Assembly: GCF_001874145.1 (NCBI RefSeq)
Contig: NZ_MPCX01000004.1
Location: forward strand, 166,776 to 230,775
DNA from: Lacinutrix sp. MedPE-SW
GTDB taxonomy: Bacteria > Bacteroidota > Bacteroidia > Flavobacteriales > Flavobacteriaceae
Length of the DNA stretch: 64,000 nt
Direction: 5' to 3'
The notes below the pieces were generated by a model that saw only the letters and a program-made list of their open reading frames with translations, made no database searches and was not told the DNA's origin. Positions 1-64,000 of this stretch are shown piece by piece. Every line of letters begins with the position of its first letter. The stretch's first letter is position 1. The position numbers were made by a program, and so were the translations under genes.

Positions 1-68
1 GCTCTGGCTCTACCCAAAGTTGTTTTAAAAAAGCATCGCTATTTAATTTTTTAGACATATAACTAGAT

Positions 69-503
69 CTAGCGTTGAGATTCTATATAGTCTTGATAGT
101 CTTTAGATAACGCTGTTTTATCTTTATCTGCTAACACTTTTCCTGCCATTTGAAATATAGTATGTTCTTCATCATCTAAATGGTGTTCTACTTCTTCTTT
201 TAATTTTTTTGCTACTTTTAACCATCCAGAAGAATCATAATCCATAGCTTCAAGCTCTTCTAATATTTCATCAATTTCATGGTGTTCTGCTATAGCATGT
301 CTTGCTTGTTCTTGAGTTAAATCATCGTCAATTAATGGAATGTAAAAAAAACGTTCTTCTCCATCTTCATGTATTTTTAACTCTTGCTTTACTTTTTTAA
401 AAAGTTCATCTCTTTCTTTAGAGTCGCCAGTTGTTTTTACTAACTTATCTAATAAATCTCTTTGGATGTCATGGTCTTTTCTTAAGGCTTCAAATATATT
501 CAT
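69..503 (-). CDS. hemerythrin HHE-domain protein
   Basis: ORF 144 aa, repeated H..HE motifs (KDHDIQ, IHEDGEERFF, AEHHEIDE, HHLDDEEHTIF). Confidence 0.85.
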   Translation of the reverse strand: MNIFEALRKDHDIQRDLLDKLVKTTGDSKERDELFKKVKQELKIHEDGEERFFYIPLIDDDLTQEQARHAIAEHHEIDEILEELEAMDYDSSGWLKVAKKLKEEVEHHLDDEEHTIFQMAGKVLADKDKTALSKDYQDYIESQR

Positions 504-593
504 AATATAAGTTTTTGGTTTTTAGTTTATTATAAATTTATTAAATTTTAATTTTAATTCTTTTTTATAAAAATTAATTTCTTCAGCAAATAA

Positions 594-619
594 AAAAATC
601 GGCATAAATACCGATTTTT
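594..619 (-). terminator. rho-independent terminator, end of YtxH operon
   Basis: inverted repeat AAAAATCGG-N8-CCGATTTTT. Confidence 0.7.
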
Positions 620-641
620 ATTAATCTTTAAAATTGCGTTA

Positions 642-884
642 TTATCTTCTAAATAATTTTTTTAGTAGTACCATAGAACCAAACTTTCCTGCTAACTTAA
701 TTCCTGTTTGCATCCACTGTGTTGGTTGTACACTTTGTTTTAGTTCTCCTCGTACTGCCTTTAGTTCTTCCTTTGCAATTTGTCGTTCTAAACTTAAACG
801 TTTTAAATCTAATTCTATGTCTTTAAAACTATTGTATACTTTATTCATCTTTAAAAAAAGTTTTTGAGATTTTTTGAATAACAA
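642..884 (-). CDS. small hypothetical protein of YtxH/holin-like envelope operon
   Basis: 80-aa ORF overlapping the upstream gene, same strand. Confidence 0.6.
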   Translation of the reverse strand: MLFKKSQKLFLKMNKVYNSFKDIELDLKRLSLERQIAKEELKAVRGELKQSVQPTQWMQTGIKLAGKFGSMVLLKKLFRR

Positions 885-1194
885 ATGTGTTAATGTAACT
901 TCTAAGTAAAAAAAGTATAATTGCTAGTACTAAAAAAATAAACCCTACGATTAAAAATCCTGTAGTATAATTATCTAGTATTTTACCTATGTACAATGAC
1001 AGTGATATTGCTAAAAAAAATATACCTATTAATAGAATTCCACCTACAGCTAAAACTTTAAAAAGCATGCTAACAGATTTTGTTAGTTGCTCGAAAATTT
1101 TAAGCTTATAAAATTCTTGTGTTTTTTTTAGGTATAATTCAGATTTATCAACAGCTTTGGTTGAGGCGTTATTTATCGATTCAAATACAGACAT
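841..1194 (-). CDS. phage-holin-family-like (DUF1469-type) membrane protein
   Basis: 117 aa, two TM segments, next to YtxH protein. Confidence 0.65.
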   Translation of the reverse strand: MSVFESINNASTKAVDKSELYLKKTQEFYKLKIFEQLTKSVSMLFKVLAVGGILLIGIFFLAISLSLYIGKILDNYTTGFLIVGFIFLVLAIILFLLRSYINTFVIQKISKTFFKDE

Positions 1195-1197
1195 TTA

Positions 1198-1548
1198 TTA
1201 TACAGTTTTCTTTAAATCTGTATCCTTTTGCAATTGCTTATTTTTTTCTTTTAAAGCTTCTAACTTTTTTTCTAAGGTGCTTATAATATCATCTGCTTTA
1301 TAACTTGCGTTAGATACTACACTTTCTAATTGAGTTTCTAAAGTTGCTTTACCAGAACTTACGGTATTTTGTATTTGATCTTTTAAATCTACAGCTCCTG
1401 CTGCAACTTTATCCTTTGCCAAAATAGCTTCATCTGTTAATTTTCTACGGGTATTAACACCTTTATCTGGTGCAAATAAAATTCCTAAAGTTGCTCCTAT
1501 TGCAGATCCTAATAAAAGACCTAATGCTGTATTACTAGTATTACTCAT
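1198..1548 (-). CDS. YtxH domain-containing protein
   Basis: N-terminal GLLLGSAIGATLGILFAPDKG typical of YtxH. Confidence 0.85.
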   Translation of the reverse strand: MSNTSNTALGLLLGSAIGATLGILFAPDKGVNTRRKLTDEAILAKDKVAAGAVDLKDQIQNTVSSGKATLETQLESVVSNASYKADDIISTLEKKLEALKEKNKQLQKDTDLKKTV

Positions 1549-1745
1549 ATTTTTAATTTTAGTTGTTAATATTGTTGTTATCTTGTTAGTAAATAAGCTA
1601 CTAACGCTCTAAACAAAGTTACAATTTGCATTACAACTTACTCTTAAAATTAACTTAAAGAAACTGCTAAATGTTTGTTAATCTATCACCAAAAGTGCGA
1701 TTTTTAAGAAATTTTGTAGAATTTTATCAATGAATCAACAAAAAT

Positions 1746-3110
1746 ATGAAGAATACACTAACCACATACAATCCTTATAATGGTAAAAAGCTTGATGATT
1801 ACGAGGTGTTTTCTAAACAAAAAACACAATCTGTACTCAACGCATCTCATAGCACTTTTCAAGACTGGAAATTAACAAGCATAAAAAAGCGAACCAATTT
1901 ACTTATTAAACTTGGAGATGTTTTAAATGAAAATATTGAAAAATATAGTAAACTCATCACCTTAGAAATGGGCAAACCTATTTCTCAAAGTCGAGCAGAA
2001 ATTGAAAAATGTATATTGCTTTGTGATTTTTATGAAAAAAATGCCGATAGATTTCTATCCGATCAAATAATTGAAACCGAAGCACACGAGAGTTTTGTAA
2101 GCTACGATCCCTTAGGTGTAATTTTAGCAGTAATGCCATGGAATTATCCTTTTTGGCAAGTATTTAGATTTGCCGTACCAACACTAACTGCAGGAAATAC
2201 TGGCTTATTAAAACACGCATCAAACGTTACAGGTTGCGCTTTAGCAATACAAGAAATTTTTGAGCAAGCAGGCTATCCTATTGGATGTTTTCAAACCTTA
2301 GTAACAGATCATGACACTATAGAAAACTTAATTCAAGATAGCAAAATTAAAGCTGTATCCTTAACAGGTAGCGAAAAAGCAGGAGTTAGCATTGCAAGTA
2401 CAGCAAGCAAAGTGCTTAAAAAATCTGTTTTAGAGCTAGGCGGAAATAACGCTTGTATAGTTTTAGATGATGCAGATTTAGATAAATATCTAGATACAAT
2501 GGTTAATGCAAGATTTCAAAACTCTGGACAAAGCTGTATAGCAGCAAAAAGATTTATTGTTACAGAAGGCATTTATGATGAATTTTTAGAAAAATTTAAA
2601 TCTAAAGTTGAAAGTTATACGTTTGACGATCCTTTAAAAGAAAGCACAAAAATAGGAACTCAAGCAAGAGAAGATTTAGCCGAAGATTTAAAACAACAAA
2701 TTGAAGCCTCTATAAAAAAAGGTGCTAAGGTATTATTAGGTAATAAAAAAGAAAAAGCCTATTTCTCTCCAACAATACTAACAGATATTACAGAAGATAT
2801 GGAAGTATTTAAAGAGGAAACTTTTGGGCCAGTAGCTCCAATTATTAAAGCTAAAAATTTAGATGATGCTATAGAAAAAGCATCAAACAGTAAATTTGGA
2901 CTTGGCACTATGCTCTTTACAAAAGACATTGAAACCGCAAGAAAAAAAATTATACATATTGAAGATGGCGCTTTTTTTATAAACGAATTAGTAAAATCTG
3001 ATCCAAGACTGCCGTTTGGAGGCACAAAAGCTTCTGGTTATGGTAGAGAATTATCAAACGAAGGTATACATGAGTTTGTAAACATAAAAACTGTATACAT
3101 AAATAAGTAA
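1746..3110 (+). CDS. NAD(P)-dependent succinate-semialdehyde dehydrogenase-like aldehyde dehydrogenase
   Basis: ALDH motifs ELGGNNACIVLDDAD, NSGQSCIAAKR, EETFGPVAP. Confidence 0.9.
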   Translation: MKNTLTTYNPYNGKKLDDYEVFSKQKTQSVLNASHSTFQDWKLTSIKKRTNLLIKLGDVLNENIEKYSKLITLEMGKPISQSRAEIEKCILLCDFYEKNADRFLSDQIIETEAHESFVSYDPLGVILAVMPWNYPFWQVFRFAVPTLTAGNTGLLKHASNVTGCALAIQEIFEQAGYPIGCFQTLVTDHDTIENLIQDSKIKAVSLTGSEKAGVSIASTASKVLKKSVLELGGNNACIVLDDADLDKYLDTMVNARFQNSGQSCIAAKRFIVTEGIYDEFLEKFKSKVESYTFDDPLKESTKIGTQAREDLAEDLKQQIEASIKKGAKVLLGNKKEKAYFSPTILTDITEDMEVFKEETFGPVAPIIKAKNLDDAIEKASNSKFGLGTMLFTKDIETARKKIIHIEDGAFFINELVKSDPRLPFGGTKASGYGRELSNEGIHEFVNIKTVYINK

Positions 3111-3131
3111 TAACTAACAAAAACAAAAATA

Positions 3132-3284
3132 ATGAGCTTAATTAAAGACGAAGACGAAAAAAGAAATGATTATATTTTACAAAAAGATAAAACAACTAAA
3201 GGTGTTTCAACTTTTGTAATTATAGCATTAATAGTTCTGGTAGTAGGCGTTGTAGCCTCAGGACTAATATTTAAGTGGTTCTAA
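3132..3284 (+). CDS. small single-TM protein (50 aa), absent from supplied ORF track
   Basis: ATG..TAA encodes MSLIKDEDEKRNDYILQKDKTTKGVSTFVIIALIVLVVGVVASGLIFKWF. Confidence 0.65.
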   Translation: MSLIKDEDEKRNDYILQKDKTTKGVSTFVIIALIVLVVGVVASGLIFKWF

Positions 3285-3302
3285 ACACTTATAGTTATAA
3301 AT

Positions 3303-3339
3303 AAAAAAAATCCAATCTAAATTTAGATTGGATTTTTTT
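3303..3339. terminator. bidirectional rho-independent terminator
   Basis: AAAAAAATCCAATCTAAAT/TTAGATTGGATTTTTTT inverted repeat. Confidence 0.8.
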
Positions 3340-3340
3340 G

Positions 3341-3415
3341 TCGGGGTGGCAGGATTCGAACCTGCGGCCTCCACGTCCCAAACGTGGCGCGATAACCGGG
3401 CTACGCTACACCCCG
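3341..3415 (-). tRNA. tRNA-Pro (anticodon TGG)
   Basis: cloverleaf on minus strand CGGGGTGTAGCGTAGCCCGG..CCACG-TTTGGGA-CGTGG..GGTTCGAATCC..CACCCCG. Confidence 0.95.
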
Positions 3416-3531
3416 AATTTAGAATTCTAACTTAAAAAAGATATTATTCTAGTTTTAGGAGGTGCAAATATAACTTATTTTATAAATTACAGTGTATAAT
3501 TTATCGTAAATTGTAAAAACTTTTTTTTCTC

Positions 3532-4635
3532 ATGAAAATAAAAACACTATCGCTATACCTTTTTGTATTAATTTCAACCTTGAGTTGCGCTCAAGATAAA
3601 AACCCTATAAACACCAAAAACACCCACCAAATCATTGTACCAGAGCTAAATAATCCTTGGGGATTTGTTTTTCTTCCAGATGGCTCTATATTAATAAATG
3701 AAAAAGAAGGAAAAATAATACACTATACAAATAATAAAAAAATTGAAATAACTGGCTTACCAGAAATTTATGTTCGCGGTCAAGGAGGTTTATTAGATAT
3801 TGCTTTACATCCAGATTTTAAGAACAATGGTTGGATATATTTCTCTTATGCTTCACCAAAAGGAGAAAATAAAGGTGGAAATACAGCAATTATGAGAGCA
3901 AAAATAAAAAACAACACATTAATAGATAAACAACTATTATATAAAGCAGAGCCCAACACTACAAAAGGGCAACATTTTGGGTCTAGAATTGTTTTTGATA
4001 AAAACGGATATTTATTTTTTACCATTGGAGAACGTGGCGCACGCGATGTTAACCCACAAGACTTATCTAGAGATGGTGGTAAAGTATATAGGTTAAATGA
4101 TGATGGCAGCATACCAAAAGACAACCCGTTTGTTAATACCAAAGGCGCAAAAAAAGCAATATGGTCTTACGGGCATCGCAATCCGCAAGGCATGGAACTA
4201 CATCCAGATACAAAAGAAATATGGACACATGAACATGGACCAAAAGGTGGTGATGAAATAAATATTATAAAAAAAGGTAAAAATTATGGTTGGCCTGTAA
4301 TTACTTACGGCAAAAATTATTCTGGAACTAGTATTACAGATAAAACAAAGCAAAAAGGCATGGAGCAACCATTGCATTATTGGACGCCATCTATAGCTCC
4401 AAGCGGTATGGCTTTTATAAACTCAAAAAAATACGGTGACTGGAATGGTAGCTTACTCGTTGGCTCTTTAAAATTCACTTACCTAGATCGCTGTGAAATT
4501 AAAAATGGAAAAGTAGTTAAAGAAGAAAGACTATTAGATGGTATTGGAAGAGTAAGATCTATTGAGCAAGGTCCAGACGGTTTTATTTATGTTGGTGTAG
4601 AAAATTTAGGAATTGTAAAACTAATTAGAGAATAA
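3532..4635 (+). CDS. PQQ-dependent sugar dehydrogenase (glucose/sorbosone dehydrogenase family)
   Basis: NPWGFVFLPDG, GQGGLLDIALHPDF, GHRNPQGMELHP, EHGPKGGDEIN motifs. Confidence 0.9.
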   Translation: MKIKTLSLYLFVLISTLSCAQDKNPINTKNTHQIIVPELNNPWGFVFLPDGSILINEKEGKIIHYTNNKKIEITGLPEIYVRGQGGLLDIALHPDFKNNGWIYFSYASPKGENKGGNTAIMRAKIKNNTLIDKQLLYKAEPNTTKGQHFGSRIVFDKNGYLFFTIGERGARDVNPQDLSRDGGKVYRLNDDGSIPKDNPFVNTKGAKKAIWSYGHRNPQGMELHPDTKEIWTHEHGPKGGDEINIIKKGKNYGWPVITYGKNYSGTSITDKTKQKGMEQPLHYWTPSIAPSGMAFINSKKYGDWNGSLLVGSLKFTYLDRCEIKNGKVVKEERLLDGIGRVRSIEQGPDGFIYVGVENLGIVKLIRE

Positions 4636-4637
4636 AT

Positions 4638-5057
4638 ATGAAATTATTAAGCTTCGGTTTTTGCATGCTATTTTTATTAAGTAGTTGTAATTCATCTAAT
4701 AAAAAATTAGCTCAAAAAAGTGAATTTGAAAAACAGGATTTTTCTGAAGGCAAACAAGTTTATGAAGATTTTTGCATGCAATGTCACATGGCTAACGGTA
4801 AAGGTGTACCAAGAGCATTTCCGCCTTTGGCAAAATCAGATTATCTTAAAAATAAAAGAGAAGCAAGCATTAAAGCTATAAAATATGGGTTATCTGGAAG
4901 CATTACAGTAAACGGTAAAGTATATAATAGCAATATGGCACCGCAAGGTTTAAGCAACAAAGAAATTGCAGATGTAATGAACTACATTACAAATAGTTGG
5001 GGTAACGAAAACACATCGTTAATAACTGAAGAAGAAGTTTCAAAGATTCAACGCTAA
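4638..5057 (+). CDS. c-type cytochrome lipoprotein
   Basis: CMQCH haem motif, distal Met (SNMAPQ), lipobox LLSSC. Confidence 0.9.
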   Translation: MKLLSFGFCMLFLLSSCNSSNKKLAQKSEFEKQDFSEGKQVYEDFCMQCHMANGKGVPRAFPPLAKSDYLKNKREASIKAIKYGLSGSITVNGKVYNSNMAPQGLSNKEIADVMNYITNSWGNENTSLITEEEVSKIQR

Positions 5058-5075
5058 AAGTTTGTTCTAAATTCC

Positions 5076-5083
5076 TAAATTTG
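5076..5083 (+). promoter_or_regulatory. Bacteroidota -7 element TAAATTTG upstream of udk
   Basis: matches TAnnTTTG; -33 element weak. Confidence 0.4.
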
Positions 5084-5110
5084 CTCGGTTAAATTTAATA
5101 AATAAAAAAC

Positions 5111-5719
5111 ATGTTAATAATAGGAATTGCTGGCGGTACTGGTTGCGGAAAAACTACAGTAGTAGAGCAAATAATGAATGAATTGCCAGACGGTGAAGTT
5201 GGTATAATATCTCAAGACTCTTACTATAAAGATACAACTGGATTAACCTACGAAGAGCGTGTAAATATTAATTTTGATCACCCTAAATCAATAGATTTTA
5301 AACTTTTAAGACAACATTTAACAACCTTAAAAGCCGGAAATAGTATAGAACAACCTGTATATTCTTTTGTAGACCATAACAGAACAAAAGAAACAATTAC
5401 TACATTACCAAAACGCGTAATGATTGTAGAAGGTATTTTAATACTTAGTAAACCAAAAATTCGTAATATGTTTGATATTAAAATTTTTGTGCATGCAGAT
5501 AGTGATGAGCGTTTAATTAGACGTTTAAAAAGAGATATCGCTGAACGCGGAAGAGATATAGACGAGGTTTTAACACGTTACCAAACCACTTTAAAACCAA
5601 TGCATCAACAATTTATAGAACCTATGAAAGAGTATGCAGATTTAATAATACCAAACAACAAATACAATACTGTTGCAGTAGATATAGTTAGAACTATTAT
5701 TAACGATAAATTAGATTAG
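5111..5719 (+). CDS. udk: uridine kinase
   Basis: GIAGGTGCGKTT P-loop, SQDSYYKD, VEGILIL. Confidence 0.95.
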   Translation: MLIIGIAGGTGCGKTTVVEQIMNELPDGEVGIISQDSYYKDTTGLTYEERVNINFDHPKSIDFKLLRQHLTTLKAGNSIEQPVYSFVDHNRTKETITTLPKRVMIVEGILILSKPKIRNMFDIKIFVHADSDERLIRRLKRDIAERGRDIDEVLTRYQTTLKPMHQQFIEPMKEYADLIIPNNKYNTVAVDIVRTIINDKLD

Positions 5720-6015
5720 TGCTTAAATATTTCAAAAATATCTTTTTATTAATATTCACAGCTTTTGCCTTGTGGATGTTATTTTTTGATAGCAACTCGT
5801 TATTAATACACAACGAACTTAATAACGAAATTAAAGCTATAGAAAACGAAAAAGAATATTACAGAAAAGAAATAGCTAAAGACAACAAAGCTATAAAAGA
5901 GCTAAAAAAAGAAGAAGGTCTCGAGAAATTTGCAAGAGAAGAATATTACATGAAGCGCGATAACGAAGACATTTATATAATAGAATATCAAGACAGTACC
6001 AAAGCAGAAAATTAA
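5719..6015 (+). CDS. septum formation initiator (DivIC/FtsB-like)
   Basis: short TM plus coiled coil, EEGLEKFAREEYYMKRDNEDIYII; GTG start overlaps udk stop. Confidence 0.85.
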   Translation: MLKYFKNIFLLIFTAFALWMLFFDSNSLLIHNELNNEIKAIENEKEYYRKEIAKDNKAIKELKKEEGLEKFAREEYYMKRDNEDIYIIEYQDSTKAEN

Positions 6016-6016
6016 A

Positions 6017-7360
6017 ATGAATAAACCATTATTTAAAGATTTTGAAGGTGTTTCTGCTAAAGCATGGAAACAAAAAATTCAAGCCGATTTAAAAGGTGCA
6101 GATTATAATGATACTTTAATTTGGTCTACACCAGAAGATATTAACGTTAAACCGTTTTATCATAAAACAGATTTTGATGAGAAACCAATTTTAGAAACAC
6201 CATCAAACTCATGGCATATTTGCCAAAGTATTTTCGTGTTTGATGTAGAAAAATCTAATACAAAAGCTATAGATGCTTTAAATCGTGGTGCAGAAAGCAT
6301 TAAATTTATTATACCTAATAAAGAGGTTTCAATACCTACTTTATTACAAAATATTCCTACTACTACTCCACTCTATTTTCAATTACAATTTTTAGATTCA
6401 GAATATGTAAACACAATAACAAAAGCGTTTCAAAACGCACATATTCAAACCGATATTATTGGAAATTTAGCAAGATCTGGAAATTGGTATTCTAATTTAA
6501 ATAGTGATCACGAGCAACTTAATAAAATTGCATCCAATTCTACAAATACATTAAGTGTAGATTTAAGCTTATATCAAAATGCTGGTGCAACTATAGTACA
6601 ACAATTAGCTTATAGTTTAGCGCATGCTAATGAGTATTTAAACCATTTTCAAACTAGTTTAAAATCTCAAATTACATTTAATGTATCGGTTGGCACCAAT
6701 TACTTTTTCGAAATTGCAAAATTACGAGCGTTAAGAGTGCTTTATAAAACCTTAGCATTAGAATATAACCTACCTGGAGATTGTAACATTATTGCAATAC
6801 CAACAAAACGTAACAAAACACTTTACGATTACAACACAAATATGCTTCGTACTACTACAGAGTGTATGAGTGCAATTCTTGGTGGAGCAAATACAATTTG
6901 TAATTTACCATATGATGCTTTATACCATAAAGACAACGAATTTGGTGAACGTATTGCTAGAAACCAATTATTGGTTTTAAAGCATGAAAGCTATTTTGAT
7001 AGTGTTGAAAATGCTTCAGATGGTTCTTATTACATAGAAAGCCTAACCATTCAACTGGCAGAAAAAGCATTAGATCTTTTTAAAAACATTGAAGCCAACG
7101 GCGGTTTTTTAAACCAATTAAAAGAAGGTCTTATCCAGAAAAAAATTAAAGAAAGCGCTACAAGCGAACAAGACCGTTTTAATAATGGCGAACTTACATT
7201 GTTAGGCACAAATAAACACCCTAATAAAAATGATAGAATGAAAGAGGAATTAGAACTTTATCCTTTTTTAAAAATGAATGCCAGAAAAACGTTAATTGAA
7301 CCTATTTTAGAGAAACGTTTAGCAGAAACCTTAGAACAAAACAGATTAAAAACAGAATAA
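6017..7360 (+). CDS. mutA: methylmalonyl-CoA mutase small subunit
   Basis: NVSVGTNYFFEIAKLRALRVLYKTL; TTTECMSAILGGANTICNLPYD. Confidence 0.9.
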   Translation: MNKPLFKDFEGVSAKAWKQKIQADLKGADYNDTLIWSTPEDINVKPFYHKTDFDEKPILETPSNSWHICQSIFVFDVEKSNTKAIDALNRGAESIKFIIPNKEVSIPTLLQNIPTTTPLYFQLQFLDSEYVNTITKAFQNAHIQTDIIGNLARSGNWYSNLNSDHEQLNKIASNSTNTLSVDLSLYQNAGATIVQQLAYSLAHANEYLNHFQTSLKSQITFNVSVGTNYFFEIAKLRALRVLYKTLALEYNLPGDCNIIAIPTKRNKTLYDYNTNMLRTTTECMSAILGGANTICNLPYDALYHKDNEFGERIARNQLLVLKHESYFDSVENASDGSYYIESLTIQLAEKALDLFKNIEANGGFLNQLKEGLIQKKIKESATSEQDRFNNGELTLLGTNKHPNKNDRMKEELELYPFLKMNARKTLIEPILEKRLAETLEQNRLKTE

Positions 7361-7371
7361 ATATTTAAAAA

Positions 7372-8067
7372 ATGAAGACAATTTCTAAACTTTTAATTTT
7401 AGCTATTTTAGTAAGCTTTTCAAGCTGTGACAATTCTAAAAACCAAATAGAATACAAATTTGCTTCAAGCCCAAAAGTATTGGCCTGTGAAATTTCAAAT
7501 GGTGAACTATATAATGAAGCAATTCATTCTTTTGAAAATGACATTCTTGCCTTTTATGACAAAAATGCAAAAAGTAATAAATTTAAAGCATACTCTGGTT
7601 TTATAAATAACTTAAATAATGGTAGAATACAATTTGATTTAATTCCCAGTAAGCATAGTGTAGAACTAGCTCATGCCTTAAAACAAGAATCTAAACTTTG
7701 GTCTACAAAAAATAAAACAACTACACTAAATTACTCACACCCAATAGTAGATTGTATTGCTAATAATATAAAAACACAATATATTAAAGAAACTTTTAAT
7801 GCTTTGTTAGCTACAAATAGTATGCGCAAAAATTTAATTTTACCACCTTTACAAGGTGCTTCTAGATCAATCCAAACAGACGGAAGTTTAATTGCTTTTT
7901 TAGCTTTTGAATATTATTATCCTAACATTTGGAACTTAGATCCAGAAACTATTAAAACATTAGAAGCACCTAAACAACCAAAAATAGACTTTAATAAAAC
8001 GCCTACAACAACTAGACCTAGAGTAACAGATAAAAAAGATTCTCACGCAGGACATAATCACGATTAA
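7372..8067 (+). CDS. uncharacterised lipoprotein with His-rich tail, coupled to mutB
   Basis: lipobox FSSC, C-terminus DSHAGHNHD, stop overlaps next ATG (TAATG). Confidence 0.8.
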
Positions 8068-10187
8068 TGAGCAAAAAAAACCTTCAACATATAAGCATAA
8101 AATCTAGTAATAATCAAAGCAGTACAAATGTAAAAACTACAACTACTGCAGAAGATATAGCTATTAAATCTATATACTCTAAAAAAGATTTAGATAGTTT
8201 AGAACATTTAGATTTTGTAGCAGGCATTGCACCAAATTTACGAGGTCCATATTCTACCATGTACGTTCGTAGACCATGGACTATTAGGCAATATGCAGGA
8301 TTTTCTACTGCTGAAGAAAGCAATGCCTTTTATCGCAGAAATCTTGAAGCAGGACAAAAAGGACTATCAGTAGCTTTCGATTTAGCTACACATCGTGGTT
8401 ACGATAGTGATCATGAACGCGTGGTTGGAGATGTAGGAAAAGCAGGTGTCGCTATTGATAGTGTAGAAGACATGAAAGTTTTATTTAACCAAATACCGTT
8501 AGATAAAATGTCGGTTTCCATGACAATGAATGGTGCCGTTTTACCAATATTAGCTTTTTATATTGTTGCTGCCGAAGAACAAGGTGTAAAACCCGAAGCA
8601 TTAGCAGGAACTATTCAAAATGATATTTTGAAGGAATTTATGGTGCGTAATACATACATTTATCCACCAACACCTTCAATGAAAATCATTTCGGATATTT
8701 TTGAATACACGAGCAAGAACATGCCTAAATTTAATAGCATTAGTATTTCTGGTTACCATATGCAAGAAGCTGGTGCTACTTGTGATATTGAGTTAGCTTA
8801 CACCTTAGCAGATGGTTTAGAATATATTAGAAAAGGCTTAGCAGCAGGAATGGATATAGATACTTTTGCTCCTAGACTTTCTTTCTTTTGGGCTATTGGG
8901 ATGAATCATTTTATGGAAATCGCAAAAATGCGAGCTGCTAGAATGTTATGGGCTAAACTAGTAAAACAATTTAATCCAAAAAACCCAAAATCGCTTGCTC
9001 TAAGAACGCATTGCCAAACAAGCGGATGGAGTTTAACAGAGCAAGATCCTTTTAATAATGTAGCACGTACAACTATTGAAGCTGCTGCAGCTGCATTTGG
9101 CGGTACACAAAGTTTACATACTAATGCGTTAGACGAAGCTATTGCCTTACCAACAGATTTCTCTGCCAGAATTGCAAGAAACACTCAAATATTTCTACAA
9201 GAAGAAACCAATATTACAAAAACAGTAGATCCTTGGGCTGGAAGTTATTATGTTGAAAAACTAACACATGATATTGCACAAAAAGCATGGTCTTTAATTG
9301 AAGAAGTTGAAGAACTGGGAGGCATGACAAAAGCAATTGAAGCTGGTATTCCTAAACTTAGAATTGAAGAAGCCGCTGCAAGAAAACAAGCACGAATAGA
9401 CTCTGGACAAGACGTAATTGTTGGTGTTAATAAATATGTTTTAAAAGAAGAAGATCCTTTACATATTTTAGAAGTAGACAATCAAACGGTAAGACGTCAA
9501 CAAATTGAAAGCTTAAATAAAATTAAAGCCGAAAGAAACACCCAAAAAGTTGAACAAGCATTAAATAATTTAACGCAAGCTGCTAAATCTGGTAAAGAAA
9601 ATTTATTAGCTTTAGCCGTAGAAGCTGCACGAGAACGTGCAACTTTAGGAGAAATTAGTGATGCTTTAGAAACTGTATTTGGCAGATATAAAGCACAAAT
9701 AAAATCATTTTCTGGCGTGTATAGTAAAGAAATTAAAGACGATTCGTCTTTTGCAAAAGCAAAAGAACTAGCAGACCAATTTGCAGAACAAGATGGTAGA
9801 AGGCCACGTATTATGATTGCAAAAATGGGACAAGATGGTCATGATCGTGGTGCAAAAGTTGTAGCAACAGGCTATGCAGATGTTGGCTTTGATGTAGATA
9901 TTGGACCATTATTTCAAACACCAAAAGAAGCTGCAAAACAAGCAGTAGAAAACGATGTGCATGTTTTAGGAGTTTCTTCTCTTGCTGCCGGTCACAAAAC
10001 ATTAGTTCCACAAGTAATAGAAGAATTAAAACAATATGGCCGAGAAGATATTATGGTAATTGTTGGTGGTGTAATACCAAAACAAGATTACCAATATCTA
10101 TTTGATGCTGGTGCTGTAGCTGTATTTGGACCAGGAACCAAAATTAGCGAAGCAGCTATTACACTTCTAGAGATATTAATAGATTAG
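8067..10187 (+). CDS. mutB: methylmalonyl-CoA mutase large subunit
   Basis: [26 protein letters not shown]12 motif [28 protein letters not shown]. Confidence 0.97.
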
Positions 10188-10302
10188 TATTTTAAATATC
10201 AAATTTATAAAACAAAAAATTCTAGAATATTTGAAACAATTAATCTAAAATAGACTACTTGGAATAACAATTGCACTAATTTTTATTATATAATAATAAA
10301 CT

Positions 10303-11508
10303 ATGAAAAGCATAAAACATAAACACTACTTTACAATTTTAAGATGTTTATGGTTATGCTTTTTTTCGTTTTTTAGCTTTGGGCAACAAACTATTACCAA
10401 AGATTCTACTGCAATAAAAAATACAGTAGAAAACCATAACTCGACAATAAAAAATAAACAAAAAAAAACCATTTTATTTAATGGCGTTGATGGACCTTAT
10501 ATAATTAAAGACACTTTATATAGAGTTAACAGAGAAAATAAACTTATAGTTTCTCCACTAACAATTAAAGACTCAATACTTGTTGAAACAGACAATAAAG
10601 ATTTTAACACCTTTTTTGTAGCATTACAGCCAGAGTATTTTGTACCCGATACAAATTATGAGCTACCAAAGAAAATGGTTGTAATATCAGATATTGAAGG
10701 AAATTATAATGGCTTCGCTGGTTTTTTGTTTGCAAATAAAATAATCGATGAAAATCACAATTGGATTTTTAAAGATGGCCATTTAGTTTTAGGTGGTGAT
10801 TTTGTAGATCGCGGTATAAATGTAACCCAAGTATTGTGGTTAATTTATAAACTAGAATATCAAGCCAAAAAACATGGTGGAATGATTCATTTTATTTTAG
10901 GGAATCATGAAATATTAAATTTTCATGGTGATTATAGATATAATCAAGGTAAATACATAAAAATTGCTCAAGAAATAAGTCAATTAAAAAATAAAAAAGA
11001 AGCACTTAAACACCTTTACTCCCAACATTCTGAACTTGGAAAATGGTTAGCCACCAAAAATGTTGCAGAAAAAATTGGAGAATATTTATTTGTACATGCA
11101 GGACTTAGTCCAGAAATACTAGATTACGAATTAAGTTTAAGTGATATAAATAATCTTATTCGTTTAAGGTTTGATACCATTAAAAAACCCAAAAACAAAA
11201 CACTTAATTTTTTATATAGCCCAAAAGGTCCTTTTTGGTATCGTGGTTTAGTAAAAACAAGGTTTCAATACGACAGAATTAAAAAAGAAGAGCTTGATGC
11301 TATTTTAAGATATTACGATGTTAAAAAAATAGTTATTGGTCATACTCCTGTAAATGAAATTTCTACTGATTTTAGTGGAAAAATTATTAGAACCGATGTG
11401 CATCACGGTTACCAAAAATTCTCTGGAGATACAAAAGGCTTACTTATTGAAAATGGTATAGAATATATTATTGACGATAAAGCAAATAAAACATTATTAC
11501 AGCAATAA
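10303..11508 (+). CDS. metallophosphoesterase of the PPP (Shewanella-like phosphatase) type
   Basis: SDIEGNYNGF, GGDFVDRG, LGNHE, VHAGLSPE, IGHTPV. Confidence 0.85.
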   Translation: MKSIKHKHYFTILRCLWLCFFSFFSFGQQTITKDSTAIKNTVENHNSTIKNKQKKTILFNGVDGPYIIKDTLYRVNRENKLIVSPLTIKDSILVETDNKDFNTFFVALQPEYFVPDTNYELPKKMVVISDIEGNYNGFAGFLFANKIIDENHNWIFKDGHLVLGGDFVDRGINVTQVLWLIYKLEYQAKKHGGMIHFILGNHEILNFHGDYRYNQGKYIKIAQEISQLKNKKEALKHLYSQHSELGKWLATKNVAEKIGEYLFVHAGLSPEILDYELSLSDINNLIRLRFDTIKKPKNKTLNFLYSPKGPFWYRGLVKTRFQYDRIKKEELDAILRYYDVKKIVIGHTPVNEISTDFSGKIIRTDVHHGYQKFSGDTKGLLIENGIEYIIDDKANKTLLQQ

Positions 11509-12981
11509 TTATAGGCTATTAAAATAGTTATCTAAAATATTAAGTCTATCCTCCAACCATTGCTTTAAATACTCATAATGTTCTTTATTAGAGACTTCGT
11601 TTAATTTATTTTGCCATACTAATTGTTCACGCTCATAAATTTTATTTTTAGTAAATTCATTATAAAGCTTATCTACTTTTGCTAATAAAGTTTCATAACT
11701 ATATTCATTTGTTTTTAAAGCATTCCATCGTGATTTTACTTTGGTTTTATAGTCATTAGGGTTTAGTTCCAATAACCTATTAAACAGCCCATTTCCTAAA
11801 ATATCTTTTCTATATTTTTCCTGCTTACCATCTTGTATAATTCCCATTACTCCGTCTAAATCCCAGGCTACAAAAAAGTAAGGTTCACCAGTATTATATT
11901 TAGCTAAATAGTAATTTTTTCCAAGATTATCTGTTGCTCTAACTACATTTATAAAAATATAGTAATCAATTACATTTTCAATATGCACATTATTTTCAAT
12001 TGTATTTTTAAACAAATCATCACTACCATTAACCACTAAATCTTGAAACTTAGCTAAATCTTTCCATTCGGCTTTATAATCTATAAAAGGATACTCAATC
12101 CTCCAACCATTCCAATGTGGAAAGAGGTTATTGTATTTTGGAGATTTTGTAAAGTCTGGTCCACCTTTATACGAGTTGGCTTTAAATAATTCGCCGTGTA
12201 TATTTTTACCTTCGTTTTCTTTTAATTGTAATTGTTTTCTGTCTATAGATTCTGAAAATTGATACAAACCGTAATACTCATCATTTTTAAATAACTCTAC
12301 ATAAGCAATATCAATTCCGCTTTTAGCTTTTGGTTCTAGCTTAGAGTAATAAGGCTCATGAACTTTAGTCCATAATTTAGCCGAAATATGAGATCGTAAA
12401 CGTAAAGGCTCATTAAACATACCATCAAGAATCCAGTCATCATCAGACCTTAGTCCTTTAAATTTCAAATCTTTTTTCTGTTTAGTAATACTATCATTCC
12501 AAAACTCTATATCAAAAGATTTTTTCGCAAATGTTAGTGACAAATTTCCACGATGTCTCACACCCATTGTGCTTTTAATATGTTCACCAGCATTATAATA
12601 ACAAAAATAACCTGGGATTTTATTGTTTCGGTTTATTTTAGGGTCGTCTATAGTAACTTGTACTACAGGCAATTTTGTAATATAAAGTGTATAATCACGC
12701 CCATTGTTAACACTATATGCTTCAGCATAAGACAATGTTTTTACCACGTTTTCAAACTTTAAAACAGTATTAAACTTAACTTGGCTAATACTTTTATTTT
12801 CAGCATTAATAGAATCTAAATCCTTAATATGCCAAACAATAATTTTATTTTTATTATCGATACCGTAACTACCTGCTTCAGCTATAATTTCTTGAGCAAA
12901 TATGAGGTTTACACTAAAAAAAATAATAACCAATATTAAAACTTGCTTAAGTTGCTTCATTGTTCTGTTTATATTTTGCAT
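11509..12981 (-). CDS. CotH kinase family protein, secreted (likely start at internal Met, about 12960)
   Basis: ELFKNDEYYGLYQFSESIDRK, NYYLAKYNTGEPYFFVAWDLDGVMG. Confidence 0.85.
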   Translation of the reverse strand: MQNINRTMKQLKQVLILVIIFFSVNLIFAQEIIAEAGSYGIDNKNKIIVWHIKDLDSINAENKSISQVKFNTVLKFENVVKTLSYAEAYSVNNGRDYTLYITKLPVVQVTIDDPKINRNNKIPGYFCYYNAGEHIKSTMGVRHRGNLSLTFAKKSFDIEFWNDSITKQKKDLKFKGLRSDDDWILDGMFNEPLRLRSHISAKLWTKVHEPYYSKLEPKAKSGIDIAYVELFKNDEYYGLYQFSESIDRKQLQLKENEGKNIHGELFKANSYKGGPDFTKSPKYNNLFPHWNGWRIEYPFIDYKAEWKDLAKFQDLVVNGSDDLFKNTIENNVHIENVIDYYIFINVVRATDNLGKNYYLAKYNTGEPYFFVAWDLDGVMGIIQDGKQEKYRKDILGNGLFNRLLELNPNDYKTKVKSRWNALKTNEYSYETLLAKVDKLYNEFTKNKIYEREQLVWQNKLNEVSNKEHYEYLKQWLEDRLNILDNYFNSL

Positions 12982-13169
12982 ATATGTTAAAGTAACAAAT
13001 TATTTTTAACTCTACTACACTCATTTTTTAGCAATTGTTATGCCTAAGGCAGAAATTAACTTAAAATTTAAATTTCTTACATAAAATGTTAAAATTTTAT
13101 CAAAACAAAAACTTAATCTGCTTAAATTATTAACTTAATAAACTATTAATCAAACAAAACAAACAATTC

Positions 13170-16019
13170 ATGAATGTATCAAAATTCAGGAAGTTAGTGT
13201 TTACAACACTAATTACCACATCCATTATGCTATTTTCTACAGTATCAAAAGCTCAGGAAAAGCCAACCAAAACTTTACAAACTTCACAAAAAGTCCCTTT
13301 TAACCCAGAAGTAAAAACAGGTGTTTTAAGCAATGGACTTACATACTACATAAAAAATAATGGCAAGCCAGAAAACAAAGTAGAACTGCGCTTAGTTATT
13401 AATGCCGGTTCTATTTTAGAAGATAAAGACCAACTAGGTTTAGCTCACTTTATGGAGCACATGAATTTTAACGGAACCAAGAATTTTAAAAAAAATGAAT
13501 TAGTAGATTATCTACAAAGCATAGGTGTAAAATTTGGTGCGCATTTAAATGCCTACACAAGTTTTGATGAAACTGTATACATTTTACCAATACCTAGTGA
13601 AGATCCTGAAAAACTAGAAAAAGGATTTCAAATTTTAGAAGATTGGGCACATAATGCACTATTAACCGAAGAAGAAATTGATAACGAACGAGGTGTTGTT
13701 TTAGAAGAATTAAGGCTAGGTAAAGGCGCAAACGAACGCATGATGCAACGCTACTTACCTAAACTAATGTATGGGTCGCAGTACGCAAAAAGATTACCTA
13801 TTGGAACCCAAGAAAGTATAGAAAATTTTACTTACGAAAGTTTAAGACGCTTTTATAAAGATTGGTACAGACCAGATTTAATGTCTGTTATGGCTGTAGG
13901 AGATGTTGATGTTGCCACATTAGAAGAAAAAATAAAAACACATTTTGGACGTATTGCTCCTGCTAAAAGCCCAAGAAAAAGAGATGTTTTTTATGTACCA
14001 AATCATGATGAAACATTTGTTGCTATAGAGTCTGACAAAGAAGCCTCTTTCTCTCAAGTACAAGTCATGTTTAAAGACTCAAACAATGCTAAAGTTGAAG
14101 AAACGGTAGAAGATTATAGAAAATCTATGGCAAAAAGCTTGTTTTCACAAATGATTAATACAAGACTAGGAGAATTAAGAAATAGCGAAAATCCTCCGTT
14201 TGTATTTGGCTCTAGCTTTTATGGCGGTACTTGGGCACGAACAAAAAACGCATACCAATCTTTTGCAATGACGAGTGAAACAGACCAATTAAAAGCATTA
14301 AAAGCGCTTTTAGAAGAAAACGAACGTGTTAAACGTTATGGATTTCAACAAGGCGAATTTGAAAGAGCTAAAAAAAGAATGTTAGCCAGCATGGAAAAGT
14401 CTTTTAAAGATAAAGACAAAATGGAATCTAACAGAATTATTGGAGAGTACATTAGACATTTTCTTGAAGGAGAAGTAATGCCTGGTATTACCTGGGAATA
14501 CAATATGTATAAAAACGAACTACCAAACATTACCTTAGAAGAAGTTAATAGTTTAATTAAAAACTACTTAAGAGACGATAATAGAGTTATTGTAATTACA
14601 GGACCAGAAAAAGAAGGCTTAGAAAAGGTTACAGAAGCACAGGTAAAAACATTATTAAACGGATTAAAAGATGCAGATATAAAACCTTACGAAGACGAAG
14701 CTGTCGCTTCTTCTTTAATTTCTAAACTTCCTCCAAAAGGTAGTATTACAAATACTGTTAAAGATGAAAAATTAGGCACTACTACTCTTACACTTAGTAA
14801 TGGAGCAACAGTAACTTATAAGAAAACAGATTTTAAAAATGATGAAATTATGTTTGAAGCCTTTAGCTTTGGCGGTAATTCATTATACACAGATGCAGAC
14901 TATAAAGCCACAAATTTTGCTAATGGAGGTTTAGCTGAAGCTGGAGTAAACGGTTTCGACAAAACGCAATTAAGCAAAATGTTATCTGGTAAAATTGTAA
15001 ATGTTAGACCAAGCATTGGTACTTATAGCGAGAATTTTAGAGGTTCATCTACACCAAAAGATCTTGAAGAATTATTTCAGTTAACGCATTTATATTTTAC
15101 AGCATTAAATAAAGACGAGAAAGCATACAACTCATATATCAATAAACAAAAAGCATTTATTGGTAATATGTTATCAAATCCGCAAACATTCTTCTCTATA
15201 GAAATGGGTAAATTTATGTATGGAAAAAGTCCAAGATACATGGGATTTCCAACACCAGAAGCGTTTGACGCAGCAGATTACGACTTGGCATATAAAAAAT
15301 ACAAAGAACGTTTTGCAGATGCTGGAGATTTTAAATTTTACTTTGTAGGTAATATAGACGAAGCTAAAATTAAAGCATTTTCAGAAAAATACTTAGCCAG
15401 TTTACCAACAAATAATAGTAACGAAAAATATATAGTTACAGATTTTAGACCACTTACAGGACAACACACAAAAATTGTAGAAAAAGGAACCGACGAAAAA
15501 AGTTCAGTTAGAATAACCTATCACGGTCCAACAACGTACAATGCTAAAGAAGCTCATGCACTTACAAGTTTAGGAGAAATTTTAACCATAAAATTAGTCG
15601 AAAAATTAAGAGAAGAAGAAGGTGGCGTTTATGGTGCTGGAGCAAGAGGAAGCATTAGTAAAATGCCTTATGGTTGGTTTAATTTTAACATAAGCTTTCC
15701 ATGCGGTCCAGAAAATGTTGAAAAACTTAAAAATGCTGCTTTAGCAGAAGTAGACAAGCTAATAAAAAACGGCCCAACAGAAAAAGACCTCGCAAAGGTA
15801 AAAGAAGCACAACTTTTAGAAAGAAAAGAACAGCTAAAACAAAATCGTTTTTGGATGAATTTGCTTAAAAATGCAGACTATCAAGACAAAGATGCTAAAA
15901 GAATTTTTACGTTTGAAGATGATGTAAATAACTTAACTAAAGAATTTTTACAAACTATAGCTAAAAAATACTTAACCAATGGTTATATTTTAGGTATTCA
16001 TAATCCTGAAAAAGCATAA
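13170..16019 (+). CDS. M16 family zinc metallopeptidase (insulinase/pitrilysin-like)
   Basis: inverted zinc motif HFMEH, distal E (NERGVVLEE), two M16 halves. Confidence 0.95.
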   Translation: MNVSKFRKLVFTTLITTSIMLFSTVSKAQEKPTKTLQTSQKVPFNPEVKTGVLSNGLTYYIKNNGKPENKVELRLVINAGSILEDKDQLGLAHFMEHMNFNGTKNFKKNELVDYLQSIGVKFGAHLNAYTSFDETVYILPIPSEDPEKLEKGFQILEDWAHNALLTEEEIDNERGVVLEELRLGKGANERMMQRYLPKLMYGSQYAKRLPIGTQESIENFTYESLRRFYKDWYRPDLMSVMAVGDVDVATLEEKIKTHFGRIAPAKSPRKRDVFYVPNHDETFVAIESDKEASFSQVQVMFKDSNNAKVEETVEDYRKSMAKSLFSQMINTRLGELRNSENPPFVFGSSFYGGTWARTKNAYQSFAMTSETDQLKALKALLEENERVKRYGFQQGEFERAKKRMLASMEKSFKDKDKMESNRIIGEYIRHFLEGEVMPGITWEYNMYKNELPNITLEEVNSLIKNYLRDDNRVIVITGPEKEGLEKVTEAQVKTLLNGLKDADIKPYEDEAVASSLISKLPPKGSITNTVKDEKLGTTTLTLSNGATVTYKKTDFKNDEIMFEAFSFGGNSLYTDADYKATNFANGGLAEAGVNGFDKTQLSKMLSGKIVNVRPSIGTYSENFRGSSTPKDLEELFQLTHLYFTALNKDEKAYNSYINKQKAFIGNMLSNPQTFFSIEMGKFMYGKSPRYMGFPTPEAFDAADYDLAYKKYKERFADAGDFKFYFVGNIDEAKIKAFSEKYLASLPTNNSNEKYIVTDFRPLTGQHTKIVEKGTDEKSSVRITYHGPTTYNAKEAHALTSLGEILTIKLVEKLREEEGGVYGAGARGSISKMPYGWFNFNISFPCGPENVEKLKNAALAEVDKLIKNGPTEKDLAKVKEAQLLERKEQLKQNRFWMNLLKNADYQDKDAKRIFTFEDDVNNLTKEFLQTIAKKYLTNGYILGIHNPEKA

Positions 16020-16044
16020 AAAGCTTTATAATTAATACGTTAAC

Positions 16045-16070
16045 AAAGCAGCTAGAAATAGCTGCTTTAT
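16045..16070. terminator. rho-independent terminator
   Basis: AAAGCAGCT-AGAAAT-AGCTGCTTTAT. Confidence 0.7.
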
Positions 16071-16175
16071 TTATTTTACCAACTGTTAACAACTTCCATT
16101 TTTAAAACCCATAAATAATTGTATTTTTACGCTGGACTTTAAATATTAAATTCCCTAATAAAACCAAATCATTTA

Positions 16176-16940
16176 ATGGGTAAAATAATCGCCATTGCCA
16201 ATCAAAAAGGAGGAGTTGGAAAAACAACTACATCTGTAAACTTAGCAGCTTCTTTAGGTGTTCTTGAAAAAAAAGTATTACTTATAGATGCAGATCCACA
16301 AGCAAATTCTACATCTGGTTTAGGCCTGGATGTTGAAGCTGTAGAAATTGGTACCTATCAACTTTTAGAACATACTAATAGCGCAAAAGATGCTATTATA
16401 AGTACTAATACTCCTAATTTAGATATCATTCCGGCTCACATAGACTTAGTTGCTATTGAAATAGAATTAGTAGATAAGGATCAACGTGAATACATGATGA
16501 AAAGGGCTTTAGAAGCTATAAAAGATGACTATGATTACATCTTAATAGATTGCGCTCCATCTTTAGGCTTGCTAACTTTAAATGCTTTAACAGCAGCAGA
16601 TGCTGTTATTATTCCTATTCAATGCGAATATTTTGCACTTGAAGGTTTAGGGAAATTATTAAACACTATAAAAAGTGTTCAAAAAATACACAATTCGGCA
16701 TTAGATATTGAAGGTTTACTTTTAACTATGTACGATTCTAGATTGCGTTTATCTAATCAAGTTGTTGAAGAAGTTCAAAAACATTTTAACGATATGGTTT
16801 TTGAAACCATAATACAACGTAACGTTAAATTAAGTGAAGCACCAAGTTACGGCGAAAACATTATAAATTATGATGCATCAAGTAAAGGTGCAGCAAACTA
16901 TTTAAGTTTAGCAAAAGAAATAATAAATAAAAACTCCTAA
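16176..16940 (+). CDS. parA: chromosome partitioning ATPase ParA/Soj
   Basis: deviant Walker A QKGGVGKTTTSVNLAASLG. Confidence 0.95.
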   Translation: MGKIIAIANQKGGVGKTTTSVNLAASLGVLEKKVLLIDADPQANSTSGLGLDVEAVEIGTYQLLEHTNSAKDAIISTNTPNLDIIPAHIDLVAIEIELVDKDQREYMMKRALEAIKDDYDYILIDCAPSLGLLTLNALTAADAVIIPIQCEYFALEGLGKLLNTIKSVQKIHNSALDIEGLLLTMYDSRLRLSNQVVEEVQKHFNDMVFETIIQRNVKLSEAPSYGENIINYDASSKGAANYLSLAKEIINKNS

Positions 16941-16942
16941 AC

Positions 16943-17851
16943 ATGGCGAAGGCAACAAAGAAACAGGCTTTAGGTAGAGGACTTTCGGCTTTATTAAAAG
17001 ACCCAAGTAACGATATACAATCTGCAGAAGATAAAAATGCAGACAAAGTAGTAGGTAATATTATAGAATTAGAATTATCTGCTATAGAAATGAATCCATT
17101 TCAACCAAGAACAAACTTTAACGAAGAATCTCTACGCGAGTTAGCCTCTTCTATTAAAGAACTTGGAGTTATACAACCAATTACGGTAAGAAAATTAGGC
17201 TATGATAAATACCAATTAGTATCTGGAGAACGTCGTTTTCGCGCCTCTACGCTTATTGGCTTAGAAACAATTCCAGCATACATACGTATTGCAAACGACC
17301 AGGAAAGTCTAGAAATGGCACTTGTAGAAAATATACAACGTCAAGATTTAGACCCTATAGAAATTGCATTATCATACCAACGCTTAATAGACGAGATTAA
17401 TTTAACTCAAGAGCAAATGAGTGAGCGTGTTGGTAAAAAACGTTCAACAATTGCAAACTATTTACGTCTATTAAAATTAGACCCAATCATACAAACAGGT
17501 ATGAGAGACGGCTTTTTATCTATGGGTCATGGTAGAGCAATAATTAATATTGAAGACCAAACAGTACAATTAGATATTTACGAAAAAATATTATCTAATA
17601 AACTATCGGTTAGAGAAACAGAAGCTTTAGTTAAAAACTTTAATGCAACAAGTGAAGTAGAAGTTCCAAAAAAACCTGTTGAAACAGAAATGCCGAAGTT
17701 TGTTAAAAAAGGCATAAAAGAGTTTTCAGAATACTTTGGACATAAAATAGACGTTAAAATCTCTAACAATGGTAAAGGAAAAATTACAATTCCTTTTCAT
17801 TCTGAAGAAGATTTTAACCGTATAAAAAAGTTAGTGCAACGTGCTAAATAA
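16943..17851 (+). CDS. parB: ParB/Spo0J CTPase/partition protein
   Basis: LGRGLSALL, NPFQPR, GERRFRAS, ALVENIQRQDLDPIE. Confidence 0.95.
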   Translation: MAKATKKQALGRGLSALLKDPSNDIQSAEDKNADKVVGNIIELELSAIEMNPFQPRTNFNEESLRELASSIKELGVIQPITVRKLGYDKYQLVSGERRFRASTLIGLETIPAYIRIANDQESLEMALVENIQRQDLDPIEIALSYQRLIDEINLTQEQMSERVGKKRSTIANYLRLLKLDPIIQTGMRDGFLSMGHGRAIINIEDQTVQLDIYEKILSNKLSVRETEALVKNFNATSEVEVPKKPVETEMPKFVKKGIKEFSEYFGHKIDVKISNNGKGKITIPFHSEEDFNRIKKLVQRAK

Positions 17852-18440
17852 ATTCATATTATTTTTCTGCTTTGTTTTAGCCTTAAGTTTTCCTGCTTTG
17901 GCTCAAGAAAACCAACCTAAAACAAAACAAGACACCGAGAAGCTTGGTGATTTAAAAACCGAAATTGATAGCACGCAGTTACGCAAGCCTATAAACCCGC
18001 TTTCTCCTGCAAAAGCAGCCTTCTATTCTGCCGTATTACCAGGATTAGGACAAGCTTACAATAAAAAATACTGGAAAATACCAATTGTTTATGGAGCTCT
18101 TGGTGCAGGAATATATTTTTATACCACAAATAATAAAAATTACAATAGAACCAGAGACGCTTACAAACGTCGTTTAGCAGGTTTTACAGATGATGAGTTT
18201 CAAGGTAGATTAACAGATGATGGCCTTTTAGAAAGACAAAAAACCTTTAGAAGAAATAAAGAATTATCTTTATTAATTACAGTAGGTTTATATGCCTTAA
18301 ATATTATAGATGCGAACGTAGATGCACACTTGCTTCAATTTAATGTAGATGAAGATTTATCATTAAAACCGCATTATGAAATAAACGAAATAGACAAAAC
18401 AGGAAATTTTGGCTTAACGCTAAATTTTAAAATAAATTAA
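17841..18440 (+). CDS. DUF5683-type membrane protein
   Basis: PAKAAFYSAVLPGLGQAYNKKYWKIPIVYGALG; overlaps parB. Confidence 0.8.
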   Translation: MLNKFILFFCFVLALSFPALAQENQPKTKQDTEKLGDLKTEIDSTQLRKPINPLSPAKAAFYSAVLPGLGQAYNKKYWKIPIVYGALGAGIYFYTTNNKNYNRTRDAYKRRLAGFTDDEFQGRLTDDGLLERQKTFRRNKELSLLITVGLYALNIIDANVDAHLLQFNVDEDLSLKPHYEINEIDKTGNFGLTLNFKIN

Positions 18441-18542
18441 ACTTAATATACTTTAATTTAATACAATTTTAATTAAACTAAAGTAATAAGATATTCTGTA
18501 TCACTAATAGTATATTTAATACAGAAATAAAAAAATCTACAC

Positions 18543-19247
18543 ATGAAAATTGCTTTACTTGGCTATGGTAAAATGGGAAAAACAATTGAAACCATTGCAA
18601 TACATCGAGGCCACGAAATTGTTTTAAAAACGTCTACATCACCTAGTCAAGAATTAAAAAATGCAGATGTAGCTATAGATTTTAGTATTCCATCTGCAGC
18701 AGTAAATAATATTTCTCAAGCATTAAATAATAACATTCCAGTAATTTCTGGAACTACAGGTTGGCTTGACGATTTTAATACCATTGAAACACTTTGCCAA
18801 GAAAAAAATGGTGCATTTATTTACGCTTCAAATTTTAGTTTAGGTGTAAATATTTTCTTCGAACTTAATAGAACATTAGCTAAAATGATGTCTAATTTGG
18901 CAGATTACAATGTAGATATTGAAGAAATTCACCATACACAAAAACTAGATGCACCTAGCGGAACCGCTATTTCTTTAGCTAATGATATTGTAGAAAACCA
19001 TAAAGATTATAACAATTGGGAATTAGATGGAGACGCTAAAAGTGTTTTACCAATTACAGCAAAACGCATAGAAAATGTTCCTGGAACACACACAATTAAT
19101 TATACTAGCGAAGTAGATACCATTACAATCGAGCATACAGCACACAGCAGACAAGGCTTTGCTTTAGGAGCAGTTATTGCTGCAGAGTGGATTATTGGTA
19201 AAAAAGGTATCTTTACAATGAAAGACGTATTAAATATAGGTCAATAA
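18543..19247 (+). CDS. dapB: 4-hydroxy-tetrahydrodipicolinate reductase
   Basis: GYGKMGKTIE, EEIHHTQKLDAPSGTA. Confidence 0.95.
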   Translation: MKIALLGYGKMGKTIETIAIHRGHEIVLKTSTSPSQELKNADVAIDFSIPSAAVNNISQALNNNIPVISGTTGWLDDFNTIETLCQEKNGAFIYASNFSLGVNIFFELNRTLAKMMSNLADYNVDIEEIHHTQKLDAPSGTAISLANDIVENHKDYNNWELDGDAKSVLPITAKRIENVPGTHTINYTSEVDTITIEHTAHSRQGFALGAVIAAEWIIGKKGIFTMKDVLNIGQ

Positions 19248-19307
19248 AAAAAATGTAACATTAGTTTTAATAAAACTACTAATAGAAAATATTTTAAAAA
19301 ATAGATT

Positions 19308-21044
19308 ATGAACGGTACACAATGGATTATATTTTTCTTTGTTATACAAGTTATTCATGGCTTAGCAACATGGAAATTATACATTAAAGCAGGCAGGCAA
19401 GCATGGGAAGCTTTTGTTCCTGTTTATAATGCTGTTATTTTAATGAAAATTATTAGACGTCCATGGTGGTGGACCATTCTTTTATTTTTACCAATTGTAA
19501 ACCTAATTATGTTTCCAGTTGTTTGGGTTGAAACAGCAAGAAGTTTTGGTAAAAACTCTAATCTTGATACATTTTTAGCAATTATAACACTTGGTTTCTA
19601 TAATTTCTATTTAAACTACGCAGCTAAAGATGTAATATATATTGAAGATAGAAGTTTAATGCCAAGAACAGGTGCTGGAGATTGGGTAAGCTCTATACTA
19701 TTTGCTGTTGTTGCCGCAACCATTGTACACACTTATTTTATTCAGCCATTTGTTATTCCTTCATCTTCTTTAGAAAAATCTTTATTAGTTGGTGATTTCT
19801 TATTTGTAAGTAAATTTCATTATGGTGCCAGAGTACCAATGACAACTGTAGCATTACCAATGGTACACGATTCAATTCCGCTTACAAAACAAAAGTCTTA
19901 CTTGTTTAGCGATAAATACGAAAATAGAAAAACATCTCTTTTAAATAAATTACAGTTACCATATTTACGTATACCTGGTTTCGAAAAAATTGAACGTAAC
20001 GAAATAGTTGTATTCAATCAACCAGCAGATACATTATTGGATATGAATGACTTTACACCAGACAGAAACTACTACAAACCAATAGATAAAAAAACAAACT
20101 TAGTAAAACGTTGCGTTGGTATTGCAGGAGATTCTCTAGAATTAAGAGATGGTGTTGTTTACATTAACGGAAAACGAAATGTATTGCCAGAACGTGCTAA
20201 ACTGCAGTTTTTTTATAATATAAAAACAACAATGCCTATTAACAACTTTAGAAGCAAATATGGCATTACAGAAGATAGAGGTTACGAAACCTACAGCATT
20301 TCTAACGAGTATTGGGACAACCCAGAAGTAAAACAAGCTTTAGAGCAAAACGCAAATGTAGATTTAATAGAAATCTCTAGAGACTCATTAAATACTCAAG
20401 TAGCCGGTGCACTTACTCAAACTGTTTTTAACCGTTTAAAAATGAGTATTGCAGAAACGAAATACATGGCTAACATGACCGAAGAATTAGCCGCACAAGT
20501 AGCCAAAGATCCAGCAATAGAATTAGTTGAAAAAGACATCTCTAAAAGCTCTGGAACCCGATTATTTCCTCATGACTCAGAATATAATTTTACGTCAGAT
20601 AATTTTGGTCCTATTTATATTCCTGAAGCTGGAAAAACAATAAAATTAGACATTAATGTATTACCACTTTACAAACGTGTAATTAGTGAATACGAAGACA
20701 ATAAGGTAACTACAAGAGGTAATCAAATTTTAATTAATGATCAAGTAGCTACAAGCTACACCTTTAAACAAAATTATTATTGGATGATGGGAGATAACAG
20801 ACAAAACTCTATAGACTCACGTTATTGGGGATTTGTACCTTTTGACCATGTTGTAGGAAAACCTGTAATGGTATGGATGAGTTGGGACTCTAACGCTAGC
20901 GGTATTAATAAAATACGCTGGAACAGGCTTTTTACAACCGTACATGGCGATGGTAAACCTGTATCGTTACTAATTCCTGTGCTATTATTAATAGGAGGTT
21001 TAATTGGCTATAACAAGTTTAAAAAACGCAAACAAAAGGCTTAA
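19308..21044 (+). CDS. lepB: signal peptidase I with N-terminal membrane domain and long insertion
   Basis: PSSSLEKSLLVGDFLFVSK, VKRCVGIAGDSL, MGDNRQNSIDSRYWGFVP. Confidence 0.93.
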   Translation: MNGTQWIIFFFVIQVIHGLATWKLYIKAGRQAWEAFVPVYNAVILMKIIRRPWWWTILLFLPIVNLIMFPVVWVETARSFGKNSNLDTFLAIITLGFYNFYLNYAAKDVIYIEDRSLMPRTGAGDWVSSILFAVVAATIVHTYFIQPFVIPSSSLEKSLLVGDFLFVSKFHYGARVPMTTVALPMVHDSIPLTKQKSYLFSDKYENRKTSLLNKLQLPYLRIPGFEKIERNEIVVFNQPADTLLDMNDFTPDRNYYKPIDKKTNLVKRCVGIAGDSLELRDGVVYINGKRNVLPERAKLQFFYNIKTTMPINNFRSKYGITEDRGYETYSISNEYWDNPEVKQALEQNANVDLIEISRDSLNTQVAGALTQTVFNRLKMSIAETKYMANMTEELAAQVAKDPAIELVEKDISKSSGTRLFPHDSEYNFTSDNFGPIYIPEAGKTIKLDINVLPLYKRVISEYEDNKVTTRGNQILINDQVATSYTFKQNYYWMMGDNRQNSIDSRYWGFVPFDHVVGKPVMVWMSWDSNASGINKIRWNRLFTTVHGDGKPVSLLIPVLLLIGGLIGYNKFKKRKQKA

Positions 21045-21074
21045 ATAAAGTGTAAACCGTTTTTTATAATAGCT

Positions 21075-21692
21075 ATGCATATTTTAATTCATCCTACATG
21101 CTTTCCAACCATAGCAACTTGTATTGCTATAGCTAAAGCGGAAAGCGTTACAATAGAGATGCATGATAATTTTCAAAAGCAAACCTATAGAAACAGATAT
21201 TATATATATGCTGCAAATGGAAAACTACAGTTAAATATACCTGTTATATATTCTCAAAAAAACAGAAAAAAATACAGCGAAGTACAAATAGCTAACAATT
21301 ACCAATGGCAATTAAACCATTGGAAATCTTTAGAATCTGCATACAGAACTTCTCCTTTTTTTGAATTTTATTGTGATGAATTAGAACCACTTTTTAAAGA
21401 ACCTTTTGAAACATTAATGGCTTTTAATTTAAAATGTTTTGAAACAATTTGCGATTGCATACAACTTGAAATCACATTAAAAAAAACTGAAGCTTTTGAG
21501 CATACACCAAATAATTTAAAAGACTATCGAGGTCTAGTAAATGCAAAAAAAGAACCAGTTTTTAACATAGAAACCTACACACAGGTATTTGAAGCTAAAC
21601 ATGGCTATATTAATAATTTAAGTATTTTAGACTTACTTTTTAACCAAGGCCCAAATACACTTAACTTTTTAGAATCTCAAAAGTTACCTTAA
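21075..21692 (+). CDS. WbqC family protein
   Basis: HPTCFPTIATCIAIAKA, NRYYI, WKSLESAYRTSPFFEFY. Confidence 0.85.
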   Translation: MHILIHPTCFPTIATCIAIAKAESVTIEMHDNFQKQTYRNRYYIYAANGKLQLNIPVIYSQKNRKKYSEVQIANNYQWQLNHWKSLESAYRTSPFFEFYCDELEPLFKEPFETLMAFNLKCFETICDCIQLEITLKKTEAFEHTPNNLKDYRGLVNAKKEPVFNIETYTQVFEAKHGYINNLSILDLLFNQGPNTLNFLESQKLP

Positions 21693-22006
21693 TGTTACAA
21701 CCAATTATACATTATGGTATTCACTTTATAGTTCCCTTATTTGTTGCACGTTTATTTTTTAAACAACAGTGGAAAAAAGCGTATTTAATTATGTTTTTGG
21801 GTATTTTAATAGATCTTGATCATTTACTGGCAACACCCATTTTTCAAGCTAACCGTTGCAGTATAGGTTTTCATGTTTTACATAGCTACTACCTAATACC
21901 ATTATATGCTGCATTAGTGCTCCCTAAAAAAACAAGACTTATAGGTTTAGCCTTAATTATACATATAATTGCAGATACTGTAGATTGTTGGATGATGAGT
22001 TTGTAA
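21692..22006 (+). CDS. DUF6122-like small membrane protein
   Basis: 104 aa multi-TM, IDLDHLLATPIFQANRCSIGFHVLHS. Confidence 0.7.
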   Translation: MLQPIIHYGIHFIVPLFVARLFFKQQWKKAYLIMFLGILIDLDHLLATPIFQANRCSIGFHVLHSYYLIPLYAALVLPKKTRLIGLALIIHIIADTVDCWMMSL

Positions 22007-22021
22007 CTAAAAACTAAAACT

Positions 22022-23041
22022 TTAAAAACTTACTTTAGTCATTATTGGGTAATGATCTGAGTATTCAACATCGTAAGTTTTAAAACTATTAATTTTAAAA
22101 TCTGGATGTGTTAAAATAAAGTCTATTCGCATAGGAAAAAACTTAAAATTATAAGTTCTTCCAAAGCCGTTTCCGGCAGCTTTAAATGTATCTACTAAAT
22201 CTCCTTTAATTTCTTTATAAACATAAGACAAAGCTGTATTATTAAAATCTCCACTAACAATCATTTTATACTTGCATTGCCTTTTATGAAGTAAAAACAA
22301 CTCGGTTTGAAACTGTTGCATTTTAAAAGTTTGCCCAACACCATCAAAAAGTTTTTCAGAGTCTTGAGTGGTTAACTGCTCTACTCTAGTGTCAATACGT
22401 AGGGATTGTAAGTGAATATTATAAACTCTAACAGTATCATTTCCTTTTACTACATCTGCAAAAATGGCATTATTAGCTGTATTAGGAAACGCAATTGAAC
22501 CAGAGTTTACAATTGGATATTTAGAAAATATAGCTTGACCAAGTTTAACTTTTTTACCCGAAAGTTTTTCATATTTATATTTATAAAATGAAAAATCTAC
22601 AGTTTCACGTGGGTGATATTCTTGAAGTGCTAAAATATCTGGAGACTCTTTTTTTACAAATTCAACTAATTTGTTTTCTATATTATCTTCAGGAATCCAT
22701 TTGTAAAGATTAAACAATCTTACATTAAAATTCATTATAGATAAGTTGTCTTTATTCTCTATTGTTTTACTTTCAGAAAACTTATAAATAGAGCCAAAAT
22801 ACATATAACCAACTATTAAAATAAGTAATGATAATAATAGCTGCTTTTTTACTTTAACCAACCAGTAGATAAAAAATACAACATTTAAGAGTATTAAAAA
22901 CGGAACACCTAAACTTAAAACAGAAAGTGCTGCAAAAGTTTTAGGAGGTAAAAACGGTAATATGTATGATAATAAAAGAGCAAAAGCCGCAACAGAGTTG
23001 AAGAAGAAAATTATTTTTTCAAAAAACCTTAGTCGCTTCAT
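22022..23041 (-). CDS. endonuclease/exonuclease/phosphatase family membrane protein
   Basis: LSIMNFNVRLFN, LALQEYH, SGDFNNTALS, SDHYPI. Confidence 0.9.
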   Translation of the reverse strand: MKRLRFFEKIIFFFNSVAAFALLLSYILPFLPPKTFAALSVLSLGVPFLILLNVVFFIYWLVKVKKQLLLSLLILIVGYMYFGSIYKFSESKTIENKDNLSIMNFNVRLFNLYKWIPEDNIENKLVEFVKKESPDILALQEYHPRETVDFSFYKYKYEKLSGKKVKLGQAIFSKYPIVNSGSIAFPNTANNAIFADVVKGNDTVRVYNIHLQSLRIDTRVEQLTTQDSEKLFDGVGQTFKMQQFQTELFLLHKRQCKYKMIVSGDFNNTALSYVYKEIKGDLVDTFKAAGNGFGRTYNFKFFPMRIDFILTHPDFKINSFKTYDVEYSDHYPIMTKVSF

Positions 23042-23043
23042 AT

Positions 23044-23904
23044 TTATTTACCTGCTCTAAACAAGAAATCTTTTTCTTTTTCTGTTAAACTATCGTAACC
23101 ACTTTTACTTATTTTATCTAGAATAACGTCTATTTGCTTTTGTTTATTTAACTCACTAAATTCTCCTTTAGTATATCCGCCTACTTTAGTTTTATCTTTA
23201 TATACTGTTTTAAGCTTGCTTTTTTTTCCAGCTTTAAACCAACTAGTAAAAGCATCTGCACTGCGCTCAAAACCTTTACCAATATCTTTGCCTTTACCAA
23301 GTTGTTTAGCATAAATATAACCTAATAAAGCACCTCCTAAATGTGCTAAATTACCGCCACCATTAGAACCAAAGACTCCTAAAATATCAAAACCTATTAA
23401 TACTGCTCCAACATGCCATAGTTTTATATTAAAACTAAAAAACCTTAAATCATTATTTGGCATATAAGCACATAAGAAAATAAATAAAGCTCTTACGGCA
23501 GCACTTGCTCCTACTAATGGGAAAAATGAATTTGAGAAAAAGGTTGGAAACACATTATAAAATAATAAAAATGTTAATCCGCCAGAAATAGCACCAAGAA
23601 AATAAATATTTAAAGCCATTTTAGAGCTAAATAGATTTAAAAACATTCTAGAGCAAAACCATAACCAAAGCATGTTAAACGCTAAATGAAGCACTTTATA
23701 GTGCAAAAAAGCGTAAGTTATAATAGACCATGGTTGTAATAACGCATTAAAAAAATCTGGTGGTAAAGCGAAGTATTTTAAAACTTGTGGTACTGTGCTT
23801 TTTAAAATTAAAGCGACTATAAAAATAATAACATTTAATGCTATTAATTTTTCAAGTACATTAAGCTTTGCATACCTATATTTTAAATCATTTATTGTAC
23901 TCAT
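23044..23904 (-). CDS. rhomboid family intramembrane protease (divergent GASA site)
   Basis: LVGASAAVRALF, NLAHLGGALLG. Confidence 0.88.
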   Translation of the reverse strand: MSTINDLKYRYAKLNVLEKLIALNVIIFIVALILKSTVPQVLKYFALPPDFFNALLQPWSIITYAFLHYKVLHLAFNMLWLWFCSRMFLNLFSSKMALNIYFLGAISGGLTFLLFYNVFPTFFSNSFFPLVGASAAVRALFIFLCAYMPNNDLRFFSFNIKLWHVGAVLIGFDILGVFGSNGGGNLAHLGGALLGYIYAKQLGKGKDIGKGFERSADAFTSWFKAGKKSKLKTVYKDKTKVGGYTKGEFSELNKQKQIDVILDKISKSGYDSLTEKEKDFLFRAGK

Positions 23905-24692
23905 TAATACTGCTGAAAATTATTTAATTGTTTTCTTTTCCAAAATAACATAATAAGAAATCCTGTTAAAGCGCCACCAATGTGTGCCATGAAAGCTGTG
24001 TTACTTGGGCTAAAAAATGAAGCTCCAGTAAAAGCAGAAATAACGTCTAACGCTATAATTCCTGGAATAAAATATTTTGCTTTTATAGGTATTGGTAAAA
24101 ATATAAGCATTAATTCTGCATTAGGATTTAACATTCCAAAAGCAACTAAAACACCCATAATACAACCAGAAGCTCCAACCATTGGCGTATTAAAATCGCT
24201 TAAAAAACGACTTAAATCCTCTGCGCCTAAAATAGCATCCCAACGCATATCTCGCATTCTATAACCAGAATTTAAAGTTTCTAAAATTTGATTAGAATCA
24301 AAGCCTGCATTTGTTAATGTAGAAAAATCTAAATTAAAAGTAAAATATGTAAATCCTGTTTGTAATGCTACCGCTCCTAATCCTGCCATAAAATATAAAA
24401 ACAGAAAACGTTTCCATCCCAATTTATATTCTACTACAGAACCAAACATCCATAATGCAAACATATTAAACAATATATGCATAATAGTTATTGTTGGAGG
24501 ATTGCCACTATAGGTAGCGTGCATAAACATATGCGTTATAATTTGCCAAGGCTTAAATGTATCGTTTAACGGAAAATGCATTGCAAACAAATTGCCAAGT
24601 GTTTCTCCATATGTACCAATGCTTATTGCTGCAATCCAGAAAATAACATTAATTATTATTAAATGCTTTACTGTATCTGTTATCTTCATCAT
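23904..24692 (-). CDS. rhomboid family intramembrane serine protease
   Basis: MVGASGCIMGVLVAFG, AHIGGALTGF. Confidence 0.93.
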   Translation of the reverse strand: MMKITDTVKHLIIINVIFWIAAISIGTYGETLGNLFAMHFPLNDTFKPWQIITHMFMHATYSGNPPTITIMHILFNMFALWMFGSVVEYKLGWKRFLFLYFMAGLGAVALQTGFTYFTFNLDFSTLTNAGFDSNQILETLNSGYRMRDMRWDAILGAEDLSRFLSDFNTPMVGASGCIMGVLVAFGMLNPNAELMLIFLPIPIKAKYFIPGIIALDVISAFTGASFFSPSNTAFMAHIGGALTGFLIMLFWKRKQLNNFQQY

Positions 24693-24718
24693 AATTTTAA
24701 GCTGAATTTATTTCAGTT

Positions 24719-26581
24719 TTATACAAATTTCTTATCCAATTCATCAACAGTCATCGTTACAAAAGTAGTTCTGTTTGTTGGTGATACACTTGGTGCTTTA
24801 CAGGCAAATAAAGAATTTACTAAATGTTCTTGCTCTACTGCCGTTAAACTTTGTCCTGTTTTTATTGCCAGACTTTTTGCCATAGATTTTGCTAATAAAT
24901 CTGTAGCACTAAAATTACTATCTGGCACTTCATTTTCTACATCGCTTATTAGCTGCTCTAAAATAATAGAGACTTCACTTTCTGGAACCATTACTGGAAC
25001 TCCAGTGATTTCAACGTGTTCTTTTTCTATTTTTTGAAAAACAAATCCTGTATGTTCTAAATCGCTTTGTAATTGCTTTATAATTTCAATTTCTTGTGGT
25101 GAAAAATGAAGTTCTAAAGGAAACAGTAATTGTTGGCTCATACCTTCTTTTACTGTAATATGCTTTAAAAAATCTTCATATAAAACACGCTGGTGTGCTC
25201 TATTTTGATCTATTAATAGTAAGCCCGATTTTATTGTACTTACAACATATTTATTATGAAATTGATAGGTACTTTGCTTCTGCTCTATTTTTTTATCTTC
25301 AAAAATTGAAGCGTTTTGCTGTTCACTTTCAAAATGTACTTCGCTAAAATCCTGCTGTATATTATTGCCTTTACTCTCTAAACCTACATATAAACTTTCC
25401 CAATTAGCTGCTGGAGTTTTTTTAAAACTTGTATTACTACTGCTTGCTGTACTCGATGTGTTACTAACTGTTTTCTCTTCGGCAAAAGGATTAAAATTAC
25501 TATCTACAGTAACACTTGGTGTTCCTTTTTGTTGGTAACTATACGGTGTATCTAAATTTGCATCACGTTCAAAATCTAAAACTGGAGCAATATTAAATTG
25601 GCCCAAACTGTGTTTTACTGCCGAGCGTAAAATAGCATATAGCGTATGCTCATCATCAAACTTAATTTCAGTTTTTGTTGGATGAATATTTATATCTATT
25701 GTTTGCGGGTTTACAGTTAGGTTTAAAAAATAACTGGCATGTGCTCCATCTTTTAATAAACCATCGAAAGCAGAACCTATTGCGTGATTTAAATAAGCGC
25801 TTTTTATAAAACGATCATTCACGAAAAAGAATTGCTCTCCACGTGTTTTTTTTGCGAATTCTGGTTTTCCTACAAATCCAGAAATTTTAAGAACTTCGGT
25901 ATCTTCTTCTACTGGAACTAACTTTTCGTTTGTTTTTGCTCCAAAAATATTTACAATACGTTGTCTATAATTACTTACTGGTAAATTAAAAACTTCACTT
26001 CCGTTGTGATACATTACAAATCCAATTGATGGATGTGCTAATGCTACACGATGAAACTCATCTATAATATGTCGTGTCTCTACAGGATTAGATTTTAAAA
26101 AGTTACGTCTAGCTGGTATATTAAAAAACAAGTTTTTTACAGATAAAGAAGTGCCTTTGGGCGTAACAACAACGTCTTGAGATTGTACTTCACTACCTTC
26201 TATTACAATGCAAGTACCAACTTCGTCTTGCTCTTGTTTTGTTTTTAATTCTACATGCGCAATTGCGGCAATACTTGCTAAAGCCTCGCCACGAAACCCT
26301 TTTGTATTAAGCTGAAATAAATCGTCTGCCGATTTTATTTTTGAGGTTGCATGACGTTCAAAACTTAATCTAGCATCTGTAACGCTCATACCTTTACCGT
26401 TATCAATTACTTGAATTAAGGTTTTACCAGCGTCTTTTAAAATGAGTTTAATATGTGTTGCTCCTGCATCTATAGCGTTTTCTAAAAGCTCTTTAACAAC
26501 AGATGCTGGTCTTTGCACAACTTCTCCTGCTGCTATTTGATTTGCTACATGATCTGGTAACAGTTGAATAATATCTGCCAT
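24719..26581 (-). CDS. mutL: DNA mismatch repair protein MutL
   Basis: IAAGEVVQRPASVVKELLENAIDAGAT, GFRGEALASIAAIAHVEL. Confidence 0.97.
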   Translation of the reverse strand: MADIIQLLPDHVANQIAAGEVVQRPASVVKELLENAIDAGATHIKLILKDAGKTLIQVIDNGKGMSVTDARLSFERHATSKIKSADDLFQLNTKGFRGEALASIAAIAHVELKTKQEQDEVGTCIVIEGSEVQSQDVVVTPKGTSLSVKNLFFNIPARRNFLKSNPVETRHIIDEFHRVALAHPSIGFVMYHNGSEVFNLPVSNYRQRIVNIFGAKTNEKLVPVEEDTEVLKISGFVGKPEFAKKTRGEQFFFVNDRFIKSAYLNHAIGSAFDGLLKDGAHASYFLNLTVNPQTIDINIHPTKTEIKFDDEHTLYAILRSAVKHSLGQFNIAPVLDFERDANLDTPYSYQQKGTPSVTVDSNFNPFAEEKTVSNTSSTASSSNTSFKKTPAANWESLYVGLESKGNNIQQDFSEVHFESEQQNASIFEDKKIEQKQSTYQFHNKYVVSTIKSGLLLIDQNRAHQRVLYEDFLKHITVKEGMSQQLLFPLELHFSPQEIEIIKQLQSDLEHTGFVFQKIEKEHVEITGVPVMVPESEVSIILEQLISDVENEVPDSNFSATDLLAKSMAKSLAIKTGQSLTAVEQEHLVNSLFACKAPSVSPTNRTTFVTMTVDELDKKFV

Positions 26582-26587
26582 AAATAA

Positions 26588-26863
26588 TTATAAGAATATA
26601 GACAGGTCGAAATCTATAAAGAATAAAAAAAGAAAAAATAAAATTAAAATAATAATAAGCACGCGCCTATTTACTGCTTTATCTGGTGAGTTTCTAAACT
26701 CATCCCAGGCAGATGTAAACCGTTGTTTAATGCCTCCATTAGAACCTACTGTAGTTCTATAGTCATCAAACTTATGCTTCATTTCAAACGGGCTACCTTC
26801 ACCTTTATAATATCGTGGTGTATAACTGTAGCGTTTATTTTTCTTACTTGGTATAATTCCCAT
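26588..26863 (-). CDS. small conserved membrane protein between mutL and ribH
   Basis: 91 aa, KKNKRYSYTPRYYKGEGSPFEMKHKFDDYR, C-terminal TM. Confidence 0.75.
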   Translation of the reverse strand: MGIIPSKKNKRYSYTPRYYKGEGSPFEMKHKFDDYRTTVGSNGGIKQRFTSAWDEFRNSPDKAVNRRVLIIILILFFLFLFFIDFDLSIFL

Positions 26864-26868
26864 AATCC

Positions 26869-27096
26869 TTATCTTAATTTAACGTCTAAGTAATACATTA
26901 ATGCAATAACCAAGCCTAAAATTACCAACAGTATAGGCAATGTACTTGCCTTGGGTTTACGTTTGTTTTCAAATGCTTTTTTTACCGATGAGTTTTCAGT
27001 TTCTTTTTGAGATTCTGAAAATCTTGGTTTGTAATTAAACTGTCTCTTTTTTTGTGGTTTAAGCATCGTGATTTTTACTCGTTGAAATACACTCAA
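26869..27096 (-). CDS. small hypothetical membrane protein
   Basis: 75 aa, C-terminal TM, FNYKPRFSE motif. Confidence 0.65.
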   Translation of the reverse strand: MSVFQRVKITMLKPQKKRQFNYKPRFSESQKETENSSVKKAFENKRKPKASTLPILLVILGLVIALMYYLDVKLR

Positions 27097-27270
27097 AAAT
27101 ACTTAAAATACAGCAGAGTTTAGACTCTCATGTGCTAAAAATTGTTAACAAACACATGTTTTTAAAGTATAATTGTGAAGTAAATAATACTACAAGTAAA
27201 ATTTAACTTTAAAACTTTAAGTAGTAAAGTGTTATAAAATGCGTGGCTTTTAGCTAAAAAAAGAACCGAA

Positions 27271-27753
27271 TTACTGCTTGTTTAGAAATGCCATTTTTAT
27301 GGCTGCAACTGCGGCTTCGGTTCCTTTATTACCGTGTATTCCGCCAGAACGTTCTATGGCTTGTTGCTCATTATTATCTGTTAAAACACAAAAAATAACA
27401 GGCACATCATGCAGTACATTTAAATCTTTTATACCTTGAGATACACCTTCGCAAACAAAATCGAAATGTTTGGTTTCACCTTGTATTACAGATCCTATTG
27501 CGATTACTGCATCTACATTTTGTTGCTGCATTTTTTTGCTACCATAAATAAGTTCGTAGCTTCCAGGAACATCCCAACGTATAATATTTTCTTTTGCTAC
27601 GTTATTTTCTATTAACGTTTCAAAAGCACCTTTATATAAACCTTCGGTTATGTGTTCGTTCCATTCTGAAACAACAATCCCAAACCGATAGTTACTCGCG
27701 TTTGGGATTGATGTTTTATCGTATTCTGATAAATTATTATTTACTGTTGCCAT
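27271..27753 (-). CDS. ribH: 6,7-dimethyl-8-ribityllumazine synthase
   Basis: VPGSYELIYGSKKM, AIGSVIQGETKHFDFVCEGVSQGI, HGNKGTEAAVAAI. Confidence 0.96.
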   Translation of the reverse strand: MATVNNNLSEYDKTSIPNASNYRFGIVVSEWNEHITEGLYKGAFETLIENNVAKENIIRWDVPGSYELIYGSKKMQQQNVDAVIAIGSVIQGETKHFDFVCEGVSQGIKDLNVLHDVPVIFCVLTDNNEQQAIERSGGIHGNKGTEAAVAAIKMAFLNKQ

Positions 27754-27759
27754 AAAGTC

Positions 27760-27774
27760 TTTCCGCGAAAGCGG
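27760..27774 (+). repeat. palindromic short repeat copy 1 (TTTCCGCGAAAGCGG)
   Basis: 14-bp core also at 37216-37229 in reverse orientation. Confidence 0.6.
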
Positions 27775-27780
27775 TATTTT

Positions 27781-28581
27781 TTATTTTGACATCGCTTGTG
27801 CTTTTCCTATAAACACATCTACAGAGCTAGCTTCTGTTGCGTTTGGATATTTCTCTTTAATTGTATTAAAGTATCCTAAAGCTTCTTTTGCTTTTCCTAA
27901 TTCTAAAGCTAATGTTCCTGCTTTGTAGTAGTATGTTGGTGCTGTAAATTCGTTATCACGCATTTTAGCTGCTTCAATATAATATTTAAGCGCGTCTTCG
28001 TTTTGGTTTAATTGTACAAAGGCGTCTCCAATTGCTCCTTTTGCTAATGGTCCTGTTGCTTCGTCTTCGGCTTTGTAACCATCTAACATTGCTACTGCAT
28101 TTTTATAATCTTTAAGATTTAAGTAAGCCATACCTGCATAGTACTTAGCTAAGTTCGCTGCTGGTGTACCGCTATACTCATCCATAATATCAAGCATACC
28201 AAATTTACCTTCGCTGCCATTTAATGCTACGTTATATAACGAATCACTAGAGATACCGTTAGCTGCATCATTAAATTGTTTTTGCGCATGATACATTTCG
28301 TTCATTGCTTCAATTTGAGCTGGTTTTGTAACAAACTCTTTGTAACCTAAGTATCCTAAAACAAATACAGCTACTGCTCCAATGATTATAAATATATATT
28401 TTTGATTTGCGGCTACAAAATCTTCGGTTTTAGAAGCGGTCTCATCTAAGGTATCAAAAACCTCAGCTGTTGTTGAGTTTTCTCCTAAGTCATGATCAAT
28501 AACTTCTTTTTCTTTTTCCGTTTTTGGTTTATAACCTCTTTTCTTGTAAGTTGCCATGTATAGTTTATTTATGCGTGGCAA
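27781..28581 (-). CDS. tetratricopeptide repeat membrane protein
   Basis: single TM followed by TPR-like repeats. Confidence 0.85.
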   Translation of the reverse strand: MPRINKLYMATYKKRGYKPKTEKEKEVIDHDLGENSTTAEVFDTLDETASKTEDFVAANQKYIFIIIGAVAVFVLGYLGYKEFVTKPAQIEAMNEMYHAQKQFNDAANGISSDSLYNVALNGSEGKFGMLDIMDEYSGTPAANLAKYYAGMAYLNLKDYKNAVAMLDGYKAEDEATGPLAKGAIGDAFVQLNQNEDALKYYIEAAKMRDNEFTAPTYYYKAGTLALELGKAKEALGYFNTIKEKYPNATEASSVDVFIGKAQAMSK

Positions 28582-28682
28582 AAATAAAATTTTTCTTCAT
28601 ATATAAAAGTTTATTTATTTGTTATTTTGCACAACCTATTTTAATTACACTTTTAGTATTCCCTCAATTTTGAGCCTTATCT

Positions 28683-29762
28683 ATGATTTTAAAGTCTCTT
28701 TCATTACTTAATTATAAGAATTTCGACAGTAAAACTTTCGAGTTTAACGATACCATAAATTGTCTGGTAGGCAACAATGGCGTGGGTAAAACAAATGTTT
28801 TAGATGCTATTTATCATTTGTCTTTTGGTAAAAGTTATTTTAATCCAATTGCCTCTCAAAACATTAAACATGATGAAGATTTTTTTGTTGTAAATGGAGA
28901 ATATAATAAAGAAAATAAATCTGAAAAAATTGTTGTTAGCTTAAAACGCGGACAAAAGAAAGTTATAAAGCGTAATGCAAAAGCTTACGAGAAATTTAGT
29001 GAGCATATTGGTTTTTTACCATTGGTAATTATTTCTCCAGCCGATCGTGATTTAATTACAGAAGGTAGTGATACCCGACGTAAATTTATAGATAGTGTTA
29101 TATCACAAAGCGACAAATCTTATTTAGAACATTTAATTAAATACAATAAAGCTTTAGCGCAACGTAATAGCCTACTAAAATATTTTGCTTTAAATAATAC
29201 TTTTAATCAAGATACGCTTGACATTTACAATGCTCAACTACATACTTTTGGAACAGAGGTTTTTAACAAAAGAAATAGTTTTTTAGAAACTTTTATACCT
29301 ATTTTTAAATCTAAATATCAAGCCATTAGCAACGGCAATGAAATAGTAGATTTAGTATACAAAAGTGATCTTTTTGATAATGAATTAGAGTCACTTTTAA
29401 AAAATGTTATTAATAAAGATAAAGCCGTACAATATACTAGTGTTGGTGTACATAAAGACGATTTGCTTTTTAATATAGACGAGCATCCTATTAAAAAATT
29501 TGGAAGTCAAGGACAGCAAAAATCGTTTTTAATTGCATTAAAACTGGCACAATTTGATTTTATAAAACAACAAAGTGGTGTTAATCCTATACTTTTACTA
29601 GACGATATTTTTGATAAGTTAGATGAAGAACGTGTAACACAAATAATAAAACTTGTTGACGATGAAAATTTTGGACAACTTTTTATTAGTGATACGCATG
29701 CCGAACGTACAGAGAATGCTGTAAAACAAGTACATCAATCTTATGAAATTTTTAAACTATAA
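28683..29762 (+). CDS. recF: DNA replication/repair protein RecF
   Basis: [46 protein letters not shown]. Confidence 0.96.
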
Positions 29763-29764
29763 TT

Positions 29765-30181
29765 ATGAAAAAAATTATTTTTAGCTTAATATTTTTAGTT
29801 CTATTAAACTGCTCTAATTCTCCTGAAACATTTATAGATCACGTAGATGGTTATTGGGAAATTGAAAGTGTTACACTACCAGATGGCACTAAAAAAGAAT
29901 ATACAATAAATCAAACTATAGACTATATTATAGTAAACGACAGTTTAAAAGGTTTTAGAAAAAAAATGACACCAAATTATAGTGGTAGTTATGAAACGTC
30001 TAAAAATATCGAGACTTTAAACTTGAAAATTGAAAACGACAGTTTAAACATTTACTATTCTACACAATACACTAACTGGAAAGAAACCATATTATTAGCA
30101 AACGAAGAAAAACTTAAAATTGTAAATAAAGACAATAAAGTCTATACATATAAACGTTTTACTCCAATAAACATTAATTAA
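29765..30181 (+). CDS. lipoprotein (lipocalin-like)
   Basis: lipobox LLNC, 138 aa. Confidence 0.65.
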   Translation: MKKIIFSLIFLVLLNCSNSPETFIDHVDGYWEIESVTLPDGTKKEYTINQTIDYIIVNDSLKGFRKKMTPNYSGSYETSKNIETLNLKIENDSLNIYYSTQYTNWKETILLANEEKLKIVNKDNKVYTYKRFTPININ

Positions 30182-30199
30182 AAAACGACCTACTTAAAG

Positions 30200-30496
30200 A
30201 TGGCAAAACGCAATAACAATTTACTAAACATCTCTGATGCCTTAAAAGATTTTGTAGAAACAAATAATTTAGAAAAAGGTTTAGATAAAGTTAATGTTCG
30301 TGAAGCATGGGCTAATTTAATGGGAAATGGTGTTAATAATTATACAACTGCTATAGAACTTAAAAACGATACTTTGTTTGTACAACTAAGCTCTAGCGTA
30401 CTTAGAGAAGAACTTAGTTACGGAAAAGAAAAAATTGTAAAAATGCTTAATGAGGCACTAGAAAAAGACTTAATAAAAAAAATAATACTTAGGTAG
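30200..30496 (+). CDS. DUF721 (DciA-like) protein
   Basis: 98 aa, LFVQLSSSVLREELSYGKEKIVKMLNEAL; downstream of recF. Confidence 0.8.
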   Translation: MAKRNNNLLNISDALKDFVETNNLEKGLDKVNVREAWANLMGNGVNNYTTAIELKNDTLFVQLSSSVLREELSYGKEKIVKMLNEALEKDLIKKIILR

Positions 30497-30561
30497 AGGT
30501 TAACAAATTGTTACTTATTCAAAATAAAAGGTTTAAAAAAACAATTGTTAAATTAAAATAC

Positions 30562-30569
30562 TATCTTTG
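30562..30569 (+). promoter_or_regulatory. Bacteroidota -7 element TATCTTTG for first csp gene
   Basis: TTG-spacer-TATCTTTG, about 31 bp before ATG. Confidence 0.55.
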
Positions 30570-30599
30570 GGACTTATTATAAATTAAATTTTTTTTAAA

Positions 30600-30791
30600 A
30601 TGGCTCAAGGCACAGTAAAATTTTTCAATGATTCTAAAGGTTTCGGTTTTATAACTGAAGAAGGATCAGACAAAGACCATTTCGTACACATCTCTGGTTT
30701 AATCGACGAAGTTCGTGAAGGAGATGCAGTAGAATTCGATCTTCAAGAAGGTCGTAAAGGTATGAACGCAGTAAACGTAAAAGTTATATAA
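30600..30791 (+). CDS. cold shock protein
   Basis: GTVKFFNDSKGFGFITEEG RNP1, DHFVHISG RNP2. Confidence 0.95.
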   Translation: MAQGTVKFFNDSKGFGFITEEGSDKDHFVHISGLIDEVREGDAVEFDLQEGRKGMNAVNVKVI

Positions 30792-30823
30792 TCTATATAT
30801 ATTCAATTTACCTTATTACAATT

Positions 30824-30854
30824 AAGCTCACTATTTTATAGTGAGCTTTTTTTT
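30824..30854 (+). terminator. rho-independent terminator
   Basis: AAGCTCACTATTTTATAGTGAGCTTTTTTTT. Confidence 0.85.
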
Positions 30855-30919
30855 ATGGTAATTTTAAAAACATTTTAATAATAACATCCTAATAAATAGG
30901 TCATGTTAATTAATGGCAT

Positions 30920-30927
30920 CATCTTTG
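30920..30927 (+). promoter_or_regulatory. -7-like element CATCTTTG for second csp gene
   Basis: near match to TAnnTTTG, similar position to the first csp promoter. Confidence 0.4.
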
Positions 30928-30963
30928 CCTATAATTAAATAATTAATATTAAAATTTATTACA

Positions 30964-31155
30964 ATGAGTAAAGGCACAGTAAAATTCTTCAATGACACTA
31001 AAGGATTTGGTTTCATCACAGAAGAAGGTGTAGACAAAGACCATTTTGTACATGTTACGGGTATAATTGATGAGATTCGTGAAGGCGATGACGTTGAATT
31101 CGACTTACAAGAAGGCAAAAAAGGATTAAACGCAGTTAACGTTAAAGTTATTTAA
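30964..31155 (+). CDS. cold shock protein (paralogue)
   Basis: same 63-aa length, closely similar to 30600..30791. Confidence 0.95.
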   Translation: MSKGTVKFFNDTKGFGFITEEGVDKDHFVHVTGIIDEIREGDDVEFDLQEGKKGLNAVNVKVI

Positions 31156-31179
31156 TATATACTACATAATTTTTTAAGC

Positions 31180-31207
31180 AAAAGCCCACTCATTTGAGTG
31201 GGCTTTT
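31180..31207. terminator. rho-independent terminator
   Basis: AAAAGCCCACTCATTTGAGTGGGCTTTT. Confidence 0.85.
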
Positions 31208-31233
31208 CTATTTTAAAATATTTTTTCCCTCAC

Positions 31234-33852
31234 TTACTGCTTGAGTAATTTAATTACAGTTGTTGATGTTTTTGAAGCTACAGACATAAAATATAAACCT
31301 GAAGAAAATTCACTTAAATCTATTATTTTTTCTGAAGCCATATTGCTAAGGTTTATTGTTTTAATTAAACGTCCGTTTATATCGTAAACTTTAGCATTTA
31401 CAAGTGCTGTTGGCTTTTTATTTTGTAAAGTAAAAATACCATTAGATGGGTTTGGGTATACTGTTACATAACTCTCTAGATTTTCAAACTCTGAAACTGA
31501 TAATGCATAAGCGCAATTATAAACTCTAAATTCATCAAGATACCAACCTTCTCGACCATTACAACCATCGGTTCCCATTTCAAATCTAAATTGTATCGTA
31601 TCATTTGCCAAAACTCCTAAACTTCCTAAATCTATTATACTTGTTCCCCAACTGCCTTTATTAGAACCTTCATCGGTTCCTGTAAACACATTTTCTCCTG
31701 CCATAGGATTATCGTTTTGTCCTGGTCCATTTAACGTACCGTTATATGGGTTTGCTGTAAAAGCTATAGACGGTATAATATCCCAAGCACCACCATTTAT
31801 ACTCATTTTAATATTTCCGCCATCCCAGCTAGGCTCTATAGAAATGTAATGATTAAATGCTAATTCAAAATTACCATCTGTAAAATCTGGCATAGTAATT
31901 ACAGGACTTTGCAAACGCATAATTCCGTTTTGGAAATCTGAAGCACAATCACCTCCATATTGTGGCGCTCCAATGGGTGCATTTATAGCATAAATACCAC
32001 TTCCTGTTCTTCCGTTAGGCAGACTAGTTTCAATTTCCCAATCTCTAGCAGTCCAAGTCGCCGCTGTTTGGTCTTGACTTAATGTCCAATTACCAATACC
32101 ATTTTCCCAATCTTCAAAAAATATAGGATTATTGTTTGCGTTATCACATAATGGAGCAGTTTCAACTAAAACAGGTGTATAAGCACAAGCGTCTGGATTT
32201 ACACGTAATTCTACCGCTAAAATTGCATTTATTACCTGTTGTACATCTGCTGGAGTTATAATTTCTCCAGATGGTCCTGCAGGTGTGTTTGTTGTAGATA
32301 AACCTTCTAAATTAACGCCTAACAAATCGTTTGCAGAAGCTTCTAAAGCATCGGCTAAATTTACAAAGTCGCTAGTAGCTGTTAAATATTGACTTTGTGC
32401 ACGCCAGAATATGTGTGCCGCCTTAGTAAAACCAATTCCTAAAATAACTTGTCCATTATAGCTGCCTCCATCAACCAATAGCGCATATGCATGATTAGGA
32501 ACACCAGAATTTATATGCACACCACCATTATCTGCAGTACCACATAAATATTCTGCATCTGTCACTTTTCCAGGATTACCATTACACGTTGGGTCCCACA
32601 TGTCTCTAATCGCGCCAGAAAATGCTGTAGCATCTTCGGCAATACGCCATCTATCACTACTACCGCATCCACTAGTTCTTAAAGAGTTATCGTCATCAAT
32701 ATCTTCATAGTTATTTAAAAGATCAACCGTTTCTCCCCAAATATCTGAATATGATTCATTAATTGCTCCAGATTGCCATTGGTAAATTAATCCACTGGTA
32801 AATTGTGTATATGCGTGTCCCCATTCATGAGCAATAACATCATCTGCAGCAGTACCATCGCAATAATTCGCTGTTACTCCATTCCAACTTGCATTAGGGC
32901 AATTAATATTAGGGTTATTATTTATTGTTTGCATTTGTGCATCTGCACCATCGTAAGAAGCAAAACCAAATGCATTATTAAAAAAATTATATACATGACC
33001 AGAAGCTTCAACTTCATTACGTTGCCAAATGGTTAAAGTTCCTGGTAAAGCATCGCCTTCTTGCCAAGCAATTGTACTTGTATTATTTTCGTAAACAACT
33101 CTATCAATTGCATGGGCAATGCCCGTAAATTGTTCTACAATTTCACCACTATGTGCATTTACAAAAATAAATTCTCTTACATCTAAATCATTTGTTACTT
33201 CAACTTGATACACTAAATAATTAGCACCTTGATAACCTTGGGCTAATCCTTTTTGAAAAACAAATAACGTATTAGTTTTAACTAACAAAGTTTCTCCAGA
33301 ATTATTAATGTTTTGATTAATAATTTCCTGAATAGCAATTGCTTTTGCTGAAGCAGCATCTATTGACGGTTGAGTATTAATTTTTATTTGCGGAATGTAA
33401 TTACCATTTATAGCAGTTAAATCTCCTTGAGAATTAAAATGAAACAATAATTTACCATCGTAAACTGGTACACCATTTTGTATTTGATTTAAAACTAGAC
33501 GTGAATTTCCAATATTATCGTGTTCTGGTTTATTTATTTTAAATGCATTTTCAATAGTATTAAGTTTAAAAACAGATTTATTATTACTTAAAAATTGAAG
33601 CGCTTTATCTTCAAGTGTTGTACCACTTATTTTTAAGGCTGAAGCATTTGGAAATTTTATAAACTCTGGAATTTTAGATTGAGCATTAAGCGTAATTGTA
33701 GCGTTTGTTTTATTTTTTAAATTACTTATTGCACTTTGAGAGTTTTGAGCAAAAGCTATTGATGTAAATAGAAGAAGAACGTAAATTACAGATTTTAAAG
33801 TATTCATTGTCAATTTTTTAGAGTCGCTAAAGTAACTCATTGACAAATACAA
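31234..33852 (-). CDS. M4 (thermolysin-like) metallopeptidase with FTP propeptide and T9SS type-A sorting domain (likely start about 33807)
   Basis: HEWGHAYTQ, GAINESYSD, C-terminal YPNPSNGIFTLQ..SGLYFMSV. Confidence 0.95.
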   Translation of the reverse strand: MYLSMSYFSDSKKLTMNTLKSVIYVLLLFTSIAFAQNSQSAISNLKNKTNATITLNAQSKIPEFIKFPNASALKISGTTLEDKALQFLSNNKSVFKLNTIENAFKINKPEHDNIGNSRLVLNQIQNGVPVYDGKLLFHFNSQGDLTAINGNYIPQIKINTQPSIDAASAKAIAIQEIINQNINNSGETLLVKTNTLFVFQKGLAQGYQGANYLVYQVEVTNDLDVREFIFVNAHSGEIVEQFTGIAHAIDRVVYENNTSTIAWQEGDALPGTLTIWQRNEVEASGHVYNFFNNAFGFASYDGADAQMQTINNNPNINCPNASWNGVTANYCDGTAADDVIAHEWGHAYTQFTSGLIYQWQSGAINESYSDIWGETVDLLNNYEDIDDDNSLRTSGCGSSDRWRIAEDATAFSGAIRDMWDPTCNGNPGKVTDAEYLCGTADNGGVHINSGVPNHAYALLVDGGSYNGQVILGIGFTKAAHIFWRAQSQYLTATSDFVNLADALEASANDLLGVNLEGLSTTNTPAGPSGEIITPADVQQVINAILAVELRVNPDACAYTPVLVETAPLCDNANNNPIFFEDWENGIGNWTLSQDQTAATWTARDWEIETSLPNGRTGSGIYAINAPIGAPQYGGDCASDFQNGIMRLQSPVITMPDFTDGNFELAFNHYISIEPSWDGGNIKMSINGGAWDIIPSIAFTANPYNGTLNGPGQNDNPMAGENVFTGTDEGSNKGSWGTSIIDLGSLGVLANDTIQFRFEMGTDGCNGREGWYLDEFRVYNCAYALSVSEFENLESYVTVYPNPSNGIFTLQNKKPTALVNAKVYDINGRLIKTINLSNMASEKIIDLSEFSSGLYFMSVASKTSTTVIKLLKQ

Positions 33853-33909
33853 AAAAAGCCTAATTGTGTTAAAATTAGGCTTAAGTGTATATTTTTTACG
33901 ATTAAATGC

Positions 33910-34329
33910 TTAAAACATCTCTCTTCCTGAAAAATGAAAAGCACTTTCGATAGCAGCATTTTCATCACTATCACTACCGTGTACAGCGTTTTCTCCAATA
34001 GAAGCTGCGTATAATTTTCTAATTGTTCCTTCTGCAGCATCTGCAGGATTTGTAGCACCTATTAAAGTTCTAAAATCTTCAACTGCGTTTTCTTTTTCTA
34101 AAACAGCAGCTACAATAGGTCCGCGTGTCATGTACTCTACTAATTCACCAAAGAAAGGTCTTTCGTTGTGAATTGCGTAAAATGCTTCAGCATCTGCTTT
34201 AGTCATTTGCGTTAATTTCATTGCTACGATTCTAAAACCTGAAGCGTTTATTTTTTCTAAAATTGCGCCAATGTGTCCTTTTTCTACACTATCAGGCTTA
34301 AGCATTGTAAATGTTCTATTTGTTGCCAT
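33910..34329 (-). CDS. ndk: nucleoside diphosphate kinase
   Basis: [24 protein letters not shown]. Confidence 0.97.
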
Positions 34330-34416
34330 TTTATTAATTTTTTAAGGTGCAAAAGTAGTGTATTTCTTTAATAAAACAATACATTCTCATATTAAAAAAT
34401 TGTATCTTCGTGCGCT

Positions 34417-35436
34417 ATGACAACACAAGATATATTAGATATAAAATCGCTATTAGCAACGCCTAAAAAAATAGCAATTATTCCTCATAAAAATCCAGAT
34501 GGTGATGCCATTGGTTCTACATTAGGGTTATTACACTACCTATTAAAATTAAATCACGATGCAGTAATTGTTGCTCCAAACGATTACCCTGAGTTTTTAA
34601 AGTGGTTACCAAAAGAGGATTCTATTTTAAAATACGATACGCAAACCGAAGAAAGCGAAAACATTATTAACCATGCCGATATTATTTTTACACTAGATTT
34701 TAATGCTTTACATAGAACTGGTAATATGGAACCTGTTTTAGAACGTAGTGATGCAATTAAAATTATGATTGATCATCATCAACAACCCGATGATTATGCT
34801 AAATATATGTTTAGCGATGTTAGCATGAGTTCTACCTGCGAAATGGTTTATCACTTTTTAACTAAACTTGAAGCTTTAGATGCTGTAGATAAAAATATTG
34901 CAACGTGTTTATATGTTGGTATTATGACAGATACTGGCTCTTTTAGATTTAGATCTACCACAAGCACAACACACCGTATAATTGCAGACTTAATAGATAA
35001 AGGTGCAGATAATACACAAATACATAACAATGTTTTTGATACAAACTCGTTTAATAGAATGCAATTATTAGGTTGTGCGCTTAGTAATTTAAAAGTTTTA
35101 CCAGAGTATAATACCGCATATATTACATTATCGCAAGACGAGTTACAACAATTAGATTATAAAAAAGGAGATACCGAAGGTTTTGTAAACTATGCATTAT
35201 CACTTAATAAAACGGTTCTAGCAGCTATTTTTATAGAAGATAAAAAGCAAGGAATAATTAAAATTTCGTTACGATCTAAAGGTGATTTTTCTGTAAACGA
35301 AATGTCTCGTGCTCATTTTGAAGGTGGCGGTCATACTAATGCTGCTGGAGGAAAAAGCACAACATCTCTAGAAGCAACAGTTGAAAAATTTATTAGTATA
35401 TTACCAACCTATAGTAAAGCCCTAAATAATGAATAA
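34417..35436 (+). CDS. DHH/DHHA1 phosphoesterase (NrnA-like)
   Basis: HKNPDGDAIGST, MIDHHQQPD, GGGHTNAAGG. Confidence 0.93.
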   Translation: MTTQDILDIKSLLATPKKIAIIPHKNPDGDAIGSTLGLLHYLLKLNHDAVIVAPNDYPEFLKWLPKEDSILKYDTQTEESENIINHADIIFTLDFNALHRTGNMEPVLERSDAIKIMIDHHQQPDDYAKYMFSDVSMSSTCEMVYHFLTKLEALDAVDKNIATCLYVGIMTDTGSFRFRSTTSTTHRIIADLIDKGADNTQIHNNVFDTNSFNRMQLLGCALSNLKVLPEYNTAYITLSQDELQQLDYKKGDTEGFVNYALSLNKTVLAAIFIEDKKQGIIKISLRSKGDFSVNEMSRAHFEGGGHTNAAGGKSTTSLEATVEKFISILPTYSKALNNE

Positions 35437-35971
35437 AGGTATTTTCCTTTTAATAATATTACTTACAACTTTTGCTTGTAAAACAACACCTGAAGCAAGA
35501 AAACCTATATCTTCTAAAACAGGTTCTTTTATTAAAGAATCTGCCGAGAGAAATAAACAACTCTATCAAAACGAAAAGGTTTTAATAGAATCACTTATTG
35601 CTCAAGATACAACACTTAATTATAAGGCTTCAGAAAACGGTTTCTGGTATGCAGTTCTTAAAGCTTCAGAAGAAAATACACCTAAAGCAACATTTGGTGA
35701 TATTGTTAATTTTAATTATGATATCTCTAATTTAAATGGTGTTACCATCTATTCCGCAGAAGCGTTAAAAACAAAAAATTATGCTATGGACCAAGAAGAG
35801 TTATTTTCTGGCTTACGCGAAGGTTTAAAATTAATGCAAGCCGGAGAAACTTTTAAATTTATTTTTCCATCTCAAAAAGCCTACGGTTATTATGGAGACG
35901 AAAATAAAATTGGTACTAATACACCTATACAAAGTACAGTAACAGTAAATTCTATTCAAAAAAAGCAATAA
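35429..35971 (+). CDS. gldI: gliding motility-associated FKBP-type lipoprotein GldI
   Basis: lipobox TFAC; FKBP fold GLREGLKLMQAGETFKFIFPSQKAYGYYG; DHH-PPIase neighbourhood. Confidence 0.8.
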   Translation: MNKGIFLLIILLTTFACKTTPEARKPISSKTGSFIKESAERNKQLYQNEKVLIESLIAQDTTLNYKASENGFWYAVLKASEENTPKATFGDIVNFNYDISNLNGVTIYSAEALKTKNYAMDQEELFSGLREGLKLMQAGETFKFIFPSQKAYGYYGDENKIGTNTPIQSTVTVNSIQKKQ

Positions 35972-35992
35972 CAAAAAATCAATATTTTAAAC

Positions 35993-37210
35993 ATGAACAA
36001 TTTTAAACAAATGATCAAGATTTTTATAGTCGCACTAGTAGTTGGTATAACAAGTGCTTCTTGCCAAGACAATTATAAAGATTTAGAAGATGGATTGTAT
36101 GCAGAGTTTCAAACTACAAAAGGTACAATGGTTGCCAAGTTATATTTTGAAAAAGCACCAGTAACAGTAGCAAACTTTGTTGGACTTGCTGAAGGTACTC
36201 ATCCAAGTTTAGCAGATTCGTTAAAAGGAAAACCATTTTATGATGGTATTACTTTTCACCGTGTAATGGATAAATTTATGATTCAAGGTGGTGATCCAAC
36301 TGCTACAGGCATGGGAAGCGCTGGTTATAAATTTCATAGTGAGTTTGACCAAGAATTAAGCCACGATAAAGCAGGTATTTTATCTATGGCAAATTCTGGA
36401 GGTTTAACAACAAATGGAAGCCAATTTTTTATAACCGAAGTCCCTTTAAAAAGATTAGATGCCTTTTTAGCAGATGGAACTTTAAAAAATTGTAACGCGC
36501 CACGAACAAGCTGTCATCCTGTTTTTGGTGAGCTTGTAAAAGGTTTAGAAGTTCAAGATTCTATATCTAATGTCGCAGTTTCTAAAGAGCGTTCTAGTGC
36601 TAACAAACCGTTAGAAGATGTTGTAATTAACAAGCTAACAATTATACGTAAAGGTAGTGCAGCTAAAGCCTTTGATGCTCCTGCTGTATTTACAGAACAA
36701 GAACCTTTATTACCACAACGTATTGAAGAAATTAAAAAGAAACAAGAAGAAATAGCTAAAGAAAAAGCTAAAATAGCTGCAGATAGCTTTAAAAAAGCTA
36801 ATGCCGATTTAAAAGGTGAAGTTTACGAATCTCCAACAGGTATGGTAATGATTACTACAAAAGAAGGTAATGGTGTAAAACCAAAACCATCAGACAATGT
36901 ATATATTAACTGTGCTGGTTATTTTGAAGATGGTACTTTATTTTATACAACTTGGAAAGATGTTGCCAAAGCTAATGGAACTTACGATGAAAAGGCAGAC
37001 GAAAATGGCTTTTACAAGCCTTTTGATAGAAAATATAATACAAGTGCTGGATTAATTCCAGGATTTAGAGAAGCCTTTTTAAGAATGAAAATTGGAGATA
37101 AAGCTAAAGTATTTATTCCTTCATTTTTAGGTTATGGCGCTGCTGCAAACGGACCAATACCTGCTAATTCAAATTTAATTTTTGATATCGAGTTAATGAG
37201 TATAAAGTAA
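35993..37210 (+). CDS. dual-domain peptidyl-prolyl isomerase: N-terminal cyclophilin, C-terminal FKBP
   Basis: cyclophilin FHRVMDKFMIQGGDPTATGMGSAGYKF; FKBP GLIPGFREAFLRMKIGDKAKVFIPSFLGYGA. Confidence 0.93.
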   Translation: MNNFKQMIKIFIVALVVGITSASCQDNYKDLEDGLYAEFQTTKGTMVAKLYFEKAPVTVANFVGLAEGTHPSLADSLKGKPFYDGITFHRVMDKFMIQGGDPTATGMGSAGYKFHSEFDQELSHDKAGILSMANSGGLTTNGSQFFITEVPLKRLDAFLADGTLKNCNAPRTSCHPVFGELVKGLEVQDSISNVAVSKERSSANKPLEDVVINKLTIIRKGSAAKAFDAPAVFTEQEPLLPQRIEEIKKKQEEIAKEKAKIAADSFKKANADLKGEVYESPTGMVMITTKEGNGVKPKPSDNVYINCAGYFEDGTLFYTTWKDVAKANGTYDEKADENGFYKPFDRKYNTSAGLIPGFREAFLRMKIGDKAKVFIPSFLGYGAAANGPIPANSNLIFDIELMSIK

Positions 37211-37215
37211 TATTA

Positions 37216-37229
37216 CGCTTTCGCGGAAA
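37216..37229 (-). repeat. palindromic short repeat copy 2 (CGCTTTCGCGGAAA on +)
   Basis: reverse complement equals 27760-27773. Confidence 0.6.
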
Positions 37230-37231
37230 TT

Positions 37232-37267
37232 AAAAACCTTCAGTTAAAAAAAGCTGAAGGTTTTTTT
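37232..37267 (+). terminator. rho-independent terminator
   Basis: AACCTTCAG..CTGAAGGTTTTTTT. Confidence 0.8.
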
Positions 37268-37429
37268 ATACCTAAAAACTAGCATGCATAATTAAATTTA
37301 AAAATCTATTTTAAATAACACCAAAAATTATACAAGAATTGAAATTTTGTATACATTTAAAATGTAACTTCTCTCCTATTTTTGTAAAAAAGCGCAATAT
37401 CAATAACAAATAAACTTTAATAAAGAATT

Positions 37430-37942
37430 ATGGAAATATTAAAAGCAGCAACAGATTGGGCAAAAAGTGAAGTATTCTCAACACAATTTTTTATACTATT
37501 TGCAATCATTTTTATATTAGCAAGTGTAGGTTTTTGGCAACTAGGTAAAACCGATATTGCAAGAGCCTATATTATACCACTATTAGTAGCTGGTGCATTA
37601 TTATTAATAATTGGCTTAGGTTTATTTTTTACTAATAAATCAAGAATTAAACAATTTGAAAAAGCATATAAAACTAATGCTGTAATGTTTGTAGATACTG
37701 AGCTTGAACGAGCAGAAAGTACTTTAAAAGAATATAAAACTATTGTTTTTAAAATAATTCCTTTAATTATTGCAAGTTGTGCACTAATAATTGTATTTAT
37801 AGACAAACCTATTTGGCGTGCTAGCATGATTACTACTATAGCAATGCTTATTGTTATTTTATTAATAGATGGTACTGCTCATGCAAGAATTAACAATTAC
37901 AATAAACAGTTATTATTATTTGCCAAAGAGCTTAAAAAGTAA
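37430..37942 (+). CDS. hypothetical multi-TM membrane protein
   Basis: 170 aa, about 4 hydrophobic segments. Confidence 0.7.
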   Translation: MEILKAATDWAKSEVFSTQFFILFAIIFILASVGFWQLGKTDIARAYIIPLLVAGALLLIIGLGLFFTNKSRIKQFEKAYKTNAVMFVDTELERAESTLKEYKTIVFKIIPLIIASCALIIVFIDKPIWRASMITTIAMLIVILLIDGTAHARINNYNKQLLLFAKELKK

Positions 37943-38072
37943 CATTTAGTTAGCAGAATTATTTACTACACATTTTTTTAATACTTAAATTATATACGTG
38001 TAATAATATTAACACACCAAAAAGTATACAAACTATGAAAATGAGTATAAAAACTTAAGCATAGTATACATT

Positions 38073-38080
38073 TAACTTTG
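38073..38080 (+). promoter_or_regulatory. -7 element TAACTTTG upstream of SDR gene
   Basis: matches TAnnTTTG, 33 bp before ATG. Confidence 0.45.
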
Positions 38081-38113
38081 CCTTATCATTTTATATTAAA
38101 AAATTAAGGACAA

Positions 38114-39064
38114 ATGAAAACAACACAATTTGGTAAAAAAGGCTGGACACCTGCTAGAATAAAAAACTTAAATGGTAAAACATTTTTAATTACAGGAACT
38201 ACAAGTGGTACTGGTTTTGAAGCTGCAAAAATATTGCTCTCTAAAGGTGCTAAAGTAATAATGCTTAATAGAAATACTAAAAAAGCAGAAAACACAATTA
38301 ATACTTTAAAAAAAGAACTTGGCAATACTATAGATGTATTAAACATTAAAATGGATTTAGCCTCGCTTGCATCTATTAAAAAAGCGGCAAAAGAAGTTAT
38401 TAAAACAACTTCAAAAATTGATGCTTTAATATGCAATGCAGCAATAGCACAAGTACCAAAACAAACTTTTACTCACGATGGCTTTGAGAGTCAATTAGGC
38501 GTAAACCATTATGGTAATTTTTTATTACAAGGTTTACTTTTTCCGCTAATAGAAAAATCTAATGGGCGTATTGTAACAGTTGGTAGTGAAGGCTATAAAA
38601 TGGGTATTAAAACTATTAAGTTTGATGATATGAATTGGGATAAAAATTATAACCCCAATACTGTATACAGTCAAAGCAAACTAGCTCAAATTATGTGTGT
38701 TTATGAGTTACAAGACAGACTTAAAAAAGCAGACAAAACTAATGTAAAAGTTTATGCCTGCCATCCAGGAGCTTCAAAAACATCACTTATAAAAACTAGC
38801 GGAAGTCTATTAACTAGATTTATTTGGCAATTAATGAAATTAACTCCTTTAGTACAATCTGCAGAAAGAGGTGCTTACCCAGAATTAATGTGTGCTACAG
38901 AACCTAATCTTGACCAAAAAGGATTTTACGGTCCTACGGGAAGAAACTATTGGACAGGACCTGTTGGAGAATGCAAACTAGAACCACATGCAAAAGATAA
39001 AGCAGTGATGGTAAAACTTTGGGAAGTTTCAGAAAAAGCAACAGGATTTCATTGGAAATTATAA
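38114..39064 (+). CDS. SDR family oxidoreductase
   Basis: FLITGTTSGTGFEAAK, CNAAIA, YSQSKLAQ. Confidence 0.92.
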   Translation: MKTTQFGKKGWTPARIKNLNGKTFLITGTTSGTGFEAAKILLSKGAKVIMLNRNTKKAENTINTLKKELGNTIDVLNIKMDLASLASIKKAAKEVIKTTSKIDALICNAAIAQVPKQTFTHDGFESQLGVNHYGNFLLQGLLFPLIEKSNGRIVTVGSEGYKMGIKTIKFDDMNWDKNYNPNTVYSQSKLAQIMCVYELQDRLKKADKTNVKVYACHPGASKTSLIKTSGSLLTRFIWQLMKLTPLVQSAERGAYPELMCATEPNLDQKGFYGPTGRNYWTGPVGECKLEPHAKDKAVMVKLWEVSEKATGFHWKL

Positions 39065-39074
39065 AACATAAATT

Positions 39075-39680
39075 ATGAAAAGCATAAATTATTTTAGTTT
39101 TGCACTTCTTTTATTAATTTCGGTTAATGTATTTTCTCAAGGTAGAAATTGGACAACTGAAATCTCAAAAGACGGAAACTCTACCATAAAATATGAATTG
39201 GTTAAAGAAAAAGAAGGCACACATTTTTATTACATTGCACAAACCAAAGCAAACGTAACATTAGAACAGTTAGACGCATACTTTTCTAAAACAGAAAATC
39301 ATAAAAATTTTTTAGAAAGAACACCAATTACAAAAGAAATTGATAAAACATCCAAAAATGAATGGATTGCTTATTATTATTTTAATGCACCTTGGCCACT
39401 TGTTGACAGTGATTTAGTTTTAAAAATAAATCGTATAAAAACCGAGAATAAGCTTAAATTTATAGCTACGGCAATTACAAGCAATTATAAAACTAAAGAT
39501 GTTGAAAGAATGAAAACTTATAAAGTTATCTATGAGTTTGAAAAAATAAACAAATCGACAACTAAAATTACATACAATGCAGATTATATTCCAGTAGGCT
39601 CAATACCAAAATTTTTAATAAAAACATGGTTTCCAGAAGGTCCAGCAAATATTGTTACTAATTTAGGAATTATGAAATAA
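39075..39680 (+). CDS. secreted START/SRPBCC-domain protein
   Basis: signal peptide; YYYFNAPWPLVDSDLVLKI typical of START-domain proteins. Confidence 0.75.
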   Translation: MKSINYFSFALLLLISVNVFSQGRNWTTEISKDGNSTIKYELVKEKEGTHFYYIAQTKANVTLEQLDAYFSKTENHKNFLERTPITKEIDKTSKNEWIAYYYFNAPWPLVDSDLVLKINRIKTENKLKFIATAITSNYKTKDVERMKTYKVIYEFEKINKSTTKITYNADYIPVGSIPKFLIKTWFPEGPANIVTNLGIMK

Positions 39681-39708
39681 TTATATAAGTACTTAAAGTA
39701 AAAATAAA

Positions 39709-40626
39709 ATGAAACACTTCAATACATTATCTGCCTACTTAGAGTATTTAGAGCTACCAAGTCCAGAACACCCTATGTTAAGTGTCTTTACTGCAAATGG
39801 AGAAGGATACTTACCATGCCCAAAAGAAAGCTCGCCACCAATAACTAACGACTGTTACTCTATAAGTTTAAAAAAAATAATAAGTGGTAATTTAAATTAT
39901 GGTAGAACTAAGTATGATTTTACAAATGGAGCTTTAATATTTATGGCTCCAAAACAAGTAATGCAATGGGATAAAAGTGTTATTTTTCAACAAAAGGGAT
40001 TTTCTATAAATTTTCACGAAGATTTTTTAAAAGGCACTGCTTTAGCACAACAAATTAAAACATACGGTTTCTTTTCGTACGCTGCAAACGAAGCTTTACA
40101 CCTATCTCCTAAAGAAGAAAAACAATTAGAATCTATAGTAGCTAATATTGAAATAGAATACCAAAATAATCAAGACGATTTTAGTAAAGATATTATAATA
40201 TCACAATTAAGTACGTTATTAAAATATGCTAATCGTTTTTACGAAAGACAATTTCTAAATAGAAAAGCATTAACCATAGATTTATTAGCGAAACTAAACC
40301 AAGAATTAGTAAATTATTTTACAAACGAAAATATACAAGAAAAAGGCATACCAACTATTGAAGTATTAGCAAATAAACTTGCTGTTTCTCAACGCTATTT
40401 AAGCGACACACTTAAAAAGGAAACAGGCAAAACCACAACAGAGCATATACAACTGTTTATAATAGATGAAGCCAAAAATATTTTATTAGAACCTAATAAA
40501 AGTATTTCTGAAATTGCTTACGAACTCGGTTTTGAATATCCACAATATTTCTCAAGATTATTTAAAAAGAAAGAAGGCATAAGTCCTACAGAGTATAGAG
40601 AAAAATTTAAAGTGAATATGAATTAG
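39709..40626 (+). CDS. AraC-family transcriptional regulator
   Basis: C-terminal HTH: VSQRYLSDTLKKETGKTTTEHI..ISEIAYELGFEYPQYFSRLFKKKEGISPTEYR. Confidence 0.95.
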   Translation: MKHFNTLSAYLEYLELPSPEHPMLSVFTANGEGYLPCPKESSPPITNDCYSISLKKIISGNLNYGRTKYDFTNGALIFMAPKQVMQWDKSVIFQQKGFSINFHEDFLKGTALAQQIKTYGFFSYAANEALHLSPKEEKQLESIVANIEIEYQNNQDDFSKDIIISQLSTLLKYANRFYERQFLNRKALTIDLLAKLNQELVNYFTNENIQEKGIPTIEVLANKLAVSQRYLSDTLKKETGKTTTEHIQLFIIDEAKNILLEPNKSISEIAYELGFEYPQYFSRLFKKKEGISPTEYREKFKVNMN

Positions 40627-40703
40627 TAGTATTATTGCTATTTTATTTATTATTTTAGAGTAAAATTTTAAGAAATTTACATCAATCACGATACAAATAA
40701 ATT

Positions 40704-41165
40704 ATGAAGAAATTCTTAGTTTTACTCTTACTAATAACATTTTTCTCCTGTTCAGATGATGAAACTGAAACTATTGAACAGTCTGCAAATTGCTTAGAAA
40801 TAGCATTTTTAGAATCTACAGTTATAGAGCCTAATGATTGCTTAACATTTAGTGATAAACCTGATTTTGAATTTACCTTTTTAGGCTTTGAAAATTACAC
40901 CAAGTCACACCCTAATAATGTTCCTCATGCAGGAATTAGTGGAAGGTTAGTAGAAGGTTCTTCTACATTTGAATTTTACAACGGTCAAATAAGTGAAGAT
41001 TATGAAACAGAAGGCACCTCTTTTTCAGGAAGAGTACATACAGGAATTAACAACGTAGATTACACTATATTTTTTGATAATATAGAATTTACAGAAACAG
41101 AAACCGAATTTATTTTTAACAAAGCCACAATACGGTTTGGTTATTACGATTCAGAATTCGAATAA
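40704..41165 (+). CDS. hypothetical lipoprotein
   Basis: lipobox FFSC. Confidence 0.7.
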   Translation: MKKFLVLLLLITFFSCSDDETETIEQSANCLEIAFLESTVIEPNDCLTFSDKPDFEFTFLGFENYTKSHPNNVPHAGISGRLVEGSSTFEFYNGQISEDYETEGTSFSGRVHTGINNVDYTIFFDNIEFTETETEFIFNKATIRFGYYDSEFE

Positions 41166-41170
41166 TATTA

Positions 41171-41200
41171 AAAAGCACAATCTTGAGATTGTGCTTTTTT
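41171..41200. terminator. rho-independent terminator
   Basis: AAAAGCACAATCTTGAGATTGTGCTTTTTT. Confidence 0.85.
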
Positions 41201-41209
41201 TATAAATTA

Positions 41210-42670
41210 TTATTTTTTAGGAATCTCTTTTAAAATCTCTAAAACAAACTTCCAGTATTTTTGAGCCGATGAAATTTGTGCTCGTTCATCTGGACTATGA
41301 GCGCCTTTAATATTTGGCCCAAAACTTATCATTTCCATATCTGGATAATTTTGACCTAAAATACCACATTCTAAACCTGCATGACAAGCAGCAATGTGCG
41401 CTTTTTCGCCATTAAGTTTTTGGTATAAATTATCTAACACTTTTAAAATAGAAGACTCCATATTTGGTGTCCAACCAGGATAATCGCCAGAGAATTCAAC
41501 CTCACATCCTGTTAACTCAAAAGTAGCGCGTAGTGTATTTGCTAAATCAAACTTAGAGCTTTCAACCGATGATCTTGTTAAACATCCAATTTTAACAGCA
41601 CCATCTTTTACAATAACACGTGCAACATTGTTTGAAGTTTCAACCAAATCTTTAATATCTGCACTCATGCGGTACACACCGTTTAATGCAGCATATAAGG
41701 CTCGTGTTAAACCTTCTTGCACGCCTAAATTCATTATTTTTTCTGGAGTATCGATTTTAGAAACTACAACTTCTAAATCTGGCTCCATCGTTTTTAATTC
41801 GGCTTTAATACTATTGGCTAATTGTTGTATTTCAGTATTAAAAGCTTCTTCATGTATAGCATCAATAGCGACTATTGCTTTACTTTCTCTTGGTATTGCA
41901 TTACGTAAACTACCACCATCAATTTCAGAAATACGTAAACCAAAGTTTTCAAAACCATCAAATAATAAACGGTTCATAATTTTATTTGCATTACCTAAAC
42001 CTTCATGAATTTGCATTCCTGAATGTCCGCCTTGTAGACCTTTTACTATTATTTGGTAACCAATTTTAAATTCTGGTGTTTCTTCTTCTTCGTAAGTTCT
42101 TGTTGCTGTTACATCTATTCCTCCTGCGCAACCTACTCCAATTTCGTCGTCTTCTTCTGTATCTAAATTTAACAAAATACCGCCAGTTAACAATCCTCCT
42201 TTTAATCCCATAGCTCCAGTCATTCCTGTTTCTTCATCTATAGTAAAAAGGGCTTCAATTGCAGGATGTGCAATATCTGTGCTTTCTAAAATTGCCATAA
42301 TTGTAGCAACACCCAAACCATTATCTGCGCCAAGTGTTGTACCTTTTGCTTTTACCCAATCACCATCAACATACATTTCTATACCTTGGGTATCAAAATC
42401 GAATACTGTATCTGCATTTTTTTGGTGTACCATATCTAAATGCGATTGCATTACAATGGTTACACGATCTTCCATGCCTTGTGTTGCTGGTTTTTTAATA
42501 ATTACATTACCAACTTCGTCTTCAATAGTTTCTAAGCCTAGGTTAGCACCAAAATCTTTCATAAACTTTATTACGCGTTCTTCCTTTTTAGAAGGTCGCG
42601 GTACAGCGTTTAAATCTGCAAATTTATTCCATAATGGTTTTGGTTCTAAAGCTCTTATTTCAGTATTCAT
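41210..42670 (-). CDS. pepD: aminoacyl-histidine dipeptidase (M20)
   Basis: MQSHLDMV, GADNGLGVA, TIDEETGMTGA, GLQGGHSGMQIHEGLGNA. Confidence 0.95.
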   Translation of the reverse strand: MNTEIRALEPKPLWNKFADLNAVPRPSKKEERVIKFMKDFGANLGLETIEDEVGNVIIKKPATQGMEDRVTIVMQSHLDMVHQKNADTVFDFDTQGIEMYVDGDWVKAKGTTLGADNGLGVATIMAILESTDIAHPAIEALFTIDEETGMTGAMGLKGGLLTGGILLNLDTEEDDEIGVGCAGGIDVTATRTYEEEETPEFKIGYQIIVKGLQGGHSGMQIHEGLGNANKIMNRLLFDGFENFGLRISEIDGGSLRNAIPRESKAIVAIDAIHEEAFNTEIQQLANSIKAELKTMEPDLEVVVSKIDTPEKIMNLGVQEGLTRALYAALNGVYRMSADIKDLVETSNNVARVIVKDGAVKIGCLTRSSVESSKFDLANTLRATFELTGCEVEFSGDYPGWTPNMESSILKVLDNLYQKLNGEKAHIAACHAGLECGILGQNYPDMEMISFGPNIKGAHSPDERAQISSAQKYWKFVLEILKEIPKK

Positions 42671-42755
42671 ATATCTAATTTTATTTAAGAACTGCTAAAG
42701 TACGAAAAAGAGTTTTCAGGATTAAAATTGTTGGTTGGTCTAACAGAAAATTAAC

Positions 42756-42763
42756 TATTTTTG
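42756..42763 (+). promoter_or_regulatory. -7 element TATTTTTG with upstream TTGG
   Basis: TTGG-N17-TATTTTTG immediately upstream of 42768 ATG. Confidence 0.45.
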
Positions 42764-42767
42764 AGCT

Positions 42768-43835
42768 ATGCTGAAACACAAAAAATTAATTATTGCGCTT
42801 TCTATAATTCCTGCTATTTTAATTGTAAAACTATTAGCACAGTTTCCAGAATTTGTAGAAACCTATTATAGCAATGGTTTGTATCCTTTAACTTCAAAAA
42901 TTCTTAGGTTTACTTTGGGTTGGTTACCTTTTTCGTTTGGTGATTTTATATATGCTTTTGCAATTATTTTTATTTTAAGATGGCTTTTTTTAAATCGTAA
43001 ACGTATAATTAAAGATTTTAAACATTGGTTAATTGATGTATTTGCTGCATTAGCTATTATTTATATTGCGTTTCATGTATTCTGGGCTATTAATTATTAC
43101 CGTTTACCACTTCATAAAAACCTTAATTTAAAAGCCGATTACACTACCGAAGAACTTCTAGCAGTTACCAATAAACTTATTGATAAGTCTAATAAAATTC
43201 AGCTTCAAATAGCAAATAATGACACCGTAAAGGTTGTGTTTCCTTATACTAAACCTCAATTATTAAAAAAAGTACCAGACGGTTATAATATACTTCAAAA
43301 CACATTTCCGCATTTAGAATACGAAGGAAAAAGCATAAAAAAATCACTACTTAGCATGCCATTAACTTATATGGGATTTAGTGGTTATTTAAACCCTTTA
43401 ACCAATGAGGCTCAAGTAAACAGTTGGATTCCTATATTTAAATTACCAACAACAGCTTCTCACGAAGTAGCACACCAGTTAGGCTATGCTGCAGAAAACG
43501 AAGCTAATTTTATAGGTTTTTTAGCAGCAACTAGTAATACTGATATTTATTTTAAATATTCTGGTTATACCTTTGCTTTGAGGCATTGTTTACACGAAAT
43601 ATACAGAAGAGATCCTGAATTATATACCATAAAGCTTCAAGAATTAAATCCTGGGATTTTAAAAAACTACCAAGACGTTAGAACATTTTGGAAAAACCAT
43701 AAAAACCCTATAGAGCCTTTATTTCAAACAACTTACAGTACATTTTTAGAAGTTAATAACCAAAAAGGCGGTATGAAAAGTTATAGTTATGTTGTCGCTC
43801 TTTTAGTAAATTATCTTCAAAACAAAACACTTTAA
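42768..43835 (+). CDS. DUF3810 membrane protein with HExxH motif
   Basis: TM N-terminus, SHEVAHQLGYAAENEANFIGFLA. Confidence 0.85.
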   Translation: MLKHKKLIIALSIIPAILIVKLLAQFPEFVETYYSNGLYPLTSKILRFTLGWLPFSFGDFIYAFAIIFILRWLFLNRKRIIKDFKHWLIDVFAALAIIYIAFHVFWAINYYRLPLHKNLNLKADYTTEELLAVTNKLIDKSNKIQLQIANNDTVKVVFPYTKPQLLKKVPDGYNILQNTFPHLEYEGKSIKKSLLSMPLTYMGFSGYLNPLTNEAQVNSWIPIFKLPTTASHEVAHQLGYAAENEANFIGFLAATSNTDIYFKYSGYTFALRHCLHEIYRRDPELYTIKLQELNPGILKNYQDVRTFWKNHKNPIEPLFQTTYSTFLEVNNQKGGMKSYSYVVALLVNYLQNKTL

Positions 43836-43904
43836 CAGTCATAATTAGAAAAATATCTTGGCTAAGTATTATATTTAATGCTTAATCTCATATTAAACTA
43901 ACTC

Positions 43905-46886
43905 ATGATTAAAAAATTATTACTAACAACAATGTTATGTTTTAGCGCAGCATTGTTTGCGCAAGACTATGCACCCAAAAATGATGGTGTAAAAACCATA
44001 AATTCCAATTACACAGCATTAACAAATGCTACAATTCACGTTTCACCTACTCAAGTATTAGACAAAAGTACTCTGCTTATTAAAGATGGTAAAATTGTAG
44101 CTGTAGGAAAATCGGTTTCCATTCCAAAAAATGCTGTAAAAGTAGATTTAACAGGAAAGAGTATTTATCCTTCTTTTATAGATATCTACTCTACTTTTGG
44201 TGTAGAAACACCAAAATCTCCAAGCGGTAATTCTAGAAGACCACAATACGATGCTGGTCGTGAAGGCTATTACTGGAATGACCACATTAGAGCAGAACAA
44301 GATGCTATTGCACATTTTAAATTTGATAGTAAAGCTGCCGAAGCATTAAGAAAAGCTGGTTTTGGTACTGTAAATACACATATTGATGATGGTATTATTC
44401 GTGGTACAGGAACTTTAATAGCTTTAAACTCTAATGGTACAGATGCTAATAGAATTTTAGCCGAAAAATCTGGACAATATTTAGGAACAAGTAAAAGTAA
44501 AACCTCACGTCAAGCCTACCCAACTTCTATTATGGGTGCATTTGCTTTATTACGCCAAGTAAATATGGATGCCAATTGGTATGCAACTGGAAATGCAAAA
44601 GAAAAAGACCGTACTTTAGAAGCTTTTATTGCAAATAAAAACCAAGTCCAAATTATGGAAGCTGGTAGCAAACTAAATGCCTTGCGTTTAGATAATATTG
44701 GTGACCAATTTAATACACAATATGTTTTTGTTGGTGGTGGTGATGAATACGAATATATTAACGATATTAAAGCTACAAACGCTTCATTCATTTTACCTGT
44801 AGATTTCCCAGACGCTTACGATATGGAAGATCCGTTTTTAGCAAGTGCTGTTGAATTAGCAGATTTACGTGAGTGGAACCAAAAACCACATAACCCAAAA
44901 ATACTAGCAGAAAACAATATTAACTTTGCCTTTACTACACACAAATTAAAAAAACCAGAAGAATTTATGGCTAATGTACTTAAAGCCATAGAAGCTGGAC
45001 TAAGCAAAGAAAAAGCTTTAGCTGCATTAACTACAGTTCCTGCACAAATACTAGGAAAATCTAATGTTTTAGGAACCTTAAAAACTGGTGCTTATGCAAA
45101 TTTCTTAGTAACTTCTGGAGATATTTTTGATAAAGAAACTACAATATATCAAAATTGGGTTACCGGAGAAAAAGATGAATTTAAGGCTTTAAATACTACA
45201 GACATTAGAGGTGATTATACTTTTAATTTAAATAACACAACCTATGAACTTTCTATTTCTGGTAAATTAGAAAAGTTAAAAGCAAAGGCTAAAGCAAACG
45301 ATAAAACATTAGGCGCTAAAGTAAGCTTTAAAGACGATTGGTTAAACCTTACAATCTCTACAGTAGATACTACAAAACAAGAGTTTATTAGATTAGTATC
45401 TAACATAACAGATACTAATAACTTTAGTGGTAAAGCTTATTTTCCAAACGGAAACGAATCTACTTTTAATGCGAAAAAGGTAGAGAAAGAAAATAAAGAC
45501 AAAGAGAAAAAGGATAAAGATGAAGACAAAAAAGATAGTAAGTCTCGAAAATTCTTTCCTGTAACCTATCCAAACATGGCATTTGGTAATACTACACAAC
45601 CAAAACAAGAAACTATTTTATTTAAAAATGTTACGGTTTGGACTAACGAAAAAGAAGGTATTTTAAAAAACAGTGATGTTTTAATTAAAAACGGGAAAAT
45701 TTCTAAAATAGGAACAAATTTAAATGCTTCTGGCGCTAAAGTAATAAATGGAGAAGGCAAGCATTTAACCGCTGGAATTATAGATGAGCACTCGCATATT
45801 GCAACCTCATCAGTTAACGAATCTGGACACAACTCTACAGCAGAAGTAACACAAGAAGATGTTATAAACCCAGAGCATATTGGTATATACCGTAATTTAT
45901 CTGGTGGTGTTACTAGTATTCAAATTCTACATGGCTCTGCAAACCCAATTGGTGGTCGTAGTGCTATTATAAAACTTAAATGGGGAGAAAGTGCTAAAAA
46001 CATGTTATATAAAAACTCACCAAAATTTATAAAATTTGCTTTAGGTGAAAACGTAAAACAAAGTAATTGGGGAGAAAATAACACGATACGTTTTCCACAA
46101 ACAAGAATGGGAGTTGAACAAGTATATACAGACTATTTTCAACGTGCAAAAGAGTATGATGCTTTAAAGAAAAGTGGAAAGCCTTATAGAAAAGATGTTG
46201 AAATGGAAGTAATTGCCGAGATTTTAAACAAAGAACGTTTTATTAGCTGCCACTCTTACGTACAAAGTGAAATTAACATGTTAATGAAAGTAGCAGAAAA
46301 ATTCGATTTTCGTGTAAATACATTTACTCACATATTAGAAGGTTATAAAGTAGCCGATAAAATGGAAGCTCATGGTGTTGGTGGTTCTACTTTTAGTGAT
46401 TGGTGGGCATACAAATACGAAGTTAATGATGCGATACCATATAATGCTGCTATAATGCATAATGCCGGTGTTACCGTTGCAATTAATAGTGATGATGCCG
46501 AAATGTCTAGACGTTTAAATCAAGAAGCTGCCAAAACAGTTAAATATGGTAATGTTAGCGAAGAAGAAGCCTGGAAATTTGTAACACTTAATCCTGCAAA
46601 ATTATTACATATAGACGATCGTGTTGGTAGTATAAAAGTTGGAAAAGATGCAGATGTAGTATTATGGAGCGATCACCCAATGTCTATTTATGCAAAAGCA
46701 GAAAAAACCCTAATTGAAGGTGCAACTTATTTTGATATTGAAACAGATAAACAAAAACGTGAAGCCATTAAAAAAGAAAAAAATGAGCTTACAACTTTAA
46801 TGTTACAAGCAAAAAATAAGGGATTAAAAACAAAACCTATTGTGAAAAAAGAGAAAGAACACTTTCACTGTGATACAGAAATATAA
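43905..46886 (+). CDS. two-domain amidohydrolase, N-terminal domain degenerate, C-terminal domain intact
   Basis: C-terminal GIIDEHSHI and NSDDAEMSRR; N-terminal SFIDIYSTFG lacks HxH. Confidence 0.9.
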   Translation: MIKKLLLTTMLCFSAALFAQDYAPKNDGVKTINSNYTALTNATIHVSPTQVLDKSTLLIKDGKIVAVGKSVSIPKNAVKVDLTGKSIYPSFIDIYSTFGVETPKSPSGNSRRPQYDAGREGYYWNDHIRAEQDAIAHFKFDSKAAEALRKAGFGTVNTHIDDGIIRGTGTLIALNSNGTDANRILAEKSGQYLGTSKSKTSRQAYPTSIMGAFALLRQVNMDANWYATGNAKEKDRTLEAFIANKNQVQIMEAGSKLNALRLDNIGDQFNTQYVFVGGGDEYEYINDIKATNASFILPVDFPDAYDMEDPFLASAVELADLREWNQKPHNPKILAENNINFAFTTHKLKKPEEFMANVLKAIEAGLSKEKALAALTTVPAQILGKSNVLGTLKTGAYANFLVTSGDIFDKETTIYQNWVTGEKDEFKALNTTDIRGDYTFNLNNTTYELSISGKLEKLKAKAKANDKTLGAKVSFKDDWLNLTISTVDTTKQEFIRLVSNITDTNNFSGKAYFPNGNESTFNAKKVEKENKDKEKKDKDEDKKDSKSRKFFPVTYPNMAFGNTTQPKQETILFKNVTVWTNEKEGILKNSDVLIKNGKISKIGTNLNASGAKVINGEGKHLTAGIIDEHSHIATSSVNESGHNSTAEVTQEDVINPEHIGIYRNLSGGVTSIQILHGSANPIGGRSAIIKLKWGESAKNMLYKNSPKFIKFALGENVKQSNWGENNTIRFPQTRMGVEQVYTDYFQRAKEYDALKKSGKPYRKDVEMEVIAEILNKERFISCHSYVQSEINMLMKVAEKFDFRVNTFTHILEGYKVADKMEAHGVGGSTFSDWWAYKYEVNDAIPYNAAIMHNAGVTVAINSDDAEMSRRLNQEAAKTVKYGNVSEEEAWKFVTLNPAKLLHIDDRVGSIKVGKDADVVLWSDHPMSIYAKAEKTLIEGATYFDIETDKQKREAIKKEKNELTTLMLQAKNKGLKTKPIVKKEKEHFHCDTEI

Positions 46887-46942
46887 TAAGCAAAATAGGA
46901 AAACCTTATATTTTTTTTCAAATTAATAAAACACATTTCAAA

Positions 46943-48244
46943 ATGAAATATTTAAAATACAAATTACTAACCTTTGCATTACTATTATCTGTAATTGCAA
47001 TTGCGCAGCAAACACCTGCGCCACAACAAACTCAAGCCTATTCTATTGAAGGTGCAACAGCACACTTAGGAAATGGAACAGTTATTGAAAACGCATTAAT
47101 AATGTTTAACGAAGGCAAAATAACTTTTGTTGGTAGTGCAAACATGAAAATTGCTAGACAAGGTAAAGTTATAAACGCCAACGGTAAACATATTTATCCT
47201 GGTTTTATAGCACCAAATTCAACTTTAGGATTAGTTGAAGTTGATGCCGTACGCGCATCTAACGATATTAGAGAAGTTGGAGCTATGAACCCACATGTAA
47301 GAAGTTTAATAGCTTATAATACCGAGTCTAAAGTTGTGGAATCTATGAGACCAAACGGTGTGTTAATGGGACAAATTACACCACGTGGCGGACGCATTTC
47401 GGGAACCTCATCTATTGTACAGTTTGATGCCTGGAATTGGGAGGATGCTGTTATAAAAGAAGATGATGGTATTCATCTTAACTGGCCAAACCCTTATTCT
47501 CGTGGTCGTTGGTGGTTAGGTGAGCCAGCAGGCTTAAAACTTAATAAAAAATATACCGAACAAGTAAATAATCTAACAAATTATGTTTTAGAAAGTAAGG
47601 CTTATAACGCTGGTAACAAATCGCCAAGACATTTACCATTTGAAGCTTTACAACCATTATTTAATGGTACTAAAAAATTATTTGTTCACGTAGATGACCA
47701 AAAAGGAATTACAGATGCCATTGCTTTTGCTAAAGATAATAATGTAAAAAGTTTAGTTATAGTTGGTGGCGCAGAAGCAGATAAGGTAATGCCTTTATTA
47801 AAGCAAAATAATATTCCTGTATTACTACAACGTATACACAGTAATAGTAACAGTGATGATGATGCTTATGACGTAACTTATACATTAGCAAATACATTAG
47901 TTAATGCTGGTGTTTTAGTAGGCTTAGAGAACTCTGGTGACATGGAACGTATGAATGCCAGAAACTTACCATTTTTAGCGGGTACATGTGCCGCTTTTGG
48001 TTTAGATAAAGAAAAAGCTTTAAGTTTAATTACATTAAATACTGCAAAAATTTTAGGTATTGACGATAAAGTTGGTTCATTAGAGGTTGGAAAAGATGCT
48101 ACATTTTTTATTAGTGAAGGAGATGCGCTTGATATGAGAACTAACAAATTATCTAAAGCCTATATTCAAGGACGTGATATAAGTTTAGAATCGCACCAAA
48201 CAGAGCTTTATAAACGTTATAGCAATAAGTATAAGCAACAATAA
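46943..48244 (+). CDS. secreted amidohydrolase-fold protein lacking HxH
   Basis: IYPGFIAPNSTLGLVEVDAVRASND; LGIDDKVGSLEVGKDATFFI C-terminal motif. Confidence 0.85.
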   Translation: MKYLKYKLLTFALLLSVIAIAQQTPAPQQTQAYSIEGATAHLGNGTVIENALIMFNEGKITFVGSANMKIARQGKVINANGKHIYPGFIAPNSTLGLVEVDAVRASNDIREVGAMNPHVRSLIAYNTESKVVESMRPNGVLMGQITPRGGRISGTSSIVQFDAWNWEDAVIKEDDGIHLNWPNPYSRGRWWLGEPAGLKLNKKYTEQVNNLTNYVLESKAYNAGNKSPRHLPFEALQPLFNGTKKLFVHVDDQKGITDAIAFAKDNNVKSLVIVGGAEADKVMPLLKQNNIPVLLQRIHSNSNSDDDAYDVTYTLANTLVNAGVLVGLENSGDMERMNARNLPFLAGTCAAFGLDKEKALSLITLNTAKILGIDDKVGSLEVGKDATFFISEGDALDMRTNKLSKAYIQGRDISLESHQTELYKRYSNKYKQQ

Positions 48245-48293
48245 TGTTTTAATTATTTATTTAAAACATTATATTTAAGTATATTGAGTTATT

Positions 48294-48659
48294 ATGAAAC
48301 CATTATTAATTACTTTTTTTCTTTTATATAGTTTGTTCTCTTTTTCTCAAGCACAAAAAGATGAACAAAAAAATAATACACCTTTATTTATTTCTACTAT
48401 TGATGTAGATACATCTTATATTATACATAATAACCTAAGTGTAGTCACAAATAGTATAAAAACAATATCGACATCTAAAAAGCATATTGATAATAGAAAC
48501 TTTGTTGCTTTAACTAGCAAAAATAATAAGATTTACAAGTTCTCAGATTTAAGCTCGAAAATAAACTTAAATCAAGCATTGGATAATGTTATGTTTACAG
48601 GAAACTTTTTTAATCCTGAAGAAACTCATTTTTCTACTTTATTAAACGAAAACAATTAA
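48294..48659 (+). CDS. hypothetical secreted protein
   Basis: 121 aa with signal peptide. Confidence 0.6.
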   Translation: MKPLLITFFLLYSLFSFSQAQKDEQKNNTPLFISTIDVDTSYIIHNNLSVVTNSIKTISTSKKHIDNRNFVALTSKNNKIYKFSDLSSKINLNQALDNVMFTGNFFNPEETHFSTLLNENN

Positions 48660-48680
48660 ACACTATAAAACTTATATATA

Positions 48681-48712
48681 AAAAAGGCGTGCCAATTGGT
48701 ACGCCTTTTTTT
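48681..48712. terminator. rho-independent terminator
   Basis: AAAAAGGCGTGCCAATTGGTACGCCTTTTTTT. Confidence 0.85.
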
Positions 48713-48734
48713 ATTTAAAATTCTATAAAATAGA

Positions 48735-49532
48735 TTATTTTACTATTTCGCCTGTTTCTGGTTTAGCAAAAATACTATCTGCTGCCATATTTTTAGATAA
48801 CGTTACAGCTTTAAACTGTACACTGTTTCTTGGCTCTGTTGGTAAACTATCTTCTGTATTGTACCACGTTAAAGTTTCTGGCAATTGTAAACCACTAACT
48901 GTTTGCCAATTACTGTATTTTATAAACGACCACTTTTTGCTTTTTTCTTTAGAAAAATAAGTAACTGTATATGCTAACCACTCCATTTTAAAAGTTTCTG
49001 GATTGTAATATAAAATATACTCATCTTCTGGAGACGAGCCTATTTCTGCATCATAACTTATTTTAATTCCTGGATACTTTATACCATCTACTGTTAAAGC
49101 ATTAGTATATGAATATGTGATACCATCATCTCCTAAAACAAATGGCATTGCATAAAAATAAAACATAAGGTTATAGTAAAAATTAGGGTTTCCGTTGTAT
49201 TCGTTTTCTCCTTTTTTATCTAACCAAACATTTTCACCATCAAACCCTAAAGCAAACGTATTTGTTTCTATAAAAGAACGACGTGTTTTTAAATCGGTAA
49301 TAGTTTTTTCGTCACCAGTTTCTTTTGCTATAGTAAATTCTAAATTTTTAAATTCATTCCACTGCTCTATGCTACCATGAGCATTAAATACTTTGGTTAC
49401 ATTTTCTGGATATATAGAGGTTGTAACATCTAGTGTTTTAGTTTTATAATCTTCTGTTTTTATAGTTTCGGTTTTTTCTTTACATGCCGATACTATAAAT
49501 AATAAGGCTAATGCGATAATGCTATTTTTCAT
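48735..49532 (-). CDS. DUF6503-like lipoprotein, tandem paralogue A
   Basis: VFNAHGSIEQWNEFKNLEFT; YYNPETFKMEWLAYTV. Confidence 0.8.
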   Translation of the reverse strand: MKNSIIALALLFIVSACKEKTETIKTEDYKTKTLDVTTSIYPENVTKVFNAHGSIEQWNEFKNLEFTIAKETGDEKTITDLKTRRSFIETNTFALGFDGENVWLDKKGENEYNGNPNFYYNLMFYFYAMPFVLGDDGITYSYTNALTVDGIKYPGIKISYDAEIGSSPEDEYILYYNPETFKMEWLAYTVTYFSKEKSKKWSFIKYSNWQTVSGLQLPETLTWYNTEDSLPTEPRNSVQFKAVTLSKNMAADSIFAKPETGEIVK

Positions 49533-49567
49533 TTTAATCTCTTTTAGTTTGTTTATTTTTTTAAGTA

Positions 49568-50383
49568 CTACTCTACAAATTCTGCCTTCTCTGGTTTAGT
49601 AAATTTGTTTTTATCTACTGCCGTTGTTGTAATTTTTACATTTGTAAATGTGTTAGGTACTTTTGCTACTGTTGGTTTATCATTTTTAAAACCATAACCT
49701 GTAATGGTGTTTGGTAATAATAATCCATTAACTTCTTGCCAATCTCCATACTTTCTAAAATGTAATTCTTTTTTATCTATTCCTGGTACAAAGTTTACGG
49801 TGTAACCTAACCATTCCATAATATAAGTTTCTGGATTGTAATATAGCACGTAACGGTCTTCTGGTGTTACACCAACTCCTGCGTTATAAGTTACTTGTAT
49901 TCCTGGATACGTTTTGCCTTCAAATTCTAAAGGCGCTGCGTTAGCATAATTAATACCATCATCTGACAGTATAAATGGCATTGTATAAAAATAAAACATT
50001 AAGTTATAGCCATATTTAGGGTCATAGCCTTTATAATCTTCTTCTGTTTTATTTAATAGCCATGGTTGTTCACCATCGAAACCTATAGTATAGTTTGGCG
50101 CCTCTATTAATGCTTCTCGAGTATACAGGTTTGTAAGTGTTACTTCGCTTCCATTAGTTTTTTCTTGAGTATACTCTAAAGACTTCATGGTTTTCCATTT
50201 ATTTATACCTCCATGAGCATTAAATACTTTCACAAGATTTTCGGGATAATTAGCTGTTTTTACTTCTACGGTTTCTGGCGTCTCTATTGCTTTAGTTGTT
50301 TTAGAGTCTACTTGTTCTGTATTGTTTTTACAAGCTGATACTATAAGCAGTAACATTAGTGTTATAATACTATTTTTTATCAT
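49568..50383 (-). CDS. DUF6503-like lipoprotein, tandem paralogue B
   Basis: VFNAHGGINKWKTMKSLEYT; YYNPETYIMEWLGYTV. Confidence 0.8.
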   Translation of the reverse strand: MIKNSIITLMLLLIVSACKNNTEQVDSKTTKAIETPETVEVKTANYPENLVKVFNAHGGINKWKTMKSLEYTQEKTNGSEVTLTNLYTREALIEAPNYTIGFDGEQPWLLNKTEEDYKGYDPKYGYNLMFYFYTMPFILSDDGINYANAAPLEFEGKTYPGIQVTYNAGVGVTPEDRYVLYYNPETYIMEWLGYTVNFVPGIDKKELHFRKYGDWQEVNGLLLPNTITGYGFKNDKPTVAKVPNTFTNVKITTTAVDKNKFTKPEKAEFVE

Positions 50384-50429
50384 TTTTATTTGTTTTTAGG
50401 TTTGTCGAACAACGAAAGTACTCTTTACA

Positions 50430-50460
50430 AAAAAAGCTTCAGTTTTTACTGAAGCTTTTT
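50430..50460 (-). terminator. rho-independent terminator
   Basis: AAAAAGCTTCAGTTTTTACTGAAGCTTTTT. Confidence 0.8.
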
Positions 50461-50480
50461 AATTAATATTTAACTATAAT

Positions 50481-51000
50481 TTATTTTACTATTAGTTTTT
50501 TTATAGTTTCAGTTTTACCATTTTTCAGTTTTATAAAATACAATCCTGATTCTAAATTAGAAATGTTTAGTTGGGTTTCTAAACTGTTTACGTTTAATAT
50601 TTTTGAATTAACTATTTTTCCTTGAACATCAATTATTGTTACAGAAGTGTTTCCGCGTAAAGCGATATTACTTTTTATTATAACTTCATCTTTTGCAGGA
50701 TTTGGATATAATGAAAAGTTTTGTGTTTCGAATGTATTCACAGATAGCTGAAACTCTACAAACTCTGTTACAAAAGTGTTGGTAATTACAGGAGTATTAA
50801 AATTAGAATATTGCTATTATATTTTGACCAACATTTCATCCATTTGTGACAAGTAATATGAAACATTAAAATCTACTGGATCTTGATCTCCTAAAATTTC
50901 CGAATCTTTAACCGTTAAATCAATCACAGCAATACCTGCTTATATATCACCATTACAAACTATTAAAGGCGTTGGTTGGTTATTGATTAATAATTACAAC
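50481..51000 (-). pseudogene. decayed remnant of a large T9SS-secreted surface protein; only the type-A sorting domain (50481..50741) remains an ORF
   Basis: upstream minus-strand translation reads NNQPTPLIVCNGDI*AGIAVIDLTVKDSEILGDQDPVDFNVSYYLSQMDEMLVKI* and then, after a gap, NFNTPVITNTFVTEFVEFQLSVNTFETQNFSLYPNPAKDE. Confidence 0.8.
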
Positions 51001-51151
51001 AACCATAAAATAAAATCTCCTACTTATTATATACTATAGATGTAAAAATATAGATTTGGTTACGTTAAAAAATATTACAAATTATTTTGTAATAATCTTT
51101 TTAGCGTAAATTTGTCTATTCTCTAAATATAGAATTAATAGTTTTAAATTA

Positions 51152-51952
51152 ATGGTTTACAAACAAATAAATAGCACCCAAAATACTTTAGTTAAGCAAA
51201 TTGTTTTATTAAAAGACAAATCTAGAGAACGAAAAAAAACAGGATTATTTATAGTTGAAGGACTTCGTGAAATTACATTAGCTCTAAAAGGGAATTATAA
51301 TTTAAAGACCATTTTATTCTATCCAGAACTTTGCGATGTAAATACTTTAGAATCTCTAGGTAATTTAAATGCTGAAATTATAGAGATAAGTAAAGATGTT
51401 TATACTAAAATTGCATATAGAGAAACCACTGAAGGTATTATAGCAATATCGAAAACTAAAGAAAACAATTTTGAAAATTTAAGCTTTAACACCAAAAACC
51501 CATTAATTTTAGTTGCTGAAGCTCCCGAAAAACCAGGAAATATTGGCGCCATTTTACGAACTGCAGATGCTGCAAATATAGATGCTGTAATTATTGCGAA
51601 CCCTAAAACAGATTTATACAATCCTAACATTATACGCTCTAGTGTAGGCTGTTTATTTACCAATCAAATTGCAACTGGAAGTACCGAGGCTATCATTAAC
51701 TTTTTAAACTCTAAAGGCATAAATATATATGCTGCTATTTTACAAGAATCACAAGAATACCACAAGCAAGATTTTACAACACCAACAGCAATTATAGTTG
51801 GTACAGAAGCTACAGGTTTAAGTAATGACTGGCGAAACGCTGCAAAACAAAATATAAAAATACCAATGCAAGGTGCAATAGATTCTATGAATGTTTCTGT
51901 TGCTGCAGGTATTTTAATTTTTGAAGCAAAAAGACAACGCGATTTTAAATAA
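51152..51952 (+). CDS. TrmH/SpoU-family RNA 2'-O-methyltransferase
   Basis: VAEAPEKPGNIGAILRTADAA, IVGTEATGLSNDW, IPMQGAIDSMNVSVAAGI. Confidence 0.93.
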   Translation: MVYKQINSTQNTLVKQIVLLKDKSRERKKTGLFIVEGLREITLALKGNYNLKTILFYPELCDVNTLESLGNLNAEIIEISKDVYTKIAYRETTEGIIAISKTKENNFENLSFNTKNPLILVAEAPEKPGNIGAILRTADAANIDAVIIANPKTDLYNPNIIRSSVGCLFTNQIATGSTEAIINFLNSKGINIYAAILQESQEYHKQDFTTPTAIIVGTEATGLSNDWRNAAKQNIKIPMQGAIDSMNVSVAAGILIFEAKRQRDFK

Positions 51953-51970
51953 TAGTAATTATTACACCTA

Positions 51971-52636
51971 CTACTCTACTAAAAAATCAAAATATTGATT
52001 ACGGTAAGGTTCTCCTCGTAGTGTAAAATGCCACCACTCTTTAGCGTAGTTTCTAAAACCATTATCTAGCATTACTTTTTGTAGTAGTTCTCGGTTTTTA
52101 GCCTGTACTTTATTTAGATTATTATTTTCTATCCATGAAGCACTCCCAAAAAAATCGTATGGCGATCCCATATCTAATTCTTCTCCATTTTCAATATTTA
52201 CAATTGTAATATCTAATGTACTACCGCTACTATGTCTTGATTTTGAAGCTATATAACCAGATTTAAATAAGTTTTTCTTTTCTACATTTGGGTAAAATTG
52301 TTGTTTCATTAAAGTATCGCTTTCTACTTTTGCCCAACGTACAAAATGATTTACTGCGCGTTGCGGCCTATAAGAATCGTAAATTTTTATAGATAGATTT
52401 TGCTTTGCTAATTGCTCTTGTACCTTTTTTAATGCCGCAGCTGCTTGAGAAGTTAATATGGCTTTATTTTCTATATAACCATCAATAACTTCTCCAACAA
52501 AGTTATTATCACTACAATAGCGCAACTCTGTATGTATTGTTGGTACAACATCTTTTACATACACAAAACCTTTTGGGAGTTGTGCAAAAACAGATAATGA
52601 ATATATTGTTAGTAAAAAGGAAAATAAAGCTCTCAT
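51971..52636 (-). CDS. D-Ala-D-Ala dipeptidase (VanX/DdpX family)
   Basis: SRHSSGSTLDITIV, DMGSPYDFF, EWWHFTL. Confidence 0.92.
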   Translation of the reverse strand: MRALFSFLLTIYSLSVFAQLPKGFVYVKDVVPTIHTELRYCSDNNFVGEVIDGYIENKAILTSQAAAALKKVQEQLAKQNLSIKIYDSYRPQRAVNHFVRWAKVESDTLMKQQFYPNVEKKNLFKSGYIASKSRHSSGSTLDITIVNIENGEELDMGSPYDFFGSASWIENNNLNKVQAKNRELLQKVMLDNGFRNYAKEWWHFTLRGEPYRNQYFDFLVE

Positions 52637-52672
52637 AAAACAAAAATTATACGCTAATTTAGAGAAAAATTA

Positions 52673-53038
52673 TTGACTATGAGTTTTCCTTGGCACCTTT
52701 ACTTAATGGCTGCAATGTATATTTTTGCTGGTATCATGCATTTTATAAAACCAAAAATGTATAAACGCATCATGCCGTTATATATCCCTAATCATGACCT
52801 AATGGTTAAACTTAGTGGCGTTGCTGAAATTATTTTAGGTATTGGTTTGTGTATTCCTGCCTTAAAGAATATTTCAATTTATGGAATAATTTTAATGTTA
52901 ACAGTCTTTTTACTAGTACATTTTTATATGCTTTCTAGTGAAAAAGCTTCAGCCGGAATACCTAAATGGATTTTAATTTTAAGACTTCCATTACAATTCT
53001 TTTTAATGTATTGGGCGTATTGGTATCTTAATTTTTAA
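52673..53038 (+). CDS. DoxX-like membrane protein
   Basis: IFAGIMHFIKPKMYKRIMPLYIP, SGVAEIILGIGLCIP. Confidence 0.85.
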   Translation: MTMSFPWHLYLMAAMYIFAGIMHFIKPKMYKRIMPLYIPNHDLMVKLSGVAEIILGIGLCIPALKNISIYGIILMLTVFLLVHFYMLSSEKASAGIPKWILILRLPLQFFLMYWAYWYLNF

Positions 53039-53041
53039 ATC

Positions 53042-53641
53042 ATGTTATTTCCTTCCGAAGCAATAAAACTAAATCTTCCAGATGCAGATATAAGTTATTT
53101 TCCTAATATTTTTAATGCTAATGAATCTTCAATACTCTTTAATACCTTACTAAAAGAGACACATTGGCAGCAAGACACTATCAAAATTTTTGGTAAAACA
53201 CACTTACAACCTAGATTAACTGCTTTATTTGCAGAAAATAGCAATTCCTATAGTTACTCTAATATAACAATGCATCCCAAACCTTTTTCTAAGGCTCTAT
53301 TAGACATAAAATTAAAAGTAGAAAATATAACTAATACTAGTTTTACTACATGTTTAGCTAACTATTACAGAGATGGAAACGATAGTAATGGTTGGCATGC
53401 AGATAATGAGAAAGAGTTAGGTGAAAACCCAATAATAGCATCAATAAGTTTTGGAGGTGTACGCCAATTTAATTTAAAACATAGGTTTAAAAAAACGCTT
53501 AAATCTAAGTTAGTATTAGAAAATGGTAGTTTACTACTTATGCAAGGTAAAACGCAACATTTCTGGTTACACCAAATTCCTAAAACAAAAAAGAAAGTTG
53601 CACCTAGAATTAATCTTACATTTAGAATAATAAAACATTAA
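53042..53641 (+). CDS. AlkB-family Fe(II)/2-oxoglutarate dioxygenase
   Basis: NGWHADNEKELGENPIIASISFGGVRQFNLKHR, WLHQIPKTKKKVAPRINLTFR. Confidence 0.95.
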   Translation: MLFPSEAIKLNLPDADISYFPNIFNANESSILFNTLLKETHWQQDTIKIFGKTHLQPRLTALFAENSNSYSYSNITMHPKPFSKALLDIKLKVENITNTSFTTCLANYYRDGNDSNGWHADNEKELGENPIIASISFGGVRQFNLKHRFKKTLKSKLVLENGSLLLMQGKTQHFWLHQIPKTKKKVAPRINLTFRIIKH

Positions 53642-53646
53642 AACAA

Positions 53647-53676
53647 AAAAAACCGAAGTCCCTCAACTTCGGTTTT
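53647..53676 (+). terminator. rho-independent terminator
   Basis: AAAAACCGAAG-TCCCTCAA-CTTCGGTTTT. Confidence 0.8.
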
Positions 53677-53838
53677 CTATTATTTGCAATATATTTTTTA
53701 GGTTAGATTTAGGGTTACTATATCAACTAAAGCGGTGCAAATATTAATTAATTAATCCATTGAACTAAAGTATGTGATTTTAGTACTCTGCTAATGTATA
53801 ACAGATTTTAATTTTTAAACGATTAAGAGCTTCTATTT

Positions 53839-53902
53839 TCGACGAAATACACATAATTTTAACATTTACAGACAAAATATTGGTAATTATCGACGAAATA
53901 CA
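53839..53902. promoter_or_regulatory. two 13-bp direct repeats TCGACGAAATACA spaced 51 bp start-to-start
   Basis: copies at 53839-53851 and 53890-53902 in intergenic DNA. Confidence 0.5.
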
Positions 53903-53996
53903 TCTTTTTTAAAATAAAAAAAATAGAAAAATGTTTAATATTTAAATGTAAATTAGCCATTATAATTTAAGTTTTACTTATTTAAAATATTAAACT

Positions 53997-54920
53997 ATGA
54001 AATCATTACATCTTATTTTATTATTACTTTTTGGTAATTTTCTTTTAGCACAAGAAATTAATTACTCTAGTAAAGAAATAGCGATTAACACATTAATAGA
54101 TGGTACGCTTTTAACTCCAAAAGATAATACTAAAGCTAGTTTGGTAATTATTATTGCTGGCTCTGGACCAACAGATAGAGATGGAAATCAAAACTTTTTA
54201 AAAAGTAATGCTTTAAAAAAATTAGCAATTGGCTTAACAAACAATAACATTGCAACTTTTAGATATGATAAACGTATTGTAAAACAAATTAGAAAAAACA
54301 AAGTTGATAAAAATATTATGTTTGATGATTTTGTTACAGATGCTAAAGCTGTAATAGATTATTTTAAAACAAATTATGCCTTTAAAAATATATACGTTGC
54401 AGGACATAGCCAAGGAAGCCTAGTAGGTATTATTGCTGCAAAAAATAGAGCCGACGGTTTAATTTCTATCGCTGGTGCAGGCCAGGCAATAGATCAAGTT
54501 ATTTTAGAGCAAATAGAAAAAACAGCACCAATGTTTACAGAAGATACTAAACGTATTTTTGGTGTTTTAGCAGAAGGCAAAACAACAACTAATTTTCCAC
54601 CTGCTCTAGCAAGTATATTTAATTTAGATGTACAACCATTTATAGCAAATTGGATGAGTTATAAGCCTCAAGAAGAAATTAAAAAACTGGAAATGCCAAT
54701 TTTAATAATTAATGGCACTAAAGATTTACAAGTAAGTGAAGCCGAAGCCAAATTATTAAATGATGCTGCTAGAACATCTACCCTAAAAATTATTGAAAAC
54801 ATGAACCATGTTATGGTGCCAATAACTGGTGGCGATTTAGAAAACTCTAAATCTTATAATGAAACTGCAAGAACTTTATCACCACAATTAATAGATAGTA
54901 TAGTAAAGTTTATAAAATAA
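53997..54920 (+). CDS. secreted alpha/beta hydrolase
   Basis: IIAGSGPTDRDGNQ, VAGHSQGSLVG, INGTKDLQV. Confidence 0.92.
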   Translation: MKSLHLILLLLFGNFLLAQEINYSSKEIAINTLIDGTLLTPKDNTKASLVIIIAGSGPTDRDGNQNFLKSNALKKLAIGLTNNNIATFRYDKRIVKQIRKNKVDKNIMFDDFVTDAKAVIDYFKTNYAFKNIYVAGHSQGSLVGIIAAKNRADGLISIAGAGQAIDQVILEQIEKTAPMFTEDTKRIFGVLAEGKTTTNFPPALASIFNLDVQPFIANWMSYKPQEEIKKLEMPILIINGTKDLQVSEAEAKLLNDAARTSTLKIIENMNHVMVPITGGDLENSKSYNETARTLSPQLIDSIVKFIK

Positions 54921-54939
54921 AAAAAGCAGTAAATACCTA

Positions 54940-55056
54940 AATAGAAAAAGCATTCCAATACGGAATGCTTTTTCATACTAACCAACCAAAAATATGTAAT
55001 TAAAACTCGTAATTTAAAGTAACCACACTCTAAAATAGTCATTGTTTTTAATTACA
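54940..55056 (-). ncRNA. candidate sRNA A (about 117 nt) from a sigma-54-like promoter (TGGCAC at 55077-55082) to a hairpin terminator
   Basis: TTTGGCAC-ACATA-TTGT, conserved body, GAAAAAGCATTCC-GTAT-TGGAATGCTTTTTC. Confidence 0.5.
54944..54974. terminator. bidirectional hairpin terminator
   Basis: GAAAAAGCATTCCAATACGGAATGCTTTTTC. Confidence 0.8.
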
Positions 55057-55142
55057 CTAAATATAAAACAATATGTGTGCCAAACTTTTTTTTGTCATTA
55101 TTAATTAACTGAATATTAAGAAAGTATTATCATAAATTAATA

Positions 55143-55261
55143 AATAGAAAAAGCATTCCAAGACGGAATGCTTTTTCATACTAACCAACCAAAAATATGA
55201 TAAATAACCACTCGTAATTTAAAGTAACCACACTCTAAAAAAGTCGCTGTAGTTATTCACG
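55143..55261 (-). ncRNA. candidate sRNA B (about 119 nt) from a sigma-54-like promoter (TGGCAC at 55282-55287) to a hairpin terminator
   Basis: TTTGGCAC-ACTAA-TTGA at the same spacing to body and hairpin as copy A. Confidence 0.5.
55147..55177. terminator. bidirectional hairpin terminator
   Basis: GAAAAAGCATTCCAAGACGGAATGCTTTTTC. Confidence 0.8.
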
Positions 55262-55356
55262 ATTAGTATATTTCAATTAGTGTGCCAAACTTTATTTACT
55301 TGTTTTTTTTATACAACTTTTAATTCTGTATTTTGCAAAAACTTAAACTAACAACT

Positions 55357-56667
55357 ATGGATAATACACCTTTATTTACAAACGATACTATTGTATTTGG
55401 ATTATTAATGCTAGCCTTAGGCTTTATCTTTTATACAGAATCTATTGAAAAAGGATTCTGGCCAAAATTCTATAAAATTGTTCCTGGCCTATTTTTAGCT
55501 TATATGATTCCTGCAATATTTACAACATTTGGGTTAATAGCTCCAGAATGGGAAACGGTAAAAGCAAGTGGTGAAATTGTAACAGAAAAATCTAATCTTT
55601 ATTTCGTTTCAAGTCGTTATTTATTACCAGCAGCATTAGTTTTAATGACTTTAAGTATAGATTTAAAAGCCGTATTTAATTTAGGTTGGAAAGCACTTAT
55701 TATGTTTTTTACAGGTACTATAGGTATTGTAATTGGTGGGCCAATAGCTATTTTATTAATATCTATTATTTCTCCAGAAACCGTTGGTGGTGCTGGACCA
55801 GATGCTGTATGGCGCGGACTATCTACACTTGCAGGAAGTTGGATTGGTGGTGGCGCTAACCAAACTGCAATGTTAGAAATTTACGGATATAACCAAAAAC
55901 TTTATGGAGGTATGGTATTTGTAGATATTGTTGTAGCCAATGTATGGATGGCAATATTATTAATTGGTATTGGTAAACGAGATAAAATAAACAAATGGCT
56001 AAAGGCCGATACTTCTTCTATTGAAGAGCTAAAAGTGAAAGTTTCTACTTTTTCTGAAAAAGTAAAGAGAAATCCATCTGTTACAGATATGATGATTCTT
56101 GGTGCAATTGCATTTGGCACTGTTAGTATCGCTCATTTTTTAGCTGAATTTTTAGCACCATTTTTCGAAAATGTTGTTGCAGGAATACAATCTCCAACTA
56201 CAAAAAATATATTTACATTCTTAGGTTCAAAATTCTTTTGGATGATAAGTATTTCAACATTAATAGCCATTCTACTATCTTTTACAAAAGCCAAAACTTA
56301 CGAAGGTGCTGGAGCAAGTAAATTTGGAAGTGTGTTTATTTATATATTAGTTGCTAGTATTGGTATGAAAATGGATTTAACACTAATATTTGACAATGTT
56401 GGTCTAATTGCCGTAGGTATTGTATGGATGACTATTCATGCAGTGTTATTAATATTTGTAGCCAAAATAATTAAAGCTCCATATTTCTTTTTAGCAGTTG
56501 GTAGTCAAGCTAATGTTGGTGGTGCTGCTTCTGCTCCAATTGTAGCTTCTGCTTTTCATCCATCCTTAGCAACTGTAGGTGTTTTACTTGCCGTATTTGG
56601 TTATGCTGTTGGAACCGTTGCTGCAATTGGTTGTACAATTTTAATGGAATTAGCCGCTGCTGGTTAG
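55357..56667 (+). CDS. DUF819 family membrane protein (start trimmed to the ATG; track begins at TTG 55333)
   Basis: multi-TM, GGGANQTAMLEIYG, GSQANVGGAASAPIVASAF. Confidence 0.9.
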   Translation: MDNTPLFTNDTIVFGLLMLALGFIFYTESIEKGFWPKFYKIVPGLFLAYMIPAIFTTFGLIAPEWETVKASGEIVTEKSNLYFVSSRYLLPAALVLMTLSIDLKAVFNLGWKALIMFFTGTIGIVIGGPIAILLISIISPETVGGAGPDAVWRGLSTLAGSWIGGGANQTAMLEIYGYNQKLYGGMVFVDIVVANVWMAILLIGIGKRDKINKWLKADTSSIEELKVKVSTFSEKVKRNPSVTDMMILGAIAFGTVSIAHFLAEFLAPFFENVVAGIQSPTTKNIFTFLGSKFFWMISISTLIAILLSFTKAKTYEGAGASKFGSVFIYILVASIGMKMDLTLIFDNVGLIAVGIVWMTIHAVLLIFVAKIIKAPYFFLAVGSQANVGGAASAPIVASAFHPSLATVGVLLAVFGYAVGTVAAIGCTILMELAAAG

Positions 56668-56721
56668 TATTTAATTATTTTTTATAGCATATTTGCGCAC
56701 TTAACTTTTTAAATAAAATTC

Positions 56722-57426
56722 ATGCAAAAACTAATAGCAATACTGTGTCTTTCACTTATTTTCTCTTGCGGAAGTGATGACAGTTCTAAATTAACTGTAA
56801 AAGGTCAAATTAAAGGTTTAAAAAAAGGAACTATTTACTTAAAAAAAGCAAATGATTCTACTTTAGTAACTGTAGATTCTTTAATTGTAAATGGAGATTC
56901 AAACTTTAAATTAGAAAGTAATATAGAAGAACCTGAAGTATTTTACCTTGAATTAGATAAAAATGATAACGATGAGAGCCAAATTTCATTTTTTGCAGCT
57001 AAAGGTGTAACTGAGATTAATACAACTTTAAAAAACTTTGTTTACGACGCCACTATAAATGGAAGTGAACAACAAGACAAATTAAACGATTACCGTAACA
57101 TGTTGACAAAGTTTAATAATAGGTATTTAGATTTGATAAAAGAGAATTTAGAGGCAATGCAAAACAATGATACAATAGCAGTTGCCAAAGCGCAAAAAGA
57201 ATCTAAAAATTTAGAAAAAAGAAAATATTTGTATACTGCTAATTACGCGATTACTATAAAAGACAGTGAAGTTGCTCCTTATTTAGCGCTAAGTGAATTA
57301 TATAATGCAAATATTAAGTTATTAGATACTATTAATAATTCTCTTACTCCAAAAATAAAAGCTTCACTTTACGGAAAAAAATTACAAAATTTTATAAACG
57401 ATATTAAAGCTGAAGAACAACAATAA
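56722..57426 (+). CDS. DUF4369 domain lipoprotein
   Basis: lipobox FSCG; VKGQIKGLKKGTIYLKKANDSTLVTVDSLIVNGDSNFKLE. Confidence 0.85.
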   Translation: MQKLIAILCLSLIFSCGSDDSSKLTVKGQIKGLKKGTIYLKKANDSTLVTVDSLIVNGDSNFKLESNIEEPEVFYLELDKNDNDESQISFFAAKGVTEINTTLKNFVYDATINGSEQQDKLNDYRNMLTKFNNRYLDLIKENLEAMQNNDTIAVAKAQKESKNLEKRKYLYTANYAITIKDSEVAPYLALSELYNANIKLLDTINNSLTPKIKASLYGKKLQNFINDIKAEEQQ

Positions 57427-57445
57427 ACAAGATTTATATAAAATA

Positions 57446-57480
57446 AAAGGCCTGAGTTTAATTTAAAACTCAGGCTTTTT
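57446..57480 (+). terminator. rho-independent terminator
   Basis: GCCTGAGTTT-AATTT-AAAACTCAGGCTTTTTT. Confidence 0.8.
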
Positions 57481-57520
57481 TATTGCTCAAAATACTATAA
57501 GAAAGTATATAAAATCAAAA

Positions 57521-57550
57521 AAACCTTAATTACAAAAGTAATTAAGGTTT
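57521..57550. terminator. terminator-like hairpin downstream of tRNA-Thr
   Basis: AAACCTTAATTAC-AAAA-GTAATTAAGGTTT. Confidence 0.7.
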
Positions 57551-57556
57551 ATTAAG

Positions 57557-57630
57557 AGCCGATGGAGGGACTCGAACCCACGACCTGCTGATTACAAATC
57601 AGCTGCTCTAGCCAGCTGAGCTACATCGGC
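57557..57630 (-). tRNA. tRNA-Thr (anticodon TGT)
   Basis: minus-strand GCCGATGTAGCTCAGCTGG..CTGATTTGTAATCAG..GGTTCGAGTCCCTCCATCGGC. Confidence 0.95.
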
Positions 57631-57687
57631 GAAGCGAGTGCAAATATAAATTTGTAATTTATATTTGCAAACTTTTTTTTAAACTTT

Positions 57688-57954
57688 TTACAGTTTATTT
57701 ATTCTTTCTATAAGTTCGCGACCCTTAGTCTCTAATTCTGTGTTAATTGACTTAAAGTGTGCTTTTTTATTTTCTACATCTTTTGCGTTTACTTTTGCTA
57801 TTAAAACGTCAAAAGTCTCAATTGCATCATCAATAATTGCTTCGCTTTCTTTAGTTTCTTTTGTTGGGTTAGTATATTCCCACACATAAACTGCTTCAAT
57901 AATGTCTCCTAAAACATAATTAATGTCTTTTTTTAGGTCTCTTTTATTTGCCAT
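57688..57954 (-). CDS. conserved small hypothetical protein
   Basis: 88 aa, NKRDLKKDINYVLGDIIEAVYVWE. Confidence 0.75.
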   Translation of the reverse strand: MANKRDLKKDINYVLGDIIEAVYVWEYTNPTKETKESEAIIDDAIETFDVLIAKVNAKDVENKKAHFKSINTELETKGRELIERINKL

Positions 57955-58117
57955 AATATAATTATTTATTTAACGGCAAAATTAAACATTAACTTGTAAT
58001 TGTAGAGCTTTTTTTTAAGTATTTTAATTATAGATATACTGTAATATATATTTTCAATAAAATGCTTTTAAATAAGCTAAAAATTGGTAAAAAAATATAG
58101 GTGTTGTTTATTTATTA

Positions 58118-58525
58118 TTAACCAGAATACGTTACAAAATTACGAGGTGTTTCGTAAAGTGTTATTTCAAGGTCTAGATGGGATTCTAATTTAGCTTTAA
58201 TCTTATTATATATTATTACAACAATATTTTCGGCTGTGGGATTTAGTGTTTTAAATTCAGGCACATCTAAATTTAGATTTTTATGGTCGAAAGCATCTTC
58301 AATTTCAGTTTTAATAATCTGCTTTAATACTTTCATATCCATAACATAACCTGTTTCTTGGTCTATGTTGCCGGTAACACTCGCTATTAACTCATAATTG
58401 TGCCCATGGTAATTGGGATTATTGCATTTACCAAAAACAGCGTTATTTTTAGTCTCGCTCCAATCCTTTCTATACAACCTATGTGCTGCGTTAAAATGTG
58501 CTCGTCTACTTACCGTTACTTTCAT
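58118..58525 (-). CDS. queD: 6-carboxytetrahydropterin synthase (QueD/PTPS family)
   Basis: FNAAHRLYR, CNNPNYHGHNYELIASVTG, DHKNLN, ETPRNFVTY. Confidence 0.92.
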   Translation of the reverse strand: MKVTVSRRAHFNAAHRLYRKDWSETKNNAVFGKCNNPNYHGHNYELIASVTGNIDQETGYVMDMKVLKQIIKTEIEDAFDHKNLNLDVPEFKTLNPTAENIVVIIYNKIKAKLESHLDLEITLYETPRNFVTYSG

Positions 58526-59066
58526 TTGATGTGTTTATGAATGTATAAAATTTATCAAATATAATTTTAAACCATGCTGTGTATATTTCTGGTTGCTGTG
58601 CAATATCTGTTTTCACAGCTTCTAATGGCATCCATTTCCAGGCTGCTACTTCACTTTTATTTATGTTAGGTTCTTTGTTATATGTTCCTACCATAATGTG
58701 ATCTAGCTCATGTTCTGTTAAACCATTATCAAAAGGTGCTTTGTATATAAAAGAGGTTTTTTCTTCAAGCTCTGTTTCAAAGCCCATTTCTTCTTGTAAA
58801 CGTCGTTTTCCTGCATCTAAATTGCTTTCTCCTTCTCTTTGGTGACTGCAACATGTATTGGTCCATAATCCTGGTGAATGATACTTATCTAACGCTCTTT
58901 GTTGTAGCATTAATTCATTATCATCATTAAAAACAAAAACTGAAAATGCGCGATGTAACAAAGCTTTCTCGTGTGCTTCCATTTTAGGCATTAAACCTAT
59001 TTGTTCGTCTTTTTCGTTTACTAAAATTACTTTTTCTTCTACCATTTTATTTCTTGAGGTTAACAA
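58506..59066 (-). CDS. idi: isopentenyl-diphosphate delta-isomerase type 1
   Basis: LLHRAFSVFVFN, WTNTCCSHQREGE, RRLQEEMGFE, EHELDHIMVG. Confidence 0.96.
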   Translation of the reverse strand: MLTSRNKMVEEKVILVNEKDEQIGLMPKMEAHEKALLHRAFSVFVFNDDNELMLQQRALDKYHSPGLWTNTCCSHQREGESNLDAGKRRLQEEMGFETELEEKTSFIYKAPFDNGLTEHELDHIMVGTYNKEPNINKSEVAAWKWMPLEAVKTDIAQQPEIYTAWFKIIFDKFYTFINTSNESNGK

Positions 59067-59128
59067 ATTTACAAAATAGAGTATACAAATATTATGTTTT
59101 AAGTTTATTTTAGTAATGATACTAAATG

Positions 59129-59162
59129 AAAAAAGCGTTCTAAAGAATAGAACGCTTTTTTT
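59129..59162. terminator. rho-independent terminator
   Basis: AAAAAAGCGTTCTAAAGAATAGAACGCTTTTTT. Confidence 0.85.
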
Positions 59163-59177
59163 TGTATTGAAATAGTT

Positions 59178-61094
59178 TTAGTTTTTTGTAACTATAAACA
59201 TACTTCTTCTATTTTGTTGGTGTTCTTCTTCAGAACATTTAACACCATTAGAACATCGGTTTACTAATTGAGATTCACCATAACCTCTACCTGATATCCT
59301 GCTAGAGGATATTCCTCCTTTTTCAATTATCCAATTTTTTGTTGACGTGTTTCTTCTTTGTGATAATGACTCATTATATGCGTCACGACCTCTTGAATCT
59401 GTATGTGATTGTACATCAATACTTACAGATGGATACTCTTTTAGGTAGTTTATAACTTTTTGAAGTTCTACTTGGGCATCTGGACGAATGTATGACTTAT
59501 CGAAATCGAAATAAATAGGATTTAAATTTAGTAAAACAAATAAATCTGTACCTACTTCTGCTGCCTGTTTCTCAGGTGTTAAATTTAGTTTTAATGCTAG
59601 GTCTAACTCAATTTCAGGATCAATTGAGTAAGTTAATTCTTCTGTGTTATAACCTTCTTTACTTGCTACTGCTCTATATGTTCCTTTTTTACAATCTGAA
59701 TTATAACTAAATGCTCCATTTTGATCTGAATTAAAACGGTAAACTTCTTTATTTTTAGAATTATAAACTATTACTGTTGCATCAGGTATTACTTGGTTTG
59801 TATTTTTATCTACTACTGTACCTGCAATTAATTGATTACAAACTTGTCTTTCGAATTTATAAATATCATCATCTCCTTTACCATTATATCTATTTGAAGT
59901 TAGATAACCTAAATTTGTAAATTCATCTATTATAAATTCAAAATCATCTCTTGAACTATTTATTGGTTTTCCAATATTTGTAACCGATTTTTTAGACCCT
60001 TCTAAATTTGCATAAAATACATCTAATCCTCCTAAACCTGGGTGACCATCTGATGAGAAATATAAAGTACCGTTATTACTAATGTATGGAAAGTTTTCTC
60101 TTCCTTCTGTATTTATTTCATCTCCAAGATTTGTAGGTTCTCCATATTCTCCATTTTCTAAAATATCTACCACAAATAAATCTGATTTTCCTTTAGTGCC
60201 TGGCATATCTGATGCGAAATAAAGCTTAGTGTTATCTAAACTTAAAGCTGGGTGTGCTACATTATAATCGTCATTATTAAAAGGCATAGAAACAACATCT
60301 ACCCATTCTCCAGCATCATTTAGTGTAGCTTTATAAATTTTAAGACCTACTACTCTATCACTACTTTTTCTCTTTTTACCGTTAATATAGTTATTACGTG
60401 TAAAATAAATTGTTTTTCCATCATTAGTAAATGATGTTGATGATTCATGAAATTTTGTATTTATTTTTTCTGAAAGTCTCTGAGGAGCTGCAGTATCATT
60501 TTCTACATAAAATAAATCTAAAAACGGTTGCTCGTTCCATTTATAAAGTCTTCCATCACCTCTTGATGAAGCAAAGACAATTCCATCTTTGTAGAAAGAG
60601 GTTCCAAAGTCTGAAAAACGAGAATTAAAGTCTAAATTTTCTATTGTAAAATTTCCAGAAAGTTTATCGATTGTAGTAAGATAATCTGGTGACTCCATAA
60701 ACTTTTTAGAACGTGAATCTTCAGGTTTTAATACAGAAAACTTTTTTAAATATTTATTAGCTTCTTCATATTTACCAGTAGCTTTTAATGCCATTGCATA
60801 TCTATAATAATATTCGAAATCTACAACAGAATCTTGAGCTAGTAACTCACCATACCATTTTGCAGCTTCTTCCATTTCAACATTAAAATAATATGCGTTT
60901 GCTAGCTTACTTAAAACTTCTGGACTGTTGTTTCCGTCTTCAACAAGTTTAGAAAGCTCTCTAATGGCTTCTTTATATTTTAAATTATTATATTCTTTAT
61001 CTACACTAGCATTAACTTTACCATCTTCTTGTGAAAAAGATATATTAAAGGTTAAAGCTAATATGGCTAATACTATATAAATTCTATTTTTCAT
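59178..61094 (-). CDS. OmpA-family protein with TPR/PD40 repeats (T9SS/gliding-associated)
   Basis: PD40 SLDNTKLYFASDMPGTKGKSDLF, YFSSDGHPGLGGLDVF; OmpA YFDFDKSYIRPDA..DVQSHTDSRG. Confidence 0.93.
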   Translation of the reverse strand: MKNRIYIVLAILALTFNISFSQEDGKVNASVDKEYNNLKYKEAIRELSKLVEDGNNSPEVLSKLANAYYFNVEMEEAAKWYGELLAQDSVVDFEYYYRYAMALKATGKYEEANKYLKKFSVLKPEDSRSKKFMESPDYLTTIDKLSGNFTIENLDFNSRFSDFGTSFYKDGIVFASSRGDGRLYKWNEQPFLDLFYVENDTAAPQRLSEKINTKFHESSTSFTNDGKTIYFTRNNYINGKKRKSSDRVVGLKIYKATLNDAGEWVDVVSMPFNNDDYNVAHPALSLDNTKLYFASDMPGTKGKSDLFVVDILENGEYGEPTNLGDEINTEGRENFPYISNNGTLYFSSDGHPGLGGLDVFYANLEGSKKSVTNIGKPINSSRDDFEFIIDEFTNLGYLTSNRYNGKGDDDIYKFERQVCNQLIAGTVVDKNTNQVIPDATVIVYNSKNKEVYRFNSDQNGAFSYNSDCKKGTYRAVASKEGYNTEELTYSIDPEIELDLALKLNLTPEKQAAEVGTDLFVLLNLNPIYFDFDKSYIRPDAQVELQKVINYLKEYPSVSIDVQSHTDSRGRDAYNESLSQRRNTSTKNWIIEKGGISSSRISGRGYGESQLVNRCSNGVKCSEEEHQQNRRSMFIVTKN

Positions 61095-61112
61095 AATTAG
61101 TTGTTTCTAAAA

Positions 61113-62042
61113 TTAGAAGAATCTTGGTGATAATATTTTTTGGTTTTGGAAAATTTCGAATCTTAAAAACACTTCATAAGAACCTTGTTCAAATTGGGTA
61201 TTACCTAATTCTGTTGTTTCTCTATCATATGCTACACCTAACATTAGCTTATCGGTTAATTGATAACCAACTAATGCACTAAATGCTGCGCTCCATCTAT
61301 AGGCTAAACCTAATGTGAGTTTTTCTTTTAAAAGCGCATTTAAAGTTAAATCTGCTTGCAATGGTGAACCTTGAACACCTTTAAATAAAACTGCTGGTTT
61401 TAATTTTAAATCTTGATTTATATCAAATACATAACCACCTATTAAATACAAATTTATTTTTTCTTTTGCTTCAGAAAGAGAAGATTCTTCAAAATGGGTT
61501 GTTTCTAATAAATTTGGAGCAGATAAACCAACATACCATCTATCTCCTTTACGATAGTAAATTCCGGCTCCAACGTTAGGTGAAAATCTGTTTTTTATAT
61601 CTGATTGTAATAATGGATCTGAACTATATTGATTTAATTCAGAATACGCAACATCTAATAAATGACCGCCACCTTTTACTCCAAAAGAAAGTCTTCCTTC
61701 TTCTGAAGTGTTAACTGTATAAGAAAAATCAATATCAAAATACGTTTCGTGTGTTGGCCCGATATTATCGTTTACAATTGATAAGCCTAATCCAACTTTT
61801 TTACTATCTCCAATAGGAGAATGAATATTGAAAGTTTGAGTATCTGGCGCTCCATCTAAACCGACCCATTGTGTTCTGTATAGTCCTGCGATACTTATAA
61901 CATCTCTTGATCCAGCATAGGCAGGATTTACACTCATTGTATTATACATGTACTGAGTGTATTGAGCGTCCTGTTGAGCAGTACTTTCTAAAGCAAAGAT
62001 AGAACTGATAAGAATTACTAAAATTAATATTCTATTTTTCAT
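61113..62042 (-). CDS. PorP/SprF family type IX secretion membrane protein
   Basis: QDAQYTQYMYNTMSVNPAYAGSRDVISIAGLYRTQWVGLDGAPDTQ. Confidence 0.95.
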   Translation of the reverse strand: MKNRILILVILISSIFALESTAQQDAQYTQYMYNTMSVNPAYAGSRDVISIAGLYRTQWVGLDGAPDTQTFNIHSPIGDSKKVGLGLSIVNDNIGPTHETYFDIDFSYTVNTSEEGRLSFGVKGGGHLLDVAYSELNQYSSDPLLQSDIKNRFSPNVGAGIYYRKGDRWYVGLSAPNLLETTHFEESSLSEAKEKINLYLIGGYVFDINQDLKLKPAVLFKGVQGSPLQADLTLNALLKEKLTLGLAYRWSAAFSALVGYQLTDKLMLGVAYDRETTELGNTQFEQGSYEVFLRFEIFQNQKILSPRFF

Positions 62043-62064
62043 TATAAAAGGTATAATTTATTTT

Positions 62065-62087
62065 GGAGGCAGAATCTTTCTACCTCC
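62065..62087 (-). other. 10-bp RNA stem-loop between adhesin and porP/sprF
   Basis: minus strand GGAGGTAGAA-AGA-TTCTGCCTCC, all 10 positions pair including one G-U; no T tract follows. Confidence 0.6.
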
Positions 62088-62100
62088 TTTATTTATTTAA

Positions 62101-64000
62101 TTAACGTTGAATATAAAGGTAACCAGCTCTTGATTTGTCTTCTGTACCATTATTGTATTTAAGTACATAGAAATATGTTCCTACTGGTAACTGTTTTTCT
62201 TCTCGAATTGTAACTCTACCGTTAGATTCACCTTTAAAATAGTTTCCATTTTGACCATAACCATCTGTAGAATACACAATAACTCCCCATCTGTTATAGA
62301 TTTCTAGTGTATTATTTGGATATAACTCTATATTTCTAATTATAAATACATCATTATCTCCATCTCCATTTGGTGTTACTGCGTTAAATACTTCTAAATC
62401 ATCTTCTGATGGAGATGCGTTATTTATATCTAAATAATCTGGAAGTCCATCACCATCACTATCTACAGCATCTCCACCAAACCCTATACCATCATTGTTT
62501 GGATCTGGACTTTCATTTGTAGTCAAAATTCCATCTCCATCATCATCAACATCTAAGTAATCAGGTGTACCGTCACCATCTGTATCATTATCAGTTGGGT
62601 CTCCATTTCCTGTTGGATCTACTTCTCCGTCTTCTAAATCTACATCTGCATAGTCTTCATTTATAGTATCTACACCATCGTTATCATCATCAGTATCTAA
62701 CCAGTTTGGTGTACCGTCTCCATCGGTATCTCCTAATGGGAATTCTATACCGTTTGGAACATTATCATTATCACAGTCTCCATTGAAAAATTCTAATGAT
62801 TGAGGTAAAGTTACACTTGTAGTTACAAAATCACAATTCTCAAGAGGATTTGTTCCATCTAACAATTCATCTTCATTTGTTACACCATCACCATCACAAT
62901 CTGTCGATAAGAAAGGTTCTGATTGAACTTCTGTAATATCCTCAGTATTATAATCACAAGGATCTAATGGGTCTGTACCGTTAAGAACTTCAACACTATC
63001 TAAAACTCCATCTCCATCTGAATCAACATCTCCGTAAGTTATTGTTACAGTTGCTTCATTTGAAATATTTCCTTCATTATCTTGAATAGTATAAGTAATT
63101 GGTGTTGGGTTTCCAACGAAACTAGGTTCTGGAGTAAATGTTAGGTTTCCACTTTCATCAACTGTCCAAGTTCCTTCTCCTATTACGACTAATGTATCGT
63201 TTTGGCCGTCTCCATTTGTATCTGTTGCTCCTGGTGTTGTTATTGAAACTGTGCTAGGGTCAACTATTCCATCTAAATCACTATCTGCACCATTTCCATT
63301 ATCAGCTGTAACAATAATAGTAACAGGAGAACCAATAGGATTATCCGTACTAATATCATCTTCTGCTATTGGATTAGCCGAATATGTAATTGTAACTGTA
63401 GCAACATTAGATTCATTACCATCATTATCTTCTATAGTATAGGTAATTGGTGTTGGGTCTCCTGTAAAACCTGGCTCTGGTGTAAACGTAATGTTACCAT
63501 TTCCATCTGACACCCATGTCCCTTCACCTGAAACAATTAAAGTATCATTGTAGCCATCTCCAGTTTCATCTGTTGCACCTGGTGTAGTTATACTAACTGT
63601 TGTTGGTTCAACTGTACCATCAGGATCAACATCAGTTCCATTACCATTATCTACAGTAACATTTATTGTTACCGCTGTATTCACAGTATTATTCAAACTT
63701 TCGTCGTCTATAGCGATTGGATTTGCTTGAACATTAACACTTATAGTACCTACATTTGATGGATTACCGTCATTATCATTAACTGTGTAATCTATTGGTG
63801 TTGCATCACCTGTAAAGCCTGGCTCTGGTGTGAATGTCACTGTTCCATCGCCATTATCTGTATAAGTTCCTTCTCCTGGTACGGTAAAGGTATCTTGATC
63901 ACCTGGTGTTGATGGATCTAAATCTACACTTGTTACATCTATACTTCCGCCTGCACTTGGATCTGAATCATTATCTGTGATTGGGAATGTTACTGGTGTA
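62101..64000 (-). CDS. large T9SS adhesin, 5'-truncated by window edge: tandem repeats, TSP3-like Ca-binding repeats, type-B (CHU_C-like) sorting domain
   Basis: frame stays open from 63840 to 64000; C-terminus [57 protein letters not shown]. Confidence 0.93.
63028..63723 (-). repeat. two tandem 348-bp (116-aa) repeats in adhesin
   Basis: [55 protein letters not shown], each exactly 116 codons; another partial unit upstream. Confidence 0.85.

Follow-up and report, generated by a model that had tools for sequence, protein, structure and literature searches.

Tandem units with sigma-54-type promoters predicted to encode multicopy small RNAs in Lacinutrix, with an ECF sigma-factor mRNA as predicted target

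Introduction

What do the two tandem direct repeats between a hydrolase gene and a divergent membrane protein gene of Lacinutrix sp. MedPE-SW encode, and on what might their product act? The original prediction, made from the letters of a 64,000-nucleotide stretch (the window), took them for duplicated small RNAs (sRNAs) driven by sigma-54. The Flavobacteriaceae are a dominant group of marine polysaccharide degraders and, to our knowledge, very few of their sRNAs have been characterised. Sigma-54 sRNAs (Qrr, CrcZ/Y) and multicopy sRNAs (FopS) are known kinds; the present sRNA family and its predicted sigma-54-to-ECF circuit appear to be new. The repeats quite probably encode sigma-54-activated, multicopy base-pairing sRNAs that silence a conserved ECF sigma-factor operon, and these sRNAs probably also repress further mRNAs.

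Organization of the two units

A repeat search of the window recovers two families, 54930-54996/55133-55199 (94% identity) and 54998-55092/55203-55297 (79% identity), and the tandem arrangement can also be read off the sequence. On re-reading, a single base distinguishes the 59-bp blocks 54938-54996/55141-55199 from each other, and a single base likewise the 35-bp blocks 55006-55040/55211-55245, as had been claimed. The common offset of 205 bp holds for the later blocks; for the first block it is 203 bp, because unit B has two extra nucleotides in its stem. The hairpin said to end each copy is present: in A and B alike, the two 13-bp arms of the terminator form a perfect inverted repeat. It is largely supported that each repeat is one unit, in which a short spacer separates a -24/-12 promoter from a structured RNA of about 114 nt with an intrinsic terminator (Table 1). 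By its position, the terminator of unit A may also serve as the terminator of the facing hydrolase gene on the plus strand.

Table 1. Predicted elements of the two units and the flanking genes (positions in the window).
Feature	Position	Strand	Basis or remark
Alpha/beta hydrolase gene, convergent flank, outside the sRNA	53997..54920	+	open reading frame
Unit A predicted sRNA, ~113 nt	54944..55056	-	sequence, fold, covariance-model match
Unit A intrinsic terminator	54944..54974	-	sequence, inverted repeat, fold
Unit A invariant single-stranded UUUUUGGUUGGUUAGUAUG, predicted seed	54974..54992	-	alignment, pairing tests
Unit A closing stem P1, 3' arm	54994..55006	-	fold, arm-pairing test
Unit A inner hairpin P2 with conserved GUGUGGUUAC	55013..55034	-	fold, alignment
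Unit A closing stem P1, 5' arm	55044..55057	-	fold, arm-pairing test
Unit A sigma-54 -24/-12 element, TTTGGCAC-ACATA-TTG	55069..55084	-	motif scan; kept in relatives
Unit B predicted sRNA, ~115 nt	55147..55261	-	sequence, fold, covariance-model match; inferred start 12 nt past -12
Unit B intrinsic terminator hairpin and U tract	55147..55177	-	inverted repeat, fold, alignment
Unit B invariant single-stranded UUUUUGGUUGGUUAGUAUG, predicted seed	55177..55195	-	alignment, pairing tests
Unit B closing stem P1, 3' arm	55198..55211	-	fold, arm-pairing test
Unit B inner hairpin P2 with conserved GUGUGGUUAC	55218..55239	-	fold, alignment
Unit B closing stem P1, 5' arm	55249..55261	-	fold, arm-pairing test
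Unit B sigma-54 -24/-12 element, TTTGGCAC-ACTAA-TTG	55274..55289	-	motif scan; kept in relatives
DUF819 membrane protein gene, divergent flank, outside the sRNA	55333..56667	+	ATG at 55358 likely

Distribution and gene neighbourhood

A DNA search finds the unit in 12 of 12 other sampled genomes of the genus at 72-98% identity, which excludes chance; there are usually 2-6 head-to-tail copies, in keeping with the proposal of multicopy regulators. Several near-identical copies at a 272-bp period in one genome (G006) look like a recent tandem expansion, and in other genomes the tandem copies clearly differ from each other. The covariance-model search that had been suggested for related genomes, run with a model built from the transcript alone (promoter excluded), matched 160 of 301 sampled Flavobacteriaceae genomes. 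Order and phylum samples, which are mostly finished Flavobacteriaceae genomes, gave almost no matches beyond this family, and a large genus (g147, probably Flavobacterium) has almost none. In a pattern scan of named genomes, Lacinutrix algicola carries four units on one contig, and among the matches listed are Winogradskyella, Psychroserpens, Algibacter, Bizionia, Formosa, Gelidibacter, Flavivirga and others, with three tandem copies in Olleya and four tandem copies plus one in Kordia algicida. A match in Thiomicrospira lies inside a coding region and looks like chance.

Within Lacinutrix, the units sit between the hydrolase gene and the divergent DUF819 gene. The upstream neighbour varies in other genera and, as assigned by eye from sequence, is a DUF819-like gene, a gene starting MKEEKIIVPANGYL, small lipoprotein-like genes or the end of uvrA. 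Because the units are conserved while the neighbouring genes change, they would be under selection of their own. A conserved AATATGATATTAAAATGATATCATAAAGATAT lies between the divergent MKEEKIIVPANGYL gene and the sRNA in many of the loci L130-L205 (Winogradskyella, Psychroserpens, Bizionia, Kordia), and from its position looks like an operator of that gene.

Structure and noncoding nature of the RNA

Both RNAs fold more stably than their dinucleotide shuffles (z of -5.2 and -6.5; 0 of 200 shuffles as good). Each consists of a hairpin closed by a stem, then the invariant UUGGUUGGUUAG and then the terminator, and in the alignment of the family the nearly invariant UUGGUUGGUUAG sits between P1 and the terminator. 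The P1 arms of A and B pair with their own partners at -10.6 and -12.9 kcal/mol, and poorly when swapped between the two units (-4.3 and -5.8 kcal/mol). Over 73 non-redundant units, cognate arms average -8.92 kcal/mol against -5.50 +/- 0.25 for permuted partners, with 0 of 10,000 permutations as low, in a test that preserves base composition and not relatedness. The terminator stem also shows compensatory changes on both sides.

The 34-bp middle that separates the two copies has really diverged, as described, yet not by free drift: it holds the 5' side of P1, and is a closing stem kept paired by matching changes in both arms. An origin as neutral repeats is contradicted by this covariation and by the conservation. 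No conserved reading frame was found across relatives. The claim that these are sRNA genes is supported by structure, compensatory stem changes, a terminator, conservation amid changing neighbours and the lack of a conserved reading frame. The features of a trans-acting sRNA are found, namely an own promoter and intrinsic terminator, a stable conserved fold and a noncoding sequence; computationally, there is also an exposed seed that is conserved and can pair with the start regions of mRNAs.

The promoter and sigma-54

The motif TTTGGCAC-N5-TTG is exact in both units, and allowing one mismatch adds no match in the whole window. It occurs exactly only 7 times in the 3.04-Mb genome; the remaining five sites (L002-L006) all lie about 35-82 nt ahead of genes for exported proteins, and would outline a sigma-54 envelope regulon. 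Outside the genus, the 67 model matches comprise 51 class-I and 16 class-II units, the latter with a GGGGUGGUUCCC-type hairpin. TGGCA[CT]-N5-TT stands at the expected place in 46 of the 51 class-I units, where shuffles lead one to expect 0.41, with fixed N5 spacing and at a near-fixed distance. The class-I logo reads TTTGGCAC/T-N5-TTG, in which TGGCA and TTG are invariant and the base following TTG is seldom C. The element is missing from two class-I genomes that belong to a single genus (L046, L047) and from all class-II units except one of 16; a housekeeping TAnnTTTG is present in 12 of the 16 class-II units.

The genome (G000) contains a single rpoN (one PF04552) and three strong matches to PF00158, at C3:22874, C19:54607 and C20:146357, so that the check on rpoN and enhancer-binding proteins turns out positive; all 80 genomes examined have rpoN, however, whether or not they carry the sRNA, and its presence does not discriminate. 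An LptE-like gene adjoins one of the three enhancer-binding protein genes, an arrangement also seen in Flavobacterium psychrophilum (PMC9723704). The mapped SM4 promoters of that species have the same -24/-12 form, and its mapped sigma-54 promoters belong to genes for chaperones and for exported and envelope proteins, besides one sRNA, Rfp36 (PMC9723704). Homologous loci, to which the original prediction had pointed, retain both the TGGCA[CT] element (in the class-I proportion given above) and the terminator stem. The proposed sigma-54 promoter is supported by this conservation, by the single rpoN with the three enhancer-binding proteins and by the five exported-protein sites; a minority of relatives are without the element. 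No upstream activator or enhancer motif common to all gene contexts was found in the regions upstream of the units; the k-mers GATATCA and ATGAAAGAAGAAAAA, considered as an sRNA enhancer, are tied to one context (the divergent MKEEK... gene).

The seed and a predicted ECF sigma-factor target

The seed had been guessed to be GGTTGGTTAGTATG. This guess holds in part, the conserved core being UUGGUUGGUUAG, for which a conserved target is predicted. The antiseed AACCAACCA falls within the -40 to +20 region around a start codon at 10 of 66 sites in this genome and 10 of 87 in G002; other A5C4 words do so at 31 of 711 sites (p 0.0013 and 0.009, respectively). It shows no genome-wide enrichment (68 sites vs 66 for the reversed word, a poor control because it overlaps the antiseed). 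Target prediction, made on sampled stretches of the genome, places the antiseed near the start of two genes in both genomes, those of an MFS-type transporter and of an ECF sigma factor. In two Lacinutrix genomes (L257/L391), AACCAACCA is located 13-14 nt ahead of the transporter start, which makes this gene a second candidate target.

The ECF protein belongs to NF058625 (GFO_1088 family), and the next genes encode a small membrane protein and a member of DUF4252. An operon of the same layout in Porphyromonas gingivalis, PG_0214-0216, is upregulated in a PG_0686 mutant (PMC10101095). In 29 of 32 genomes of other genera, the cognate pairing of seed and ECF start ranks within the best 5% relative to 101 background start regions, the gene having been chosen from two Lacinutrix genomes and genomes of the same family not being independent. 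The ECF start region is most often ranked first among the 101, and lies outside the best 5% in G256, G085 and G281. Along the sRNA, pairing is strongest at the seed, and along the mRNA it is strongest at the start codon (-15.4 vs about -7 elsewhere on the mRNA); the P2 loop gives a lesser secondary peak (-10). Shuffled seeds pair less well with the ECF start in 31 of 34 cases. ACCAA is found in 82% of tested ECF leaders vs 2-7% of other leaders. Across about 30 genera the ECF start codon retains the seed complement while the remaining leader diverges (mean gapless identity 0.37). Among sRNA-negative genomes, the ECF start is in the best 5% for 4 of 10, and because some of them also carry ACCAA there, another sRNA or factor may use this leader.

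Proposed mechanism

An enhancer-binding protein answering an envelope-type signal would activate sigma-54 RNA polymerase at TTTGGCAC-N5-TTG, a use of this element that sequence and conservation support. Each unit would then give rise to an RNA of about 114 nt in which P1 encloses P2 (with its GUGGUUAC loop), followed by the exposed UUUGGUUGGUUAG and the terminator; this structure is supported by covariation. The exposed strand is predicted to pair with ACCAA repeats just ahead of the start codon of the ECF sigma factor (NF058625), and the pairing would block translation of its operon. We infer the production of the RNA, its control by sigma-54 and an envelope-responsive activator, and the translation block. 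Extra copies would raise dose and speed. A and B have the same seed and the same P2 loop and should therefore act alike, which suggests dosage rather than separate targets. It is a more tentative proposal, about which we are somewhat doubtful, that in much of the Flavobacteriaceae sigma-54 directly silences the ECF sigma factor of the NF058625 operon through dosage-tuned tandem sRNAs, making two alternative sigma programmes mutually exclusive.

Alternative explanations

The same sigma-54 sRNA family might have its main target elsewhere, UUGGUUGGUUAG serving mainly as the landing site of an RNA-binding protein (RbpB-like RRM) or pairing with other mRNAs, e.g., those of transporters. A landing site would fit the presence of the motif beside the terminator in class II, which has other bodies, and at one or more mRNA 3' ends (L317). 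Pairing with other mRNAs would fit the start-region matches in the MFS transporter (two Lacinutrix genomes), a catalase-like protein and a receptor-like exported protein. Both are made rather unlikely by the complement retained at the ECF start codon in otherwise diverged leaders of some 30 genera.

Far less probable is that the TGGCAC element is not used by sigma-54 and that the sRNA promoter is a housekeeping one. This would account for class II and the L046 and L047 units, which are without the element, and for TAnnTTTG in 12 of 16 class-II units, but it leaves unexplained the 46 of 51 conservation with fixed N5 and near-fixed distance, the location of all five other exact genomic sites ahead of exported-protein genes, and the shared form of the mapped SM4 promoters of F. 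psychrophilum (PMC9723704). Hardly credible is an origin as neutral repeats, a mobile element or a small protein gene. Tandem copies, the near-identical 272-bp units in L017 and an ATG-led 62-codon frame over copy A might suggest one of these; however, the ATG is absent in B, neither start codon nor frame is kept in relatives, the stems change in a compensatory manner, and promoter and terminator are conserved. The preferred explanation thus remains that of sigma-54-activated sRNAs acting on the ECF operon.

Relation to known systems

A search of the whole window against Rfam 15 returned only two tRNAs above the gathering threshold, a permissive Rfam search of 8 relatives gave chance-level matches to sRNA families only, and no published description of the family was found in the open-licence literature. 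The Qrr RNAs of Vibrio share with the proposed Lacinutrix pair sigma-54 dependence, multiple copies, base pairing and a conserved seed; they differ in belonging to Gammaproteobacteria, in being Hfq-dependent and LuxO-activated, in sequence and in having copies that are mostly not tandem. CrcZ/CrcY of the Pseudomonadaceae are likewise sigma-54-dependent paralogous sRNAs, but they sequester Hfq via CA motifs, have no base-pairing seed and are of other sequence. The MicA/RybB-type sRNAs form the noncoding arm of an envelope regulon and repress mRNAs at the start codon, a further likeness; they are driven by sigma-E and target porin mRNAs, not a sigma factor.

Rfp36, a predicted sigma-54 (SM4) sRNA of F. 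psychrophilum, is also a Flavobacteriaceae sRNA with a -24/-12 promoter and is co-expressed with exported-protein genes; unlike the Lacinutrix pair, and compared by description only, it is a single listed locus (PMC9723704). FopS/GibS of Bacteroides thetaiotaomicron are multicopy paralogous sRNAs of the same phylum, Bacteroidota, and the FopS block translation starts (PMC11697453). By description the FopS are set apart by sigma-ABfr promoters, a length of about 65-70 nt, scattered copies and SusC targets (PMC11697453), and the Lacinutrix units, with a sigma-54-type element and about 114 nt, fall outside them.

The RNA is outside all Rfam 15 families and yet occurs in more than half of the sampled Flavobacteriaceae genomes. 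A sequence-defined sRNA, its promoter and its predicted target are available together for testing, and suggest an RNA link between sigma-54 and an ECF sigma factor in a phylum whose sRNA regulation is poorly understood.

Class II and related 3' modules

Members of the second sRNA class (L085, L086, L087, L090, L091, L094-L098, L100, L103-L106) have in common a GUGGUU hairpin loop, UUUGGUUGGUUA and a terminator. Their promoter is mostly TAnnTTTG instead of TGGCAC, and they are unmatched in Rfam. Units with a sigma-54-type promoter, UUGGUUGGUUAG and a terminator, but a different RNA body, are located right after the end of a uvrA-like gene in L157 (Flavobacterium microcysteis), L170, L189 and L207, and are candidates for the Flavobacterium Rfp36 type. 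Outside the Flavobacteriaceae, two Sphingobacterium species (L137, L192) have a unit in common that contains TTTGGCAT-N5-TTG and TTGGTTAGTTAG and ends in a terminator. The idea that UUGGUUGGUUAG before a terminator forms a 3'-end module throughout the genome was rejected, as few cases were found (9 of 96, three sRNA units included, vs 6 of 119 in the background). At L317 (G000:C17:84446-84475, minus strand), 3' of an EF-hand-like gene, ATTTTTGGTTGGTTAGTA precedes a terminator-like hairpin, as in the 3' module of the sRNA.
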